This document shows positions 1 through 50,657 of a stretch of 50,657 nt of DNA, one piece after another. How positions within the stretch are numbered: position 1 is the stretch's first letter; every line of letters begins with the position of its first letter. The position numbers were made by a program, and so were the translations under genes. The notes under the pieces are model-generated. The model was not told the origin of the DNA. It was given only the letters and a program-made list of their open reading frames with translations, and searched no databases. This stretch comes from Prevotella sp. (GTDB lineage: Bacteria; Bacteroidota; Bacteroidia; Bacteroidales; Bacteroidaceae). The stretch covers positions 1 to 50,657 of the forward strand of contig JAFZAE010000277.1 in assembly GCA_017548385.1 (NCBI GenBank). The letters run 5' to 3'.

Positions 1-1
1 G

Positions 2-817
2 GCTTGTAGGGCTATCCTGAAGTCTGTTCCCAATAACAATTCACCATTGGCTATAGATAAACACAATATTTTTGAAGAGAATAGTGATGTTATCATCATG
101 GGGGCAAGTCAGGCAAAACACAATTTCGACCCTCGTATTTTAACCGACTCTTTGGGAATGAAAGCATACGTGGCAGGACAGGATGGTATTGATGTCATTC
201 AAAACTATATCTATCTGAAAGCCATATTTGACAGAAAACCACCCAAAGTGGTGATCTTAGAAGTTTTCTCAGCATATCTCGACGGTTCCATGAAATACCG
301 TATCTCTAATCTGAATATGTGGTATGGACTTTCAGAACCTGTCACCGAGTATTTCGACTCACAAGCCTCATGGCAGGAAAAGCTCAAACTAAAAAGCAAT
401 CTGTATATCTATAATGGGCTCCTTCAGCATTTGGTACGTATGAAAGTCAGAGCAGAGGATGCCATTGATGGATATGTACCCATGACTGGCCAATATAAAG
501 GGAGTTTCTTCACCAACAACAAATTTGAGACCGACGCAGAGGAACTAAAATACCTTGATATGATTGTTGATTTGTGTAAGAGTAAGCATACCAGGCTGTT
601 TATGGTGCGCTCTCCTATATTCCTTATCAATGATACCTATAACGCATGGCTTGCTGATTATTGTAAGAAAAACAACCTGCCTCTTTTAAATCACTCAGCG
701 GATAAAGAGATGACAGACCATCCGGAATTGTTTCGTGAAATGCTTCATCTCAACAAAAATGGTGCCGATAAATTCACAAGGATAATTGCCAGTGAACTTA
801 AAGCTATGCTAAAGTAA
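2..817 (+). CDS. SGNH/GDSL hydrolase-like protein, 5' end outside the window
   Basis: The reading frame is open from base 2 with no ATG before the conserved block, so the N-terminus lies upstream of the window; the first in-window start would be a TTG at 47. Visible signature: a hydrophobic strand followed by MGASQAKHNFDP, which matches the block-I pattern (GxSxxxxNFDP) of SGNH-like proteins often found beside polysaccharide genes in Bacteroidetes. Near the C-terminus, HLNKNGADKF resembles the block-V region with its catalytic His. The next gene, 44 bp downstream on the same strand, is an acyltransferase-3 membrane protein. That pairing suggests acetylation or deacetylation of a surface glycan. 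The family call is fairly firm; enzymatic activity and substrate are inference. Confidence 0.6.
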   Translation, partial: ACRAILKSVPNNNSPLAIDKHNIFEENSDVIIMGASQAKHNFDPRILTDSLGMKAYVAGQDGIDVIQNYIYLKAIFDRKPPKVVILEVFSAYLDGSMKYRISNLNMWYGLSEPVTEYFDSQASWQEKLKLKSNLYIYNGLLQHLVRMKVRAEDAIDGYVPMTGQYKGSFFTNNKFETDAEELKYLDMIVDLCKSKHTRLFMVRSPIFLINDTYNAWLADYCKKNNLPLLNHSADKEMTDHPELFREMLHLNKNGADKFTRIIASELKAMLK

Positions 818-861
818 TAATAATAATCACATTGTTTACAGTTTACTATTAGAATTTCAAA

Positions 862-1944
862 ATGAAAGAAAGAGATATACAACTCGACTGCTATCGGGCA
901 TTGATAATGATGTATATCATTTGTGTGGTACACATGGTACATTGGTTGGGTGTCGGGAAAGAGCCTGTGAAATCCATTGTCTATTTTTCTATGCCCATCA
1001 TGTTTTTTATTTCTGGTGCGGCTATTTCTGTAAGTAAAAGCAAGAAAACAATTCTGGCAACCGTTGTAAATAGGGCAAAACGAGCACTGGTTCCATTTTA
1101 TGTGTATGCTCTTTTCTCTTTGATTGTGCTGACTTATCTGACATTGGTGGCAGTAAATGATTGCAACATATTCAGTTATAATCTTAATGATGTCATTAGG
1201 GTGCTCGTGGCACATGATATCCCACAAATGACAAACAACATGCCTCAAGGTAATCCAATATATGGGAAAACCCTACCGCATTTGTGGTTTATTATCGTAT
1301 TTCTCATTCTTTCGGTAACAGTGCCCATACAGCAAAAAATCATTGAGAAATTTCATCTTTCCGACCACTGGTATTTTGCATTGTGTATTCTCGCCTTTGC
1401 TATCGTTCAGTTCTTACCACGAATCTTCAGTTTGCAAGAGGTGTTTGGTTACAATTTGTTCTTGGTGGCAGGGATGCTGTATTATAAGAAACTAAGTAAA
1501 GGCAAAATTGCTCTATGTGGGGGTGTGTCGCTTGTGGTTTTGGTTTTGTGTATGGTTGTCGGCGGCATGAATTTCTTCCCTATGGTAAAAAACCATTATC
1601 CCCCTAATACGCTCTATGTGGCTTATACAATGTTCATACTTTCGTTGCTTGCATTGTTTTTTTCTGTGGTTAAGGTGAAAAATACATGGTTGGTGGATTT
1701 CTGGAATAAGAAAGGTTATTCTTTGTATCTATATCAAAACTTCGCTTTTTTCATCGTGGCACCTCTGAAAACTTATATTGCCGCACATTGCCAGTCGGCC
1801 ATCATCACTGGTATCTTGTGTTTCCTTTTGCTTCTTGCTGTATCGACTATCCTTGTGATGATGATAACTCCTCTTGAGGAACCTTTGACCAATATGATTT
1901 ATAAGATTCCCTTTCTTAATATAGACAAACGAAGTAAGAATTGA
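862..1944 (+). CDS. Acyltransferase family 3 integral membrane protein
   Basis: 360 residues, about ten hydrophobic segments. The N-terminus has the family hallmark: a charged start, then DCYRALIMMYIICVVHMVHW, where the Arg and the membrane-embedded His match the conserved R and H of acyltransferase-3 (OafA/WecH-like) proteins. A second typical element is the strongly hydrophobic MPIMFFISGAAIS in TM2. These proteins transfer acetyl or other acyl groups to extracytoplasmic sugars. The start ATG at 862 directly precedes the hallmark, so the length is plausible. It probably forms a transcription unit with the SGNH-like gene upstream. The 3' end converges on a decayed VOC gene. The acceptor molecule cannot be told from sequence. 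Confidence 0.75.
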   Translation: MKERDIQLDCYRALIMMYIICVVHMVHWLGVGKEPVKSIVYFSMPIMFFISGAAISVSKSKKTILATVVNRAKRALVPFYVYALFSLIVLTYLTLVAVNDCNIFSYNLNDVIRVLVAHDIPQMTNNMPQGNPIYGKTLPHLWFIIVFLILSVTVPIQQKIIEKFHLSDHWYFALCILAFAIVQFLPRIFSLQEVFGYNLFLVAGMLYYKKLSKGKIALCGGVSLVVLVLCMVVGGMNFFPMVKNHYPPNTLYVAYTMFILSLLALFFSVVKVKNTWLVDFWNKKGYSLYLYQNFAFFIVAPLKTYIAAHCQSAIITGILCFLLLLAVSTILVMMITPLEEPLTNMIYKIPFLNIDKRSKN

Positions 1945-1950
1945 ATGAAA

Positions 1951-2330
1951 TGGATGGGATGGGAATGTGATTTTTCGTATTATCCTATTGTCGAAGGCAG
2001 GGGCTGCCATAGGCTTAAACAGTGGCGTCCAGTTTTGGAGATGAGATATTCATATTCTTGTTCAACATCATCCACTTCATAGCAGAGATGGTAGGGCGTA
2101 ACACCACGTTTGGCCAACATCTTTTGCCTGGTCTTTTTGCCATCGTATGGTTGCACTAATTCTATAGTTGTCTCCCCTTCTTTGTGCAGAAAGCATATAT
2201 GGGTCTGTTGGGTGTCGTCGGCAATAGTTGCTCCAGCTGAGTAGCCAAGCAATTCGAAGGCTTTAGCGGTGTTGTTAATATCGCCAGTCAAATAGCCTAA
2301 ATGATGAATATGGTATCTTTCTATTGGTAA
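1951..2330 (-). pseudogene. Broken VOC-family (glyoxalase/epimerase-like) gene
   Basis: On the minus strand, translation from the codon after a TGA at 2331-2333 gives a typical VOC first strand, IERYHIHHLGYLTGDI, then a sequence recognisable as half a methylmalonyl-CoA-epimerase-like fold ending EVDDVEQEYEYLIS. Three defects are visible. (1) There is no ATG or GTG before the first strand; the only usable start is a TTG at 2291 that would delete it. (2) After EYEYLIS the frame becomes nonsense and stops at about 1980, while another frame continues the expected protein as WTPLFKPMAAPAFDNR, so a one-base-type frameshift occurred near 2035-2045. (3) The resumed frame loses similarity after about 1965 and runs into the convergent acyltransferase gene, so the last strand is missing. 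I call it a degraded gene; a sequencing error could explain the frameshift alone but not the other two defects. Confidence 0.7.
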
Positions 2331-2340
2331 TCAGTAATAG

Positions 2341-2366
2341 TTGAGCAGGGCAATTACCCTGTTCAA
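2341..2366 (-). terminator. Hairpin after nadE
   Basis: A 10-bp inverted repeat with one G-U pair: TTGAGCAGGG / CCCTGTTCAA around a 6-nt loop. It lies 5 bp beyond the nadE stop codon. No T-run follows on the minus strand, so it may be a weak terminator or a 3' stabilising hairpin. It separates nadE from the decayed VOC gene. Confidence 0.45.
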
Positions 2367-2370
2367 ATTA

Positions 2371-3135
2371 TTATTCAATCGCTGGTTTTGTATAACTGAA
2401 ATATGGAATGGGCTTCAACTTGAAAAGATTTGCATAGTGCTTGCGGTCAATTAATTCTTTGATCTTTGTATCTTCACAAACACCAGTACGGATATAGTTA
2501 TCGAGGGTGGCATAGGTGAAACCTAAGTTGTCCTCATCGCTCTTTCCACATAGACCATCAGAAGGTGTCTTCATCACTAAATCTTTGGGTAAACCTAATT
2601 CCATTCCAATTTGTAAGACTTCATTCACGGTTAGCCCACCCAGAGGTGCAAAGTCGCCGGCTGCATCGCCATATCTGGTGGAGTAGCCAACCCAGTCTTC
2701 CGACAGGTTGCAGGTGTTGGCCACACGTCCGTTCATCGATTGAGAAACTGCATAGACTGATGTCATGCGCAAACGTGGCGGCATATTGATAGTGGTCTGT
2801 TCAGTTACTTCCACACCAAGTGTACTTAATTGCTCTTTTACTGTTGCCATAAGTGTTTGGTAAGTGTCACCGATATTTACGTTGCAGTAGCGAATTCCAA
2901 GATGGTTGATGAGTCGCATGCTATCAGAAATGTCTTTTTGTACGCCATTGGGCATGGTCACTCCGATTACGCGGTCTTTTCCCAATGCCTCCACACATAG
3001 TGCAGCAATAATACTACTGTCTTTCCCTCCAGATACACCTAAAACAGCATTGCATCCTGGACCGTTTACATCAAACCAATCTTTAATCCATTGTACGACT
3101 TGGTCTTTTACTTCTTTTGCATTGAAAGTTTCCAT
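2371..3135 (-). CDS. nadE: NH3-dependent NAD+ synthetase
   Basis: Catalyses the last step of NAD synthesis: ATP-dependent amidation of nicotinic acid adenine dinucleotide, in the cytoplasm. The protein is about 254 residues and has no N-terminal glutaminase (carbon-nitrogen hydrolase) domain, so it belongs to the short ammonia-using class. The PP-loop SGGKDS lies at residues 35-40. Later blocks NTCNLSEDWVGYSTRYGD and TPSDGLCGKSDEDNLGF are the NaAD/ATP-site motifs. The frame extends upstream to 3186, but the TAnnTTTG promoter at 3157-3164 sits inside that extension. The ATG at 3135 is therefore the real start. The gene is monocistronic with a hairpin after its stop. Confidence 0.95.
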   Translation of the reverse strand: METFNAKEVKDQVVQWIKDWFDVNGPGCNAVLGVSGGKDSSIIAALCVEALGKDRVIGVTMPNGVQKDISDSMRLINHLGIRYCNVNIGDTYQTLMATVKEQLSTLGVEVTEQTTINMPPRLRMTSVYAVSQSMNGRVANTCNLSEDWVGYSTRYGDAAGDFAPLGGLTVNEVLQIGMELGLPKDLVMKTPSDGLCGKSDEDNLGFTYATLDNYIRTGVCEDTKIKELIDRKHYANLFKLKPIPYFSYTKPAIE

Positions 3136-3156
3136 ATAGAAGATGAGTTTTCTTTG

Positions 3157-3164
3157 CAAAGGTA
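3157..3164 (-). promoter_or_regulatory. nadE promoter -7 element
   Basis: Minus-strand TACCTTTG fits the Bacteroidetes -7 consensus TAnnTTTG. A TTTTG about 19 bp upstream fits the -33 element. It lies about 22 bp before the nadE ATG and decides the start. Confidence 0.7.
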
Positions 3165-3342
3165 CGATTAAGTGAATGAAAAGCAAAACAAAAAGACGAA
3201 GTTTTTTGTTTTGCTTGTCCGAACTTAAGTACTTTCTACGCAGTTAATGTTATGCTTATTTTTGTAAACAACAAATAATATCTACCTTTCAACTGAACAA
3301 ATCGGGTTTGGTGATGGTGCTGTATGGATTATTGAAAACAAC

Positions 3343-3945
3343 CTATACATATTTTTGAATCCATGAAATAATTCCATCTATATGTGTGCAGATTATGCTT
3401 TCACGACCTTCAGATGAGAGTAAGAAGTGAAGATCTTCATGGTTATCCATGAAGAAGTTCTCGGTCAGCACAGCGGGGCAGAGGGTATGACGGAGGATAT
3501 AGAAACCAGCCTCACAGTCTATGTCTCCATCGGTATAGTCGGTGCGGATTTGGTGACCTGACAGGTGATGCCGGGCTGCCCAATACAGACTATCTGCCAA
3601 ACTGTCTGCCCTTGTTTGTCCTCGTGAGGTGTATACCGACCATCCCCTGGCTTTCATCCATTGCCCACACCCAGCTGCATTGACGTGGATGGAGATTAGA
3701 ATAACATTGTCGGCACCGTATTCTCGGCACAGTTTGTTTACACGCCAACAACGAACGGGTAGGGGAATGTCGTTTTGCTCGGTGACGATGCGACGGGCAT
3801 CATAGCCCATACCACAAAGGCGGTTGGTTACTTCAAGGGCGATTTCCCTTGCATATTGGTACTCTAGCAGTCGCCCGTCGGGACTGCGCTTTCCGACTGT
3901 ATTGCAGCCGTGTCCATTGTCGATAAGAATTAGCATGGTTTTCAT
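3343..3945 (-). CDS. N-acetylmuramoyl-L-alanine amidase (Amidase_3 family)
   Basis: Zinc amidase that cleaves the bond between MurNAc and L-Ala in peptidoglycan. The 200-residue protein is a bare catalytic domain. Zinc ligands are visible in order: His of IDNGHG, Glu in the RLLEYQYARE helix, and His of ISIHVNA. The catalytic Glu is in AVLTENFFMDN. The frame starts at 3966, but a TAnnTTTG element at 3968-3975 would place the transcript start almost on that codon, so I choose the ATG at 3945 (MKTMLILIDNGHG). Odd point: there is no signal peptide or membrane segment, so the export route is unclear; a lysin-like or intracellular recycling role is possible. No phage genes are adjacent. Confidence 0.85.
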   Translation of the reverse strand: MKTMLILIDNGHGCNTVGKRSPDGRLLEYQYAREIALEVTNRLCGMGYDARRIVTEQNDIPLPVRCWRVNKLCREYGADNVILISIHVNAAGCGQWMKARGWSVYTSRGQTRADSLADSLYWAARHHLSGHQIRTDYTDGDIDCEAGFYILRHTLCPAVLTENFFMDNHEDLHFLLSSEGRESIICTHIDGIISWIQKYV

Positions 3946-3967
3946 AACAAAAAAATGATTTACCATG

Positions 3968-3975
3968 CAAAAATA
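3968..3975 (-). promoter_or_regulatory. Amidase promoter -7 element
   Basis: Minus-strand TATTTTTG matches TAnnTTTG and lies about 23 bp before the chosen ATG at 3945. Confidence 0.6.
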
Positions 3976-4068
3976 GACAATGGTTACTTGATGTCTATGC
4001 CATTTCTGGAAATCAAAGGGTGGTCAGCCCCTACAGAGATTCCTGCATTCCTATTTTAATTGTTCCTT

Positions 4069-4076
4069 TATTTTTG
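4069..4076 (+). promoter_or_regulatory. Promoter -7 element of the lectin-like gene
   Basis: TATTTTTG matches TAnnTTTG. No clear -33 TTG is seen at the expected distance. It would give a leader of about 60 nt before the ATG at 4145. Confidence 0.5.
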
Positions 4077-4144
4077 CAGTTTTGTTTTTTTTCTGTAATT
4101 TAGCGGCGAAAAAGTGTTACCATGTATTTACAAACCTAAAGAAT

Positions 4145-4876
4145 ATGAAAAGACTTCTGCTTTTCTTCCTACTTGTGGCGTTTATGGCCCCTGATGCATC
4201 AGCCCAGGGTGTGATTATCCCGCCGACAACCAAACCCACCAAACCTACTAAGCCTACCAAACCTACCAAACCCACTAAGCCTACCACATCGTTGCCCAGC
4301 TACAAGACCTGCCCCGACGGCAACCATCCCCACCTGATTGACCTGGGTCTTCCCTCTGGCACGAAGTGGGCTTGCTGCAACGTTGATGCCTCGAAGCCCG
4401 AGGACTACGGCGGCTATTACGCCTGGGGCGAGACGACCATGAAGAGCGGTGAGTACTCTTGGAAGACCTACAAGCACTGCGACGGCACCGAAAATTCCTG
4501 CCACAACCTCGGCTCGAGTATCTGCGGCACGCAGTACGACGTTGCCCACGTGAAGTGGGGCGGCAACTGGCAGATGCCGACGGAAGACCAATTCAAGGAG
4601 CTGCTCCACAAATGCAACAAGGTTGTCTGGACGACTCAGAACGGCGTGGAGGGTCGGATGTTCACGGGTCCCAATGGTCGCAGCATCTTCCTGCCGGCAG
4701 CGGGCTACCGTGGCTCTTCCCTCGACAACGCCGGTAGTGACGGCGACTATTGGTCGGGTGCGCAGAGTACGTCGGACGCGCGCTGCGCGTATGAGCTCGA
4801 CTTCGATTCGGGCGGCGCGTACTGGTACGGCACCGGCCGGTACTGCGGGCAGAGCGTTCGCCCTGTGTCCAGATAA
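4145..4876 (+). CDS. Secreted C-type-lectin-like (Fib_succ_major) protein, candidate DGR target
   Basis: 243 residues. Layout: signal peptide (MKRLLLFFLLVAFMAPDASA), a Thr-Lys-Pro spacer (residues 29-46), then one domain of the Fibrobacter succinogenes major paralogous type. Landmarks are LIDLGLPSGTKWACCNV, YGGYYAWGETT, WGGNWQMPT, SIFLPAAGYRG and a final GQSVRPVSR. The start is the ATG at 4145, because only it begins the signal peptide. The DNA is much richer in G+C than its neighbours (40 of 60 bases in 4741-4800). The last 45 codons are poor in A, and most divergent-looking residues use NNC or NNT codons (Asp211, Arg213, Cys214, Tyr226, Tyr228, Gly229, Thr230, Gly231, Tyr233, Cys234). That pattern is expected if AAC codons of a template were mutated at A, as in diversity-generating retroelement target proteins. 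No reverse transcriptase or template is in this window. Binding partner unknown; the alternative is an ordinary member of a paralogous family. Confidence 0.8.
   Translation: MKRLLLFFLLVAFMAPDASAQGVIIPPTTKPTKPTKPTKPTKPTKPTTSLPSYKTCPDGNHPHLIDLGLPSGTKWACCNVDASKPEDYGGYYAWGETTMKSGEYSWKTYKHCDGTENSCHNLGSSICGTQYDVAHVKWGGNWQMPTEDQFKELLHKCNKVVWTTQNGVEGRMFTGPNGRSIFLPAAGYRGSSLDNAGSDGDYWSGAQSTSDARCAYELDFDSGGAYWYGTGRYCGQSVRPVSR
4229..4282 (+). repeat. Six 9-bp units encoding Thr-Lys-Pro
   Basis: Six tandem nonamers of the form ACC/ACT-AAA/AAG-CCC/CCT encode (TKP)6, a stiff extended spacer between signal peptide and lectin-like domain. Third-position differences show that the array is not brand new, but such arrays can change copy number by slippage. 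Confidence 0.9.
4735..4873 (+). other. Putative DGR-type variable region
   Basis: This is the 3' end of the lectin-like gene. My hand count gives 16 A in 120 bases for 4741-4860, against 18 A in 60 bases for 4441-4500 in the constant part. Invariant-looking codons (TGG, CGG, GGG, CAG) alternate with NNC/NNT codons. A back-projected template with AAC at the variable positions would encode N-W-N-N-N-N-R-N-N-G-Q-S-V-R-P. The pattern is seen in the sequence; the DGR origin is inference. Confidence 0.45.
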
Positions 4877-5041
4877 GTACATCCTTCCCCATCCCCCTCG
4901 CCCCGCCCCCCTTCCCCCTCGAGAAGCGTTCTTGGCTGGCATAGAAAACGCTAAAATTAAACAATATGTCAATAACGAAAGAAATACCACATTCCCCCAA
5001 TACTGGAATGTATATCATTTATTAATAGGGGCTTAAAAATC

Positions 5042-6022
5042 TTAATACTCTAAATACGGCTCGAGGCGGCGGATGGCCTCCGGCGAAAAGTCGGGTAGGA
5101 GGCGTAGGTCGGCGATGCTGTGAAGGGGACCTTTCAGCCGGCGGTATTCTACGATGGCCTTAGCTTGATAGAAATTGATATAGGGATGCTTGCGTAATTG
5201 TGCAAGGGTAAGTTTGTTGACATTCAGACGATGCTGAGGCTGCTGGGAAATTAAAAAGAAAGGCAGGGCTTCCTCTGGGAAACCCTCTATCTCAAGAAGT
5301 TGTTTTTCATCGTAGAAACCGCCGAGTTGCTCGCGATACCGCACGATGCTACGGGCATAGTATGAACCAATTCCTGGCACTTTCTTCAGTATCGTGGTAT
5401 CAGCAGTACTGAGGTCGATGTGTTCACCAGCTTTGAGCTTGATGGGATACATCAACGTGTCGCGAGGATGCTCCACGGAATTGCCACTATTGCCATAGTT
5501 GCCGCTCCCGGTATGCCAGTCATGTGAGCCTCTGTAATCATTGCCGCTGTGATTACCGCCATGTCGATACTCCCTCCTACCATAGACATCTGCTGCCGGA
5601 CGGTAGTCTTCGCCAATGCAGATATAAGGAGCCAAACGGCGATACTGTCCCACTGTGAGACCATAGACTCGGGCGAAATCCTCTGGTGTGCGATAAATGC
5701 CACCCTTTGCCCTGTATTTATAGATATTGCGCACCTGCCATGGTTGCAGACCGAGGGCAAGCAATTGTGTGCTGTCGGCTGTGTTGGGGTCAAACTCAAA
5801 CAATTCGCTCTCCTCCGTCTTTACAGCATAATAGTATTCTTCGGTATTTTGTTCGGAAACAGACGGTTTTGTTACTACGCTGTCGTTTTCAGAGAGAGAA
5901 GCGCTTTGGCGGTTTCCTCCTAAAAAGAATATCAGACAAAAGGCCAAAACGGCCACGGCAAGTGCCACAAGCAGCACCTGACGGTCGGATTTCTGGAAGT
6001 AGAAAAACTCGCGAAAATTCAT
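5042..6022 (-). CDS. ComEA-like helix-hairpin-helix protein, membrane anchored
   Basis: 326 residues. One N-terminal transmembrane segment (VLLVALAVAVLAFCLIFFLG, residues about 17-36) is followed by helix-hairpin-helix modules of the ComEA/T2SS-K type: one at FDPNTADSTQLLALGLQ, one at IDLSTADTTILKKVPGIGSYYARSIVRYRE, and a third at LNVNKLTLAQLRKHPYI. A Gly/Asn/His-rich linker (residues about 150-185) separates the first two. Such modules usually bind DNA non-specifically; in competent bacteria ComEA receives DNA in the periplasm. Whether this protein serves DNA uptake is inference. The ATG at 6022 directly precedes MNFREFFYF; an in-frame TTG at 6031 is less likely. It lies 36 bp after the NSS transporter stop, so cotranscription is possible. 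Confidence 0.75.
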   Translation of the reverse strand: MNFREFFYFQKSDRQVLLVALAVAVLAFCLIFFLGGNRQSASLSENDSVVTKPSVSEQNTEEYYYAVKTEESELFEFDPNTADSTQLLALGLQPWQVRNIYKYRAKGGIYRTPEDFARVYGLTVGQYRRLAPYICIGEDYRPAADVYGRREYRHGGNHSGNDYRGSHDWHTGSGNYGNSGNSVEHPRDTLMYPIKLKAGEHIDLSTADTTILKKVPGIGSYYARSIVRYREQLGGFYDEKQLLEIEGFPEEALPFFLISQQPQHRLNVNKLTLAQLRKHPYINFYQAKAIVEYRRLKGPLHSIADLRLLPDFSPEAIRRLEPYLEY

Positions 6023-6058
6023 GCTTCTCAATTATTTAACAAAGTCAATTTGTAACAG

Positions 6059-7417
6059 TTATATAATACCGAATTGGTGCATGAAAATAGAGATGATGCA
6101 GAGTGGACAAATAAATCGCACAACGAAGAGAAACACTTTCAGCCGCCATGATGACAAAGTCCCCCAATTGGTTACTTGATCACTCACCACCTGACGGGGG
6201 ATATACCATCCTACAAAAAGACAGGTAAGCAATGCTCCCAATGGAAGCATAATCTGAGCAGTAAGGGAATCACAGAAGTCGAGCAGATTCATTCCCAATA
6301 GTTTAACTTGACTGAGCGACCCCATGGAGAGAGAGCAGAAGACACCAATGATACAACAGATTGCCGTGACAATGATTGCTCCTTTGCCTCTTGATACCTT
6401 CAATTCCTCATGAAAGAATGCCGTGCCAATCTCATGCATAGAGATGGTGGAGGTGAGCGCTGCCAAGGCAAGAAGGAAATAGAACAGCACAGAGACCACA
6501 TAGCCTACAACAGGTGCGGAAGAGAATGCTGCGCCAAAGACACTGGGCAGCGTGATGAAAATCAGTGAAGGGCCGCTATCGGGGTTCACACCCACGGAAA
6601 ATGCAGCAGGGAAAATCATCAGACCAGCCAAGATGGCTACGATGGTATCGAGCATGGCTATCTGGAACGCTGAGTTGGAGAGATTGGTGTTTCTGCCGAA
6701 ATACGAGGCGTATGTGCAAAGGCATGCTGTTCCAAGACTCAGGGAAAAAAATGCCTGACCCAATGCCTCAAGAAGCACACTCGGTGACAATTGTGAAAAG
6801 TCGGGTTTTAGGAGGAATTCCACACCCCTTATGGCTCCCGGTAGCATACAGGATGCAACGATAAGCAGTATCAACAGCACCAACAGCATAGGCATTAATA
6901 GCTTAGAGGCTTTTTCTATGCCATTTCGCACCCCTCTTACTACCACTAAATGGGTGATGATGATAAAGCCAATAGTCCAGAGAATGGGCACCCAGGTGCC
7001 AGATGAATAATCCTTGAAATAGTTAGCCACAAGGGTCGCATCCGTTTCCAAACCACCCGTGAGCGATACAATGAGATACTGCATACACCAGCCGGCTACC
7101 ACCGCATAGAAACCTAGTATAATCATCGAGGTAAAGACCCCCAAATAGCCTATTACCCGCCAGGGTGTGCGACCAGCCAATTTGTTGTATGCACGTGCAG
7201 CATTGGTTTGAGCAGACCTGCCCACCACAAATTCTGCCACCATCCCGGGGATACCGAGTAGAAACACGAAAAGAATATAAAGCAGAATAAATGCTGCTCC
7301 ACCATTCTGCCCAGTCATATAGGGGAAACGCCAGATGTTGCCAAGTCCTACAGCTGAACCTGCCGTGGCAAGCACAATACCCAGTCGGCTACCAAAATTC
7401 GCTCTTTTGTGTTGCAT
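6059..7417 (-). CDS. Sodium-dependent NSS-family transporter (copy 1)
   Basis: 452 residues, 11-12 predicted membrane segments. The N-terminus carries the family signature in TM1, GSAVGLGNIWRFPY, which holds sodium- and substrate-site residues in LeuT-like transporters, followed by NGGAAFILLY. These inner-membrane symporters import amino acids or related compounds with Na+. The length fits the short bacterial type. It lies 31 bp downstream of a close paralogue on the same strand, so the two probably form one transcript and arose by tandem duplication. Substrate cannot be read from the sequence. Confidence 0.9.
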   Translation of the reverse strand: MQHKRANFGSRLGIVLATAGSAVGLGNIWRFPYMTGQNGGAAFILLYILFVFLLGIPGMVAEFVVGRSAQTNAARAYNKLAGRTPWRVIGYLGVFTSMIILGFYAVVAGWCMQYLIVSLTGGLETDATLVANYFKDYSSGTWVPILWTIGFIIITHLVVVRGVRNGIEKASKLLMPMLLVLLILLIVASCMLPGAIRGVEFLLKPDFSQLSPSVLLEALGQAFFSLSLGTACLCTYASYFGRNTNLSNSAFQIAMLDTIVAILAGLMIFPAAFSVGVNPDSGPSLIFITLPSVFGAAFSSAPVVGYVVSVLFYFLLALAALTSTISMHEIGTAFFHEELKVSRGKGAIIVTAICCIIGVFCSLSMGSLSQVKLLGMNLLDFCDSLTAQIMLPLGALLTCLFVGWYIPRQVVSDQVTNWGTLSSWRLKVFLFVVRFICPLCIISIFMHQFGII

Positions 7418-7448
7418 TGGAATCGGGATTACTTCAATGGCGTAATAA

Positions 7449-8813
7449 TCAGAACACCTTCAGTTGGTGAAGGAAGATCAAAAGTATGCATATGGGACAG
7501 ACAAATCGTACACAAAAAAGGTATATACCGAACAACGCACCGCTGACAGTTCCCCAGTTAGTGAATTCATCGCGAACAATTTTCTTTGGTACATACCAAC
7601 CTATAAACAGGCATGTGAGGAAGCCACCAATAGGAAGGAAAATTTGTCCGGTGACAAAATCGAAAATGTCGAAAAGAGGTAATCCAAACAGGCTCAAGCC
7701 ATCGAATGCACCAAGCGACCAGGAACAGAACATACCTATTATGCCACATGTCACAGTAACGATTGTGGCGGCTTTACCACGGGAGATATGCAATTCCTCC
7801 TGAAAAAATGCTGTACTTACCTCGTGAAGGGAAATCAGCGATGTCAATGCGGCCAATCCTAACAGAATGTAGAAAAGTAAAGCCACTATATTTCCAACAA
7901 CAGGCATGGAAGTAAAAGCTTGGTGAAAGACGTTGGGGAGCGTGATGAATACCAACGAAGCTCCAGAGTCGGGTGAGATGCCCACGGAAAATGCCGCTGG
8001 GAATATCATTAACCCAGCGAGGATGGCCACCATGCAGTCGATAATACTGATTTGAAATGCGGATTTTGCCAAATTGGTGTGGCGCGTGAAATAAGATGCA
8101 TATGTGCAAATACATCCCATGGCAATACTCATGGAATAAAATGATTGGCCAAGTGCTCCAAGGAATACCTCACTGTTCATCTTCGAAAAGTCGGGATGGA
8201 AGAGAAATTCTATACCCTTGGAGGCTCCTGGCAACATACAAGAAGCAACAACAATCATCAGCAAGAGAACGAATAAGGTGGGCATCAACAGTTTCGAAGC
8301 ACGCTCTATACCATTACGCACCCCTCTGACGATTACTAGATGAGTGATGAGTAGAAACAGAAACGCCCAAAGAACTGGTTTCCATGGATTAGAGGAAAAA
8401 TCAGAGAAATACTGCTGAATGTATTCGGCATTGCCATCCATGGCACCTGATACAGACCCTACAACATACTCTAGACACCAGCCAGAAACCACAGAGTAAT
8501 AGCCTGTGATGAGAAAACCTGTCAGCACACCTAAAAAACCTACAAGTCGCCAAGGTGTACGTCCTGCCAGTTTGCTGTATGCCCGAGCGGTATTGGCTGC
8601 TCCATGTCGTCCGATGATAAATTCGCTCACCATACATGGTATGCCGAGTAGAAACACACACATCACATAAACGATAATAAATGCCGCTCCACCATTTTCA
8701 CCTGCCATATATGGGAAACGCCATACATTACCAAGTCCCACGGCAGAACCTGCAGTGGCAAGGATAATTCCCAGTTTACTACCGAAACTAGCTCTTTTCT
8801 CCGAATGCGTCAT
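7449..8813 (-). CDS. Sodium-dependent NSS-family transporter (copy 2)
   Basis: 454 residues. It has the same architecture as its downstream neighbour, with TM1 signature GSAVGLGNVWRFPY and the matching blocks GVRNGIERASKLLMP and LAGLMIFPAAFSVGI. The two proteins can be aligned along their whole length but differ at many positions, so the duplication is old. A TAnnTTTG element at 8851-8858 lies 38 bp upstream of the ATG at 8813, making this the first gene of the pair. The role is Na+-coupled amino acid or amine uptake; the substrate is unknown, and two copies suggest different substrates or affinities. Confidence 0.9.
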   Translation of the reverse strand: MTHSEKRASFGSKLGIILATAGSAVGLGNVWRFPYMAGENGGAAFIIVYVMCVFLLGIPCMVSEFIIGRHGAANTARAYSKLAGRTPWRLVGFLGVLTGFLITGYYSVVSGWCLEYVVGSVSGAMDGNAEYIQQYFSDFSSNPWKPVLWAFLFLLITHLVIVRGVRNGIERASKLLMPTLFVLLLMIVVASCMLPGASKGIEFLFHPDFSKMNSEVFLGALGQSFYSMSIAMGCICTYASYFTRHTNLAKSAFQISIIDCMVAILAGLMIFPAAFSVGISPDSGASLVFITLPNVFHQAFTSMPVVGNIVALLFYILLGLAALTSLISLHEVSTAFFQEELHISRGKAATIVTVTCGIIGMFCSWSLGAFDGLSLFGLPLFDIFDFVTGQIFLPIGGFLTCLFIGWYVPKKIVRDEFTNWGTVSGALFGIYLFCVRFVCPICILLIFLHQLKVF

Positions 8814-8850
8814 ATAAGTATCATATTAATGTGATGATATCAATTGTGTT

Positions 8851-8858
8851 CAAAAATA
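8851..8858 (-). promoter_or_regulatory. NSS operon promoter -7 element
   Basis: Minus-strand TATTTTTG, 38 bp before the ATG at 8813. It lies back to back with the vanZ-like promoter at 8914-8921. Confidence 0.55.
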
Positions 8859-8913
8859 TACCATATTGTGTTAATTTTGGGTGGAAATAGGATGCTAATA
8901 TATGTAAAATATC

Positions 8914-8921
8914 TACTTTTG
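8914..8921 (+). promoter_or_regulatory. vanZ-like gene promoter -7 element
   Basis: TACTTTTG matches TAnnTTTG; it is 20 bp upstream of the ATG at 8942. Confidence 0.6.
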
Positions 8922-8941
8922 CATAAAAATCAGCTTCAAAG

Positions 8942-9334
8942 ATGAAATACGTGCTTCATATAATTAAATATTATCCCTTTTCATGCCTACTTATCGTGGC
9001 TATTTGGTATCTCAGCCTTTGTGATGTTCCAGAGACCCAACTGTCCCACGTACGTTATATTGACAAATGGACTCATACTGTCATGTACCTGGTAACATGT
9101 ATAATAATCTGGGTGGAATACCTGCGTAGGCACTCTACCATCAGTTGGCGTAAAATCCTGTTATTAGCATGGTTCGCTCCTATACTGATGAGCGGTATGC
9201 TAGAAATACTTCAGGCCAACTGCACTAACGGTCATCGTAATGGTGAATGGCTTGATTTTATCGCGAACTCAATAGGATGCACGTTGGCCTTGGTTATCGG
9301 TACTCTTTGGGTAAAGTGCCGCGGAAAAGAATGA
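8942..9334 (+). CDS. VanZ-like family membrane protein
   Basis: 130 residues with four hydrophobic segments. Family landmarks are the DKWTHTVMYLVT block (Asp-Lys-x-x-H at the start of TM2), and, before the last segment, EILQA followed by GEWLDFIANSIG (Glu and the D-x-x-x-N-x-x-G pattern typical of VanZ-like proteins). The original VanZ gives low teicoplanin resistance by an unknown route; most family members have no assigned role, and resistance should not be assumed here. The gene has its own promoter and stands alone. Its last 41 bp overlap the 3' end of the CYTH gene on the other strand. Confidence 0.8.
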   Translation: MKYVLHIIKYYPFSCLLIVAIWYLSLCDVPETQLSHVRYIDKWTHTVMYLVTCIIIWVEYLRRHSTISWRKILLLAWFAPILMSGMLEILQANCTNGHRNGEWLDFIANSIGCTLALVIGTLWVKCRGKE

Positions 9335-9794
9335 AGGGTTTCCGACGCAGTTGGCGGTTGTAGAAACGATGGTCACCTGTTACTTCCATACCAATGAAGT
9401 CTGGGCATACAAATGGCTCATCCTCACTATTTAATTCAACCTCGGCCATAATCAAACCTTCGTTATTGCCATAGAACTCATCCACTTCGAACGTATGTGT
9501 TCCGCTTTTTACTAGATAACGGGTCTTGTCTATGATTTCCGGCTCACAGAGTTGAAATAGGTTTTCTGCCTCGTCGAGGGTAATTTCCTTTTCGAATTCA
9601 TAACGTGAGAGCCCTCCGTTTTGTGAAGGGCCTTTGATGGTGAGGTAGGCTTTGTCATCACGCACACGTACTCTCACTGTCGCACCAGTAGTGGGGATGT
9701 ACCCTTGGCGGATACGACTGCTTGAATAGGCTACGCTTTTGAAATCCCTGTCTTTATGAACAAGGAATTTCCGTTCTATTTCTATTCCGCTCAT
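9294..9794 (-). CDS. CYTH domain protein (triphosphate tunnel metalloenzyme family)
   Basis: 166 residues covering one CYTH domain. It opens with the defining ExExK signature (GIEIERKF) and continues with alternating charged strands such as ATVRVRVRDDKAYLTIKG and RYEFEKEI, which line the tunnel that binds triphosphates and metal. Members hydrolyse inorganic triphosphate, thiamine triphosphate or nucleotides; the substrate here is unknown. Similarity to the fold ends around YNRQLRRKPF; the final dozen residues (ILFRGTLPKEYR) look like a non-homologous tail encoded antisense to the vanZ-like gene, possibly after loss of an older stop. The start ATG sits one base after the stop of a 46-residue gene, so translation is probably coupled. 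Confidence 0.85.
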   Translation of the reverse strand: MSGIEIERKFLVHKDRDFKSVAYSSSRIRQGYIPTTGATVRVRVRDDKAYLTIKGPSQNGGLSRYEFEKEITLDEAENLFQLCEPEIIDKTRYLVKSGTHTFEVDEFYGNNEGLIMAEVELNSEDEPFVCPDFIGMEVTGDHRFYNRQLRRKPFILFRGTLPKEYR

Positions 9795-9795
9795 A

Positions 9796-9936
9796 TCAGA
9801 CCAGAGAGGTGGTATGAATCAGAAACGCTATAGCTAGAATGACAAGTGCTATACAGATGCAACGAATGATAATCTGTGCTTGTTTCTCTTGTTTTGCCTC
9901 GCGCTCAGCGCGTTTTTTCTTTGTTTTTTCACTCAT
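9796..9936 (-). CDS. 46-residue single-pass membrane protein
   Basis: Small gene. The translation starts MSEKTKKKRAEREAKQEKQ, a strongly basic and charged cytoplasmic stretch. One hydrophobic helix follows (IIIRCICIALVILAIAFLI, residues about 22-40), then a short tail ending SLV. The stop TGA is separated by one base from the ATG of the CYTH gene, a spacing typical of translational coupling. prfB ends 75 bp upstream on the same strand. I do not recognise a named family. The charge pattern predicts an N-in, C-out orientation. The tight coupling and coherent protein-like composition make chance unlikely. Confidence 0.7.
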   Translation of the reverse strand: MSEKTKKKRAEREAKQEKQAQIIIRCICIALVILAIAFLIHTTSLV

Positions 9937-10011
9937 AATATTTTAGTTGTTAAGTTTTGAAGGTCGTAAGTTAGAAGTCGCATAGACAACGCAACATATT
10001 GAATAAATGCA

Positions 10012-11136
10012 TTAAGATGGTTCTTCGTTGATAGGGAATTCCATCAGGTAAGCTTTGATGAAACCATCAATCTTACCATCCATCACGGCATCTACGTCGG
10101 TAGTTTGGTAATTCGTACGATGGTCTTTCACACGGCGGTCGTCAAACACATAACTGCGTATCTGACTTCCCCATTCTATTTTTTTCTTTCCAGCCTCAAT
10201 CTTCGCCTGTGCCTCCAAACGTTTCTTCATGGCACGGTCGTAAAGCTGGGAACGTAACAAACGCATGGCATTGTTGCGGTTTTCCAATTGTTTGCGGCTT
10301 TCTGTGTTCTCAATCAGGATTTCCTCCTCCTCACCAGTGTCGGGGTCTACATATTGGTAACGTAATCGCACACCCGTCTCCACCTTGTTGACGTTCTGAC
10401 CACCAGCACCACTGCTCCGGAATGTATCCCATGAAACCCTTGCAGGGTCAACATACACCTCTATAGTGTCATCAACAAGTGGTGAAACAAAGACACTGGC
10501 AAAACTGGTCATTCTCTTACCTTGGGCATTGAAGGGAGAGACACGTACCAATCGATGAACACCACTCTCACTCTTGAGATAACCATAAGCAAACTCGCCA
10601 CCTTCAATTTCCATGGTGACGCTTTTAATGCCTGCTTCATCCCCGTCCTGACAGTTGCTCACAGTAACCTTGTATCCATGTGCCTCTGCCCATCGCATAT
10701 ACATGCGCATAAGCATCTGCGCCCAATCTTGACTTTCGGTGCCACCAGCCCCACTGTTAATCTTGAGGACACAATCCATCGGATCTTCCTTTTGTTGGAG
10801 CATATTCCTCAACTCTAATTCCTCTATGGCTTGGATGACTTCAGTGTAATAAGCATCCACCTCTTCCTCTGTCACCATGTCATCGTGATAGTAATCAAAG
10901 GCGAGTTGTAGTTCGTCGGTCTTGTCTCGCACATTTTTATAACCGGTAATCCATTTCTCGATACTTTTTACCTTTTTCATTTGCTCCTGAGCCCTTGTGG
11001 GATCATCCCAGAAGTCGGGAGCTTGTGTGCGCAACTGCTCCTCCTCGTATTCTATTTTCTTTTTATCTATGTCAAGGTACTTGTGCAATGCGTCTGCACG
11101 CTCTAGTACATCTTTGAGTTGGTCGCTGGTAATCAT
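10012..11136 (-). CDS. prfB: Peptide chain release factor 2
   Basis: Recognises UGA and UAA stop codons and triggers release of the finished peptide on the ribosome. 374 residues. The anticodon-like tripeptide SPF is seen in LVRVSPFNAQGKR, which marks RF2 rather than RF1. The catalytic loop is SSGAGGQNVNKVET with the universal GGQ. The frame is continuous from MITSDQLKD; there is no internal UGA requiring a programmed +1 frameshift, so the autoregulation known from E. coli prfB is absent here. It follows the acyl-CoA ligase by 18 bp on the same strand, suggesting a shared transcript. Confidence 0.97.
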   Translation of the reverse strand: MITSDQLKDVLERADALHKYLDIDKKKIEYEEEQLRTQAPDFWDDPTRAQEQMKKVKSIEKWITGYKNVRDKTDELQLAFDYYHDDMVTEEEVDAYYTEVIQAIEELELRNMLQQKEDPMDCVLKINSGAGGTESQDWAQMLMRMYMRWAEAHGYKVTVSNCQDGDEAGIKSVTMEIEGGEFAYGYLKSESGVHRLVRVSPFNAQGKRMTSFASVFVSPLVDDTIEVYVDPARVSWDTFRSSGAGGQNVNKVETGVRLRYQYVDPDTGEEEEILIENTESRKQLENRNNAMRLLRSQLYDRAMKKRLEAQAKIEAGKKKIEWGSQIRSYVFDDRRVKDHRTNYQTTDVDAVMDGKIDGFIKAYLMEFPINEEPS

Positions 11137-11154
11137 CTTTGTCTAAAACAACTA

Positions 11155-12963
11155 TTACTCCTTGTACATTTCGTCGATTTCATTCTTGAAATTCTTTGTC
11201 AGGATGGCACGGCGTAGTTTGAGTGTGTTGGTAAGTTCTCCGTTCTCCATACTGAAGGGTTTTGGTAGGAGTGTGAAACGCTTAATACGCTCATAGCTGG
11301 CAAGCCCCTGCTGCAAAGTGTCTAAACGTTCAGTCATCATCTTGATAACCTTTTCGTTAGTACATAGTTCTTCGATGGAATTGTACTTGATATCGTTATC
11401 TTTGGCATATTCCTCCAAAAGGTTATAATCTGGCACTATAAGAGCGGAGACAAACTTGCGTTGGTCGGCGATGACGGCAATTTGCTCAACAAACTTGTCA
11501 ACCAGTAACTTTGACTCGATGAGTTGTGGGGCGATGTATTTACCATTGGAAGTCTTGAATAAATCCTTGATGCGCTCCTTGAGGAAAAGCTCACCATCTT
11601 TCATATATCCCGCATCGCCTGTATGGAAAAAACCATCTTCATCAAACGACTGTGCGGTGAGGGCTTCTCGTTTGTAATAACCACGGGTGATGGTGGGACC
11701 TTTCAGTAAAATCTCGTCATTCTCACCGATTTTCACCTGAATGCTGAAGATGGGCCTTCCTACAGAGCCAATAGTGTAGGGCTCGCCCAGATGGTCATTA
11801 GAGACGGTTGCCAAACTCTCTGTTAGACCGTATCCTACCATCATGTTGATTCCGATGGAATGGATAAACTCTTCAACTTCTGGCGAAACAGTGGCACCTG
11901 CTGTAGGAAAGAAATGGGCATGCTCTAAGCCAAGTTGTTTGCGGATGAGACTGAAGACCGTTTTGTTGTAAAATTGATAGGCCATCTTCAAGTGTACAGG
12001 TGGGCGTTTACCATTGCTTAAATATTCAATGTTGTGTCGCCGCCCCACACTGAGAGCTTTCTTAAATAACGCTTTCTTAGCACTGCTTGCTGTATCGATT
12101 TTGGCTTTTACGCCTACGAGCACTTTCTCCCAAAACCTGGGGACAGAACTCATACAAGTGGGATGTATCTCACGAAGAGTTTGTTGTATCTCTTTAGGAT
12201 ATGTGTTGATGACTAGCCGTGCGCCCTCAGTAAGACATAAAATAGCCCATCCGCGTTCGAATACATGGGTGTAGGGTAGGAAGTTCATTACCACATCGTC
12301 TTCTCCTACGGGGACACTGCGATGGTTGGCTTCAAAAGCAGCATAATATTGACCATAGGTAAGGATGACTCCTTTGCTATTGCCTGTGGTTCCACTAGTG
12401 TATAGGATGTTTGCTATATCCTCCATTGACGCTTCTTTATATAGCTTTTCCACCTCAGTCTGACGAGGGTAGTTTTCACCCAATTTCAGAAAATCATCGA
12501 AATAAATGGCATTGGGATCATTGGGAGTAATGCAAACATTGCGGTCATAGATAATGATACGGTCGAGGGTTGGGCACAAAGGAAAAATTCGGTGTGCCTT
12601 GTCGTATTGTTCCTGTTCGCCCACAAATAACACCCTGATTTCTGCGTCATGAATCATGAAACGTATCTGATCCTCGCTGCTTGTTGCATAGAAAGGTACA
12701 GTAACAGCACGTATGCCAAAAGCCCCGAAATCAGTATAGATATATTGCACGGAATTTTGTGAGAAAACACCCACGTTTTCCTGCACCCCCACACCAATAT
12801 TGAGAAGTGCATTGGATATCATTTTCACCGTGTCGGAAAATTGGCTCCAACTGACCGATTTCCATTCCTGACTTCCGAAATCACGATAGGTAAGAGCTGT
12901 TTTCGACCCATATTTCTTGGCCTGTTCATGGATGAGAACCGAAAGATGGCAATTTGTCTGCAT
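11155..12963 (-). CDS. Long-chain fatty acid--CoA ligase (AMP-forming)
   Basis: About 602 residues. ANL-superfamily motifs appear in order: the P-loop-like ILYTSGTTGNSKGV (residues about 185-198), the aromatic and acyl-tunnel region around NFLPYTHVFERG, the adenine motif MVGYGLTES, the hinge Asp in FFHTGDAGYMKDG, and the LKERIKDLFKTSNGKYIAP block with the ligase Lys region. It activates free fatty acids to acyl-CoA via an acyl-adenylate for lipid synthesis or recycling. The frame could start at 12987, but that codon overlaps the TAnnTTTG element at 12985-12992, so the ATG at 12963 (MQTNCHLSV) is preferred. It is the first gene of a leftward run that continues with prfB. Confidence 0.92.
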   Translation of the reverse strand: MQTNCHLSVLIHEQAKKYGSKTALTYRDFGSQEWKSVSWSQFSDTVKMISNALLNIGVGVQENVGVFSQNSVQYIYTDFGAFGIRAVTVPFYATSSEDQIRFMIHDAEIRVLFVGEQEQYDKAHRIFPLCPTLDRIIIYDRNVCITPNDPNAIYFDDFLKLGENYPRQTEVEKLYKEASMEDIANILYTSGTTGNSKGVILTYGQYYAAFEANHRSVPVGEDDVVMNFLPYTHVFERGWAILCLTEGARLVINTYPKEIQQTLREIHPTCMSSVPRFWEKVLVGVKAKIDTASSAKKALFKKALSVGRRHNIEYLSNGKRPPVHLKMAYQFYNKTVFSLIRKQLGLEHAHFFPTAGATVSPEVEEFIHSIGINMMVGYGLTESLATVSNDHLGEPYTIGSVGRPIFSIQVKIGENDEILLKGPTITRGYYKREALTAQSFDEDGFFHTGDAGYMKDGELFLKERIKDLFKTSNGKYIAPQLIESKLLVDKFVEQIAVIADQRKFVSALIVPDYNLLEEYAKDNDIKYNSIEELCTNEKVIKMMTERLDTLQQGLASYERIKRFTLLPKPFSMENGELTNTLKLRRAILTKNFKNEIDEMYKE

Positions 12964-12984
12964 AATAGTTTGGTTTGGTATGTG

Positions 12985-12992
12985 CAAAAATA
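12985..12992 (-). promoter_or_regulatory. Acyl-CoA ligase promoter -7 element
   Basis: Minus-strand TATTTTTG, 22 bp before the ATG at 12963; it rules out the longer in-frame start. Confidence 0.65.
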
Positions 12993-13120
12993 CTGCAAAT
13001 CGTGTGAAAATCCAAATAATATGCCGATTTTCTTACTATCGATTTCAACAATTCAGGTGCCAAAGGGTATATAATTGGTAAAAATCACATCTTTTTTTTA
13101 ATAATATCAAGATTTCCTTA

Positions 13121-13128
13121 TAATTTTG
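13121..13128 (+). promoter_or_regulatory. mutY promoter -7 element
   Basis: TAATTTTG matches TAnnTTTG and lies 21 bp before the ATG at 13150. It excludes an upstream TTG at 13126 as start. Confidence 0.6.
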
Positions 13129-13149
13129 CATGGTTTTTATTTCAGAATC

Positions 13150-14157
13150 ATGTTTGCAGCAATAATTCTTAAATGGTTTGCCTTCAATCAGCGAGACTTG
13201 CCATGGCGTCATACCCATGACCCATACGCTATTTGGTTGAGTGAAATTATACTTCAACAGACGCGTATCCAACAGGGAGAGAATTATTGGTTACGCTTTA
13301 TGAGTAGATGGCCCAGCGTAAAAGATTTGGCGGCGGCTACAGAGGATGAAGTGCTACGGGAGTGGCAAGGACTGGGGTATTATAGCCGGGCACGCAATCT
13401 TTTGGCGGCTGCAAGGCAGATAGTGAAACGTGGCTGTTTCCCTCATACAGTGGAGGAACTAAAACAATTAAAAGGCGTGGGAGACTATACTGCAGCAGCC
13501 ATTGCCTCAATGGCTTTTGACATTCCAGCTGCAGTGGTCGACGGTAATGTCTATCGTGTACTGTCAAGACATTTTGGTATCGAGACACCCATCAACACGA
13601 CAGAAGGGAAGAAATTGTTTTCCCAATTAGCACAGTCACTGCTGCCTACAGACCAACCATCGACATATAATCAGGCCATCATGGATTTTGGTGCCCTGCA
13701 GTGTACACCTTCGTCACCTCAGTGCCCCTGCTGTCCGTTGCAGGAGAGCTGCGAGGCTTTTCGAACAGGTCGTGTTTCTGTATTGCCCGTGAAAGAGCGG
13801 AAGATGAGTGTACGTGAACGAAGGCTCACATATCTATATCTTCGGTGTGATGGTTGGACTGCATTACGAAGGCGCCCATCAGGAGATATCTGGCAAGGGC
13901 TTTGGGAACCGGTGAATTGTGAACATATGACAGCAGATGGACTTCTCCATCCGTTGTTTGAACGTGCCACATTAATCTGTCGAAATGTCAGACATGTGCT
14001 AACTCATCGTATTCTTCTGGCTGATTTCTATCTATTGGAGACAGACAATCGTCCTAGATTGCCAGAAGAATATCGATGGGTTGAGGAGGCTGACATTGAA
14101 AATTATGCCTTGCCACGTCTGATAGAAAAATTGTTTATTTCTTTACAAGTTGAATAA
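13150..14157 (+). CDS. mutY: A/G-specific adenine DNA glycosylase
   Basis: Removes adenine mispaired with 8-oxoguanine, preventing G:C to T:A changes. 335 residues. The catalytic Glu is in SEIILQQTRIQQ. The helix-hairpin-helix is LKGVGDYTAAAIASMAF and the catalytic Asp lies in AAVVDGNVYRVLSR. The 4Fe-4S cluster cysteines follow in the canonical C-x6-C-x2-C-x5-C spacing (CTPSSPQCPCCPLQESC). The C-terminal third, after VLPVKERK, is the NUDIX-like domain that senses 8-oxoG (GDIWQGLWEPV). All key residues are intact. The M20 hydrolase begins 29 bp downstream and may share the transcript. Confidence 0.96.
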   Translation: MFAAIILKWFAFNQRDLPWRHTHDPYAIWLSEIILQQTRIQQGENYWLRFMSRWPSVKDLAAATEDEVLREWQGLGYYSRARNLLAAARQIVKRGCFPHTVEELKQLKGVGDYTAAAIASMAFDIPAAVVDGNVYRVLSRHFGIETPINTTEGKKLFSQLAQSLLPTDQPSTYNQAIMDFGALQCTPSSPQCPCCPLQESCEAFRTGRVSVLPVKERKMSVRERRLTYLYLRCDGWTALRRRPSGDIWQGLWEPVNCEHMTADGLLHPLFERATLICRNVRHVLTHRILLADFYLLETDNRPRLPEEYRWVEEADIENYALPRLIEKLFISLQVE

Positions 14158-14186
14158 TCGAAAGATTGACATAATAGTAATATAAA

Positions 14187-15257
14187 ATGCAAAACAATAT
14201 GACAAAGGAATATACACAATCTGCCGTAGAACTCTTGCAAGGGCTTATTTCCATACCGTCCGTGAGTCGTGAGGAGAATGCCGCGGCAGACTTGCTGCAG
14301 CATACAATCGAGACCAATGGATTATCACCTAAACGTGAAGGTAATAACTTGTGGGTGGAAAGTCCATGCAATATTAAGGGGCTTCCAACAATACTGCTCA
14401 ATGCTCATATCGATACGGTACGCCCTGTGGCATCGTGGACCCGCGATCCATTTACCCCTACAATTGAAGATGGGCGTTTATATGGCCTGGGAAGCAATGA
14501 CTGTGGTGGAGGGCTGGTATCATTGTTGCAAGTTTTCCTGTTTCTTTCTCGGAAGCCTCAGCGTTATAACTTGATTTATTTGGCTTCTGCAGAGGAAGAA
14601 GTGTCAGGTAAAAATGGTATCAGCAGTGTGTTGCCGTTACTGCCATCTATCGATGTGGCAATTGTGGGAGAGCCAACAGGAATGCAACCAGCAGTGGCAG
14701 AGAAAGGTCTTATGGTGATAGAACTTACATCAAAGGGTAAATCGGGGCACGCAGCACGCAATGAGGGAGTGAATGCAATCTACAAGATGCTTGACGATTT
14801 GATATGGTTGCGGGATTATCGTTTTAAACGCGTAAGCGATTTATTGGGGCCTACACTGATGAATGTGACCATGGTCAATGCTGGTACTCAGCACAATGTT
14901 GTTCCAGATCAATGTGTAGCGGTGGTTGACATTCGCACAAATGAACTATATGATAATGAGGAGTTGCTTCGTTTTATACAGTCACATGTCAGTTGTGAGA
15001 CCCGCGCACGCTCCACGCGTTTGCATTCATCCCATATAAGCTTGGACCATCCTATTATTAATAAATGCATAGGAATGGGCATGCATCCCTTTGGGTCTCC
15101 TACACTGAGCGACCAGGCTCTGATGCCATTTCCCTCACTCAAATTAGGACCCGGAGAATCGTCTAGATCTCATAGTGCCGATGAGTATATTTTTATAAGT
15201 GAAATCGATGAGGCTATCGACAAATATATCCAGCTTCTTGATGGATTTTGCTTTTGA
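14187..15257 (+). CDS. M20 family metallohydrolase, ArgE-like deacylase
   Basis: 356 residues. Dinuclear-zinc peptidase/deacylase signatures are visible: LLNAHIDTVRP (first His ligand and Asp), LGSNDCGGG (bridging Asp), ASAEEEVSGKNG (general-base Glu and ligand Glu) and VGEPTGMQ. A dimerisation-domain His occurs in KGKSGHAARNEG. In Bacteroidetes close members of this family serve as N-acetyl- or N-succinyl-ornithine deacylases in arginine synthesis, which is my best guess; other M20 amidohydrolases remain possible because no arg gene is adjacent. The ATG at 14187 and an internal ATG five codons on (MTKEYTQ) are both plausible starts. A strong terminator follows the stop. Confidence 0.8.
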   Translation: MQNNMTKEYTQSAVELLQGLISIPSVSREENAAADLLQHTIETNGLSPKREGNNLWVESPCNIKGLPTILLNAHIDTVRPVASWTRDPFTPTIEDGRLYGLGSNDCGGGLVSLLQVFLFLSRKPQRYNLIYLASAEEEVSGKNGISSVLPLLPSIDVAIVGEPTGMQPAVAEKGLMVIELTSKGKSGHAARNEGVNAIYKMLDDLIWLRDYRFKRVSDLLGPTLMNVTMVNAGTQHNVVPDQCVAVVDIRTNELYDNEELLRFIQSHVSCETRARSTRLHSSHISLDHPIINKCIGMGMHPFGSPTLSDQALMPFPSLKLGPGESSRSHSADEYIFISEIDEAIDKYIQLLDGFCF

Positions 15258-15297
15258 CCGTTTCCTCTTCTCTGTAGAGCGAAAGATAAAATAAAAA

Positions 15298-15327
15298 ACC
15301 AGGTGGAATCACGGGATTCCACCTGGT
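15298..15327. terminator. Strong bidirectional intrinsic terminator
   Basis: A perfect 13-bp stem (ACCAGGTGGAATC / GATTCCACCTGGT) with a 4-nt ACGG loop is flanked by an A-run on the left and a T-run on the right. It can stop transcription from the M20 gene (plus) and from the EnvC-like operon (minus). Confidence 0.92.
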
Positions 15328-15351
15328 TTTTATAGAGATGTAGTATTTTTG

Positions 15352-17097
15352 TTATCTTGCAAGCCACTCCTCGGGATTGAGTTTTTTTGTTTCCCTACGC
15401 AACTGAAATTGTAGCATGTTGTCATCGCCAACAGTGCCAAGTGCTTGACGTGTTGTCACTTTCTGACCGCTGCGAACATGTACATTACGGAAGTTGCAAT
15501 AGACAGAGATAAAGTCGCCATGACGAACCATAACCACTTTTTGTCCTGCAACACTAACCACAGCACTTACCTCACCATCATAAACAGCTCGCACTGTTGC
15601 ACCTGGTTGACAGAGCAAATCGATACCTTTATTATCAAGACGAACACCATTGAGACCTTCAACATCATGCTGCCCGAAACGATTTACAATCTTGTATGAG
15701 CCTGTTACGGGCATAGGTAGACGACCTTTATTTGACTCAAAACTGCCACTGATCTGTCTGTCGACGGCAGACATTCTCTCTGCTTTCTCCTCTTCAAGTG
15801 CAGCAGCCTGGGCTTCCCTTTCGCGACGCTGAGTTTCTGCGGCAGCTTTTTGTTCTGCTGCTACACGGGCAGATTCAGCTTCACGAGCTGCTTGTTGGGC
15901 ACGTTGCTGTTCCTCAGCGGCTTTGCGGGCCTTCTCTTCTGCGGCTCGTGCTTCGGCTTCTGCCTTGCGAGCGCGGGCTTCTGCTTCTCGACGCTCTTTG
16001 GCAGCAGCTTCTTGGCGTGCTTTTTCCTCAGCCTCACGTTTCGCTTTCGCACGTGCTTCAGCTGCTGCTTTTTCCTCAGCCAAGAGCCTTTCGTGCTCTC
16101 TTGCTGCTTTTTCTGCCTCTGCTTTCAAACGTGCCTCCTCTGCTTTGGCTGCGGCTATTCGCCTTTGTTCTTCTAGACGGGCTTTTTCGGCCTCAGCTCT
16201 TCGTTTTGCCTCAGCCTCAGCACGTTGTTTTGCTGCTTCGGCCTCAGCTTTTCGTTTGGCTTCGGCCTCAGCCCTAAGACGCGCTTTCTCCACTTCAACA
16301 GCTACAAGCCTGTCGATTTCGGCATTGATTTGTTCTCGTTTTTTCTCTTGTTCCGAGATAATTACTTGAATGGTGCGTTGTTCGTTTTTAAGATCATTCA
16401 CCACTTTCTCTTGTTCACTATGCTTTTCACGCAATTCTGCTTCTGCAACTTTTCCTTTGTTGAGAAGGTCATTCTTTTGCCCTTTGACAATTTTGAGCTG
16501 TTCATTCTTTTGGTTGATTTCCTCCTGCTTTCCCTTAATTTGTTCGCCTTGTGAACGTTGGAATGACGCATACTCTTGTACAAACCTTAGCCGACGGTAA
16601 GCTTGTGTGAGATTTTGGGCACTGAAAATGAACATTAATTTATCTTGAATAGACCGGTGTTTGGCCATTTCACGTAGTGACTTGACATATTTTTGTTGGC
16701 GGTCTTTCAACTGATCTTGCAACGTAGCCATCTGCGAGTTGAGAATGTCGATGTTGTTGTCAAGTGTTTTGATGTCATTTTCATAACCTTCGATGTCTTT
16801 TTGCTTTGAAGTAATCTCTCCGTTGATAACCAACAGATTCTGAAGACGCTGTTCTACATCTGCCTTGTTGGCATGCAGACGGTTTTGCTGTGCACGGATT
16901 TCTTCCTCAACTTTCTTGAGCTCCGACTGTTGCCCCCTAATCTCTTTGGTAGGGGTGTATGTGGATTTCTTTGAAGTGGAGGCTTTACCTTTTTTCGTGG
17001 TCGTCGTGGTGCGGTGTCCTGTCGTTGACCTGCGCCGCTGTGCTGACATAGGCAGAATCATGAAAACTGCCATCAAAAATACGATGTATCTTTTCAT
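15352..17097 (-). CDS. EnvC-like murein hydrolase activator with degenerate LytM domain
   Basis: 581 residues. A signal peptide (MKRYIVFLMAVFMILPMSAQ) is followed by a basic/Thr-rich stretch, a long coiled coil (residues about 55-270), then about 180 residues of Ala/Glu/Lys/Arg repeats such as RAEAEAKRRAEAEKARLEEQ, and a C-terminal LytM/M23 domain (from about residue 465). The LytM zinc site is damaged: the usual HxGxD region reads DNKGIDLL, and the region expected to hold HxH reads VYCNFRNVHV. The protein is therefore probably an activator of a cell-separation amidase, like EnvC, rather than a hydrolase. It is the last gene of the dut/TPR/DUF4292 operon; its ATG overlaps the preceding stop by 4 bp. 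Confidence 0.85.
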   Translation of the reverse strand: MKRYIVFLMAVFMILPMSAQRRRSTTGHRTTTTTKKGKASTSKKSTYTPTKEIRGQQSELKKVEEEIRAQQNRLHANKADVEQRLQNLLVINGEITSKQKDIEGYENDIKTLDNNIDILNSQMATLQDQLKDRQQKYVKSLREMAKHRSIQDKLMFIFSAQNLTQAYRRLRFVQEYASFQRSQGEQIKGKQEEINQKNEQLKIVKGQKNDLLNKGKVAEAELREKHSEQEKVVNDLKNEQRTIQVIISEQEKKREQINAEIDRLVAVEVEKARLRAEAEAKRKAEAEAAKQRAEAEAKRRAEAEKARLEEQRRIAAAKAEEARLKAEAEKAAREHERLLAEEKAAAEARAKAKREAEEKARQEAAAKERREAEARARKAEAEARAAEEKARKAAEEQQRAQQAAREAESARVAAEQKAAAETQRREREAQAAALEEEKAERMSAVDRQISGSFESNKGRLPMPVTGSYKIVNRFGQHDVEGLNGVRLDNKGIDLLCQPGATVRAVYDGEVSAVVSVAGQKVVMVRHGDFISVYCNFRNVHVRSGQKVTTRQALGTVGDDNMLQFQLRRETKKLNPEEWLAR

Positions 17098-17963
17098 TTT
17101 ATATTCATTATCTGATTTATAACGTCTTGAAATTTTACAGGTTTATATTTCTTGGGAACTTTTGTAATGACATCCCATCCTCCATCGTTTTTAAGTCCAT
17201 TCATATTAATGGTCACTGTCATCTCCTTGCCACTTGAAATGGTGAACTTGACAGTATGTTGTGTAGGAAACTGTGATGACTGGAATTGCTTAAACTTCCC
17301 ATATTGCCAGAAAAGCATGGATTTCCCGCTATTACCATTGTAAATTGCTGTGGCATTGTTGATAAGTGCTGTGGCTAGGTCGGTGTCCCAGGTGTATTTC
17401 ATTTTTCCGTCAGAAATACTAATGGTACTGCCATCCTTTTCAAACATTTTCATCTCTCGATCTTGCATTTGTGTAGTACCAGGCACAAATAGCTGATTCC
17501 AAAATAATGCCTGAAGTGACTTGAAGTTAATTCCATTGTTTTTGAGAAAACTCACATCATTGTAGCCCACTTTGACAAATTGCTTGTGGATACGATCCAT
17601 AATAAGCACACTGTCGGGGGTAAACTCCATTCTTCCAACCTCCACGAGGCCCATAGGCGACAATTGAATACGTATTACCTCGTCCCTTTTCATGGAAATT
17701 TTTCCATCAACAGAAATGTCTTTACTGCCGGATTTCAGATTAAAATCGATGCTGCTCACAATGTTCTTTTCAGTAACAGCATTGTCGCACACTTTTTTTA
17801 TATAATTGTATGTGACTTCGGGAATGTTGGTCGTTTGCACTGTCGGCAAGTCGACAGTGGGGTCGGAGGTGGTATCTTTTAATGCCTTTTTTGAGGAGCC
17901 ACATGCCCCTAACAAAAAAGGTAAGGCCAGTATTACTGTTATGATTATTTTCTGTCTGTTCAT
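17094..17963 (-). CDS. DUF4292 lipoprotein (LolA/LolB-like fold likely)
   Basis: 289 residues. The N-terminus is a lipoprotein signal (MNRQKIIITVILALPFLLGACGSS) with lipobox LGAC, so it should be lipid-anchored. The mature part is a beta-rich domain with lines such as ISVDGKISMKRDEVIRIQLSP, VEVGRMEFTPDSVLIMDR and QFVKVGYNDVSFL, recognisable as the DUF4292 family of Bacteroidetes. Its fold is thought to resemble LolA/LolB lipoprotein carriers; that function is an inference. It lies between a TPR protein (2 bp upstream) and the EnvC-like gene (4-bp overlap), implying tight cotranslation and a shared envelope role. Confidence 0.85.
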   Translation of the reverse strand: MNRQKIIITVILALPFLLGACGSSKKALKDTTSDPTVDLPTVQTTNIPEVTYNYIKKVCDNAVTEKNIVSSIDFNLKSGSKDISVDGKISMKRDEVIRIQLSPMGLVEVGRMEFTPDSVLIMDRIHKQFVKVGYNDVSFLKNNGINFKSLQALFWNQLFVPGTTQMQDREMKMFEKDGSTISISDGKMKYTWDTDLATALINNATAIYNGNSGKSMLFWQYGKFKQFQSSQFPTQHTVKFTISSGKEMTVTINMNGLKNDGGWDVITKVPKKYKPVKFQDVINQIMNIK

Positions 17964-17965
17964 AA

Positions 17966-19732
17966 TTATTTAGTGATGTATTTTCTTGTTTTTATTTTCT
18001 TTTCAAGTAAATCCTTGCTTTCGCTTCCTTGTTCGAGCGCTTCCTGCCAATATTCCACAGCCTTGTCCGCCTCGTTGCACATAATGTAGATGTCTCCGGC
18101 ATGTTCAGTAATCACATTATCATGATTGGTGTTGTTGCGTACAGCTTGGTCAATGTAAATTTTAGCTTCTTCATAGCGCTCTTGCATGAAAAGAATCCAT
18201 GCATATGTGTCGAGGTAGGTGGAGTTGTTGGGCTCTGCTTTTACTGTGCGATAGCTCATCTGTTCAGCCTCGGCGAGCCTCTCTCCTTTTTCGCTCAGAT
18301 AGTAAGCGTAGTTGTTGAGGCAGTTGATGTTGTTGGGATTCCAATTCAGACAATTGTCGTATGCTTCGAATGCCTCTTTGTCGTGACCTTTCTGGTGAAG
18401 CAGGTCGCCAGTAATCTCGTAGAAGTCGGATGCTAATGAGGCATTGCTGTTGCTGTCAATTCTGCCGATACCCTTCTTGAATACCTCAAGGGTGGCATCA
18501 AATTCACCTTTTTGATACAGAGCCAGTCCCATGAAATAATAGAAGGCAAGATTTTCAGGGTTGTATTCTAAAGCAGGCTTGCATTGGGAGATTACTCGGT
18601 CGTAGTCTTTCTCCTCCCAAATGGCTTGCAATAATTTGATGCGCACGTTATCTTTGTCAGGGGCTATGGAGAGTACTCTTTCCCAGGCGGCATTAATATC
18701 CTTCTGTGGCATGTGCTTGAGTTCCATATATGTGGCACAAATCTCGGCAATGTCAGCATCGGGCTTAGGTACATCAAGCATTTTATCAAAAATGGACAAT
18801 ACTGCGGTACTGTCACCACCCTCGTTTTCACTGTCCATGATAATCTGATGAAGTAGCGAGATTTTGTCGGATGTTTCAGAGTTGTTGCTTAACAATATCC
18901 TCTCGGTTATTTCCATAACTTGTTTGTCGTTGCCCTCTTCTTTGTAGTAATCAAGCAGTGACATCAAGGCTAAAATATTATCAGGTTCTTTACGTAGTAC
19001 ATGGTTGTATTCTGCCAAAGCGTCCTTTTTCTTGCCATTCTGCAAAAGCCAGTTACCCATCATCACTCGGTAGTTTAAGTCGTTGGGAAACTGTCGTGCC
19101 ATTTCTTTGAGCACCTTCAGTTCCTCTTTTTTCTTGCCTTGTTTTGCATAAATCTGCATACGTGACAGGGCGATATCCTCTGATGGGCCTTCAAGCAGTT
19201 CAATCTTGTCGATTACCCTTAGCATACCATCGTAATTATGGTCCAGTTGGTAGAGCTGACTCAAAATGCCAAGCACATCTGTACGTGTTGGCGATATTTC
19301 AGCCAATCTCTCATATACACGTGTAGCTCTTTCGTAATCATCTACTTTGATGAGTGTATGTCCGAGTCTTTCTAGATATGTGTTGTTGGATGGGCTGAGA
19401 GACGCTGCCTGTTCCATACATAACAATGCCAAACTATCCTCTCTCAATTCATTGTAATAGGTTGCTAGGTTGAAGTATGTTTCTGCTGAAGAGGGATTGA
19501 TCTCAAGACAATGGCGCAAAAGGTCGTAGGCGGCAGCATAGTTGCCCATGTTTTCCTGACGGATGGCTTCAAGATAGAAATAGGAGAAACGATGGGTATC
19601 ATCGATGCTGAACAGGGGTGCAGCCTCTGGCTTCACCTCTTTTGCTTCATGTCGCTTTTGCGCAGTGGCTCCTGTTGCCACTAACAGCAAAACCAACGAT
19701 AACAGCCATCGTATCTGAAAAACCTTTGACAT
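17966..19732 (-). CDS. Exported tetratricopeptide repeat protein
   Basis: 588 residues with a signal peptide (MSKVFQIRWLLSLVLLLVATGATAQ) followed almost entirely by TPR-like helical hairpins. Clear examples are NYAAAYDLLRHCLEINPSS, AETYFNLATYYNELREDSLA, and DALAEYNHVLRKEPDN. TPR arrays are protein-interaction scaffolds, so this is likely a periplasmic or outer-membrane-side adaptor. Six bases separate it from dut upstream and two from the DUF4292 gene downstream. The order dut / TPR / DUF4292 / EnvC-like is, as far as I recall, conserved in Bacteroidetes. Exact partners unknown. Confidence 0.85.
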   Translation of the reverse strand: MSKVFQIRWLLSLVLLLVATGATAQKRHEAKEVKPEAAPLFSIDDTHRFSYFYLEAIRQENMGNYAAAYDLLRHCLEINPSSAETYFNLATYYNELREDSLALLCMEQAASLSPSNNTYLERLGHTLIKVDDYERATRVYERLAEISPTRTDVLGILSQLYQLDHNYDGMLRVIDKIELLEGPSEDIALSRMQIYAKQGKKKEELKVLKEMARQFPNDLNYRVMMGNWLLQNGKKKDALAEYNHVLRKEPDNILALMSLLDYYKEEGNDKQVMEITERILLSNNSETSDKISLLHQIIMDSENEGGDSTAVLSIFDKMLDVPKPDADIAEICATYMELKHMPQKDINAAWERVLSIAPDKDNVRIKLLQAIWEEKDYDRVISQCKPALEYNPENLAFYYFMGLALYQKGEFDATLEVFKKGIGRIDSNSNASLASDFYEITGDLLHQKGHDKEAFEAYDNCLNWNPNNINCLNNYAYYLSEKGERLAEAEQMSYRTVKAEPNNSTYLDTYAWILFMQERYEEAKIYIDQAVRNNTNHDNVITEHAGDIYIMCNEADKAVEYWQEALEQGSESKDLLEKKIKTRKYITK

Positions 19733-19738
19733 TATATT

Positions 19739-20176
19739 CTATTTTATACCTGTATGGCCATATCCACCCTCACCACGCTCTGTATCATCGAGTGTTTCCA
19801 CTATCTGAAATTCTCCCTGTTCATGTCTTGCGATGACCATCTGGGCAATACGCTCACCATCGTTGACGATAAAGTCGGTAGATGAAAAGTTCACCAACAA
19901 GACCATCACCTCACCACGGTAGTCGGCATCTATGGTGCCAGGTGTGTTAAGCACGGTGACTCCATACTTAAAAGCCAAACCGCTACGTGGTCTGATCTGT
20001 GCTTCATAACCTTGTGGTAAAGCTATATGTAGCCCGGTGGGTATAAGTCTTCTTTCCAATGGTTTTAGACAGATTGGCGCATCAATGTTGGCGCGTAAAT
20101 CCATCCCGGCACTTTGAGAGGTGGCATATTCGGGGAGTTTTTGTCTCCCTTTGTTGATTACTTTTATTTTAATCAT
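19739..20176 (-). CDS. dut: dUTP diphosphatase
   Basis: Hydrolyses dUTP to dUMP and PPi, keeping uracil out of DNA and feeding thymidylate synthesis. 145 residues, the length of the trimeric enzyme. All five motifs are present: [33 protein letters not shown], and the C-terminal arm [10 protein letters not shown]. It is the first gene of the four-gene leftward operon, with a TAnnTTTG element 29 bp upstream. A second dNTP-pool enzyme, dgt, is transcribed divergently from the same intergenic region. Confidence 0.97.
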
Positions 20177-20204
20177 ACTTATTAATCGAAAGAAAATGAA
20201 TGTG

Positions 20205-20212
20205 CAAAAATA
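20205..20212 (-). promoter_or_regulatory. dut operon promoter -7 element
   Basis: Minus-strand TATTTTTG, 29 bp before the dut ATG; it drives the four-gene operon. Confidence 0.65.
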
Positions 20213-20276
20213 GCGATTATTCTCTAAATTTCGTCATTTTTAAACTTAAAATGACTGTTTTTAGACAATTTTAGTT

Positions 20277-20284
20277 TACTTTTG
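20277..20284 (+). promoter_or_regulatory. dgt promoter -7 element
   Basis: TACTTTTG fits TAnnTTTG. An in-frame GTG at 20287 lies only 3 bp away, too close to serve as a start, so translation should begin at 20350. Confidence 0.65.
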
Positions 20285-20349
20285 CGGTGAGCAATAGATT
20301 ATTAATCCCGAAGACCACTAAACATGGTCTTCTATTACATTCATATGCT

Positions 20350-21687
20350 ATGAATTGGTTACAACTTATCTCAAATAAGCGACTTGGTCAAGAAGAAAGA
20401 CATTCGTCACGGCACGACGATCGTTCGGAATTCAAGCGTGACAGCGACAGACTCATATTTTCGGCACCATTCCGGCGTTTGCAAAATAAAACGCAGGTCT
20501 TTCCACTTCCCGGCAGTGTCTTCGTGCATAATCGTTTGACACATAGTCTTGAGGTATCTACCGTGGGGATGTCGCTTGGCAATGATGTGAAACGTATGCT
20601 ATGTGAGCGTCATAGTGAATTAAAGGACACTTTGTTTGAGGAGATTGGAACCATCGTCTCGTCCGCGTGTATGGCTCATGATATGGGAAATCCTCCCTTC
20701 GGACATTCTGGGGAAAAAGCTATACAGGCTTTTTTTACAGAAGGGGCAGGAGAATCTCTGCGTGGATGTTTGTCACCGCAGTTTTGGAGCGACATCACTC
20801 ATTTTGAAGGTAATGCCAATGCTTTTCGGTTGCTCACACATCGCTTTAAGGGAAGGCGTGAGGGCGGGTTTGTGCTAACTTACTCTATGTTGGCATCCAT
20901 AGTGAAATATCCTTATTCGTCTCTTGCTGCGGGAAAGAAGGGGAAATTCGGATTCTTCGCTTCAGAGAGAGACTATTATGAGAGAATTGCGTCGGATTTA
21001 GGTATACGCCGTCTTTCTGGGCCTGACGAGCCACTCCGTTATGTACGGCATCCTTTGGTCTTTCTTGTTGAAGCAGCCGATGACATATGTTACGAAATTA
21101 TGGATATTGAAGATGCCCATAAGTTGAAAATCTTATCGTTTGAGGAGACAGAGCATCTGCTGCTGGGCTTTTTTGATGAGGAGACACAACAGCATATTCG
21201 GCAACGTATCATAGACGAGCAAATCACAGACGACAATGAAAAGGTTGTCTATATGCGATCGTGCGTAATTGGCATACTTGAGAAAGAGTGTGCTCAAGTG
21301 TTTGTGCAGAATGAGGAGAGTATACTCAAAGGAGAATTTGAGGGAAGTTTGATAAGCCATATCAGCGAACGTCAACTCAAGGCATATCGGCGGTGCTCAG
21401 AAATATCTGTGGAAAAAATCTATAACAGTAAGCCTGTGCTTGATGTTGAACTGTCTGGATATAAAATTATGGCTACTTTGATGGAGCAGATGGTAGAGGC
21501 AGCCGTAAATCCATGGCGCTTCTATTCAAGACAGTTGTTACAGCGCGTGAGCAGTCAATATGATATTGGTTCCGACAATCTTGAGACACGTATTATGGCA
21601 GTCATCGACTATATTAGTGGGATGACCGATATCTACGCACTCGATATCTATCAGAAAATCAATGGTATTTCACTACCTATCGTATGA
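20350..21687 (+). CDS. dgt: Deoxyguanosinetriphosphate triphosphohydrolase-like HD protein
   Basis: 445 residues. It converts dNTPs (classically dGTP) to nucleoside plus triphosphate and so trims the nucleotide pool. Metal-binding HD-domain residues are visible: His65 in NRLTHSLEVS, and His110-Asp111 in CMAHDMGNPPFGHSGE. A third Asp lies in LVEAADDICYEIMDIEDAH, and the substrate-site region begins RDSDRLIFSAPFRRLQNKTQV-like at residue 30. I chose the ATG at 20350 (MNWLQLIS) because the GTG at 20287 overlaps the expected transcript start. Family members differ in dNTP preference, so the exact substrate is not certain. The 3' end is 19 bp from the convergent GlsB-like gene. Confidence 0.92.
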   Translation: MNWLQLISNKRLGQEERHSSRHDDRSEFKRDSDRLIFSAPFRRLQNKTQVFPLPGSVFVHNRLTHSLEVSTVGMSLGNDVKRMLCERHSELKDTLFEEIGTIVSSACMAHDMGNPPFGHSGEKAIQAFFTEGAGESLRGCLSPQFWSDITHFEGNANAFRLLTHRFKGRREGGFVLTYSMLASIVKYPYSSLAAGKKGKFGFFASERDYYERIASDLGIRRLSGPDEPLRYVRHPLVFLVEAADDICYEIMDIEDAHKLKILSFEETEHLLLGFFDEETQQHIRQRIIDEQITDDNEKVVYMRSCVIGILEKECAQVFVQNEESILKGEFEGSLISHISERQLKAYRRCSEISVEKIYNSKPVLDVELSGYKIMATLMEQMVEAAVNPWRFYSRQLLQRVSSQYDIGSDNLETRIMAVIDYISGMTDIYALDIYQKINGISLPIV

Positions 21688-21706
21688 CATGAAGACCAGG
21701 TCTTGG

Positions 21707-22711
21707 TTAGTTCTTCAATCCACGACCTATTTCTTGTGAAAGCATTTTACCAAAATCCCCCGATGGCAGTTGCAAAGGGTGTTCCTTGACAAAGGAGTCA
21801 ATGTGGCGGCGACGTTTCTCTTCAAGTATTTCATCTACAGCGATAAGGATGCCTGTCTCCTCAACATCTCCAAAGTCATCATTAATCGCCGTTCCAAACA
21901 TCTTCATTGTTGGACTAAGTCCCATGTAAGCATTCACAAGAGGTGGAATGTTGATTCCCAGTTTGCGAATTTCGGTGTTGAGGATACGATAATCTTCGCG
22001 AAGAGAATCACCACAAAGCACTTTGGACAACTCTTGAATGTCTGTGTCAAGTTTGAGGGGATTCATTGGAATAATGAGATTCTCCTTGTCGCCAAAATGC
22101 TTGTTTAGAAAATATAGTATCATGTCTCTTCCGATGCGAATATAAGACGGATACATGGTCATCTTGCCGAAAAAATACTTAACATTTGGCATAATTACCG
22201 TGAGGGCACCAAGGCCATCCCATAGGTTGTCAAGGGCAAACAGACTTTTGGACCCCATTTTACTACTCTGATAGGGGAGTGTCACATAGGAACGGGCAAG
22301 TTCAATGGTCTGGGGAAGGTATTCCTTGATAAACTTCTCTGAAAAATGGAAAATATGACTTGTAGCAAGAATTGGCTGGCCATTGCTGTCGAAGTCAACC
22401 TCATTTCCTAATTTGTAGCGATATCCACCGATAATTTCTTCCTCCTCAGGATTCCACACAAGCAGTTGCTTGTAGCAATTATCCATTAGATCAAACTCGT
22501 CGAGGTCAACTTCTTTTCCTGTTCCACCTCCGGCTGCACGGAAAACCTCCTCACGCTGTCGGCCTATCTCCCGGACAACATTGGGAGAATCGTGGATATC
22601 GACGATAAAAATCTGATTATGACTTTTATTCGTCATTCGGAGTTGCTTGTCGGGAGTAAGTTCGCTTTTAAGTAGTTGTTTGTCTACTGGGGGGATAATA
22701 GGTTGCTCCAT
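21707..22711 (-). CDS. glsB: GNAT/hemolysin-like N-acyltransferase, GlsB-like
   Basis: 334 residues. It belongs to the acyl-ACP-dependent GNAT group that includes ornithine-lipid OlsB and 'hemolysin' proteins. Family-typical stretches are VFRAAGGGTGKEVDLDEFD and YVTLPYQSSKMGSKSLFALDNLW. In Bacteroides the homologue GlsB N-acylates glycine with a 3-hydroxy fatty acid, and its partner GlsA adds a second acyl chain to form glycine lipid. The gene directly follows a GlsA-like acyltransferase with a 26-bp gap, which supports that assignment. Glycine versus another amino acid as acceptor is inferred from the Bacteroides system, not visible here. Symbol given with moderate confidence. Confidence 0.75.
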   Translation of the reverse strand: MEQPIIPPVDKQLLKSELTPDKQLRMTNKSHNQIFIVDIHDSPNVVREIGRQREEVFRAAGGGTGKEVDLDEFDLMDNCYKQLLVWNPEEEEIIGGYRYKLGNEVDFDSNGQPILATSHIFHFSEKFIKEYLPQTIELARSYVTLPYQSSKMGSKSLFALDNLWDGLGALTVIMPNVKYFFGKMTMYPSYIRIGRDMILYFLNKHFGDKENLIIPMNPLKLDTDIQELSKVLCGDSLREDYRILNTEIRKLGINIPPLVNAYMGLSPTMKMFGTAINDDFGDVEETGILIAVDEILEEKRRRHIDSFVKEHPLQLPSGDFGKMLSQEIGRGLKN

Positions 22712-22737
22712 ATAAATGATTGTCTTACATTAAGTTG

Positions 22738-23565
22738 TTACAATTCGTACACCAAATCTTGAACGTATTGAGCCCATGCCGCAGGTGTCTTCGACTTATC
22801 GAATGTCTGCCAAGGAATAGGCTTGCCAATAGCCACACGAAATGTTTTGTGGGCATTCTTGTACATCTCATCGACAAGATACAGCATCGCAACATTGAAT
22901 TTAATACCCATCTTTTTGCTGACATTTGCAACACGATAGAAAAAATTGGAGTTGCTACCCCCAAAATGGATGGGAACAACGTCACGATGAGTTTCTACGC
23001 TCTTCGATATAAATGTCTTTTTCCATGGCAAGTCCCGGATTACTCTATTCGTCTTCCTAGAACAAAGACCGGCAGGGAACATAAGCATATGGCTATCGCT
23101 ACGAAAACCTGTGTTGACCATGGCTGGGAAATTCCGACTTTGCGACCCTGTCTTATTAATTGGTATGCATAGAGGTGCCAATCCGGGAAGATTCATGAGC
23201 AAATCGTTGACTAAATACTTGAAATTGCCATCATAATGACGGCCAATGATGGCACCCAGAGCCACACCGTCCTCACCGCCAAGGGGGTGGTTGCTTACAA
23301 AGGTGTAGAGACGACCATCGTCTTTGTCGGGGAGGTTTTCCTCGCCTACTACATCCAATGTCATGTCAAGATAGCGCACACACTCTTCAAGCCATTCAAC
23401 TCCTTTCTTGTCACGACTCTCCCAAAGAAACTTGTTGACTTCATCCTGGTGAATGGTACGTCGAAGCCATCCTTTTACAAACCAAGGTACAAACTTTGAC
23501 TTCTTGCCCATTTTGTCAGCAAGTACTTTGTTGATGTCGATTGTTTTCTCTGTTATTTCATTCAT
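22738..23565 (-). CDS. glsA: PlsC-like O-acyltransferase, GlsA-like
   Basis: 275 residues. The acyltransferase block is VSNHPLGGEDG, the His/Asp motif in the extended form seen in this lipid subfamily, followed by PGLAPLCIPINKTGSQ and LMFPAGLCSRK, matching the later glycerol-acyltransferase blocks. It likely acylates the hydroxyl of the N-acyl amino acid made by the next gene, giving glycine lipid in the membrane. The frame opens further upstream, but a TAnnTTTG element at 23590-23597 overlaps that region, so the ATG at 23565 (MNEITEK) is the start. It is divergent from the dcw cluster and first in a two-gene operon. Confidence 0.75.
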   Translation of the reverse strand: MNEITEKTIDINKVLADKMGKKSKFVPWFVKGWLRRTIHQDEVNKFLWESRDKKGVEWLEECVRYLDMTLDVVGEENLPDKDDGRLYTFVSNHPLGGEDGVALGAIIGRHYDGNFKYLVNDLLMNLPGLAPLCIPINKTGSQSRNFPAMVNTGFRSDSHMLMFPAGLCSRKTNRVIRDLPWKKTFISKSVETHRDVVPIHFGGSNSNFFYRVANVSKKMGIKFNVAMLYLVDEMYKNAHKTFRVAIGKPIPWQTFDKSKTPAAWAQYVQDLVYEL

Positions 23566-23589
23566 GGGACTGCGAATGCTAATGAATTG

Positions 23590-23597
23590 CAAAAATA
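23590..23597 (-). promoter_or_regulatory. glsA promoter -7 element
   Basis: Minus-strand TATTTTTG, 25 bp before the glsA-like ATG. Confidence 0.65.
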
Positions 23598-23649
23598 AAC
23601 TTTCTTTTTGAAATAAGTGACATTTTTTGAGAAAAATCGAAAAAAAACT

Positions 23650-23657
23650 TATTTTTG
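23650..23657 (+). promoter_or_regulatory. Possible distal dcw promoter
   Basis: TATTTTTG matches TAnnTTTG on the plus strand about 180 bp before mraZ. If used, it would produce a long leader that passes through the inverted repeat at 23688-23729. The region is A/T-rich, so chance is possible. Confidence 0.3.
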
Positions 23658-23687
23658 TTTGCTATTTTGGCTGAAAAAATGCCATGT

Positions 23688-23729
23688 GAAGAGTCCCTCT
23701 TAGGGAAAAAATATTTGTTTGAACTCTTC
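23688..23729 (+). repeat. Nested inverted repeat upstream of mraZ
   Basis: Outer arms GAAGAGT (23688-23694) and ACTCTTC (23723-23729) are exact complements. The inner arms CCCT (23695-23698) and AGGG (23702-23705) form a small hairpin beside them. It could be a leader RNA structure or a palindromic protein site. Confidence 0.45.
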
Positions 23730-23763
23730 AGAAATATACTCCAAAAAAAAATAATAAAAAAAT

Positions 23764-23811
23764 GTGGGGAAATGTGGGGGATTGTGGGGAAAAATGTGTA
23801 ATTTTGTGGCG
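23764..23811 (+). promoter_or_regulatory. Phased MraZ-box operator
   Basis: GTGGGG occurs at 23764, 23774 and 23784, exactly one helical turn apart. Weaker GTG cores follow at 23796 and 23806. E. coli MraZ is known to bind GTGG(G/A) direct repeats spaced by 5 nt, which is this arrangement. The array covers the expected -33 region of the proximal promoter, so it should allow autoregulation of mraZ and the downstream cluster. Confidence 0.8.
23799..23806 (+). promoter_or_regulatory. Proximal dcw promoter -7 element
   Basis: TAATTTTG fits TAnnTTTG and lies 27 bp before the mraZ ATG, immediately downstream of and touching the MraZ-box array. Confidence 0.65.
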
Positions 23812-23833
23812 ATTTGCAATAAATGCTACAGAA

Positions 23834-24286
23834 ATGCGACTATTAGGCAACATAGAAGCTAAAACAGACGTCAAAGGCAGAGTCTTTTTGCCGGCCTCTT
23901 TCCGCAAGGTGCTACAAGCATCGGGTGAGGAATGTCTTATCCTTCGAAAGGATGTCTACCAGACATGCCTTGTTCTATATCCTGAAAAAATATGGAACGA
24001 GCAGATGGACACACTTCGAGCAAAGCTCAATCGCTGGAATCCTGCTCATCAGCAAATCTTCCGACAATATCTTTACGACGTGGAAATAATTACTCCTGAC
24101 AGTAGTGGTAGAATACTTATCCCAAAGAAATATTTACAAGCCGTGGGTATAAACCAAAGTTTGCGCTTTATAGGTATGGGAGACTATGTAGAGATATGGA
24201 GTGTGGATGATACAGAGAAGACGTTTGTTTCTCAGGAGGAATTCACCAAGGCACTTGAGTCGCTGATGAATCAACCACCGTTTTAA
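23834..24286 (+). CDS. mraZ: Transcriptional regulator MraZ
   Basis: 150 residues, two SpoVT/AbrB-like halves. Each half has the DxxxR-type motif: TDVKGRVFLPASFRK (residues about 11-25) and PDSSGRILIPKKYLQ in the second half. MraZ forms a ring-shaped oligomer that binds direct repeats upstream of its own gene and represses the dcw cluster. The frame opens 24 codons earlier, but that extension reads through the GTGGGG operator and promoter, so MRLLGNIEAK at 23834 is the start. It is the first gene of the division/cell-wall cluster; rsmH follows after 24 bp. Confidence 0.96.
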   Translation: MRLLGNIEAKTDVKGRVFLPASFRKVLQASGEECLILRKDVYQTCLVLYPEKIWNEQMDTLRAKLNRWNPAHQQIFRQYLYDVEIITPDSSGRILIPKKYLQAVGINQSLRFIGMGDYVEIWSVDDTEKTFVSQEEFTKALESLMNQPPF

Positions 24287-24310
24287 TGTGTGTCCGTGAA
24301 ATAGAAACCT

Positions 24311-25222
24311 ATGGCATCTTATAATGAAAAATACCACGTAGCCGTTCTACTGAAAGAGAGCGTCGACGGGCTGGAAATCCAGCCCGATGGTGTTTATGTA
24401 GATGTCACATTCGGAGGTGGAGGGCACAGTCGTGAAATACTTAGCAGATTAGGAGATCATGGCCATTTGTATGGCTTTGACCAGGATGGTGACAGTATGT
24501 CGAATATCCCGTCCGACAACCGTTTTACGTTTGTCAGAAGTAATTTTAGGTTTCTTCGAAATTGGATGCGCTATTATGGTGTTGGACAGATTAATGGGCT
24601 GATAGCCGACCTGGGTGTCTCAAGTCATCATCTGGATGATGAGTCAAGAGGATTCTCGTTCAGGTTTGATGCACCACTCGATATGAGGATGAACAGCAAT
24701 GCCACTTCAACAGCTGCCGACATCGTCAACAGATATGAAGAACAACAGTTGGCTGATATCTTTCACTTATACGGTGAGTTGCACAATGCTAGAAGAATGG
24801 CATCGGTCATCGTCAAGGCAAGAAACAATGCTCCCATCCTGACAACATCACAATTGATAGAAGTCGTGTCGGGTATTATGCCACGCGAGCGTGTCAAGAA
24901 AGAGACAGCGAAGCTTTTTCAAGCTTTGAGAATCGAGGTTAATCATGAGATGGATGCCTTGGGAGAGATGCTTTATGCTGCAACAGATTTGATAACACCT
25001 GGTGGCCGCTTAGCCGTTATAACCTATCACAGCCTCGAAGACAGGATTGTGAAGAATATGATGAAAACAGGAAATGTCGAGGGTAAAACCACCCAAGATT
25101 TTTATGGTAATGTGGCTTCGCCCCTGACAATGTTGGGTAAGATCATCACACCTACCGAAGAGGAGCAAAGCCATAATCCACGAAGCCGAAGTGCCAAACT
25201 AAGAATTGCTGAAAAAAGATGA
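24311..25222 (+). CDS. rsmH: 16S rRNA (cytosine-1402-N4)-methyltransferase
   Basis: Methylates N4 of C1402 in the decoding centre of 16S rRNA using S-adenosylmethionine. 303 residues, the usual length. The SAM site is seen in YVDVTFGGGGHSREIL and YGFDQDGD. The MraW signature LIADLGVSSHHLDDESRGFSFR follows in the middle, interrupted only by ordinary substitutions. The C-terminal stretch NPRSRSAKLRIAEK is also typical. It stands second in the dcw cluster as in most bacteria, and its stop overlaps the ftsL ATG by 4 bp. Confidence 0.97.
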   Translation: MASYNEKYHVAVLLKESVDGLEIQPDGVYVDVTFGGGGHSREILSRLGDHGHLYGFDQDGDSMSNIPSDNRFTFVRSNFRFLRNWMRYYGVGQINGLIADLGVSSHHLDDESRGFSFRFDAPLDMRMNSNATSTAADIVNRYEEQQLADIFHLYGELHNARRMASVIVKARNNAPILTTSQLIEVVSGIMPRERVKKETAKLFQALRIEVNHEMDALGEMLYAATDLITPGGRLAVITYHSLEDRIVKNMMKTGNVEGKTTQDFYGNVASPLTMLGKIITPTEEEQSHNPRSRSAKLRIAEKR

Positions 25223-25701
25223 AAGAAGATAAAGATAAATATATTATAGAAGAAATTGAAGAAGACGATGAGGTGAACAATGCCTCTGAAAATTCCATGG
25301 AAAAGGAATCGCCCCATTCCCGGCCAACGTTGAAGGAGGTAATCGATGAAACCGCGCGTGAGGACGAGCAACCCTCTTCGTCAAGTTTCACGCTTCGAAA
25401 AATACTAGGTGGGGATGTACTTAACACTGCAACAATAAGGAAACAAATATGGTTGATATTGCTCATCACCTTTTTTGTGGTGCTGTATATATCCAATCGA
25501 TACAGTTGCCAGCAGAAACAACTCGAGATTGACAATCTAACTACAAAGCTCAACAATTTAAAATTTAAGACACTCTCTACATCAAGCATGTTAACTGAGA
25601 AAAGTCGCGAAAGTCATGTTATGGAATTGCTTCGTATGAACAATGACAGTACAATATACACAGCTGACCAGCCACCCTATATTATCATGGTTGGGGAATA
25701 A
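25219..25701 (+). CDS. ftsL: FtsL-like divisome protein
   Basis: 160 residues. An acidic, disordered-looking cytoplasmic part (residues 1-75) precedes one transmembrane helix (QIWLILLITFFVVLYI, about 77-92) and a short periplasmic coiled coil (QQKQLEIDNLTTKLNNLKFK). This is the FtsL layout, and the position between rsmH and ftsI is diagnostic. FtsL links FtsB and FtsQ and activates the FtsWI synthase. The N-terminal tail is longer than in E. coli FtsL, as is common in Bacteroidetes. Sequence similarity alone would be weak; the call rests on topology and position. No ftsB is in the cluster. Confidence 0.85.
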   Translation: MKEDKDKYIIEEIEEDDEVNNASENSMEKESPHSRPTLKEVIDETAREDEQPSSSSFTLRKILGGDVLNTATIRKQIWLILLITFFVVLYISNRYSCQQKQLEIDNLTTKLNNLKFKTLSTSSMLTEKSRESHVMELLRMNNDSTIYTADQPPYIIMVGE

Positions 25702-25754
25702 AAAACAAAGATTCATTTAGACAGGCCTACTTAATATTAATTGATTGATTGGAA

Positions 25755-27893
25755 ATGAGCAAATTTGACAACAGAAAGATTATCCCACGCTATTCGCTCA
25801 TCGCTGTCGTGATGACACTGCTCGGCGTTGCCGTAATTGGTAAGGCCACGTATACTATGACCGTGAAACACGACTATTGGATGGAGGTGTCCAAAAGAAT
25901 TGAATCCGACAACAACAGCTTACATCCTGAGCGAGGAAATATACTCAGTGACAATGGAGAGTTGTTGGCAAGTACGCTGCCTGAATATAAATTGGCGGTG
26001 GATTTTACTGTTGGCGGCGAAAAAGGATTGAAGTTGTGGGAAGAGAAGATGGATAGCATCTGCGAGGGATTGCATGAGATTTTTCCTGAAAAATCTGTGC
26101 AGGAATTCAAGGATTATTTAAAGAATGGCCTCGATAATAAGAAACGGTATTACTTAATTTGGCCCAAACGCGTGGATTATGAAACATTTAAAAAGGTAGA
26201 GCGATTGCCCATATTCAATATGAGTAGATTTGTCGGTGGATTCTGCCCGGAAAAAAACAATGCACGAAGGAAACCTTTTGGATCACTCGCTGCACGTACC
26301 ATCGGTGATGTGGATCATGAGAAAGATTCTGCGCGCTATGGACTTGAAAGTACGTTCGACCGAGTGTTACGAGGTGAGATGGGTAAATATCATCGACGAA
26401 AAGTAATGAATAGGTATCTCAGCTTCACCGACAAACCTGCTACGAATGGTGACGATATTCTGACAACTATTAACGTTCAGATGCAAGATATTGCAGAAAA
26501 GGCAATTCTGCAAAAACTTCAACAGTATAATGGTGATGTTGGAGTGGCAGTATTGATGGAAGTGGAGACTGGAGACGTGAAAGCCATCGTCAATTTGGAA
26601 AAATGTTCCGATGGTGTTTACCGTGAACGAATCAATCATGCCGTATCCGACATGCTTGAACCTGGGTCTGTCTTTAAGACTGCCTCTGTGATGGTGGCTC
26701 TCGATGATGGAGTTGCCGACACAAGTACGATGATTGACACAGGTAAAGGAATCATGAAGATGTACGACAGGCAGATGAAAGACCATAACTATGGAAATGG
26801 TGGGTATGGCTATATTTCATTGGGACGGGCCCTGCAAGTAAGTTCAAATATTGGTGTGAGTTATATCATTAAGAAAAACTATGCGGAAACACCCGAGGAT
26901 TTTGTCGACGGATTATTCCGTGTCGGTATAGCAGAAGACCTCAAAATACCCATAGATGAATACCAACCCCCTCGTATCACACGGCCTGAACGTAACTCTA
27001 AGGGGCATTTCACCAACTGGAATTTGCCGAAGCTGCCATGGATGAGTATTGGGTATGCTTCACAGGTTGCACCCATCAATACATTGACGTTCTACAATGC
27101 TATTGCCAACAACGGCAAGATGGTTAAGCCTCGTTTTGTCAAACAGCGTCTCAGAGAAGGTGAAGTAGTAGAGGAATATCCGGTGGAAGTCTTGCGTGAG
27201 CAAATTTGTAAGCCACAGACACTTGGTAAAATACGGACATTGTTGGAGAAAGTTGTAACAAATGGTACAGGATTGCCTGCAAAGAGTCAATCGTTCAAGA
27301 TTGCGGGAAAGACAGGAACTGCTCTAATCTCGCAAGGGCGAGGTGGATATAAAACGGGTACAGTGAAATATCTTGTCAGTTTTGTGGGGTATTTCCCTTC
27401 CGACCAACCCAGGTACAGTTGTATAGTCTGTATTCAGAAGTCGGGAATGCCGGCATCGGGAGGACTGATTAGCGGAACAGCGTTACGAGACATTGCCGAG
27501 GGGGTTATGGCACGAAATCTCAATGTAGAATCTTCATATGCTGAAGACAATGTGGAACAACGATACCCCAAGCAAATATCAGGCAATCTGAACGCTATTT
27601 ATCATGTCTTGACTCATTTGGGTTATAATTCATCATATGGCGATAACAAAAATAGTAAAAATGTGTGGGGTAATGTGGATTTCTCGAATGGCCAATACAT
27701 GTATAAAGCAAGAGAGACATCCGAGGAGACCATGCCCGATGTAAACGGACTTGGGGCACGCGACGCTGTGTTTATGTTGGAGCGTATGGGCTTGAAAGTT
27801 AGATTGCATGGTCGGGGAAAGGTGAAAACTCAAAGTATAGCTGTCGGTACAAAAATTGCAGGTGGTGAAGTGTGTGAGCTTTATCTCATCTAA
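25755..27893 (+). CDS. ftsI: Division-specific peptidoglycan transpeptidase (PBP3/FtsI type)
   Basis: 712 residues. It cross-links septal peptidoglycan in the periplasm. One membrane anchor lies near residues 14-34, then the dimerisation domain beginning LHPERGNILSDNG, then the transpeptidase. The active-site motifs are Ser305-Val-Phe-Lys308 (in EPGSVFKTAS), Ser363-Ser-Asn365, and Lys519-Thr-Gly521. A C-terminal PASTA domain begins at MPDVNGLGARDAV. An in-frame TTG lies two codons upstream, but the ATG at 25755 (MSKFDNRK) is the normal start. FtsI acts with FtsW, encoded further down the cluster. It is the target family of beta-lactams; nothing here shows resistance. Confidence 0.95.
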   Translation: MSKFDNRKIIPRYSLIAVVMTLLGVAVIGKATYTMTVKHDYWMEVSKRIESDNNSLHPERGNILSDNGELLASTLPEYKLAVDFTVGGEKGLKLWEEKMDSICEGLHEIFPEKSVQEFKDYLKNGLDNKKRYYLIWPKRVDYETFKKVERLPIFNMSRFVGGFCPEKNNARRKPFGSLAARTIGDVDHEKDSARYGLESTFDRVLRGEMGKYHRRKVMNRYLSFTDKPATNGDDILTTINVQMQDIAEKAILQKLQQYNGDVGVAVLMEVETGDVKAIVNLEKCSDGVYRERINHAVSDMLEPGSVFKTASVMVALDDGVADTSTMIDTGKGIMKMYDRQMKDHNYGNGGYGYISLGRALQVSSNIGVSYIIKKNYAETPEDFVDGLFRVGIAEDLKIPIDEYQPPRITRPERNSKGHFTNWNLPKLPWMSIGYASQVAPINTLTFYNAIANNGKMVKPRFVKQRLREGEVVEEYPVEVLREQICKPQTLGKIRTLLEKVVTNGTGLPAKSQSFKIAGKTGTALISQGRGGYKTGTVKYLVSFVGYFPSDQPRYSCIVCIQKSGMPASGGLISGTALRDIAEGVMARNLNVESSYAEDNVEQRYPKQISGNLNAIYHVLTHLGYNSSYGDNKNSKNVWGNVDFSNGQYMYKARETSEETMPDVNGLGARDAVFMLERMGLKVRLHGRGKVKTQSIAVGTKIAGGEVCELYLI

Positions 27894-27927
27894 CAAGACA
27901 TGAACAAATGACTAAAAAGACATATTT

Positions 27928-29382
27928 ATGTTATTAAAGGATATTATAAGCAAAATAAAGGTATCGCATCTCGAAGGACGAGAAGATATCGACATTACGG
28001 GTGTGAATATCGACTCGCGGAAAATCTCAAATGGACATCTCTTTGTGGCCATTAAGGGCACTCAGGTTGATGGGCATCAATATATAGCCAAAGCGATAGA
28101 GAATGGTGCCATCGCCGTGGTTTGCGAACAACTTCCACCCATGCTGATAGAAGGTGTCACTTATGTGGTGACAGAGTCTACGGAGAATGCCGTTGGCATC
28201 TTGGCTACTGTTTTCTATGGTGATCCATCACACAAGTTGAAATTAGTGGGTGTAACGGGAACCAATGGTAAAACCACCATTGCCACATTATTATATAATA
28301 TGTTCCGTAAGATGGGACATAAATGTGGATTGTTGTCGACAGTATGTAACTATATCGAAGACGATGCACTGCCTACGGGACATACCACCCCCGACCCAAT
28401 AGAACTAAACCAGTTATTGGCTCGAATGGTGAAGGCAGGATGTGAATATGCATTTATGGAATGTAGCAGCCATGCCATTGCACAAAAACGTATCGGCGGA
28501 CTACATTTTGAGGGTGGTATTTTTACCAATCTCACTCGTGATCACCTTGATTATCATAAAACATTTGAAAATTACCGTGACGCAAAGAAAACTTTTTTTG
28601 ACAATCTGCCAAAATCAGCTTTCGCCATCATCAACGCTGATGATAAAAATGGTGATGTGATGGTTCAAAATTGTAAAGCACGGGTAAAGAAGTATTCCAT
28701 GCGTAGCATGGCAGATTTCCATGCACGTATTTTGGAATGTCATTTCGAAGGAATGTACTTGGAAATTAACGGACGTGAGATAGGGGTGCAATTCATAGGT
28801 AAATTCAATGTAAGTAATTTGTTGGCGGTTTATGGTGCTGCTATTATGCTCGGAAAAGAACCAGAGGAAATATTGTTGGTTATGAGTACTTTGCAAAGCG
28901 TGAGTGGAAGATTACAGCCAGTACATTCACCAGAGGGATTTACCGCCATCGTGGATTATGCACACACACCTGATGCTTTGGAAAATGTGCTCAATGCCAT
29001 ACACGAAGTACTTGGACCCGATGGCAAGATTATAACAGTGTGTGGTGCTGGAGGAAACCGTGATAAAGGAAAACGTCCACAGATGGCACGTGAGGCAGTC
29101 AGACAAAGTGACCATGTAATCATTACCAGCGACAACCCACGCTTTGAGGAGCCTGAGGCCATTATATCTGATATGTTAGCTGGACTCACCCCCCAACAAA
29201 GACGAAAAGTACTGACAAATACCGACCGTCGAGAAGCTATACGTACAGCATGTTTGATGGCACATAAAGGAGATGTTGTGCTTGTAGCAGGAAAAGGACA
29301 TGAAAACTATCAGGAAATCAAAGGGGTGAAGCATCATTTCGATGACAAGGAAGTGCTACTTGACATTTTTTCAGAGACATAG
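27928..29382 (+). CDS. murE: UDP-MurNAc-tripeptide synthetase (meso-DAP adding)
   Basis: Adds the third amino acid to UDP-MurNAc-L-Ala-D-Glu in the cytoplasm. 484 residues. The ATP P-loop is [10 protein letters not shown]. The Mur-ligase carbamoyl-lysine and central-domain region is present ([18 protein letters not shown]). The specificity loop reads DNPR at residues 402-405, the motif of enzymes that use meso-diaminopimelate rather than lysine. That predicts DAP-type peptidoglycan, as in other Bacteroidetes. It is separated from ftsI by 34 bp and from mraY by 27 bp. Confidence 0.96.
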
Positions 29383-29409
29383 ACAAGGTTTTATTTAGAT
29401 ACAAATATT

Positions 29410-30681
29410 ATGTTATATTATTTCTTCCGTTTCTTAGAGCAATATGACATCCCAGGCTCACGAATGTGGATGTATATCTCGTTTCGTTCTTTGCTTACAC
29501 TCATATTGTCGTTGCTCATATCAGCATGGTTTGGTGGTAAGTTCATTAAGTATATGAAACGTCGCAATATCAGTGAAACACAACGCGACAAGTCTATTGA
29601 CCCGTTTGGCACTGAAAAAAAAGGCGTGCCTACAATGGGAGGCATCATTATCATGGTATCCATACTGATTCCTGTATTGTTATTGGGACGTATGCGTAAC
29701 ATTTACCTTATCTTGATGATTATCACAACGATTTGGTTGGGCTTCCTTGGGTTTCTTGATGACTATATCAAAATATTCAAGAATAATAAAGAGGGGTTAA
29801 AAGGTAAATACAAAATTGTAGGTCAGGTAAGTATTGGGTTAATTGTTGGCATTGTTTTATGGGCAAGCCCCGATGCTAAGATTCACGAGAATGTCACTAC
29901 AGAGAAACAAGAAACTGTCTCGGTGGTAACACATAAATCTGAGGCGGAGAAGTCACTCAAAACCACCATACCGTTCTTTAAGAACAATAATCTGGACTAT
30001 TCTGAAGTGATGTCTTTTTGTGGAAAGTATAAGAATATAGCCGGTTGGGTTTTGTTTATGTTAATGACCATTTTGGTTGTGACAGCAGTGAGTAATGGTG
30101 CAAACTTGAACGATGGTATGGATGGCTTGTGTGCAGGCACATCGGCTATCATAGGCGTGGCTCTTGGTATATTAGCTTATGTGAGTAGCCATATAGAATA
30201 CGCTTCTTACCTTAATATCATGTATATACCACGTTCTGAGGAACTTGTAGTCTTCTTATGTGCTTTCGTGGGAGCTATGGCTGGATTCCTTTGGTACAAT
30301 GCGTATCCGGCACAAGTCTTCATGGGCGACACAGGCTCGCTAATGGTAGGTGGAATCATCGGCGTTGGAGCAATTATTATCCATAAAGAGTTGCTTTTAC
30401 CTATACTCTGTGGAATTTTCTTAGTGGAAAGTTTAAGTGTAATGATTCAGACATTATATTTCAAATATCGACTGCGTAAAGGGGAACGCGTGAGAGTTTT
30501 CCGCTCCACACCTATACACGATAATTTCCGCAAGCTCGATTCCCAACTTGACCCAACAAGCAGGTATATCTTCCGCAATTGGCCCAAACGCCAGTTCCAT
30601 GAGTCGAAAATCACAATACGCTTTTGGATCGTTGCACTTATCTTGGCAGCCTTGACAATTATTACCTTGAAAATAAGATAG
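29410..30681 (+). CDS. mraY: Phospho-MurNAc-pentapeptide transferase
   Basis: Transfers phospho-MurNAc-pentapeptide from UDP to undecaprenyl phosphate, making lipid I on the inner membrane. 423 residues, about ten membrane helices. Active-site blocks are visible: KKGVPTMGGI, FLDDYIKIF with the paired Asp, NLNDGMDGLCAGT, and MGDTGSLMVGG. Compared with the roughly 360-residue E. coli enzyme there is an insertion of about 60 residues (IHENVTTEKQ to YKNIAG region), a feature common in Bacteroidetes MraY that lies in an extramembrane loop. A 156-bp spacer separates it from murD. Confidence 0.96.
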   Translation: MLYYFFRFLEQYDIPGSRMWMYISFRSLLTLILSLLISAWFGGKFIKYMKRRNISETQRDKSIDPFGTEKKGVPTMGGIIIMVSILIPVLLLGRMRNIYLILMIITTIWLGFLGFLDDYIKIFKNNKEGLKGKYKIVGQVSIGLIVGIVLWASPDAKIHENVTTEKQETVSVVTHKSEAEKSLKTTIPFFKNNNLDYSEVMSFCGKYKNIAGWVLFMLMTILVVTAVSNGANLNDGMDGLCAGTSAIIGVALGILAYVSSHIEYASYLNIMYIPRSEELVVFLCAFVGAMAGFLWYNAYPAQVFMGDTGSLMVGGIIGVGAIIIHKELLLPILCGIFLVESLSVMIQTLYFKYRLRKGERVRVFRSTPIHDNFRKLDSQLDPTSRYIFRNWPKRQFHESKITIRFWIVALILAALTIITLKIR

Positions 30682-30837
30682 AATAAGATAGTATCTCTAA
30701 TGAGAATAAGAATAAATAATTGATTGATTTTAAACACATTGATTGGAAAGAATTATTTGATTGGAAATTTGTTATTTGAAAGAAAAAAGTACAAAGATTT
30801 GGAAGAAGTTCGATAAAGTAAGAAGAAAGGATTGTAT
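30682..30837 (+). other. A/T-rich mraY-murD spacer with short repeats
   Basis: The spacer has no convincing gene and no TAnnTTTG element that I trust. It contains two copies of TTGATTGGAAA (30739-30749 and 30757-30767); a third copy ends at the ftsI start (25745-25755). Confidence 0.5.
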
Positions 30838-32169
30838 ATGAAGAGAATAGTTGTATTAGGCGCGGCAGAGAGTGGTGCCGGTGCCGCTGTATTGGCAAAA
30901 AAACAAGGTTTCGATGTGTTTGTTTCCGATATGTCGAAAATAAAGGAAAAATACAAGGAAATGCTCAACTCCCATGGTATAGAGTGGGAAGAGGAATGTC
31001 ATAGTGAAGAGAGAATTCTTAATGCCGACGAGATAATTAAAAGTCCAGGAATCCCTGCAAATGCACCAATCATGATGTCTGTCGCAGAACGTGGAATTCA
31101 TGTCATAAGCGAGATAGAATTTGCTGGAAGATATACGCAGTCGAAAATGATTTGTATTACAGGAAGCAATGGTAAAACCACCACTACCTCACTGATTTAC
31201 CACATTTTTAAATCTGCGGGATATGATGCTGGGTTGGCAGGAAACATTGGACGAAGTTTGGCACTTCAAGTTGCCGAAGACCCACACGAATACTACATTA
31301 TCGAACTGAGTTCTTTTCAGCTCGACAATATGTATGATTTCCGTGCCAATATTGCCATTCTGTTAAATATTACTCCCGACCATCTGGACCGTTATGACAA
31401 TAATATGCAAAATTATGTGGATTCCAAGATGCGTATCGTACAGAATCAAACCGACAATGATAGTTTTATCTATTGGAACGACGATCCAATCATCAAACGT
31501 GAATTGGAGAAGTATGATATAAAAGCCATTAAATATCCATTTTCAGAGTTGAAAACAAATGGTTCGATAGGATATATCGAAGAAGGGAAATATATCCTTG
31601 AAAAACCCACACCTTTCAATATGGAGCAAGAAGAACTGAGCCTTACAGGGAAACACAACATATACAATTCTTTGGCTGCAGGACTTGCATCGAATATTGC
31701 AGGAGTTCGTAAAGAATATATTCGCAAAAGCCTGAGTGATTTCCCAGGAGTGGAGCATAGATTGGAAAAAGTGGCTATGGTGAGAGGGGTGTTATATGTC
31801 AACGACTCTAAGGCTACGAATGTGGATGCATGCTGGTATGCTTTGGAGAGTATGAATACAAAGACAATCTTAATTGTTGGAGGTAAAGACAAGGGTAACG
31901 ACTATAATGCTATTAAACAGCTTGTTGTTGAGAAATGTAGCGGCATAGTTTTCCTTGGTGCAGACAACAGCAAACTTCATTTGTTCTTCGACCCACTGGG
32001 AATCCCCACTCGCGATACCCATTGCATGAAAGACTGTGTGAATGCGTGCTACGAAATGGCAAAGCCAGGTGAAACAGTGTTGCTGAGTCCATGCTGTGCT
32101 AGTTTCGACCTTTTCAAAAACATGGAAGACAGAGGTGAACAATTCAAGACGCTTGTGAGAAACTTGTAA
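30838..32169 (+). CDS. murD: UDP-MurNAc-L-alanine:D-glutamate ligase
   Basis: Adds D-Glu to UDP-MurNAc-L-Ala. 443 residues. The N-terminal UDP-binding Rossmann-like region is VLGAAESGAGAAVLA. The P-loop is ITGSNGKTTTT. The central-domain motif is NITPDHLDRY, and the C-terminal domain contains YVNDSKATN and the GGKDKGNDY block typical of MurD. A TTG two codons upstream (30832) is in frame, but the ATG at 30838 (MKRIVVLG) starts exactly where family members do. Next gene: ftsW, after 25 bp. Confidence 0.96.
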   Translation: MKRIVVLGAAESGAGAAVLAKKQGFDVFVSDMSKIKEKYKEMLNSHGIEWEEECHSEERILNADEIIKSPGIPANAPIMMSVAERGIHVISEIEFAGRYTQSKMICITGSNGKTTTTSLIYHIFKSAGYDAGLAGNIGRSLALQVAEDPHEYYIIELSSFQLDNMYDFRANIAILLNITPDHLDRYDNNMQNYVDSKMRIVQNQTDNDSFIYWNDDPIIKRELEKYDIKAIKYPFSELKTNGSIGYIEEGKYILEKPTPFNMEQEELSLTGKHNIYNSLAAGLASNIAGVRKEYIRKSLSDFPGVEHRLEKVAMVRGVLYVNDSKATNVDACWYALESMNTKTILIVGGKDKGNDYNAIKQLVVEKCSGIVFLGADNSKLHLFFDPLGIPTRDTHCMKDCVNACYEMAKPGETVLLSPCCASFDLFKNMEDRGEQFKTLVRNL

Positions 32170-32194
32170 AATTAATGTTGGAAATAAATAGAAA

Positions 32195-33442
32195 ATGAGA
32201 ATACCATTAGCCAATTTCTTTAAGGGAGACAAGGTCATCTGGATGATCTTTTTCTTCCTTTGCATCATCAGCGTGATGGAAGTCTTTAGTTCCAGCAGTA
32301 TGCTCGTGTATGACGAAAGCAATTACTGGGGACCATTGACAAAGCATGCCCTCCTTTTGTTGGTAGGTATTATCATCACGGTGGTGGTCCAGAATATTGA
32401 CTGTAAATATTTTAAGATTGTCACGCCTTTTTTATTGCTCGTCTCATTCCTCACTTTGGTATGGGTGCTTGTTGCTGGACAGACCACCAACGGAGCCCAA
32501 CGATGGGTGGGGCTCCTTGGCGTGCAGTTTCAACCATCAGAAATTGCAAAGGGAGCAATTGTATTGGCTACAGCGCAGATACTCAGTGCAATGCAGACGG
32601 AGGATGGGACAGAGAAAAACACGTTCAAATATATCTGCACGGCCACATTACCACTTGTAGGACTCATTCTGCTTGAAAATCTCTCTACTGCTGTCCTTAT
32701 TCTCATTGTGGTTGTTGAAATGATGTTCTATGGCAGAGTATCAGGGAAAATTCTCGGTCGAATCGTTGGAGGGGCTGTTGTTGCTGTGGCTCTCATGATA
32801 GGACTGGTATTTCTGTTGGGAAAAGAGGAACCTGTGGCCAATGACAAACAAAATTTCACAGAACGCTATGATACAACGTCGAGTTCGGAAAAGGTCGACT
32901 CAACTTCATTCTTTGAGGATATGTTTCATAGAGCGGGAACGTGGAAAAAACGTATAATCAAATTTGTTGGTTCAGAGGATGTTCCTCCAGATAGCTTTGA
33001 CCTTAGAAATGATGCGCAAATTGGTTATTCGAATATTGCCATTGCCTCGTCAGAATTCGTGGGAAAAGGCCCTGGAAATTCAGAAGCACGTGATTTCTTG
33101 CCACAGTCGTTCTCCGACTTCATCTATGCCATCATCATTGAGGAGATGGGACTTTTTGGGGCAATCTTGGTGATGCTACTTTACATCTTCTTGCTATTTA
33201 GGGCTGGTAGGATAGCTGATCGGTGCGAGAATGCATTTCCGGCATTTCTTGTGATGGGACTTGGCCTAATGCTCGTCACGCAGGCAATGTTCAATATGAT
33301 GGTGGCTGTTGGATTGGCGCCAGTCACAGGCCAACCATTGCCACTTATTAGTAAAGGCGGCACATCGACCATTATCAATTGTGCATATATTGGTGCTATG
33401 TTGAGTGTAAGCATTTCAGCAAAGAAGAAATCCACAAACTAA
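32195..33442 (+). CDS. ftsW: SEDS peptidoglycan polymerase FtsW
   Basis: Septal glycan polymerase that uses lipid II with FtsI. 415 residues with about ten membrane helices. SEDS landmarks are VGLLGVQFQPSEIAK, the FVGKGPGNSEARDFLPQS loop, and SDFIYAIIIEEMG, where the Asp is the expected catalytic residue. TGQPLPLISKGGTS near the end is the other family hallmark. A long hydrophilic loop of roughly 80 residues (after LVFLLGKEEP) precedes the catalytic loop; this enlargement is usual in Bacteroidetes. It is followed by a 216-bp spacer before murG. Confidence 0.96.
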   Translation: MRIPLANFFKGDKVIWMIFFFLCIISVMEVFSSSSMLVYDESNYWGPLTKHALLLLVGIIITVVVQNIDCKYFKIVTPFLLLVSFLTLVWVLVAGQTTNGAQRWVGLLGVQFQPSEIAKGAIVLATAQILSAMQTEDGTEKNTFKYICTATLPLVGLILLENLSTAVLILIVVVEMMFYGRVSGKILGRIVGGAVVAVALMIGLVFLLGKEEPVANDKQNFTERYDTTSSSEKVDSTSFFEDMFHRAGTWKKRIIKFVGSEDVPPDSFDLRNDAQIGYSNIAIASSEFVGKGPGNSEARDFLPQSFSDFIYAIIIEEMGLFGAILVMLLYIFLLFRAGRIADRCENAFPAFLVMGLGLMLVTQAMFNMMVAVGLAPVTGQPLPLISKGGTSTIINCAYIGAMLSVSISAKKKSTN

Positions 33443-33633
33443 GCAGGCGTTCAACAGCTGGTTCTTTCTGGCAAGATTCTATTCAAACCGTCTATTCTTT
33501 AGGCGGCGGTTTTGCCGTCGCTCTTTAAACAACTCAAAAAACACAAGAAAATAAAAACACAAGAAAAAACTTAAAAACTCAAAAACACAAAATAATTTGC
33601 TTGTAAAAATTGTGATAAGAGAAAAAAAATGAG
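33443..33633 (+). other. ftsW-murG spacer
   Basis: Short A-rich stretch. It contains an imperfect GC hairpin (GGCGGC / GCCGTC around 33502-33520) not followed by a T-run, and several AAAACACAA-like repeats. No gene seen. It ends at a TAnnTTTG element, so part of ftsW transcription may stop or be processed here before a new start for murG. Confidence 0.4.
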
Positions 33634-33641
33634 TAATTTTG
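33634..33641 (+). promoter_or_regulatory. Internal dcw promoter before murG
   Basis: TAATTTTG fits TAnnTTTG, with a TTG 21 bp upstream (33610-33612) as a possible -33 element. If real, it excludes the ATG at 33629 as the murG start for transcripts made here. Confidence 0.55.
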
Positions 33642-33658
33642 CCAATCGAAATAAAAGC

Positions 33659-34780
33659 ATGGTTAAAAATTTGAGAATCATCATCAGTGGTGGAGGCACA
33701 GGAGGGCATATCTTTCCAGCAATTTCCATAGCTAATGCGATAAAAACAAAGCGTCCAGAGGCAGAAATTCTGTTTGTGGGTGCTGAGGGTCGCATGGAGA
33801 TGCAACGTGTTCCAGATGCAGGATACGAGATAAAAGGATTGCCCATTTGCGGCTTTGACCGCAAACGCCTGTGGCGGAATGTCGGCGTTCTGTTCAAAAT
33901 CTTGAAAAGCCAACGCATGGCAAAAAAGATTATCCGTGAGTTTCAGCCTATGGCAGCTGTAGGTGTCGGAGGGTATGCCAGCGGTCCAACATTGAACAAA
34001 TGTGCTGACATGGGTATACCTTGTCTGATACAAGAACAAAATTCATACGCAGGAGTGACCAACAAATTGCTTGCCAAGAAAGCAGAGAAAATTTGCGTCG
34101 CATACGAAGGGATGGAACGTTTCTTTCCAGCAGAGAAAATAATTCTCACAGGAAATCCTGTTAGACAGACTTTGCTTGATACTAAGATTAGTCGCGAGGA
34201 CGCTGTCCGAAAAATGGGGTTTGATCCCTCTCGGAAGACAATCTTAATTGTTGGCGGAAGTTTAGGTGCAAAGACTATTAACGACAGTGTGTTGAAGCAC
34301 ATCGACATCGTAAAAAACTCTGGAATGCAGTTCATCTGGCAGACCGGAAAATACTATTATCAACAACTTGCCGAAGAATTGAGCAAGAAGGGTGACTTGC
34401 CTATGTTGAAAATGACTGATTTTATCAGTGACATGGGGTTGGCATATAGAGCTGCCGATTTGGTTATCAGTCGAGCCGGGGCAAGTAGTATCTCTGAGTT
34501 CTGCCTTATAGGTAAACCTGTGATATTGGTTCCCTCTCCCAATGTGGCTGAAGACCATCAGACTAAAAATGCTATGGCTTTGGCTAATAGAGATGCCGCA
34601 ATTCATGTCAGGGATGCTGAGGCTCCTGACAAATTGCTGGAAATGGCTGTTAAAACTGCTCAAGATGAGGAGAAACTGTCGTCATTAAGTGCAAACATCC
34701 TGAAGATGGCACTTCCCAACTCTGCTGAAATCATTGCTGATGCAGTGATTGAAATGGCTGAGCGACAAGAAAAGAAGTAA
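33659..34780 (+). CDS. murG: UDP-GlcNAc:lipid I N-acetylglucosaminyltransferase
   Basis: Converts lipid I to lipid II on the inner face of the membrane. 373 residues from the ATG at 33659 (MVKNLRIIISGGG). The hallmark loops are ISGGGTGGHIFPA at the N-terminus, VGVGGYASGP, and the UDP-GlcNAc-binding ISRAGASSISEFCLIGKPVILVP with NVAEDHQTKNA. An ATG ten codons upstream is in frame, but it precedes the TAnnTTTG element and adds residues not normal for MurG, so I prefer the shorter form. murC begins 10 bp after the stop. Confidence 0.95.
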   Translation: MVKNLRIIISGGGTGGHIFPAISIANAIKTKRPEAEILFVGAEGRMEMQRVPDAGYEIKGLPICGFDRKRLWRNVGVLFKILKSQRMAKKIIREFQPMAAVGVGGYASGPTLNKCADMGIPCLIQEQNSYAGVTNKLLAKKAEKICVAYEGMERFFPAEKIILTGNPVRQTLLDTKISREDAVRKMGFDPSRKTILIVGGSLGAKTINDSVLKHIDIVKNSGMQFIWQTGKYYYQQLAEELSKKGDLPMLKMTDFISDMGLAYRAADLVISRAGASSISEFCLIGKPVILVPSPNVAEDHQTKNAMALANRDAAIHVRDAEAPDKLLEMAVKTAQDEEKLSSLSANILKMALPNSAEIIADAVIEMAERQEKK

Positions 34781-34790
34781 GAGAAAACCA

Positions 34791-36167
34791 ATGGAGATAA
34801 AGGATATAAAATCTGTTTACTTTGTGGGAGCTGGAGGCATTGGTATGAGTGCTCTCGCAAGGTATTTCATGAGCAGAGGGGCGTTCGTAGCAGGTTACGA
34901 CCGCACTCCTTCTGTGCTTACTGCGCAACTCTGCCAGGAAGGTATGAATATCCATTATGAGGAGGATGTGGACAAGATTCCTGAGGTGTGTCGGAATTCA
35001 GAACAAACACTGGTCATTTATACACCTGCAATACCTGCCGACCACAAGGAACTCGCATATTTCCAATCTGGTGGTTTTGAAATACAAAAACGTGCACAAG
35101 TACTTGGTACACTCACACGTTCACATAAAGGTCTTTGCGTCGCTGGTACTCATGGCAAGACAACCACATCATGTATGTGTGCTCATATCTTGCATCAGAG
35201 CCACATCGACTGCAATGCTTTTTTGGGAGGAATCTCCAAAAACTATGGCACCAACTATATCCTCTCTGACAGCGACTTTGTGGTAATAGAAGCGGATGAA
35301 TACGACCGCTCTTTCCATTGGCTGCGTCCTTGGATGAGTGTCATAACTGCTGCAGACCCTGACCATCTTGACATTTATGGCACAAAAGAGGCTTATTTGG
35401 AGAGTTTCAGACACTACACCACATTGATACAGCCAGGCGGTGCCTTAATCATACACAAGGGGTTGGAAGTGAAGCCTGATGTTCGGGAAGGTGTAAAAGT
35501 TTATGAATATAGTCGCGATGAGGGCGACTTCCATGCTGAAAACATTGTAATTGCCAATGGCAATATCTCATTTGACATGGTGTCGCCTCTGGGTAATGTT
35601 TGCAATGTGAGACTTGGGCAACCTATACCCATCAACATCGTTAATGGTATTGCTGCTATGGCTATGGCTCAGCTTTGTGGATGTACTCCCGATGAATTAC
35701 GTGAAGGCATGCTTACATACAAAGGGGTAGACAGACGGTTCGATTTCCATATCAACAACGAGCAGCATGTACTGCTTAGCGACTATGCACACCATCCCAT
35801 GGAAATAAGGCAATGTGCCTCAAGTCTTCGCCAGCTATATCAGGGACGCAAGATTACCATCCTCTTTCAGCCACATCTATATACTCGTACACGCGATTTC
35901 TACAAAGATTTTGCCGAGAGTTTGAGCCTGGCCGACGAGGTGGTGTTATGCGATATCTATCCTGCACGTGAACTGCCGATACCTGGTGTCACATCTCAAC
36001 TTATCTATGATAACTTGCGCCCAGGAATTGAGAAATGCATGATTCGACGCAGTGATGTTTTAAACTATGTGACTGAACGAGATTTCGACGTTCTAGTCGT
36101 ATTGGGAGCGGGAGACCTCGATAATCTCATGCCAGAAATCACCGAAATAATAGCGAAGAAGTCATGA
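34791..36167 (+). CDS. murC: UDP-N-acetylmuramate:L-alanine ligase
   Basis: Adds the first amino acid, L-Ala, to UDP-MurNAc. 458 residues. The Rossmann-like N-terminus is FVGAGGIGMSALARYF, the P-loop is VAGTHGKTTTS, and the central motif is ADPDHLDIYG. The C-terminal domain contains DYAHHPMEIR and FQPHLYTRTRDF, typical of MurC. The frame runs back into murG, but MEIKDIKSV at 34791 is the natural start, 10 bp past the murG stop. Its stop overlaps the ftsQ ATG by 4 bp, implying coupled translation. Confidence 0.96.
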   Translation: MEIKDIKSVYFVGAGGIGMSALARYFMSRGAFVAGYDRTPSVLTAQLCQEGMNIHYEEDVDKIPEVCRNSEQTLVIYTPAIPADHKELAYFQSGGFEIQKRAQVLGTLTRSHKGLCVAGTHGKTTTSCMCAHILHQSHIDCNAFLGGISKNYGTNYILSDSDFVVIEADEYDRSFHWLRPWMSVITAADPDHLDIYGTKEAYLESFRHYTTLIQPGGALIIHKGLEVKPDVREGVKVYEYSRDEGDFHAENIVIANGNISFDMVSPLGNVCNVRLGQPIPINIVNGIAAMAMAQLCGCTPDELREGMLTYKGVDRRFDFHINNEQHVLLSDYAHHPMEIRQCASSLRQLYQGRKITILFQPHLYTRTRDFYKDFAESLSLADEVVLCDIYPARELPIPGVTSQLIYDNLRPGIEKCMIRRSDVLNYVTERDFDVLVVLGAGDLDNLMPEITEIIAKKS

Positions 36168-37075
36168 GCATCAAATGGAAAACTGTCTCATACGTGGTAC
36201 TTGATACCATCTTGGCGGTATATCTGATACTAGCCATCACTTCATTTACTATGCCTGACCATCAACGTGAGACGTGTAATGAAGTTAAAATCTCCATTTC
36301 GGATGAAGAGAACTATGGCTTCCTAAGCGCTTATGACATTAAAACTATTCTTGAGGAAAAAGGACTCTACCCACAAACATCACCACTAAATGAAGTGGAT
36401 ACTCGAAAAATTGAGGAAACACTTGAAAACAATTCTTTCGTCGACAAAGTGGAATGTTATAAGACAATCAGCGGTACAGTCAACATCAAGGTCAACCAGC
36501 GTATGCCATTTATCAGAGTTATGGCAGATAATGGTGACAATTACTATCTTGACAAAGATGGTAATATGATGCAGGGCGAAGGTTATACCTCAGACTTGAT
36601 TATTGCTACTGGGAACATAAGCCGACAATATGCCAAGGACTATCTTGCACCGGTAAGTAGGTTTATCACGGCAAGCGATTTCTGGAGATACCAGATAGAG
36701 CAAATCAATATACTCTCAAATGGTGACATGGAAATCGTACCAAGAGTGGGCAACCATTCTGTGAAAATTGGACGCCTGCCTCAATATAAAGATAAAGAAC
36801 GAAGAGACCAGGAAATAGAAAAGTTCCTTGACCACAAACTCCAAAGACTGGAGAAATTCTACGTCTATGGACTGACAAAAATTGGATGGAATAAGTATAA
36901 ATATATTAATATTGAATTTGACAATCAGATAATCTGCACAAAAAATGGCAAAAGCAAAGCAGATGAAGCGAAGCAGATTGAAGCCATGAGTGTAGAACAG
37001 AAAGGAGACAAAGAAAAAGAGAGCGTGACAAAAAAAGACCAAGAGTCGAAAAATGTGAAAGAGCAAAAACAATAA
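36164..37075 (+). CDS. ftsQ: Cell division protein FtsQ
   Basis: 303 residues. A short cytoplasmic start is followed by one transmembrane helix (residues about 7-27), a POTRA-like region (EENYGFLSAYDIKTILEEKG onward, with NNSFVDKVECYKTISGTVNI), then the FtsQ beta domain (MPFIRVMADNGDNYYLDKDG). The last 50 residues are highly charged and rich in Lys/Glu, probably disordered. FtsQ recruits FtsL/FtsB and FtsWI. Overlaps murC by 4 bp and is followed by ftsA, the classical order. The low-complexity tail is unusual relative to E. coli FtsQ. Confidence 0.93.
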   Translation: MSIKWKTVSYVVLDTILAVYLILAITSFTMPDHQRETCNEVKISISDEENYGFLSAYDIKTILEEKGLYPQTSPLNEVDTRKIEETLENNSFVDKVECYKTISGTVNIKVNQRMPFIRVMADNGDNYYLDKDGNMMQGEGYTSDLIIATGNISRQYAKDYLAPVSRFITASDFWRYQIEQINILSNGDMEIVPRVGNHSVKIGRLPQYKDKERRDQEIEKFLDHKLQRLEKFYVYGLTKIGWNKYKYINIEFDNQIICTKNGKSKADEAKQIEAMSVEQKGDKEKESVTKKDQESKNVKEQKQ

Positions 37076-37141
37076 ATAGGGAATAATCAATATCTTTTAG
37101 ACCAACAACGGAGAAATCCATCGATAATAAATACATACAAT

Positions 37142-38623
37142 ATGACAGCAAAGGACTTCATAGTAGCAATTGAGCTGGGATCAACCATGATTACCGGCAT
37201 AGCAGGCAGGAAAAGCATGGATGGCAGTATCCAGATACTTGCCGTGGTGAGAGAGGATGCCACCTCGTGCATACGTAAGGGTGTGGTTTACAACATTGAC
37301 AAAACAAGCGTATGTCTCAACAATGTGATTAAAAAATTAAGGTCATTGCTTAAGGCCGACATATCGCAAGTTTATGTGGGAGTGGGCGGACAATCTATTC
37401 GTAGCATCAAGAATGTGATTGTTAAGAACATACCCGACGATGGTGTTATCAGCCAAGATATGATTAACGAATTGATGGACAACAACCGCAGTATGTCCTA
37501 TCCCGAGCAGGAGATACTTGATGCCGCCACACAGGAATATAAAGTGGGTACACAGTATCAAATTGACCCTGTGGGTATTCAGTGCAATAAACTTGAGGGC
37601 AATTTCCTCAACATCCTCTGCCGTAAATCTTTCTATCGCAACCTCAACAAGTGTTTTGAGAGTGCGGGCATAGCTATTGCTGAGATGTATCTTGCACCTA
37701 TAGCATTGGCACATAGTGTACTTACCGACACCGAGAAACGTAGTGGATGTGTGCTCGTGGACCTTGGTGCCGACACCACCACCGTATCGGTTTACTATAA
37801 GAATATTCTCCGTCATCTGGCTGTTATTCCTCTTGGTGGTAACAATATCACCAAAGATCTTGCATCTTGGCCAATGGAAGAAAAGGATGCAGAGACATTA
37901 AAGATTAAATATGCTTCAGCATATACCGACCCCAATGATATTGATAAAGATAAGACAATCCCTATTGACAACGAGCGTACTATCGACCAACAAACTTTTG
38001 TAGATGTGGTCGAGGCACGTGTCAGTGAGATCATCGAAAACGTATGGTATCAAGTGCCCAAGGAATATAGTTCTAAACTTCTGGGAGGGATTATTCTCAC
38101 AGGTGGCGGTTCTAATATGAATAACATCAAACGTGCATTTGCGGAGAAAACGCACCAGACTAAGATTCGTATTGCAGGGACTGTGATTCAGAATGTGACA
38201 TCCACCGACAAAGATGTCAATGCTCACAATGGTACCATGTGTACAGCCATCGGATTGCTTGCAAAGGGTGATATGAATTGTGCCGGGCAACCCATCAACC
38301 AAAAAACGGATCTCTTTGGGGGTAATAACCCTGCAGGAGGAACTACAACAGTTGATACAAATCGTCCCCCACGTAAAATTGTGGATTTGGAGACGGGAAC
38401 TGTAATGACTGAGCGAGAAAAGCAACAAATTGAAGATGAAAGAAGACGAAAAGAAGAGGCTGAAGCCGCCCGCATTGCACAGATAAAATACGAAGAGGAA
38501 CAAAGACGTAAAGAAGAAGAACGCAAGAAAAAGAAGAACAAAGGTGTGAACAAGGTGTGGACCACTTTGAAAGACTTTGGAAATAAACTGATCTCTGATG
38601 AAGAAGAGAAAGGTGAAAAGTAA
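37142..38623 (+). CDS. ftsA: Cell division protein FtsA
   Basis: Actin-like protein that tethers FtsZ to the membrane. 493 residues. Actin-fold motifs are visible: phosphate-1 VAIELGSTMITGIAGRK, phosphate-2 VLVDLGADTTTVSVY, and the adenosine motif GGIILTGGGSNM. After the fold (to about residue 390) there is a long linker and a Lys/Glu-rich helical stretch (REKQQIEDERRRKEEAEAAR). The end VWTTLKDFGNKLISDEEE has the look of the amphipathic membrane-binding helix. The extended tail makes it about 70 residues longer than E. coli FtsA. Confidence 0.95.
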   Translation: MTAKDFIVAIELGSTMITGIAGRKSMDGSIQILAVVREDATSCIRKGVVYNIDKTSVCLNNVIKKLRSLLKADISQVYVGVGGQSIRSIKNVIVKNIPDDGVISQDMINELMDNNRSMSYPEQEILDAATQEYKVGTQYQIDPVGIQCNKLEGNFLNILCRKSFYRNLNKCFESAGIAIAEMYLAPIALAHSVLTDTEKRSGCVLVDLGADTTTVSVYYKNILRHLAVIPLGGNNITKDLASWPMEEKDAETLKIKYASAYTDPNDIDKDKTIPIDNERTIDQQTFVDVVEARVSEIIENVWYQVPKEYSSKLLGGIILTGGGSNMNNIKRAFAEKTHQTKIRIAGTVIQNVTSTDKDVNAHNGTMCTAIGLLAKGDMNCAGQPINQKTDLFGGNNPAGGTTTVDTNRPPRKIVDLETGTVMTEREKQQIEDERRRKEEAEAARIAQIKYEEEQRRKEEERKKKKNKGVNKVWTTLKDFGNKLISDEEEKGEK

Positions 38624-38687
38624 TCCCTCTATGAGATTTAATCAGTACACTTTATTTTAATATACCCCAAAACCAAATATAAAAAAT

Positions 38688-40010
38688 ATGCCAAACAAAA
38701 AATCAGATACCCTGAATTTCGAGGGAATTTCACAAGACAAAAGTATCATCAAAGTCATTGGTGTTGGTGGTGGCGGCGGTAATGCCGTCAACCACATGTA
38801 CCGTGAAGGCATCCATGATGTAACATTCGTATTATGTAACACCGATCGTCAGGCTCTTAACGACTCACCTGTGCCTATGCATATTCAGCTTGGCCAGGAA
38901 GGATTGGGAGCTGGTAACAAGCCAGAGCGTGCACGTCAAGCTGCAGAGGAGAGTGAGCCTGAATTGCGCTCTATGCTCAACGACGGTACAAAAATGTCGT
39001 TTATCACTGCTGGTATGGGCGGTGGTACAGGTACTGGTGCAGCCCCTGTGATTGCACGTATCTCAAAAGAGCTCGATATCCTCACTGTGGGTATTGTGAC
39101 CATTCCCTTCCGTTTTGAGGGAGCAAAGAAAATCGACCAGGCTCTCGACGGTGTCGAAGAGATGGCCAAGCATGTTGATGCACTGCTTGTAATAAACAAT
39201 GAGCGCTTGCGTGAAATCTATCCGGAATTGGGAGTGCTCGATGCTTTCGCCAAGGCCGATGACACACTCAGTGTGGCTGCCAAGAGTATCGCAGAGATTA
39301 TCACAGTTCATGGACTTATCAACCTCGACTTTAACGATGTGAAGACTGTGCTCAAAGATGGCGGAGTTGCCATTATGAGTACTGGCTATGGCGAAGGTGA
39401 GGGGCGCGTGAAGAAAGCTATTGAGGACGCACTGCATTCACCATTGCTAAACGACAACGACGTGTTCAATTCTAAGAAGATTCTCCTTAGCATCACTTTT
39501 GCTAATGAAAAAGGATCGAGCGGCCTGATGATGGAGGAAATGAATGATGTCAACGATTTCATGGCAAAATTCAGCGATGATTTTGAAATCAAATGGGGAC
39601 TCGCAGTTGACCCGGAACTCGGAAAACGCGTGAAGGTGACTATTCTTGCTACAGGATTTGGTATCGAGAACGTGGATCATCTCATGAACGATCGTATTAA
39701 CAAACTTTCGCAAGAAGATGCACGACGTAGAGCCGAAGAAGAGGCAAAGAAACTGGATAACGAGGAGCGCCGTGACCGTTATTATGGTGGTGACAGCAAA
39801 CAAGTTAAACGCCGCTATCGCATATATCTCTTTAGACAAGAAGATTTAGACAACGAAGATATTATCATGGCGGTGGAAAATTCTCCTACATATAAGCGTA
39901 CACAGCAGACTCTCGATGAAATCAGACGACAGGCTTCTGGAGAAGAAGTGGATAAAACTGAGACAACAAGCGAATCAAGTTCCAACTCAAGCAAAATAGT
40001 CTTCGGGTAA
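38688..40010 (+). CDS. ftsZ: Cell division protein FtsZ
   Basis: Tubulin-like GTPase that forms the Z ring. 440 residues. The GTP-binding glycine loops are IGVGGGGGNAVNHM and the tubulin signature GMGGGTGTGAAPVIA. The synergy (T7) loop is NLDFNDVKTV, with the catalytic Asp. A variable linker with a charged helix (RRRAEEEAKKLDNEERRD) leads to the C-terminus, where ENSPTYKRTQQTLDEIRRQ may be the partner-binding peptide, followed by a Ser/Thr-rich end. The end does not look like the classical IPAFLRxQ peptide. It is the last gene of the dcw cluster; a strong terminator follows. Confidence 0.97.
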   Translation: MPNKKSDTLNFEGISQDKSIIKVIGVGGGGGNAVNHMYREGIHDVTFVLCNTDRQALNDSPVPMHIQLGQEGLGAGNKPERARQAAEESEPELRSMLNDGTKMSFITAGMGGGTGTGAAPVIARISKELDILTVGIVTIPFRFEGAKKIDQALDGVEEMAKHVDALLVINNERLREIYPELGVLDAFAKADDTLSVAAKSIAEIITVHGLINLDFNDVKTVLKDGGVAIMSTGYGEGEGRVKKAIEDALHSPLLNDNDVFNSKKILLSITFANEKGSSGLMMEEMNDVNDFMAKFSDDFEIKWGLAVDPELGKRVKVTILATGFGIENVDHLMNDRINKLSQEDARRRAEEEAKKLDNEERRDRYYGGDSKQVKRRYRIYLFRQEDLDNEDIIMAVENSPTYKRTQQTLDEIRRQASGEEVDKTETTSESSSNSSKIVFG

Positions 40011-40030
40011 ATTATATCTATCCTAAAAAG

Positions 40031-40068
40031 AGAGGATGTACCTATATATAATATAAGGTGCATCCTCT
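40031..40068. terminator. Terminator between ftsZ and recO
   Basis: 13-bp stem AGAGGATGTACCT / AGGTGCATCCTCT with one G-U pair and a 12-nt A/T loop, then TCTTGCTTTTG. An AAAAAG run lies on the other side, so it may serve both convergent genes. Confidence 0.85.
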
Positions 40069-40122
40069 TCTTGCTTTTGTAAATGTGGCATATTTGCTAA
40101 CTCATAAATTTGTCATCCATTG

Positions 40123-40848
40123 CTATTTGAATAGTTCTTTCAATACTTGATAAGACTTGAGTTCCGGAAACCCGGGAATATGTAGGCGATAATAGTCGAG
40201 TATCACATCTAGACAGCGATTGCGCTCTGGACGGGTCATTACACAAAGGTGCATCGTGGGGTAATCCAGACGCATTAGTATCCCTAACTTTGAGGCATCA
40301 TTGGGTGTGAGAAAATGGCTGTGCAAGGGTGCACGCTCGCAAAAACTACCGTTAAGCATGTCGAAATAATCACCATCGTGATAGTCGGATGTGTATGGGA
40401 GAAACCCCACAAACCTTGTCATCCTCATCATAAAGACTAGGTGAAAGTTGGAAAAATGATTTTCCACTCCATCGAGCCATTGCAAACTCTTTTCAACATA
40501 ATTATATAGTGGGTTGTTGTCGTTCTCATCGCGTGTGGCATATACCAGAAATTCTGATAGGAACATACCTATCGACAGTTTATAGGGATGTGAAAGCAGA
40601 GAGGGCAATGGAATCACCACATGCACGTCTTTTATGCGCAAGAGGGTGGCCGTCTGTTTCAACTCATAATCCACCTCCAAAATTGTCAAAGGAATGAATA
40701 AGTTGCGGCGAAATTTGCCTTTGGAGGATTTTGATAGTCGAATTATAAATGAAGACCTTCCACATCGTTCTGTGAGCATGTCAACTATGAGGGAGTTGTC
40801 ACCATATTTCACACTTCTAAGCACTATTGCCTTCGTCTTTATCGTCAT
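40123..40848 (-). CDS. recO: DNA repair protein RecO
   Basis: 241 residues. RecO helps load RecA onto SSB-coated DNA in the RecF pathway. The N-terminal OB fold opens with the usual TIKTKAIVLRSVKYGDNSLIV and TERCGRSSFIIR. The helical C-terminal domain follows. The family zinc-finger cysteines are mostly absent, as in many Bacteroidetes RecO. The start at 40848 fits the family. A TAATTTTA sequence at 40857-40864 (minus) is one base off the -7 consensus. It converges with ftsZ. Confidence 0.92.
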   Translation of the reverse strand: MTIKTKAIVLRSVKYGDNSLIVDMLTERCGRSSFIIRLSKSSKGKFRRNLFIPLTILEVDYELKQTATLLRIKDVHVVIPLPSLLSHPYKLSIGMFLSEFLVYATRDENDNNPLYNYVEKSLQWLDGVENHFSNFHLVFMMRMTRFVGFLPYTSDYHDGDYFDMLNGSFCERAPLHSHFLTPNDASKLGILMRLDYPTMHLCVMTRPERNRCLDVILDYYRLHIPGFPELKSYQVLKELFK

Positions 40849-40959
40849 AATGGGTGTAAAATTACGACAAATTCATCAAAAAACATGAGTAAAAATCAGA
40901 AAAACAACAATAAAATGAAAAAAAAAGCGGAAAAATTTTGTCGGTATCTGAAAAAGGTG

Positions 40960-40967
40960 TAACTTTG
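40960..40967 (+). promoter_or_regulatory. tRNA-Glu/rpsT promoter -7 element
   Basis: TAACTTTG matches TAnnTTTG, and a TTG exactly 19 bp upstream (40938-40940) matches the -33 element. It is one of the best promoters in the window. Confidence 0.8.
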
Positions 40968-40987
40968 CATCCGCAAATTAAGTCAAT

Positions 40988-41059
40988 GGTCCATTCGTCT
41001 ATCGGTTAGGACGAGAGATTTTCATTCTCTAAAGAGCAGTTCGACTCTGCTATGGACTG
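40988..41059 (+). tRNA. tRNA-Glu (anticodon TTC)
   Basis: A 72-nt cloverleaf folds by eye. The acceptor arms are GGTCCAT / ATGGACT (a G-U closes the first pair). The D arm is GTC...GAC. The anticodon stem AGAGA / TCTCT encloses loop TTTTCAT, with anticodon TTC at 41021-41023. The T arm is AGCAG-TTCGACT-CTGCT. The CCA end is not encoded. The transcript continues toward rpsT with no terminator between. Confidence 0.96.
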
Positions 41060-41090
41060 CAATATAAAAATAATAGAAAGTAATATAAAG

Positions 41091-41345
41091 ATGGCAAACC
41101 ACAAATCATCCCTTAAGAGAATCCGCCAGGACAAAAAGAAACAGCTTCACAATAAGTACTACGCTAAGAATATGCGCGTAGCAGTGCGCAAGTTGCGTGC
41201 CATGACAAACAAGGAAGAGGCTGCTGCACTTTATCCAAGTGTGCAGAAAATGCTGGATAAATTGGCAAAGACCAATATCATCCATAAGAACAAGGCTTCC
41301 AACCTGAAATCAAGTCTAACACGTTACATCAATAAGCTGGCTTAA
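41091..41345 (+). CDS. rpsT: 30S ribosomal protein S20
   Basis: 84 residues, highly basic, binding 16S rRNA in the body of the small subunit. It starts [17 protein letters not shown], as in all S20 proteins, and ends [10 protein letters not shown]. The frame extends back into the tRNA, but the ATG at 41091 is the family start. It begins 32 bp after the tRNA-Glu 3' end, with no promoter-like element in between, so it is probably transcribed together with the tRNA and terminated by the hairpin at 41367-41394. Confidence 0.97.
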
Positions 41346-41366
41346 CTGGCAAAACAAAGAATAGTG

Positions 41367-41394
41367 ATGGGTCGCAACTACTGTTGCGGCCCAT
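41367..41394 (+). terminator. rpsT intrinsic terminator
   Basis: 12-bp stem ATGGGTCGCAAC / GTTGCGGCCCAT with one G-U pair and a TACT loop, followed by TTGCTTTTT. Confidence 0.9.
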
Positions 41395-41472
41395 TTGCTT
41401 TTTCATTATAAAAAGCCACAAAAATTACTTATTTTTTGCATTTTTTTATTTCCTAATGTGATGGAAATTTTG

Positions 41473-41480
41473 TAATTTTG
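41473..41480 (+). promoter_or_regulatory. gyrB promoter -7 element
   Basis: TAATTTTG fits TAnnTTTG and lies 23 bp before the gyrB ATG. Confidence 0.65.
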
Positions 41481-41503
41481 CAGTCTATTAGAGTGAATAA
41501 AAA

Positions 41504-43474
41504 ATGTCAGAGAATCTAAACAACGAAAGCAATTATTCTGCTAAAAACATACAGGTGCTTGAAGGCTTGGAAGCCGTTAGAAAGCGTCCTGCTATGTATA
41601 TTGGCGACATCAGTGAGAAAGGACTTCATCATTTGGTTAACGAGACGGTGGACAACTCCATCGATGAGGCTATGGCTGGCTTTTGTAGTCATATTGAAGT
41701 GACCATCAATGAGGACAATTCTATCACAGTACAAGATAATGGTCGTGGTATTCCCGTTGACGAGCATAAGAAACTACACAAGTCTGCTCTCGAAGTGGTG
41801 ATGACCGTGCTGCATGCAGGTGGAAAATTCGACAAAGGCTCATATAAAGTGAGTGGCGGACTGCATGGTGTGGGTGTAAGTTGTGTCAACGCACTATCTT
41901 CACACATGAAATCGCAAGTATTCCGCGATGGAAAGATTTATCAGCAGGAGTACGAAAAAGGAAAGGCTCTGTATCCTGTCAAAGTCGTGGGTACAACCGA
42001 TAAGCAAGGTACCCGACAGCAATTCTGGCCCGACCCAACTATCTTCACAACCACAGTTTATCAATATGACATCATCGCTCGTCGTATGCGAGAGTTGGCG
42101 TATTTGAATGCTGGCATCACCATCACATTGACAGACTTGCGCCCCAATGATGAGGGAAAAATACGGCAGGAAATATTCCATGCTAAAGAGGGGTTGAAGG
42201 AGTTTGTTAGGTTTATCGATCGCCATCGTACTCATCTGTTCGACGATGTTATTTATTTGAAGACAGAAAAGCAAGGAGTTCCTATCGAAGTGGCCGTGAT
42301 GTATAACACAGACTATTCCGAGAACATCCACTCCTACGTAAACAATATCAATACCATTGAGGGTGGTACTCACTTGGTAGGATTCCGAAAGGCTTTGACG
42401 CTCACGCTTAAAAAGTATGCTGACAATGAGCCGGCTATCGCCAAACAGATTGAAAAAGCCAAGATAGAAATTGCCGGTGAGGACTTCCGCGAGGGACTTA
42501 CAGCTGTCATCTCTATCAAAGTTGCAGAACCTCAATTTGAAGGGCAGACAAAAACCAAACTGGGAAACAGCGAGGTGGCAGGTGCAGTCCAGCAAGCTGT
42601 TGGCGAGGCGCTTGCCAATTATCTTGAGGAGCATCCTAAGGAGGCAAGGCTGATATGCGACAAGGTGGTGCTTGCTGCCACGGCACGTATTGCTGCACGT
42701 AAGGCACGTGAAAGTGTACAGCGTAAAAATGTGATGTCTGGAGGCGGACTTCCAGGTAAGTTGGCCGACTGTTCCAACAAAGACCCAAAGGCGTGTGAGA
42801 TTTTCCTTGTCGAGGGTGACTCTGCTGGTGGCTCTGCCAAGCAGGGACGTGACCGCTATACACAGGCTATTTTGCCACTGCGTGGTAAAATTCTCAATGT
42901 AGAGAAGGTTATGTGGCATAAAGTCTTTGAGAGTGAGTCAGTTATGAATATTATTCAGAGTATCGGTGTGAGATTTGGTGTAGATGGAGAAGGCGACAAG
43001 GAGGCTAACATCGACAAACTACGATACGACAAGATAATCATTATGACCGATGCCGATGTCGATGGCTCACACATCGACACACTTATCATGACGCTTTTCT
43101 ATCGCTTTATGCCGAAAGTGATTCAAGAGGGACACCTGTATATCGCAAGCCCACCGTTATATCTCTGCACCTATAAGAACAAGGTCAAGGAATATTGCTA
43201 TACCGAACAGCAGCGACTGGCGTTCCTTGATAAGTATGGCAATGGTGTTGAGGATGCCAACATCCACACACAGCGATACAAAGGTCTTGGTGAGATGAAC
43301 CCTGATCAACTTTGGGAAACCACCATGGATCCCTCGAAACGTTTGTTGAAACAGGTGAGTATAGAGAATGCAGCAGAGGCAGATGAAATCTTCTCTATGC
43401 TTATGGGCGACGATGTGGGGCCACGACGTGAGTTTATTGAGGCCAATGCTATCTACGCAAATATTGATGCTTAA
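41504..43474 (+). CDS. gyrB: DNA gyrase subunit B
   Basis: ATPase subunit of the supercoiling topoisomerase II. 656 residues, the short type without the E. coli insertion. GHKL ATP-site motifs are EGLEAVRKRPAMYIGD, VDNSIDEAMAG, QDNGRGIPVD, and GGLHGVGVSCVNALS. The Toprim domain has EGDSAGGSAKQGRDR, ILPLRGKILNVEK and TDADVDGSHI. The C-terminal tail RYKGLGEMNPDQLWETTM is intact. GyrA is not in the window. It could in principle be ParE, but the RKRPAMYIG / QRYKGLGEMNP context and length fit GyrB best. Confidence 0.95.
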   Translation: MSENLNNESNYSAKNIQVLEGLEAVRKRPAMYIGDISEKGLHHLVNETVDNSIDEAMAGFCSHIEVTINEDNSITVQDNGRGIPVDEHKKLHKSALEVVMTVLHAGGKFDKGSYKVSGGLHGVGVSCVNALSSHMKSQVFRDGKIYQQEYEKGKALYPVKVVGTTDKQGTRQQFWPDPTIFTTTVYQYDIIARRMRELAYLNAGITITLTDLRPNDEGKIRQEIFHAKEGLKEFVRFIDRHRTHLFDDVIYLKTEKQGVPIEVAVMYNTDYSENIHSYVNNINTIEGGTHLVGFRKALTLTLKKYADNEPAIAKQIEKAKIEIAGEDFREGLTAVISIKVAEPQFEGQTKTKLGNSEVAGAVQQAVGEALANYLEEHPKEARLICDKVVLAATARIAARKARESVQRKNVMSGGGLPGKLADCSNKDPKACEIFLVEGDSAGGSAKQGRDRYTQAILPLRGKILNVEKVMWHKVFESESVMNIIQSIGVRFGVDGEGDKEANIDKLRYDKIIIMTDADVDGSHIDTLIMTLFYRFMPKVIQEGHLYIASPPLYLCTYKNKVKEYCYTEQQRLAFLDKYGNGVEDANIHTQRYKGLGEMNPDQLWETTMDPSKRLLKQVSIENAAEADEIFSMLMGDDVGPRREFIEANAIYANIDA

Positions 43475-43481
43475 TTAAGGA

Positions 43482-43489
43482 TAATTTTG
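43482..43489 (+). promoter_or_regulatory. Possible promoter of the GH95 gene
   Basis: TAATTTTG fits TAnnTTTG just after the gyrB stop. The hairpin at 43491-43520 would then lie in the first bases of the GH95 leader. Confidence 0.4.
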
Positions 43490-43490
43490 T

Positions 43491-43520
43491 GAATGCGGAT
43501 GTCGGAAGATGTCCGCATTC
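43491..43520 (+). terminator. Hairpin after gyrB
   Basis: 13-bp stem GAATGCGGATGTC / GATGTCCGCATTC, with two G-U pairs and a GGAA tetraloop, 16 bp after the gyrB stop. No T-run follows, so it may be a 3' end-forming or 5'-leader structure instead of a simple intrinsic terminator. Confidence 0.55.
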
Positions 43521-43559
43521 TGCATGATAAATAATAGTGAAATCATTTAATACTGTGTT

Positions 43560-45995
43560 ATGAATAAGTATCTGTTGCTTCTCTTTGTCACTATTTCATT
43601 AAATGCTTTTAGTCAACAGCAACCACCCATGGTGTTGTGGTATGACAGGCCAGCAGTTTATTTTGAGGAATCATTGCCAATAGGAAACGGTAAGTTGGGA
43701 GCACTTGTCTATGGTGGAGTATCCGACAACATTATTTATCTCAACGACATCACACTTTGGACAGGAAAGCCCGTTGATCCTCAGCTCGATGCAGGGGCAA
43801 GCAAATGGATACCGGAAATCCGTAAGGCTCTTTTCGCTGAAGACTATGCATTGGCAGACAGTCTCCAACTACATGTGCAAGGTCCCAACTCGCAATTCTA
43901 TCAGCCTTTGGGCACACTGCATATTGTTGATGACAATGGTTTTGGCAACCCTACTGAATACCGGCGGGAGCTAAACCTTGATAGTGCATTCTGCCGTGAC
44001 AGTTATACATTGGGCGATACGCACTATACACGGGAATATTTTGCCACCAATCCCGACAAACTGATAGCCATCCATATTAATGCCGATAAAAAGGGTGGGA
44101 TTAATTGCCGTTTATCTCTAACCGCCCAAGTACCACATAAGGTGAAATGCAGTCCCACCAGTGCAGATTTCGACGGCTGTGGGACAATCATCAGCAACCA
44201 GGGGGAGATGGTGATGCATGGACATGCCGTAGGTTCTCCAGATGAGAGCATACACTACTGTTGTATCATATCGGCGAAGAGTAGCGATGGCACCATTTGG
44301 GCCTCAGACAGCACTTTAACAGTGCGTAAAGCTTCTGACCTAACCGTCTATCTTGTCAATGAAACCAGTTTCAATGGGGCGGCGAATCACCCCGTGAACA
44401 ACGGGGCTGATTATGTGGCAAATATCAATGATGATATCTGGCACACAGTCAACTATACCTATGATCAATTGCGTGAGCGCCATATCGCTGACTATAGAGA
44501 GTATTACGACCGTCTGCGCCTCTGTTTGAGCGATGACCCACAAAATACCACTCGGGATTTAAGCATACCCACCGACTCGCTGTTGAAACGCCACACCGAT
44601 AATGGAGGCGACAGTAGATTATTAGAGACCTTGTATTTTCAATATGGTCGCTATCTGCTGATAGCCAGTTCGCGGACGCCAGAGGTGCCTGCCAACTTGC
44701 AAGGACTCTGGGCCAATAAACTCTACTCTCCCTGGAGAGGCAACTATACTGTTAACATCAATCTTGAGGAAAACTACTGGCCGGCAGAGGTGGCAAATTT
44801 GAGTGAGATGACCGCACCATTATGGGGATTCATGAAGTCGCTAGCCGATAATGGACACCATGTGGCGCACAACTACTATGGCATCGACCGTGGTTGGTGC
44901 TCCAGTCATAATAGTGACATCTGGGCTATGGCCAACCCTGTGGGCGAGAAACGTGAAAGTCCGGAATGGAGTAACTGGAACATGGGTGGAGCCTGGCTCT
45001 CACAGGCGTTGTGGGAACATTATCAGTATACGCAAGACAAGGAGTTCCTTCAACAGACAGCCTATCCCCTGCTAAAGGGTGCCAGTGAGTTCTGCCTTGA
45101 CTGGCTCATCGACAATCCGCGTGTCGCTGGTGAACTCATCACAGCTCCCAGCACTTCGCCCGAGAACGAATACAGAACAACAGAAGGATACCATGGCACA
45201 ACCTGCTATGGTGGCACTGCCGACATGGCCATCATCCGTGAACTGCTGCAGAATACCATTGCTGCCAGCAAAATCCTTGGTGTCGATAAGAAATTCCGAC
45301 GTGAGGCAGAGGCCTCCCTGCGACGTCTCCATCCCTATACCATCGGGCATGAGGGCGACATCAATGAGTGGTATTACGACTGGGATGATTGGGACCCACA
45401 GCATCGCCATCAGTCGCATCTCATTGGTCTTTATCCTGGACATCAAATCACAAAAGAGGGAACACCTGACTTGGCTGCTGCTGCTAAACGAAGCCTGGAA
45501 ATCAAGGGTGACCGCACCACGGGATGGAGTACCGGATGGCGCATCAATCTTTGGGCTCGTCTGCATGATGCCGCCCAGGCATATCATATCTACCAAAAAC
45601 TGCTCACATACGTGTCGCCCGACGATTATCGTGGCCCCGATCGCCGTCGCTCCGGAGGCACATATCCAAATCTGCTCGATGCACATCCACCATTCCAGAT
45701 TGATGGAAACTTCGGTGGTACCGCTGGTGTCTGCGAGATGTTACTTCAGAGTGGTGATGGGGGCATAGAATTACTCCCTGCACTTCCTAAGGAGTGGAGC
45801 AATGGTAGCGTGACCGGCCTCCGTGCTCGTGGTGGCTATACCGTGGATATAAAATGGAGAAATGGGCAAGTGTATGAATTCACCATCCATGCCACAAAAG
45901 CAGGGAAAGTCAAAGTAAAGTATAACTATCAAGAGAGAATTTTTAAGATGACAGAGAACGGGGAATGTCGTGGCTTTATTAGGCCGATTGATTAA
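43560..45995 (+). CDS. Secreted GH95 family alpha-L-fucosidase-like glycosidase
   Basis: 811 residues with a signal peptide (MNKYLLLLFVTISLNAFSQ). Glycoside hydrolase family 95 features appear in order: an N-terminal beta domain (LWYDRPAVYFEESLPIGNGKLGALVYGG, split here by position), the helical-barrel substrate block YTVNINLEENYWP (Asn399 and Asn401), STSPENEY with the likely catalytic Glu535, and QIDGNFGGTAGV with Asp715. The Asn residues and the acidic pair correspond to those known from the bifidobacterial 1,2-alpha-fucosidase. It should release fucose, or galactose in some relatives, from glycans in the periplasm or outside. No susCD pair or other glycosidase is adjacent, so it is not part of a visible polysaccharide utilization locus. 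Confidence 0.92.
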   Translation: MNKYLLLLFVTISLNAFSQQQPPMVLWYDRPAVYFEESLPIGNGKLGALVYGGVSDNIIYLNDITLWTGKPVDPQLDAGASKWIPEIRKALFAEDYALADSLQLHVQGPNSQFYQPLGTLHIVDDNGFGNPTEYRRELNLDSAFCRDSYTLGDTHYTREYFATNPDKLIAIHINADKKGGINCRLSLTAQVPHKVKCSPTSADFDGCGTIISNQGEMVMHGHAVGSPDESIHYCCIISAKSSDGTIWASDSTLTVRKASDLTVYLVNETSFNGAANHPVNNGADYVANINDDIWHTVNYTYDQLRERHIADYREYYDRLRLCLSDDPQNTTRDLSIPTDSLLKRHTDNGGDSRLLETLYFQYGRYLLIASSRTPEVPANLQGLWANKLYSPWRGNYTVNINLEENYWPAEVANLSEMTAPLWGFMKSLADNGHHVAHNYYGIDRGWCSSHNSDIWAMANPVGEKRESPEWSNWNMGGAWLSQALWEHYQYTQDKEFLQQTAYPLLKGASEFCLDWLIDNPRVAGELITAPSTSPENEYRTTEGYHGTTCYGGTADMAIIRELLQNTIAASKILGVDKKFRREAEASLRRLHPYTIGHEGDINEWYYDWDDWDPQHRHQSHLIGLYPGHQITKEGTPDLAAAAKRSLEIKGDRTTGWSTGWRINLWARLHDAAQAYHIYQKLLTYVSPDDYRGPDRRRSGGTYPNLLDAHPPFQIDGNFGGTAGVCEMLLQSGDGGIELLPALPKEWSNGSVTGLRARGGYTVDIKWRNGQVYEFTIHATKAGKVKVKYNYQERIFKMTENGECRGFIRPID

Positions 45996-46008
45996 CCTTT
46001 AGGAGGGG

Positions 46009-46105
46009 TTAAGTGATATATTTTAAAAACAGCTTGCGTATCCCTTTGCGCTCAGCCATCTGACCTGCCATCTGCCAGAGGTTAGTATAGTACAGGAGGA
46101 TGAGC
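46009..46105 (-). pseudogene. C-terminal scrap of a third ATP-grasp paralogue
   Basis: The minus-strand frame directly after and overlapping the 3' end of the next gene reads NLWQMAGQMAERKGIRKLFL, then KYIT and a stop at 46009-46011. It aligns without gaps to the last residues of the ATP-grasp gene at 47171-48304 (NWGQMVGQMAELKGIRKKFV, then KYIS). It is in a different frame from the preceding gene, which stops at 46082. It is thus an orphan 3' end left after loss of most of a duplicated gene, not part of a functional product. Confidence 0.75.
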
Positions 46106-47161
46106 CAGTACAAAATCTATTACTTCGTCAGTGCGTTCACCAAAGATGGGTCTTTGGGCGCAATGCTGAGAATATTGTATTCCTGGATACCATACGTTGG
46201 GTTCTATAAGGACTGGGTTGTTTTGGCTGTCCAACGCGATATCCCATCCTACGATACCTAGATTGGGCAAAATTAATGGATGCTTTTCTTTTATGAGCTC
46301 AACAATTTTGCTTACCTCTGATATCTTGATTGAGGAGAAACTCTGGCCATTTGATAGTTTATCGTATTTGATGAAGGCATGGTCAAGTGCGAAATCGTGA
46401 AACTGTCCATCTTCATTTACACTAATCATCAATCCTCCGGCTCTCAGATTATCCACCACACTGTTTCCTTGCGCAAATTTTAGACTAATGGCACATATGC
46501 TAACCTTTCCATTGATGAATAGTGATGTTACTCTGAAAGTATTCAGGGAATGTGGATTGAATTGAGATGTTTGAGGAGATTGCTCTAGTATTTCCTGAAC
46601 AATAAAGTCTTCTCCGTAAGATTTTAAAAGATTATCAATGGAGGTCTCTGCCGGATGTAATACTTTCACTCCTTTACCGCATCTTGTGTTGATTGTCGGT
46701 TTGATAATACAACTATGATGGGATTGAATTAGTTCTTCAGCCTGTTGTTGAGGGATAATTCGTCCGCTTACGTCGAAGAAGGTGCCACGTATCTTCATCA
46801 CTATTGTGGCAGGCTGTGCAAAGTCACGATAAATATTGTGAAAAAGTGCCTTGTGGCCCAGAGCAAATGTATATATGTCAGGATTGAGACTCTTTTTTAT
46901 ATAAGGAAAATACAAATCTATGGGCAAGAATCTCTTGTCAAAGTGTGAAAGTGTCTTAAAAACATGAAACTCTGCTAGATTTAGTTTCACTGGCAGCCTT
47001 TTCCAATATTCCTTGGCTTCATGTTCTTCTGCTTCAGTGAGGCGTGATAACACAAGGCCCTTAGTGATTTTCTTGAGGTTTTTCAGCTCTGTTCTACGTG
47101 AAGCAAACATTTTTAACTTTCCAAACGTAGCCTTACTGCTTTTCACAATTTCTTTTCCCAT
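46082..47161 (-). CDS. ATP-grasp protein, sugar-transfer-associated type (copy A)
   Basis: 359 residues. ATP-grasp features: the nucleotide-binding strand SCIIKPTINTRCGKGVKVL, the FIVQEILEQ hinge, the family motif NPHSLNTFRVTSLF, DNLRAGGLMISVNEDG, and the metal/ATP end VGWDIALDSQNNPVLIEPN. This is the group often called sugar-transfer-associated ATP-grasp, found near capsule and surface-glycan genes; the ligated substrates are unknown. It follows its paralogue by 9 bp. No signal peptide is seen, so it is cytoplasmic. It ends IDFVLAHPPVLY and lacks the GQMAxxKGIRKxFxKYI tail of its neighbour. Confidence 0.75.
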   Translation of the reverse strand: MGKEIVKSSKATFGKLKMFASRRTELKNLKKITKGLVLSRLTEAEEHEAKEYWKRLPVKLNLAEFHVFKTLSHFDKRFLPIDLYFPYIKKSLNPDIYTFALGHKALFHNIYRDFAQPATIVMKIRGTFFDVSGRIIPQQQAEELIQSHHSCIIKPTINTRCGKGVKVLHPAETSIDNLLKSYGEDFIVQEILEQSPQTSQFNPHSLNTFRVTSLFINGKVSICAISLKFAQGNSVVDNLRAGGLMISVNEDGQFHDFALDHAFIKYDKLSNGQSFSSIKISEVSKIVELIKEKHPLILPNLGIVGWDIALDSQNNPVLIEPNVWYPGIQYSQHCAQRPIFGERTDEVIDFVLAHPPVLY

Positions 47162-47170
47162 ATCTCGTCT

Positions 47171-48304
47171 TTATGAAATATATTTAACAAACTTCTTGCG
47201 GATACCTTTGAGTTCAGCCATCTGGCCCACCATCTGGCCCCAATTGCCCTCTACAAGCACCCATTTCCCTTCATTTGTAAGGGCAAAATCAAAACCCACA
47301 TATCTATGATGTTCTGGCAATGAGTGATGCACCTTGGCCACCAACGTCTTCAATTCGTCCCAATATGGTATTTCCCAGCCTTTGAATTTTAAACCGGAGT
47401 CAGGATGACATTCAAATCTTCCTCCATATTCATCGACGCCATCAGTAGTGATAATTCCTGTCTCTGGGTCGAAAACGGCAAAAATACCACCATGGCCGGC
47501 ATTATCAACGACCGACCCATTCCTACCTGTACGGAAGAATGGCTGGAGAATGTTCACACCATCTTTTGTGCGGAAGGAGGGCACTCTAAAAGTATTAACA
47601 CTCGATGGATTCCAGGCTTCTGTTATCTGATGTTGCTTGATTAATTCTTCGGCTATCCATTCACCCCTTTCTATGAGTTTTTGGTGTAATATATGAACTC
47701 TTTCTTCGCTATCAACTTCTATAATATAAGTGTTTGCCCCTAAACTACCTTCAAGGGGCTTTACTATAAAATGTGGATGTTTTTTTGTGAATTGTAAGAA
47801 TAATTCAAATGGTTTTTCTTTGCCAACAAAACACACATCCCGATGAAAATAATTCTTGGCTAAATTGTAAAAGAAGGACTTGTTTCTCAGTTCTGCAAAG
47901 ACATTTTCACCGTAATGTCTTTGCAATAAGATAAAACGCTCCTTGTCAGAAAGCCATTCCAAACGTTGCCAATAATTCTGATGCTCAAAATCATAGAGGA
48001 AATATTCTTCTGCATCCATACGATTGCAGATATGTGCTCTCACCATATCTTTTTCGAGTTTTTTCAGATATGTGGGGTCTTTTTCTTTCCATTCGGGAAC
48101 ATACCTATTAAGCATTTTGAAATATTCCCTTTTGAAGGCAGGAATCAATTTGTAATCATGTGCCTGATAGATGGTAACTTCCAAGGGTAGGATGACTTTT
48201 TCATAGATGGGATGGGTAATGTGCCATTTATCTAGTACAGTCCTACATTTTTCATCGAAAATGACAATGTTTTTCTTCCAAAAAAACTTAGTCTTTTGCT
48301 TCAT
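47171..48304 (-). CDS. ATP-grasp protein, sugar-transfer-associated type (copy B)
   Basis: 377 residues. The same fold as copy A but diverged: HFIVKPLEGSLGANTYII, WIAEELIKQH, NPSSVNTFRVPSFRTKDG, VVDNAGHGGIFAVFDPETG, and VGFDFALTNEGKWVLVEGN are the corresponding ATP-grasp blocks. It carries a C-terminal tail GQMVGQMAELKGIRKKFVKY that copy A lacks but the downstream scrap retains. An in-frame TTG precedes it by two codons; the ATG at 48304 is chosen. A TAnnTTTG element at 48329-48336 makes it the first gene of the pair. It is probably an amide- or ester-forming ligase acting on a surface polymer precursor; not established. Confidence 0.75.
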   Translation of the reverse strand: MKQKTKFFWKKNIVIFDEKCRTVLDKWHITHPIYEKVILPLEVTIYQAHDYKLIPAFKREYFKMLNRYVPEWKEKDPTYLKKLEKDMVRAHICNRMDAEEYFLYDFEHQNYWQRLEWLSDKERFILLQRHYGENVFAELRNKSFFYNLAKNYFHRDVCFVGKEKPFELFLQFTKKHPHFIVKPLEGSLGANTYIIEVDSEERVHILHQKLIERGEWIAEELIKQHQITEAWNPSSVNTFRVPSFRTKDGVNILQPFFRTGRNGSVVDNAGHGGIFAVFDPETGIITTDGVDEYGGRFECHPDSGLKFKGWEIPYWDELKTLVAKVHHSLPEHHRYVGFDFALTNEGKWVLVEGNWGQMVGQMAELKGIRKKFVKYIS

Positions 48305-48328
48305 TCCCAATTAATCATTTTAAGCATG

Positions 48329-48336
48329 CAAATTTA
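48329..48336 (-). promoter_or_regulatory. ATP-grasp operon promoter -7 element
   Basis: Minus-strand TAAATTTG fits TAnnTTTG, 25 bp before the ATG at 48304. Confidence 0.6.
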
Positions 48337-48408
48337 CTTAAAATATCACAAAATACAAAAAAAACAAAACTTTTCTATTTCTAAAAGAAAGTTTGACTTA
48401 TTTTTCAG

Positions 48409-48416
48409 TACTTTTG
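48409..48416 (+). promoter_or_regulatory. LD-carboxypeptidase promoter -7 element
   Basis: TACTTTTG fits TAnnTTTG and would give a leader of about 155 nt, long for this window. A 22-codon reading frame (48488-48556) lies within that leader. Confidence 0.5.
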
Positions 48417-48577
48417 TGGTGAATATTGACTTATATGACAACAGATACTATATTATAATCATTGTCTTGTAAATAACGACACTTATTATGATTAAAAATA
48501 ACTGTGCGTTCATTGTTCAGCGCATCTATGCAGAAGGTAATAAAATTGACTCGTAAATCATTTTTATCAATAAAATA

Positions 48578-49624
48578 ATGAAAAAATATCTATTACTATT
48601 GACAGTCCTCATAATGGTCGTCTTGAATGCAAACGCACAATGCTGTGAAGCATCCGACAAGCTTGTGACATTGAATTGTGTGAAACCCGATTATCTGAAA
48701 GCCGGCGACAAGGTGGCTTTGATTTCGCCATCTTATTTCACACCGATGGAGAATGTGGAGAAAACAGTTGCCGTGCTACGTAACTGGGGATTGGTGCCTG
48801 TTGTCGGCCCCAATGTGGGCAAGGTGGTTCTCGGTAGGTATGCTGGAACAGTGGAAGAGCGTCTCAGTGATATACGATGGGCATTGAGCGACCCAGACAT
48901 CAAGGCCATCATCTGTAACCGTGGCGGATATGGCACCATCCAATATATCAATCAAATGTCGCTCAGCGAACTCGCTGCATCACCCAAATGGCTTGTGGGA
49001 TTCAGTGATATCTCTACTCTTCACGGACTATTGAGCCGAGCCGGCGTGATGAGTATTCATGGCACAATGAGTTCGTTCCTTGCCAAAGGAGCAACTGATG
49101 CATCCAGTACACTGATGCGTGACTTGCTTATGGGGCAAGTACCATGCTATGAATTGCCAGTCCACCCACAGAATATCGAGGGTAAGGCTACTGGTACGCT
49201 CGTGGGTGGGAATCTTTGCACCTTTGTGCCAAATCTTGGCTCTCAAGCTGATGCCACATTGGGCAATGATTTAATCCTCTTCATTGAAGAGGTGGAGGAA
49301 TCCATGCATAATATCGACAGACAGATGCGTATCCTTCAGTTGAACGGTGTGCTAGATCGTTGTAAGGGCGTGATTATTGGTGAGATGACCGATTGCGGCA
49401 ACGAGTTTACATACGGGAGTGTCGAGGCTATGCTCCACGATCTGCTTACTGAGTATCACATACCTGTACTTTGTGGCTTCCCTGGTGGTCACGGCGATGT
49501 AAACATGCCGCTTGTAATGGGGGCTCCCGTTACCATTGACGTGCGAAGCGATGGTGCCTCCCTCAAATTCAACATTCTTGGTAAACAACATGAAGTAAAG
49601 ACTGATAATAGTGAGATGCCATAA
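48578..49624 (+). CDS. LD-carboxypeptidase (peptidase family S66), exported
   Basis: 348 residues. A signal peptide (MKKYLLLLTVLIMVVLNANA) is followed by an S66 domain that removes the terminal D-Ala from tetrapeptides of peptidoglycan. Landmarks: LKAGDKVALISPS, IICNRGGYGTIQ, the nucleophile Ser in LVGFSDISTLHG, the catalytic Glu in LFIEEVEESMHNIDR, and the catalytic His in GFPGGHGDVNMPL. E. coli LdcA is cytoplasmic and handles recycled muropeptides, so the signal peptide here points to a periplasmic site of action. It stands alone between the ATP-grasp pair and rsmA. Confidence 0.9.
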   Translation: MKKYLLLLTVLIMVVLNANAQCCEASDKLVTLNCVKPDYLKAGDKVALISPSYFTPMENVEKTVAVLRNWGLVPVVGPNVGKVVLGRYAGTVEERLSDIRWALSDPDIKAIICNRGGYGTIQYINQMSLSELAASPKWLVGFSDISTLHGLLSRAGVMSIHGTMSSFLAKGATDASSTLMRDLLMGQVPCYELPVHPQNIEGKATGTLVGGNLCTFVPNLGSQADATLGNDLILFIEEVEESMHNIDRQMRILQLNGVLDRCKGVIIGEMTDCGNEFTYGSVEAMLHDLLTEYHIPVLCGFPGGHGDVNMPLVMGAPVTIDVRSDGASLKFNILGKQHEVKTDNSEMP

Positions 49625-49722
49625 TGATATAATGATGGAATAAATGTGAAAAAAGCAATCGTTTACATATGCTCTATGCCTTTTTCGGAATAAGGAAAGG
49701 CAAACACACAAAATAAATGCAT

Positions 49723-49730
49723 TATTTTTG
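49723..49730 (+). promoter_or_regulatory. rsmA promoter -7 element
   Basis: TATTTTTG fits TAnnTTTG, 64 bp before the rsmA ATG. Confidence 0.55.
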
Positions 49731-49794
49731 TATTCAAATAATATAATCTATCCAATTTTTTATATCTAATTTCTCACCCCTAACTCCTAATTTC

Positions 49795-50604
49795 ATGCGC
49801 CAAGTAAAACCAAAGAAAAATCTCGGACAGCATTTCCTCACCGACCTCAATGTGGCGAAGGATATTGCGGACACCGTTGATGCGTGTCCCAATATCCCCA
49901 TCTTGGAGGTGGGACCGGGTATGGGAATGCTCACACAGTTCCTAATAGAAAAACCACGTGAAGTAAAAGTTGTAGAAATCGATGATGAGTCTGTAAGATG
50001 GCTCTATGAGCATTTCCCCACACTGAAGGAGTGTATTATCGCCGACGATTTTCTTCGTATGGACCTTCATACGCTCTTCGATGGTAAACCGTTTGTGCTC
50101 ACTGGCAACTATCCCTATGACATCTCCTCGCAAATCTTCTTCAAAATGCTCGACAACAAGGACATCATTCCTTGTTGTACCGGCATGATACAGCACGAGG
50201 TGGCCTTGCGTATCGCCTCGCAGCCGGGTAACAAAGCGTACGGCATACTCAGTGTGCTCATACAGGCATGGTATCATGTGGAGTATCTCTTCACCGTGGA
50301 TGAAACGGTATTCAACCCTCCACCAAAGGTGAAAAGTGCTGTCATACGTATGACACGTAACGAGGTGACCGACCTCGGATGTGATGAGAAACTCTTCCGG
50401 AGGGTGGTAAAAACAGTTTTTAACCAGCGTCGCAAAATGCTGCGCGTATCCCTCCGACAAATCCTACCAGCCGATGCTATGGACGAGGCATTCATGGCCA
50501 ACGAAATGATGACTTTCCGCCCAGAGCAACTCTCCATCCCACAATTCGTACGACTCACAAACCTCGTTGAGGGAAGGTTGAATGGAACTCCAAAGATTGA
50601 TTAA
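49795..50604 (+). CDS. rsmA: 16S rRNA (A1518/A1519) dimethyltransferase
   Basis: Dimethylates two adjacent adenosines in the 3' hairpin (helix 45) of 16S rRNA late in 30S assembly; also called KsgA. 269 residues. It begins VKPKKNLGQHFLTD, the family N-terminus, then the SAM-binding ILEVGPGMGMLTQFL and VVEIDDESVRWL. The catalytic motif is TGNYPYDISSQIF, the Bacteroidetes form of NLPY. The C-terminal RRKMLRVSLRQIL block is also typical. The 53 bp after the stop to the window edge hold no recognisable gene start. Confidence 0.96.
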   Translation: MRQVKPKKNLGQHFLTDLNVAKDIADTVDACPNIPILEVGPGMGMLTQFLIEKPREVKVVEIDDESVRWLYEHFPTLKECIIADDFLRMDLHTLFDGKPFVLTGNYPYDISSQIFFKMLDNKDIIPCCTGMIQHEVALRIASQPGNKAYGILSVLIQAWYHVEYLFTVDETVFNPPPKVKSAVIRMTRNEVTDLGCDEKLFRRVVKTVFNQRRKMLRVSLRQILPADAMDEAFMANEMMTFRPEQLSIPQFVRLTNLVEGRLNGTPKID

Positions 50605-50657
50605 ACTCTTCCTCTGATTGAGATTGATCAGCTATCAGTTTCTGAAGCATCATATTA

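Follow-up and report, generated by a model that had tools for sequence, protein, structure and literature searches.

Is the gene at 4145–4876 of this stretch of Prevotella DNA still being rewritten by a diversifying element elsewhere in the genome, or does it carry the imprint of rewriting that has ended? The whole stretch of 50,657 nucleotides analysed here is called the window, and all positions without a locus label refer to it. The original prediction held that the C-terminus of the encoded protein is the variable region (VR) of a diversity-generating retroelement (DGR) whose template and reverse transcriptase (RT) lie at a distance, and that the bacterium thereby diversifies a secreted binding protein.

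The protein consists of a signal-peptide-like N-terminus (named by inspection), a K-P-T repeat linker and a lectin-like domain. It matches the Pfam profile Lcl_C (DUF1566; E = 9.2e-5, 23.1 bits) and the NCBIfam profile TIGR02145 (FISUMP; E = 2.4e-4, 21.8 bits). Because both scores fall short of the curated cut-offs, 34.9 and 41.65, respectively, we describe the protein as FISUMP/Lcl_C family-like and do not call it a member. A profile of its own family matched none of the solved chains at E ≤ 0.1. The best homologues come mostly from MAGs titled Prevotella or Prevotellaceae, many of them with rumen or other ruminant-gut names.

On recount, the adenine numbers given in the original prediction proved exact, with 16 adenines in 120 bases at 4741–4860 against 18 in 60 bases at 4441–4500. 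Among 661 overlapping 120-base tiles taken from the 34 other open reading frames of the window (mean 35.2 adenines), two have 16 or fewer. Within the protein family, low adenine is by itself only moderately special, as 130 of the 144 measured members have less adenine at the C-terminus than upstream and eight have 16 or fewer per 120 bases. The codon identity of the variation is the stronger DGR signal, and with it the central claim holds: the C-terminus is DGR-type variable-region sequence, differing from related templates in an adenine-directed manner. The protein does end in GQSVRP, followed by two to three further residues, and the region, placed by the prediction at 4735–4876, is real, although the stretch that aligns with templates reaches further 5′ (Table 1).

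Table 1. Features of the gene and of the DNA behind it, in window coordinates.
Feature	Position	Strand	Basis
Gene for a secreted FISUMP/Lcl_C-like protein, 243 aa	4145..4876	+	Translation and profile matches
Variable-repeat-like region	4688..4872	+	Full-length blastn alignment to related DGR templates
19 variable codons, AAC/AAT in the L183 template (protein columns 194–234)	4724..4846	+	Codon alignment
Post-stop motif GTACATCCTTCCC	4877..4889	+	Counterpart of GTGCATCCTT after the target gene and after the template in two complete cassettes
Accessory-gene start remnant, ATG and six codons (MSITKEI, ATGTCAATAACGAAAGAAATA)	4966..4986	+	Weight matrix; frame closes after 19 codons

Adenine-directed differences from related templates

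Templates were sought in 398 genomes of the genus with the pattern AAYAAYAAYAAYCGNAAYAAYGG, allowing up to two mismatches. The pattern matched in 110 genomes, and a reversed control pattern also matched often. Clear FISUMP-type templates are present in six of the 18 regions that were fetched (L265, L266, L267, L269, L271 and L274), and a seventh region, L277, is template-like with an RT downstream. All differences between template and gene fall on template adenines in L267 (20/20), L271 (21/21) and L274 (20/20); the share is 76% in L265, 68% in L266 and 88% in L269.

Complete cassettes containing a gene of the same subfamily as the window gene were found in isolates Tb.RUG.168 (locus L183) and RGIG2694 (locus L125). 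Both are arranged in the order target gene, post-stop motif, stem-loop, accessory open reading frame, template (TR) and RT, and the RT carries the motifs IGNLTSQ and YVDDF. The TR of L183 differs from the end of its adjacent gene at 30 of 45 adenines and at none of 102 other bases, and that of L125 at 29 of 46 adenines and one of 101 other bases. In these two MAGs, both with a complete TR, the adjacent gene alone agrees with the TR at non-adenine bases: per approximately 100 such sites, the other FISUMP domains of the same MAG among our loci differ from the TR at 15–60 in the L183 MAG (22 domains) and at 9–36 in the L125 MAG (four domains). In the genome of L269, G177, pieces of TR and RT lie at contig ends, which indicates that such loci break assemblies.

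The accessory proteins of the two cassettes, encoded between target gene and TR (L183 4295–4846, L125 2830–3378), belong to a family of approximately 180–215 amino acids with 19 invariant columns in an alignment of eight sequences. Pfam gave nothing better than 0.075 for this family, and NCBIfam gave no match; against PHROG, one of two members gave a single match (0.0094). The DGR of Bacteroides phage p00, which we take to be Hankyphage, and similar DGRs of the genus resemble the FISUMP DGRs in their adenine-directed TR/VR differences and in an RT with the SQ motif. However, TR/VR pairs were found in 15 of 20 such loci (the other five gave no pair) and none is of FISUMP type on reading the sequences, so these elements were rejected as a source.

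Aligned by blastn over the full variable-repeat-like region, the window gene differs from the L269 template at 30 of 52 adenines and 24 of 133 other bases, and from the L183 template at 29 of 50 adenines and 27 of 135 other bases. In the comparison with the L183 TR, 26 of 45 adenines differ versus 21 of 102 other bases (Fisher p = 1.3e-5), part of the latter being divergence between species, as the templates come from other species. The constant part, with the L183 gene as reference, has no such bias (39/97 adenines versus 90/275 other bases, p = 0.11). By TR base, the fraction that differs is 0.58 for A, 0.26 for C, 0.10 for G and 0.20 for T; adenines stand out less in the comparison with the L125 TR, which is more distant (A 30/46, C 13/45, G 8/34, T 11/22). 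The third base is changed relative to the L183 TR in two of 19 Asn codons versus 13 of 30 other codons. At the 19 positions where the template has AAC or AAT, 18 window codons end in C or T, and 17 of the 19 have the template's own third base.

The same 19 codons had already been singled out. In a codon table of 147 distinct homologues with a C-terminus, 19 columns had been chosen by eye, before any template was known, for high variability, richness in Y, N, D, G, S and F, and an NNC/NNT pattern. The third base is C or T in 84% of codons in these columns versus 61% elsewhere, an excess that is partly built in because the NNC/NNT pattern guided the choice. Within single amino acids, the fraction ending in C or T is 0.92 versus 0.64 for Leu, 0.73 versus 0.45 for Val and 0.69 versus 0.45 for Thr, and Pro lacks the excess (0.57 versus 0.59). 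The L183 TR has 21 Asn codons, two of which lie before column 193 and were left out of the comparison; the 19 from column 193 on are identical with the 19 columns chosen by eye. All 19 alignable Asn codons stand on hypervariable columns, none of which has an entropy of 3 bits or less. Selected by entropy alone, 24 columns between 193 and 241 exceed 3 bits, namely these 19 and five that are not Asn in the L183 TR (196, 209, 212, 225 and 236).

Among eight other FISUMP domains of the genome to which the window belongs, compared with the L183 TR, five show adenine bias at p values of 0.0007 to 0.031 and one at 0.051; two domains on contig C195 show none (p = 0.22 and 0.96). Between the window gene and its nearest paralogues in this genome, non-adenine divergence in the variable region is close to divergence in the constant part (0.26 versus 0.23, and 0.32 versus 0.27), and across 36 own-genome pairs the ranges are 0.22–0.60 versus 0.23–0.47. 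No shared template has therefore overwritten these genes recently.

Motif, stem-loop and accessory start behind the stop codon

In the complete cassettes, the stop codon is followed by GTGCATCC(T)TT, a long GC-rich stem-loop and the accessory gene. The element GTGCATCC was seen again shortly 3′ of the TR, past the TR/VR homology (L183 5246–5253, L125 3784–3791). The window gene has a counterpart of this motif directly behind its stop codon (Table 1), for which approximately 0.4 chance matches are expected in the window at up to one mismatch. Across the family, GTRCATCC occurs within 45 nt past the stop codon in 35 of 102 members and at 150–195 nt in none of the 102.

The window DNA between the stop codon and the accessory-like start forms a small hairpin only. 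Folded as DNA, 4877–4965 reaches −5.9 kcal/mol (z −0.9), in contrast to the stem-loops of L125, L134 and L183 at −38.7, −43.1 and −42.2 kcal/mol (z −6.5, −8.0 and −5.2); the downstream stretch of L158, a decayed cassette, has a z of 0.4. These z values were obtained for six stretches with DNA parameters and dinucleotide shuffles, after an earlier pass with RNA parameters and mononucleotide shuffles. Excerpts of two studies of phage BPP-1 describe a downstream stem-loop element required for efficient homing (PMC3240598) and residual homing activity in its absence (PMC12875486). A paralogue on contig C231 of the same genome (L013, G000:C231, 2207–2390) has the GTGCATCCTT motif and a stem-loop with z −3.1 but lacks an accessory remnant, and decay may have gone less far in this target than in the window gene.

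Beginning 89 nt past the stop codon (88 nt in L158), the window contains an accessory-like start, which resembles the accessory starts MSLTKEV, MSLTKEI and MSSIKEI of other loci and is only seven codons long. The site was first spotted by eye, and search patterns for it were composed afterwards. A weight matrix was then derived from six accessory starts at loci other than the window, omitting L183 (a codon deletion, score 3.1) and L274 (a diverged start, score 6.4); it places the site at the top of all window positions on both strands, with 20.3 versus 14.5 for the runner-up.

Machinery in the genome and history of the locus

DGR RTs carry the motif [ILV]GxxxSQ. The assembly of the window's genome, a draft of 3.11 Mb in 277 contigs that is 81.7% complete, has two RVT_1 (PF00078) matches, neither with this motif. 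One carries QGG...SP, a motif of group II introns, and the other matches PADLOC RT_UG26 at 2.6e-159; with the SQ motif absent from both, they were rejected as the diversifying enzyme. A gene that encodes two FISUMP domains (2248–3624, minus strand) lies approximately 8 kb from this UG26-type RT (L011, G000:C32, 11909–13135), with no link shown between the two.

The genome contains no RT of the L183/L125 type at E ≤ 1e-30 in a profile search (in which four of 11 first-look candidates were scored), no second copy of the region's 3′ end detectable with a 20-mer at up to three mismatches, no adenine-rich near-copy detectable with DNA queries of 737 and 191 bases, and no full accessory gene at E ≤ 0.01. 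A match of the 191-base query on contig C115 lies within another open frame and was judged to be chance. A related TR used as query found nothing at E ≤ 0.001, with the window's own region likewise falling under the threshold. With the assembly 82% complete, the failure to find an RT and a TR falls short of proof. The RT and adenine-rich near-copy that the original prediction called for exist in related Prevotella genomes, and in the window's own genome none was found. Its further claim, that a remote template and RT now diversify the gene, is not borne out, since neither turned up in the assembly and the downstream DNA resembles a decayed cassette.

The window gene is flanked by an amidase-like gene (3343–3966) and a helix-hairpin-helix-like gene (5042–6031), both named by inspection. 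In genome G237, whose flanks are 79–82% identical, the left and right flank matches lie 53 bases apart and the alignment shows no intervening gene. G377 also has both neighbours, and the 4.2 kb fetched from it contain no match to FISUMP, accessory gene or RT. Gain of the gene in its own lineage is a simpler reading than loss in both G237 and G377.

Taken together, we consider it likely that the window gene is an orphaned, or retired, DGR target that is no longer diversified. A Prevotella DGR cassette, or a target gene with its tail, would have been gained between the two neighbouring genes. At the 3′ end of the target, the DGR would have altered those codons that are templated by adenine, and one variant would have been retained, with the stem-loop, TR and RT subsequently lost, along with the accessory gene beyond its first seven codons. 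The protein would now be a secreted lectin-like binder with a fixed variable surface, inherited as any gene. We favour a retired over a remotely served target because of the post-stop motif, the accessory remnant, the missing strong stem-loop and the decay of cassettes across the family; because in two MAGs the TR agrees at non-adenine bases with the adjacent gene only; and because the paralogues in the same genome diverge at non-adenine bases about as much as in the constant part.

A variant of this explanation, rather doubtful when taken separately and overlapping with it in probability, is that an already retired target with a short tail arrived by duplication or transfer, and that a full cassette never stood here. 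The absence of the gene from two syntenic relatives would fit such an arrival, as would the 13 matches to the window protein in its own genome. However, no paralogue with a matching accessory remnant is present in the fetched own-genome loci, and the nearest paralogue is 69% identical at the protein level.

It is unlikely that a working DGR, with TR and RT in the unassembled part of the genome or on an unbinned plasmid or phage, rewrites the variable-repeat-like region in trans. The VR-type pattern of the gene is genuine, approximately 18% of the genome may be missing, the broken contigs of G177 illustrate how such loci escape assembly, DGRs with multiple VRs are described in excerpts of a published study (PMC6642488), and homing could persist without the stem-loop, given the residual activity reported for BPP-1 (PMC12875486). 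On the other hand, the gene is followed by a weak stem-loop or none and by an accessory remnant instead, non-adjacent FISUMP domains in the two MAGs with a complete TR differ from it at many non-adenine sites, and RTs matching the DGR profile at E ≤ 1e-30 occur in only 27 of 398 genus genomes, some perhaps from other DGR lineages.

A history without any DGR, in which ordinary diversifying selection acted rapidly on a binding surface and yielded NNC/NNT-rich codons, is already disfavoured and highly improbable. In its favour, homologues of the window protein (152 of 200 genus genomes, E ≤ 0.001) are far commoner than such RTs, RVT_1 is absent from eight of 21 genomes picked mostly for many homologues (including G127, 99% complete), and the TR has no Asn at five high-entropy columns. 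Against it, all 19 alignable template Asn codons fall on hypervariable columns, the differences are adenine-directed with no such bias in the constant part, and post-stop motifs and accessory remnants adjoin family members, the window gene included.

Cassette decay and variable sites across the family

Incomplete cassettes also accompany other members of the family. Among the 80 nearest loci, cut at 5 kb flanks or at contig ends, an RT is present in three and an accessory match in nine, six of which have accessory fragments only (one of them, L140, weak). Further accessory fragments adjoin FISUMP domains in G177, G178, G043, G116 and G237.

No orthologue of the window gene was found, and the persistence of variable residues was compared in other family members. 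In 12 cross-genome pairs with a constant divergence of at most 0.118, adenine-templated sites differ by 6.1%; in the constant part of the same set, the figures are 14.0% for third codon positions and 3.7% for first and second positions. The 12 were pooled from 15 pairs, leaving out a tandem pair within L121 as well as L285/L286 and L285/L157, which repeat one gene. The pairs lack independence, certain genes occurring in more than one of them, and through bin contamination a single contig could have entered two MAGs. One pair differs at 12 of 45 variable sites and the remaining pairs at 0 to 5, and variable residues have changed little in most of these 12 selected pairs. Farther cross-genome pairs (L186/L187, constant divergence 0.16) differ at 14 and 17 of 45 variable sites. 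In seven within-genome pairs, our choice from 40, adenine-templated sites differ by 63% at a constant divergence of 14.6%; contrary to this trend, the tandem pair of L019 differs at two of 43 variable sites. L285 (G237:C12) and L286 (G063:C19) carry a FISUMP gene whose compared constant part is identical in genomes assigned to different species, through either recent transfer or bin contamination.

Tentatively, and with less than even probability, the DGRs of rumen Prevotella may act as a factory for fixed genes, in which a single live target undergoes rewriting, whereas products of earlier rounds leave the cassette, spread over the chromosome and are kept by purifying selection as a heritable set of binding proteins, the window gene among them.

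According to excerpts of two studies, DUF1566 (Lcl_C) and Fib_succ_major domains are known DGR targets (PMC4159848, PMC6642488). As far as the excerpt shows, the human-microbiome DGRs with such targets share with the window gene the domain families, a 3′ VR, changes at template adenines and a predicted lectin-like C-terminus; they were found through TR/VR pairs, whereas the window target stands alone with an apparent cassette remnant (PMC4159848). The L183 and L125 cassettes resemble the window in protein subfamily, variable columns and post-stop motif and have a similar accessory start, but they retain the stem-loop, full accessory gene, TR and RT, none of which the window gene has in full. 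The DGR prototype of BPP-1, as described in excerpts, is similar in its 3′ VR, mutated template adenines and stem-loop downstream of the VR, and differs in being phage-borne and active and in its accessory protein, Avd (PMC3240598, PMC12875486). In a survey of more than 30,000 DGRs, the available excerpt describes clustering by RT, with targets assigned per RT (PMC8144416).

DGRs that act on FISUMP/Lcl_C-like domains have thus been published already, and for orphaned, frozen targets no description was found among the papers listed by the literature searches, which left most subscription journals outside their scope. Searches that combined diversity-generating retroelement with FISUMP by name, or also with Prevotella and Fibrobacter succinogenes, returned no literature. 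Work on DGRs usually concerns elements in which RT, template and target are found side by side. Should orphaning followed by retention of the targets prove common, RT-based catalogues would overlook much of what DGRs produce, and hypermutation would be a route to new stable genes in addition to fast switching. The post-stop motif, the accessory start and the Asn-column pattern provide sequence marks by which retired targets could be counted.

Phage records yielded one weak DNA match and weak FISUMP homologues, and pattern scans of viral contigs gave 0 and 2 stretches. Lak phages of Prevotella (MK250015–MK250019 and MK250029) have tblastn matches to residues 60–213 of the window protein at 32.7% identity. 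Locus L121 contains an open frame of 2132 codons (3–6398) with at least five tandem FISUMP domains, and the variable sites are strongly different between several of the repeats.
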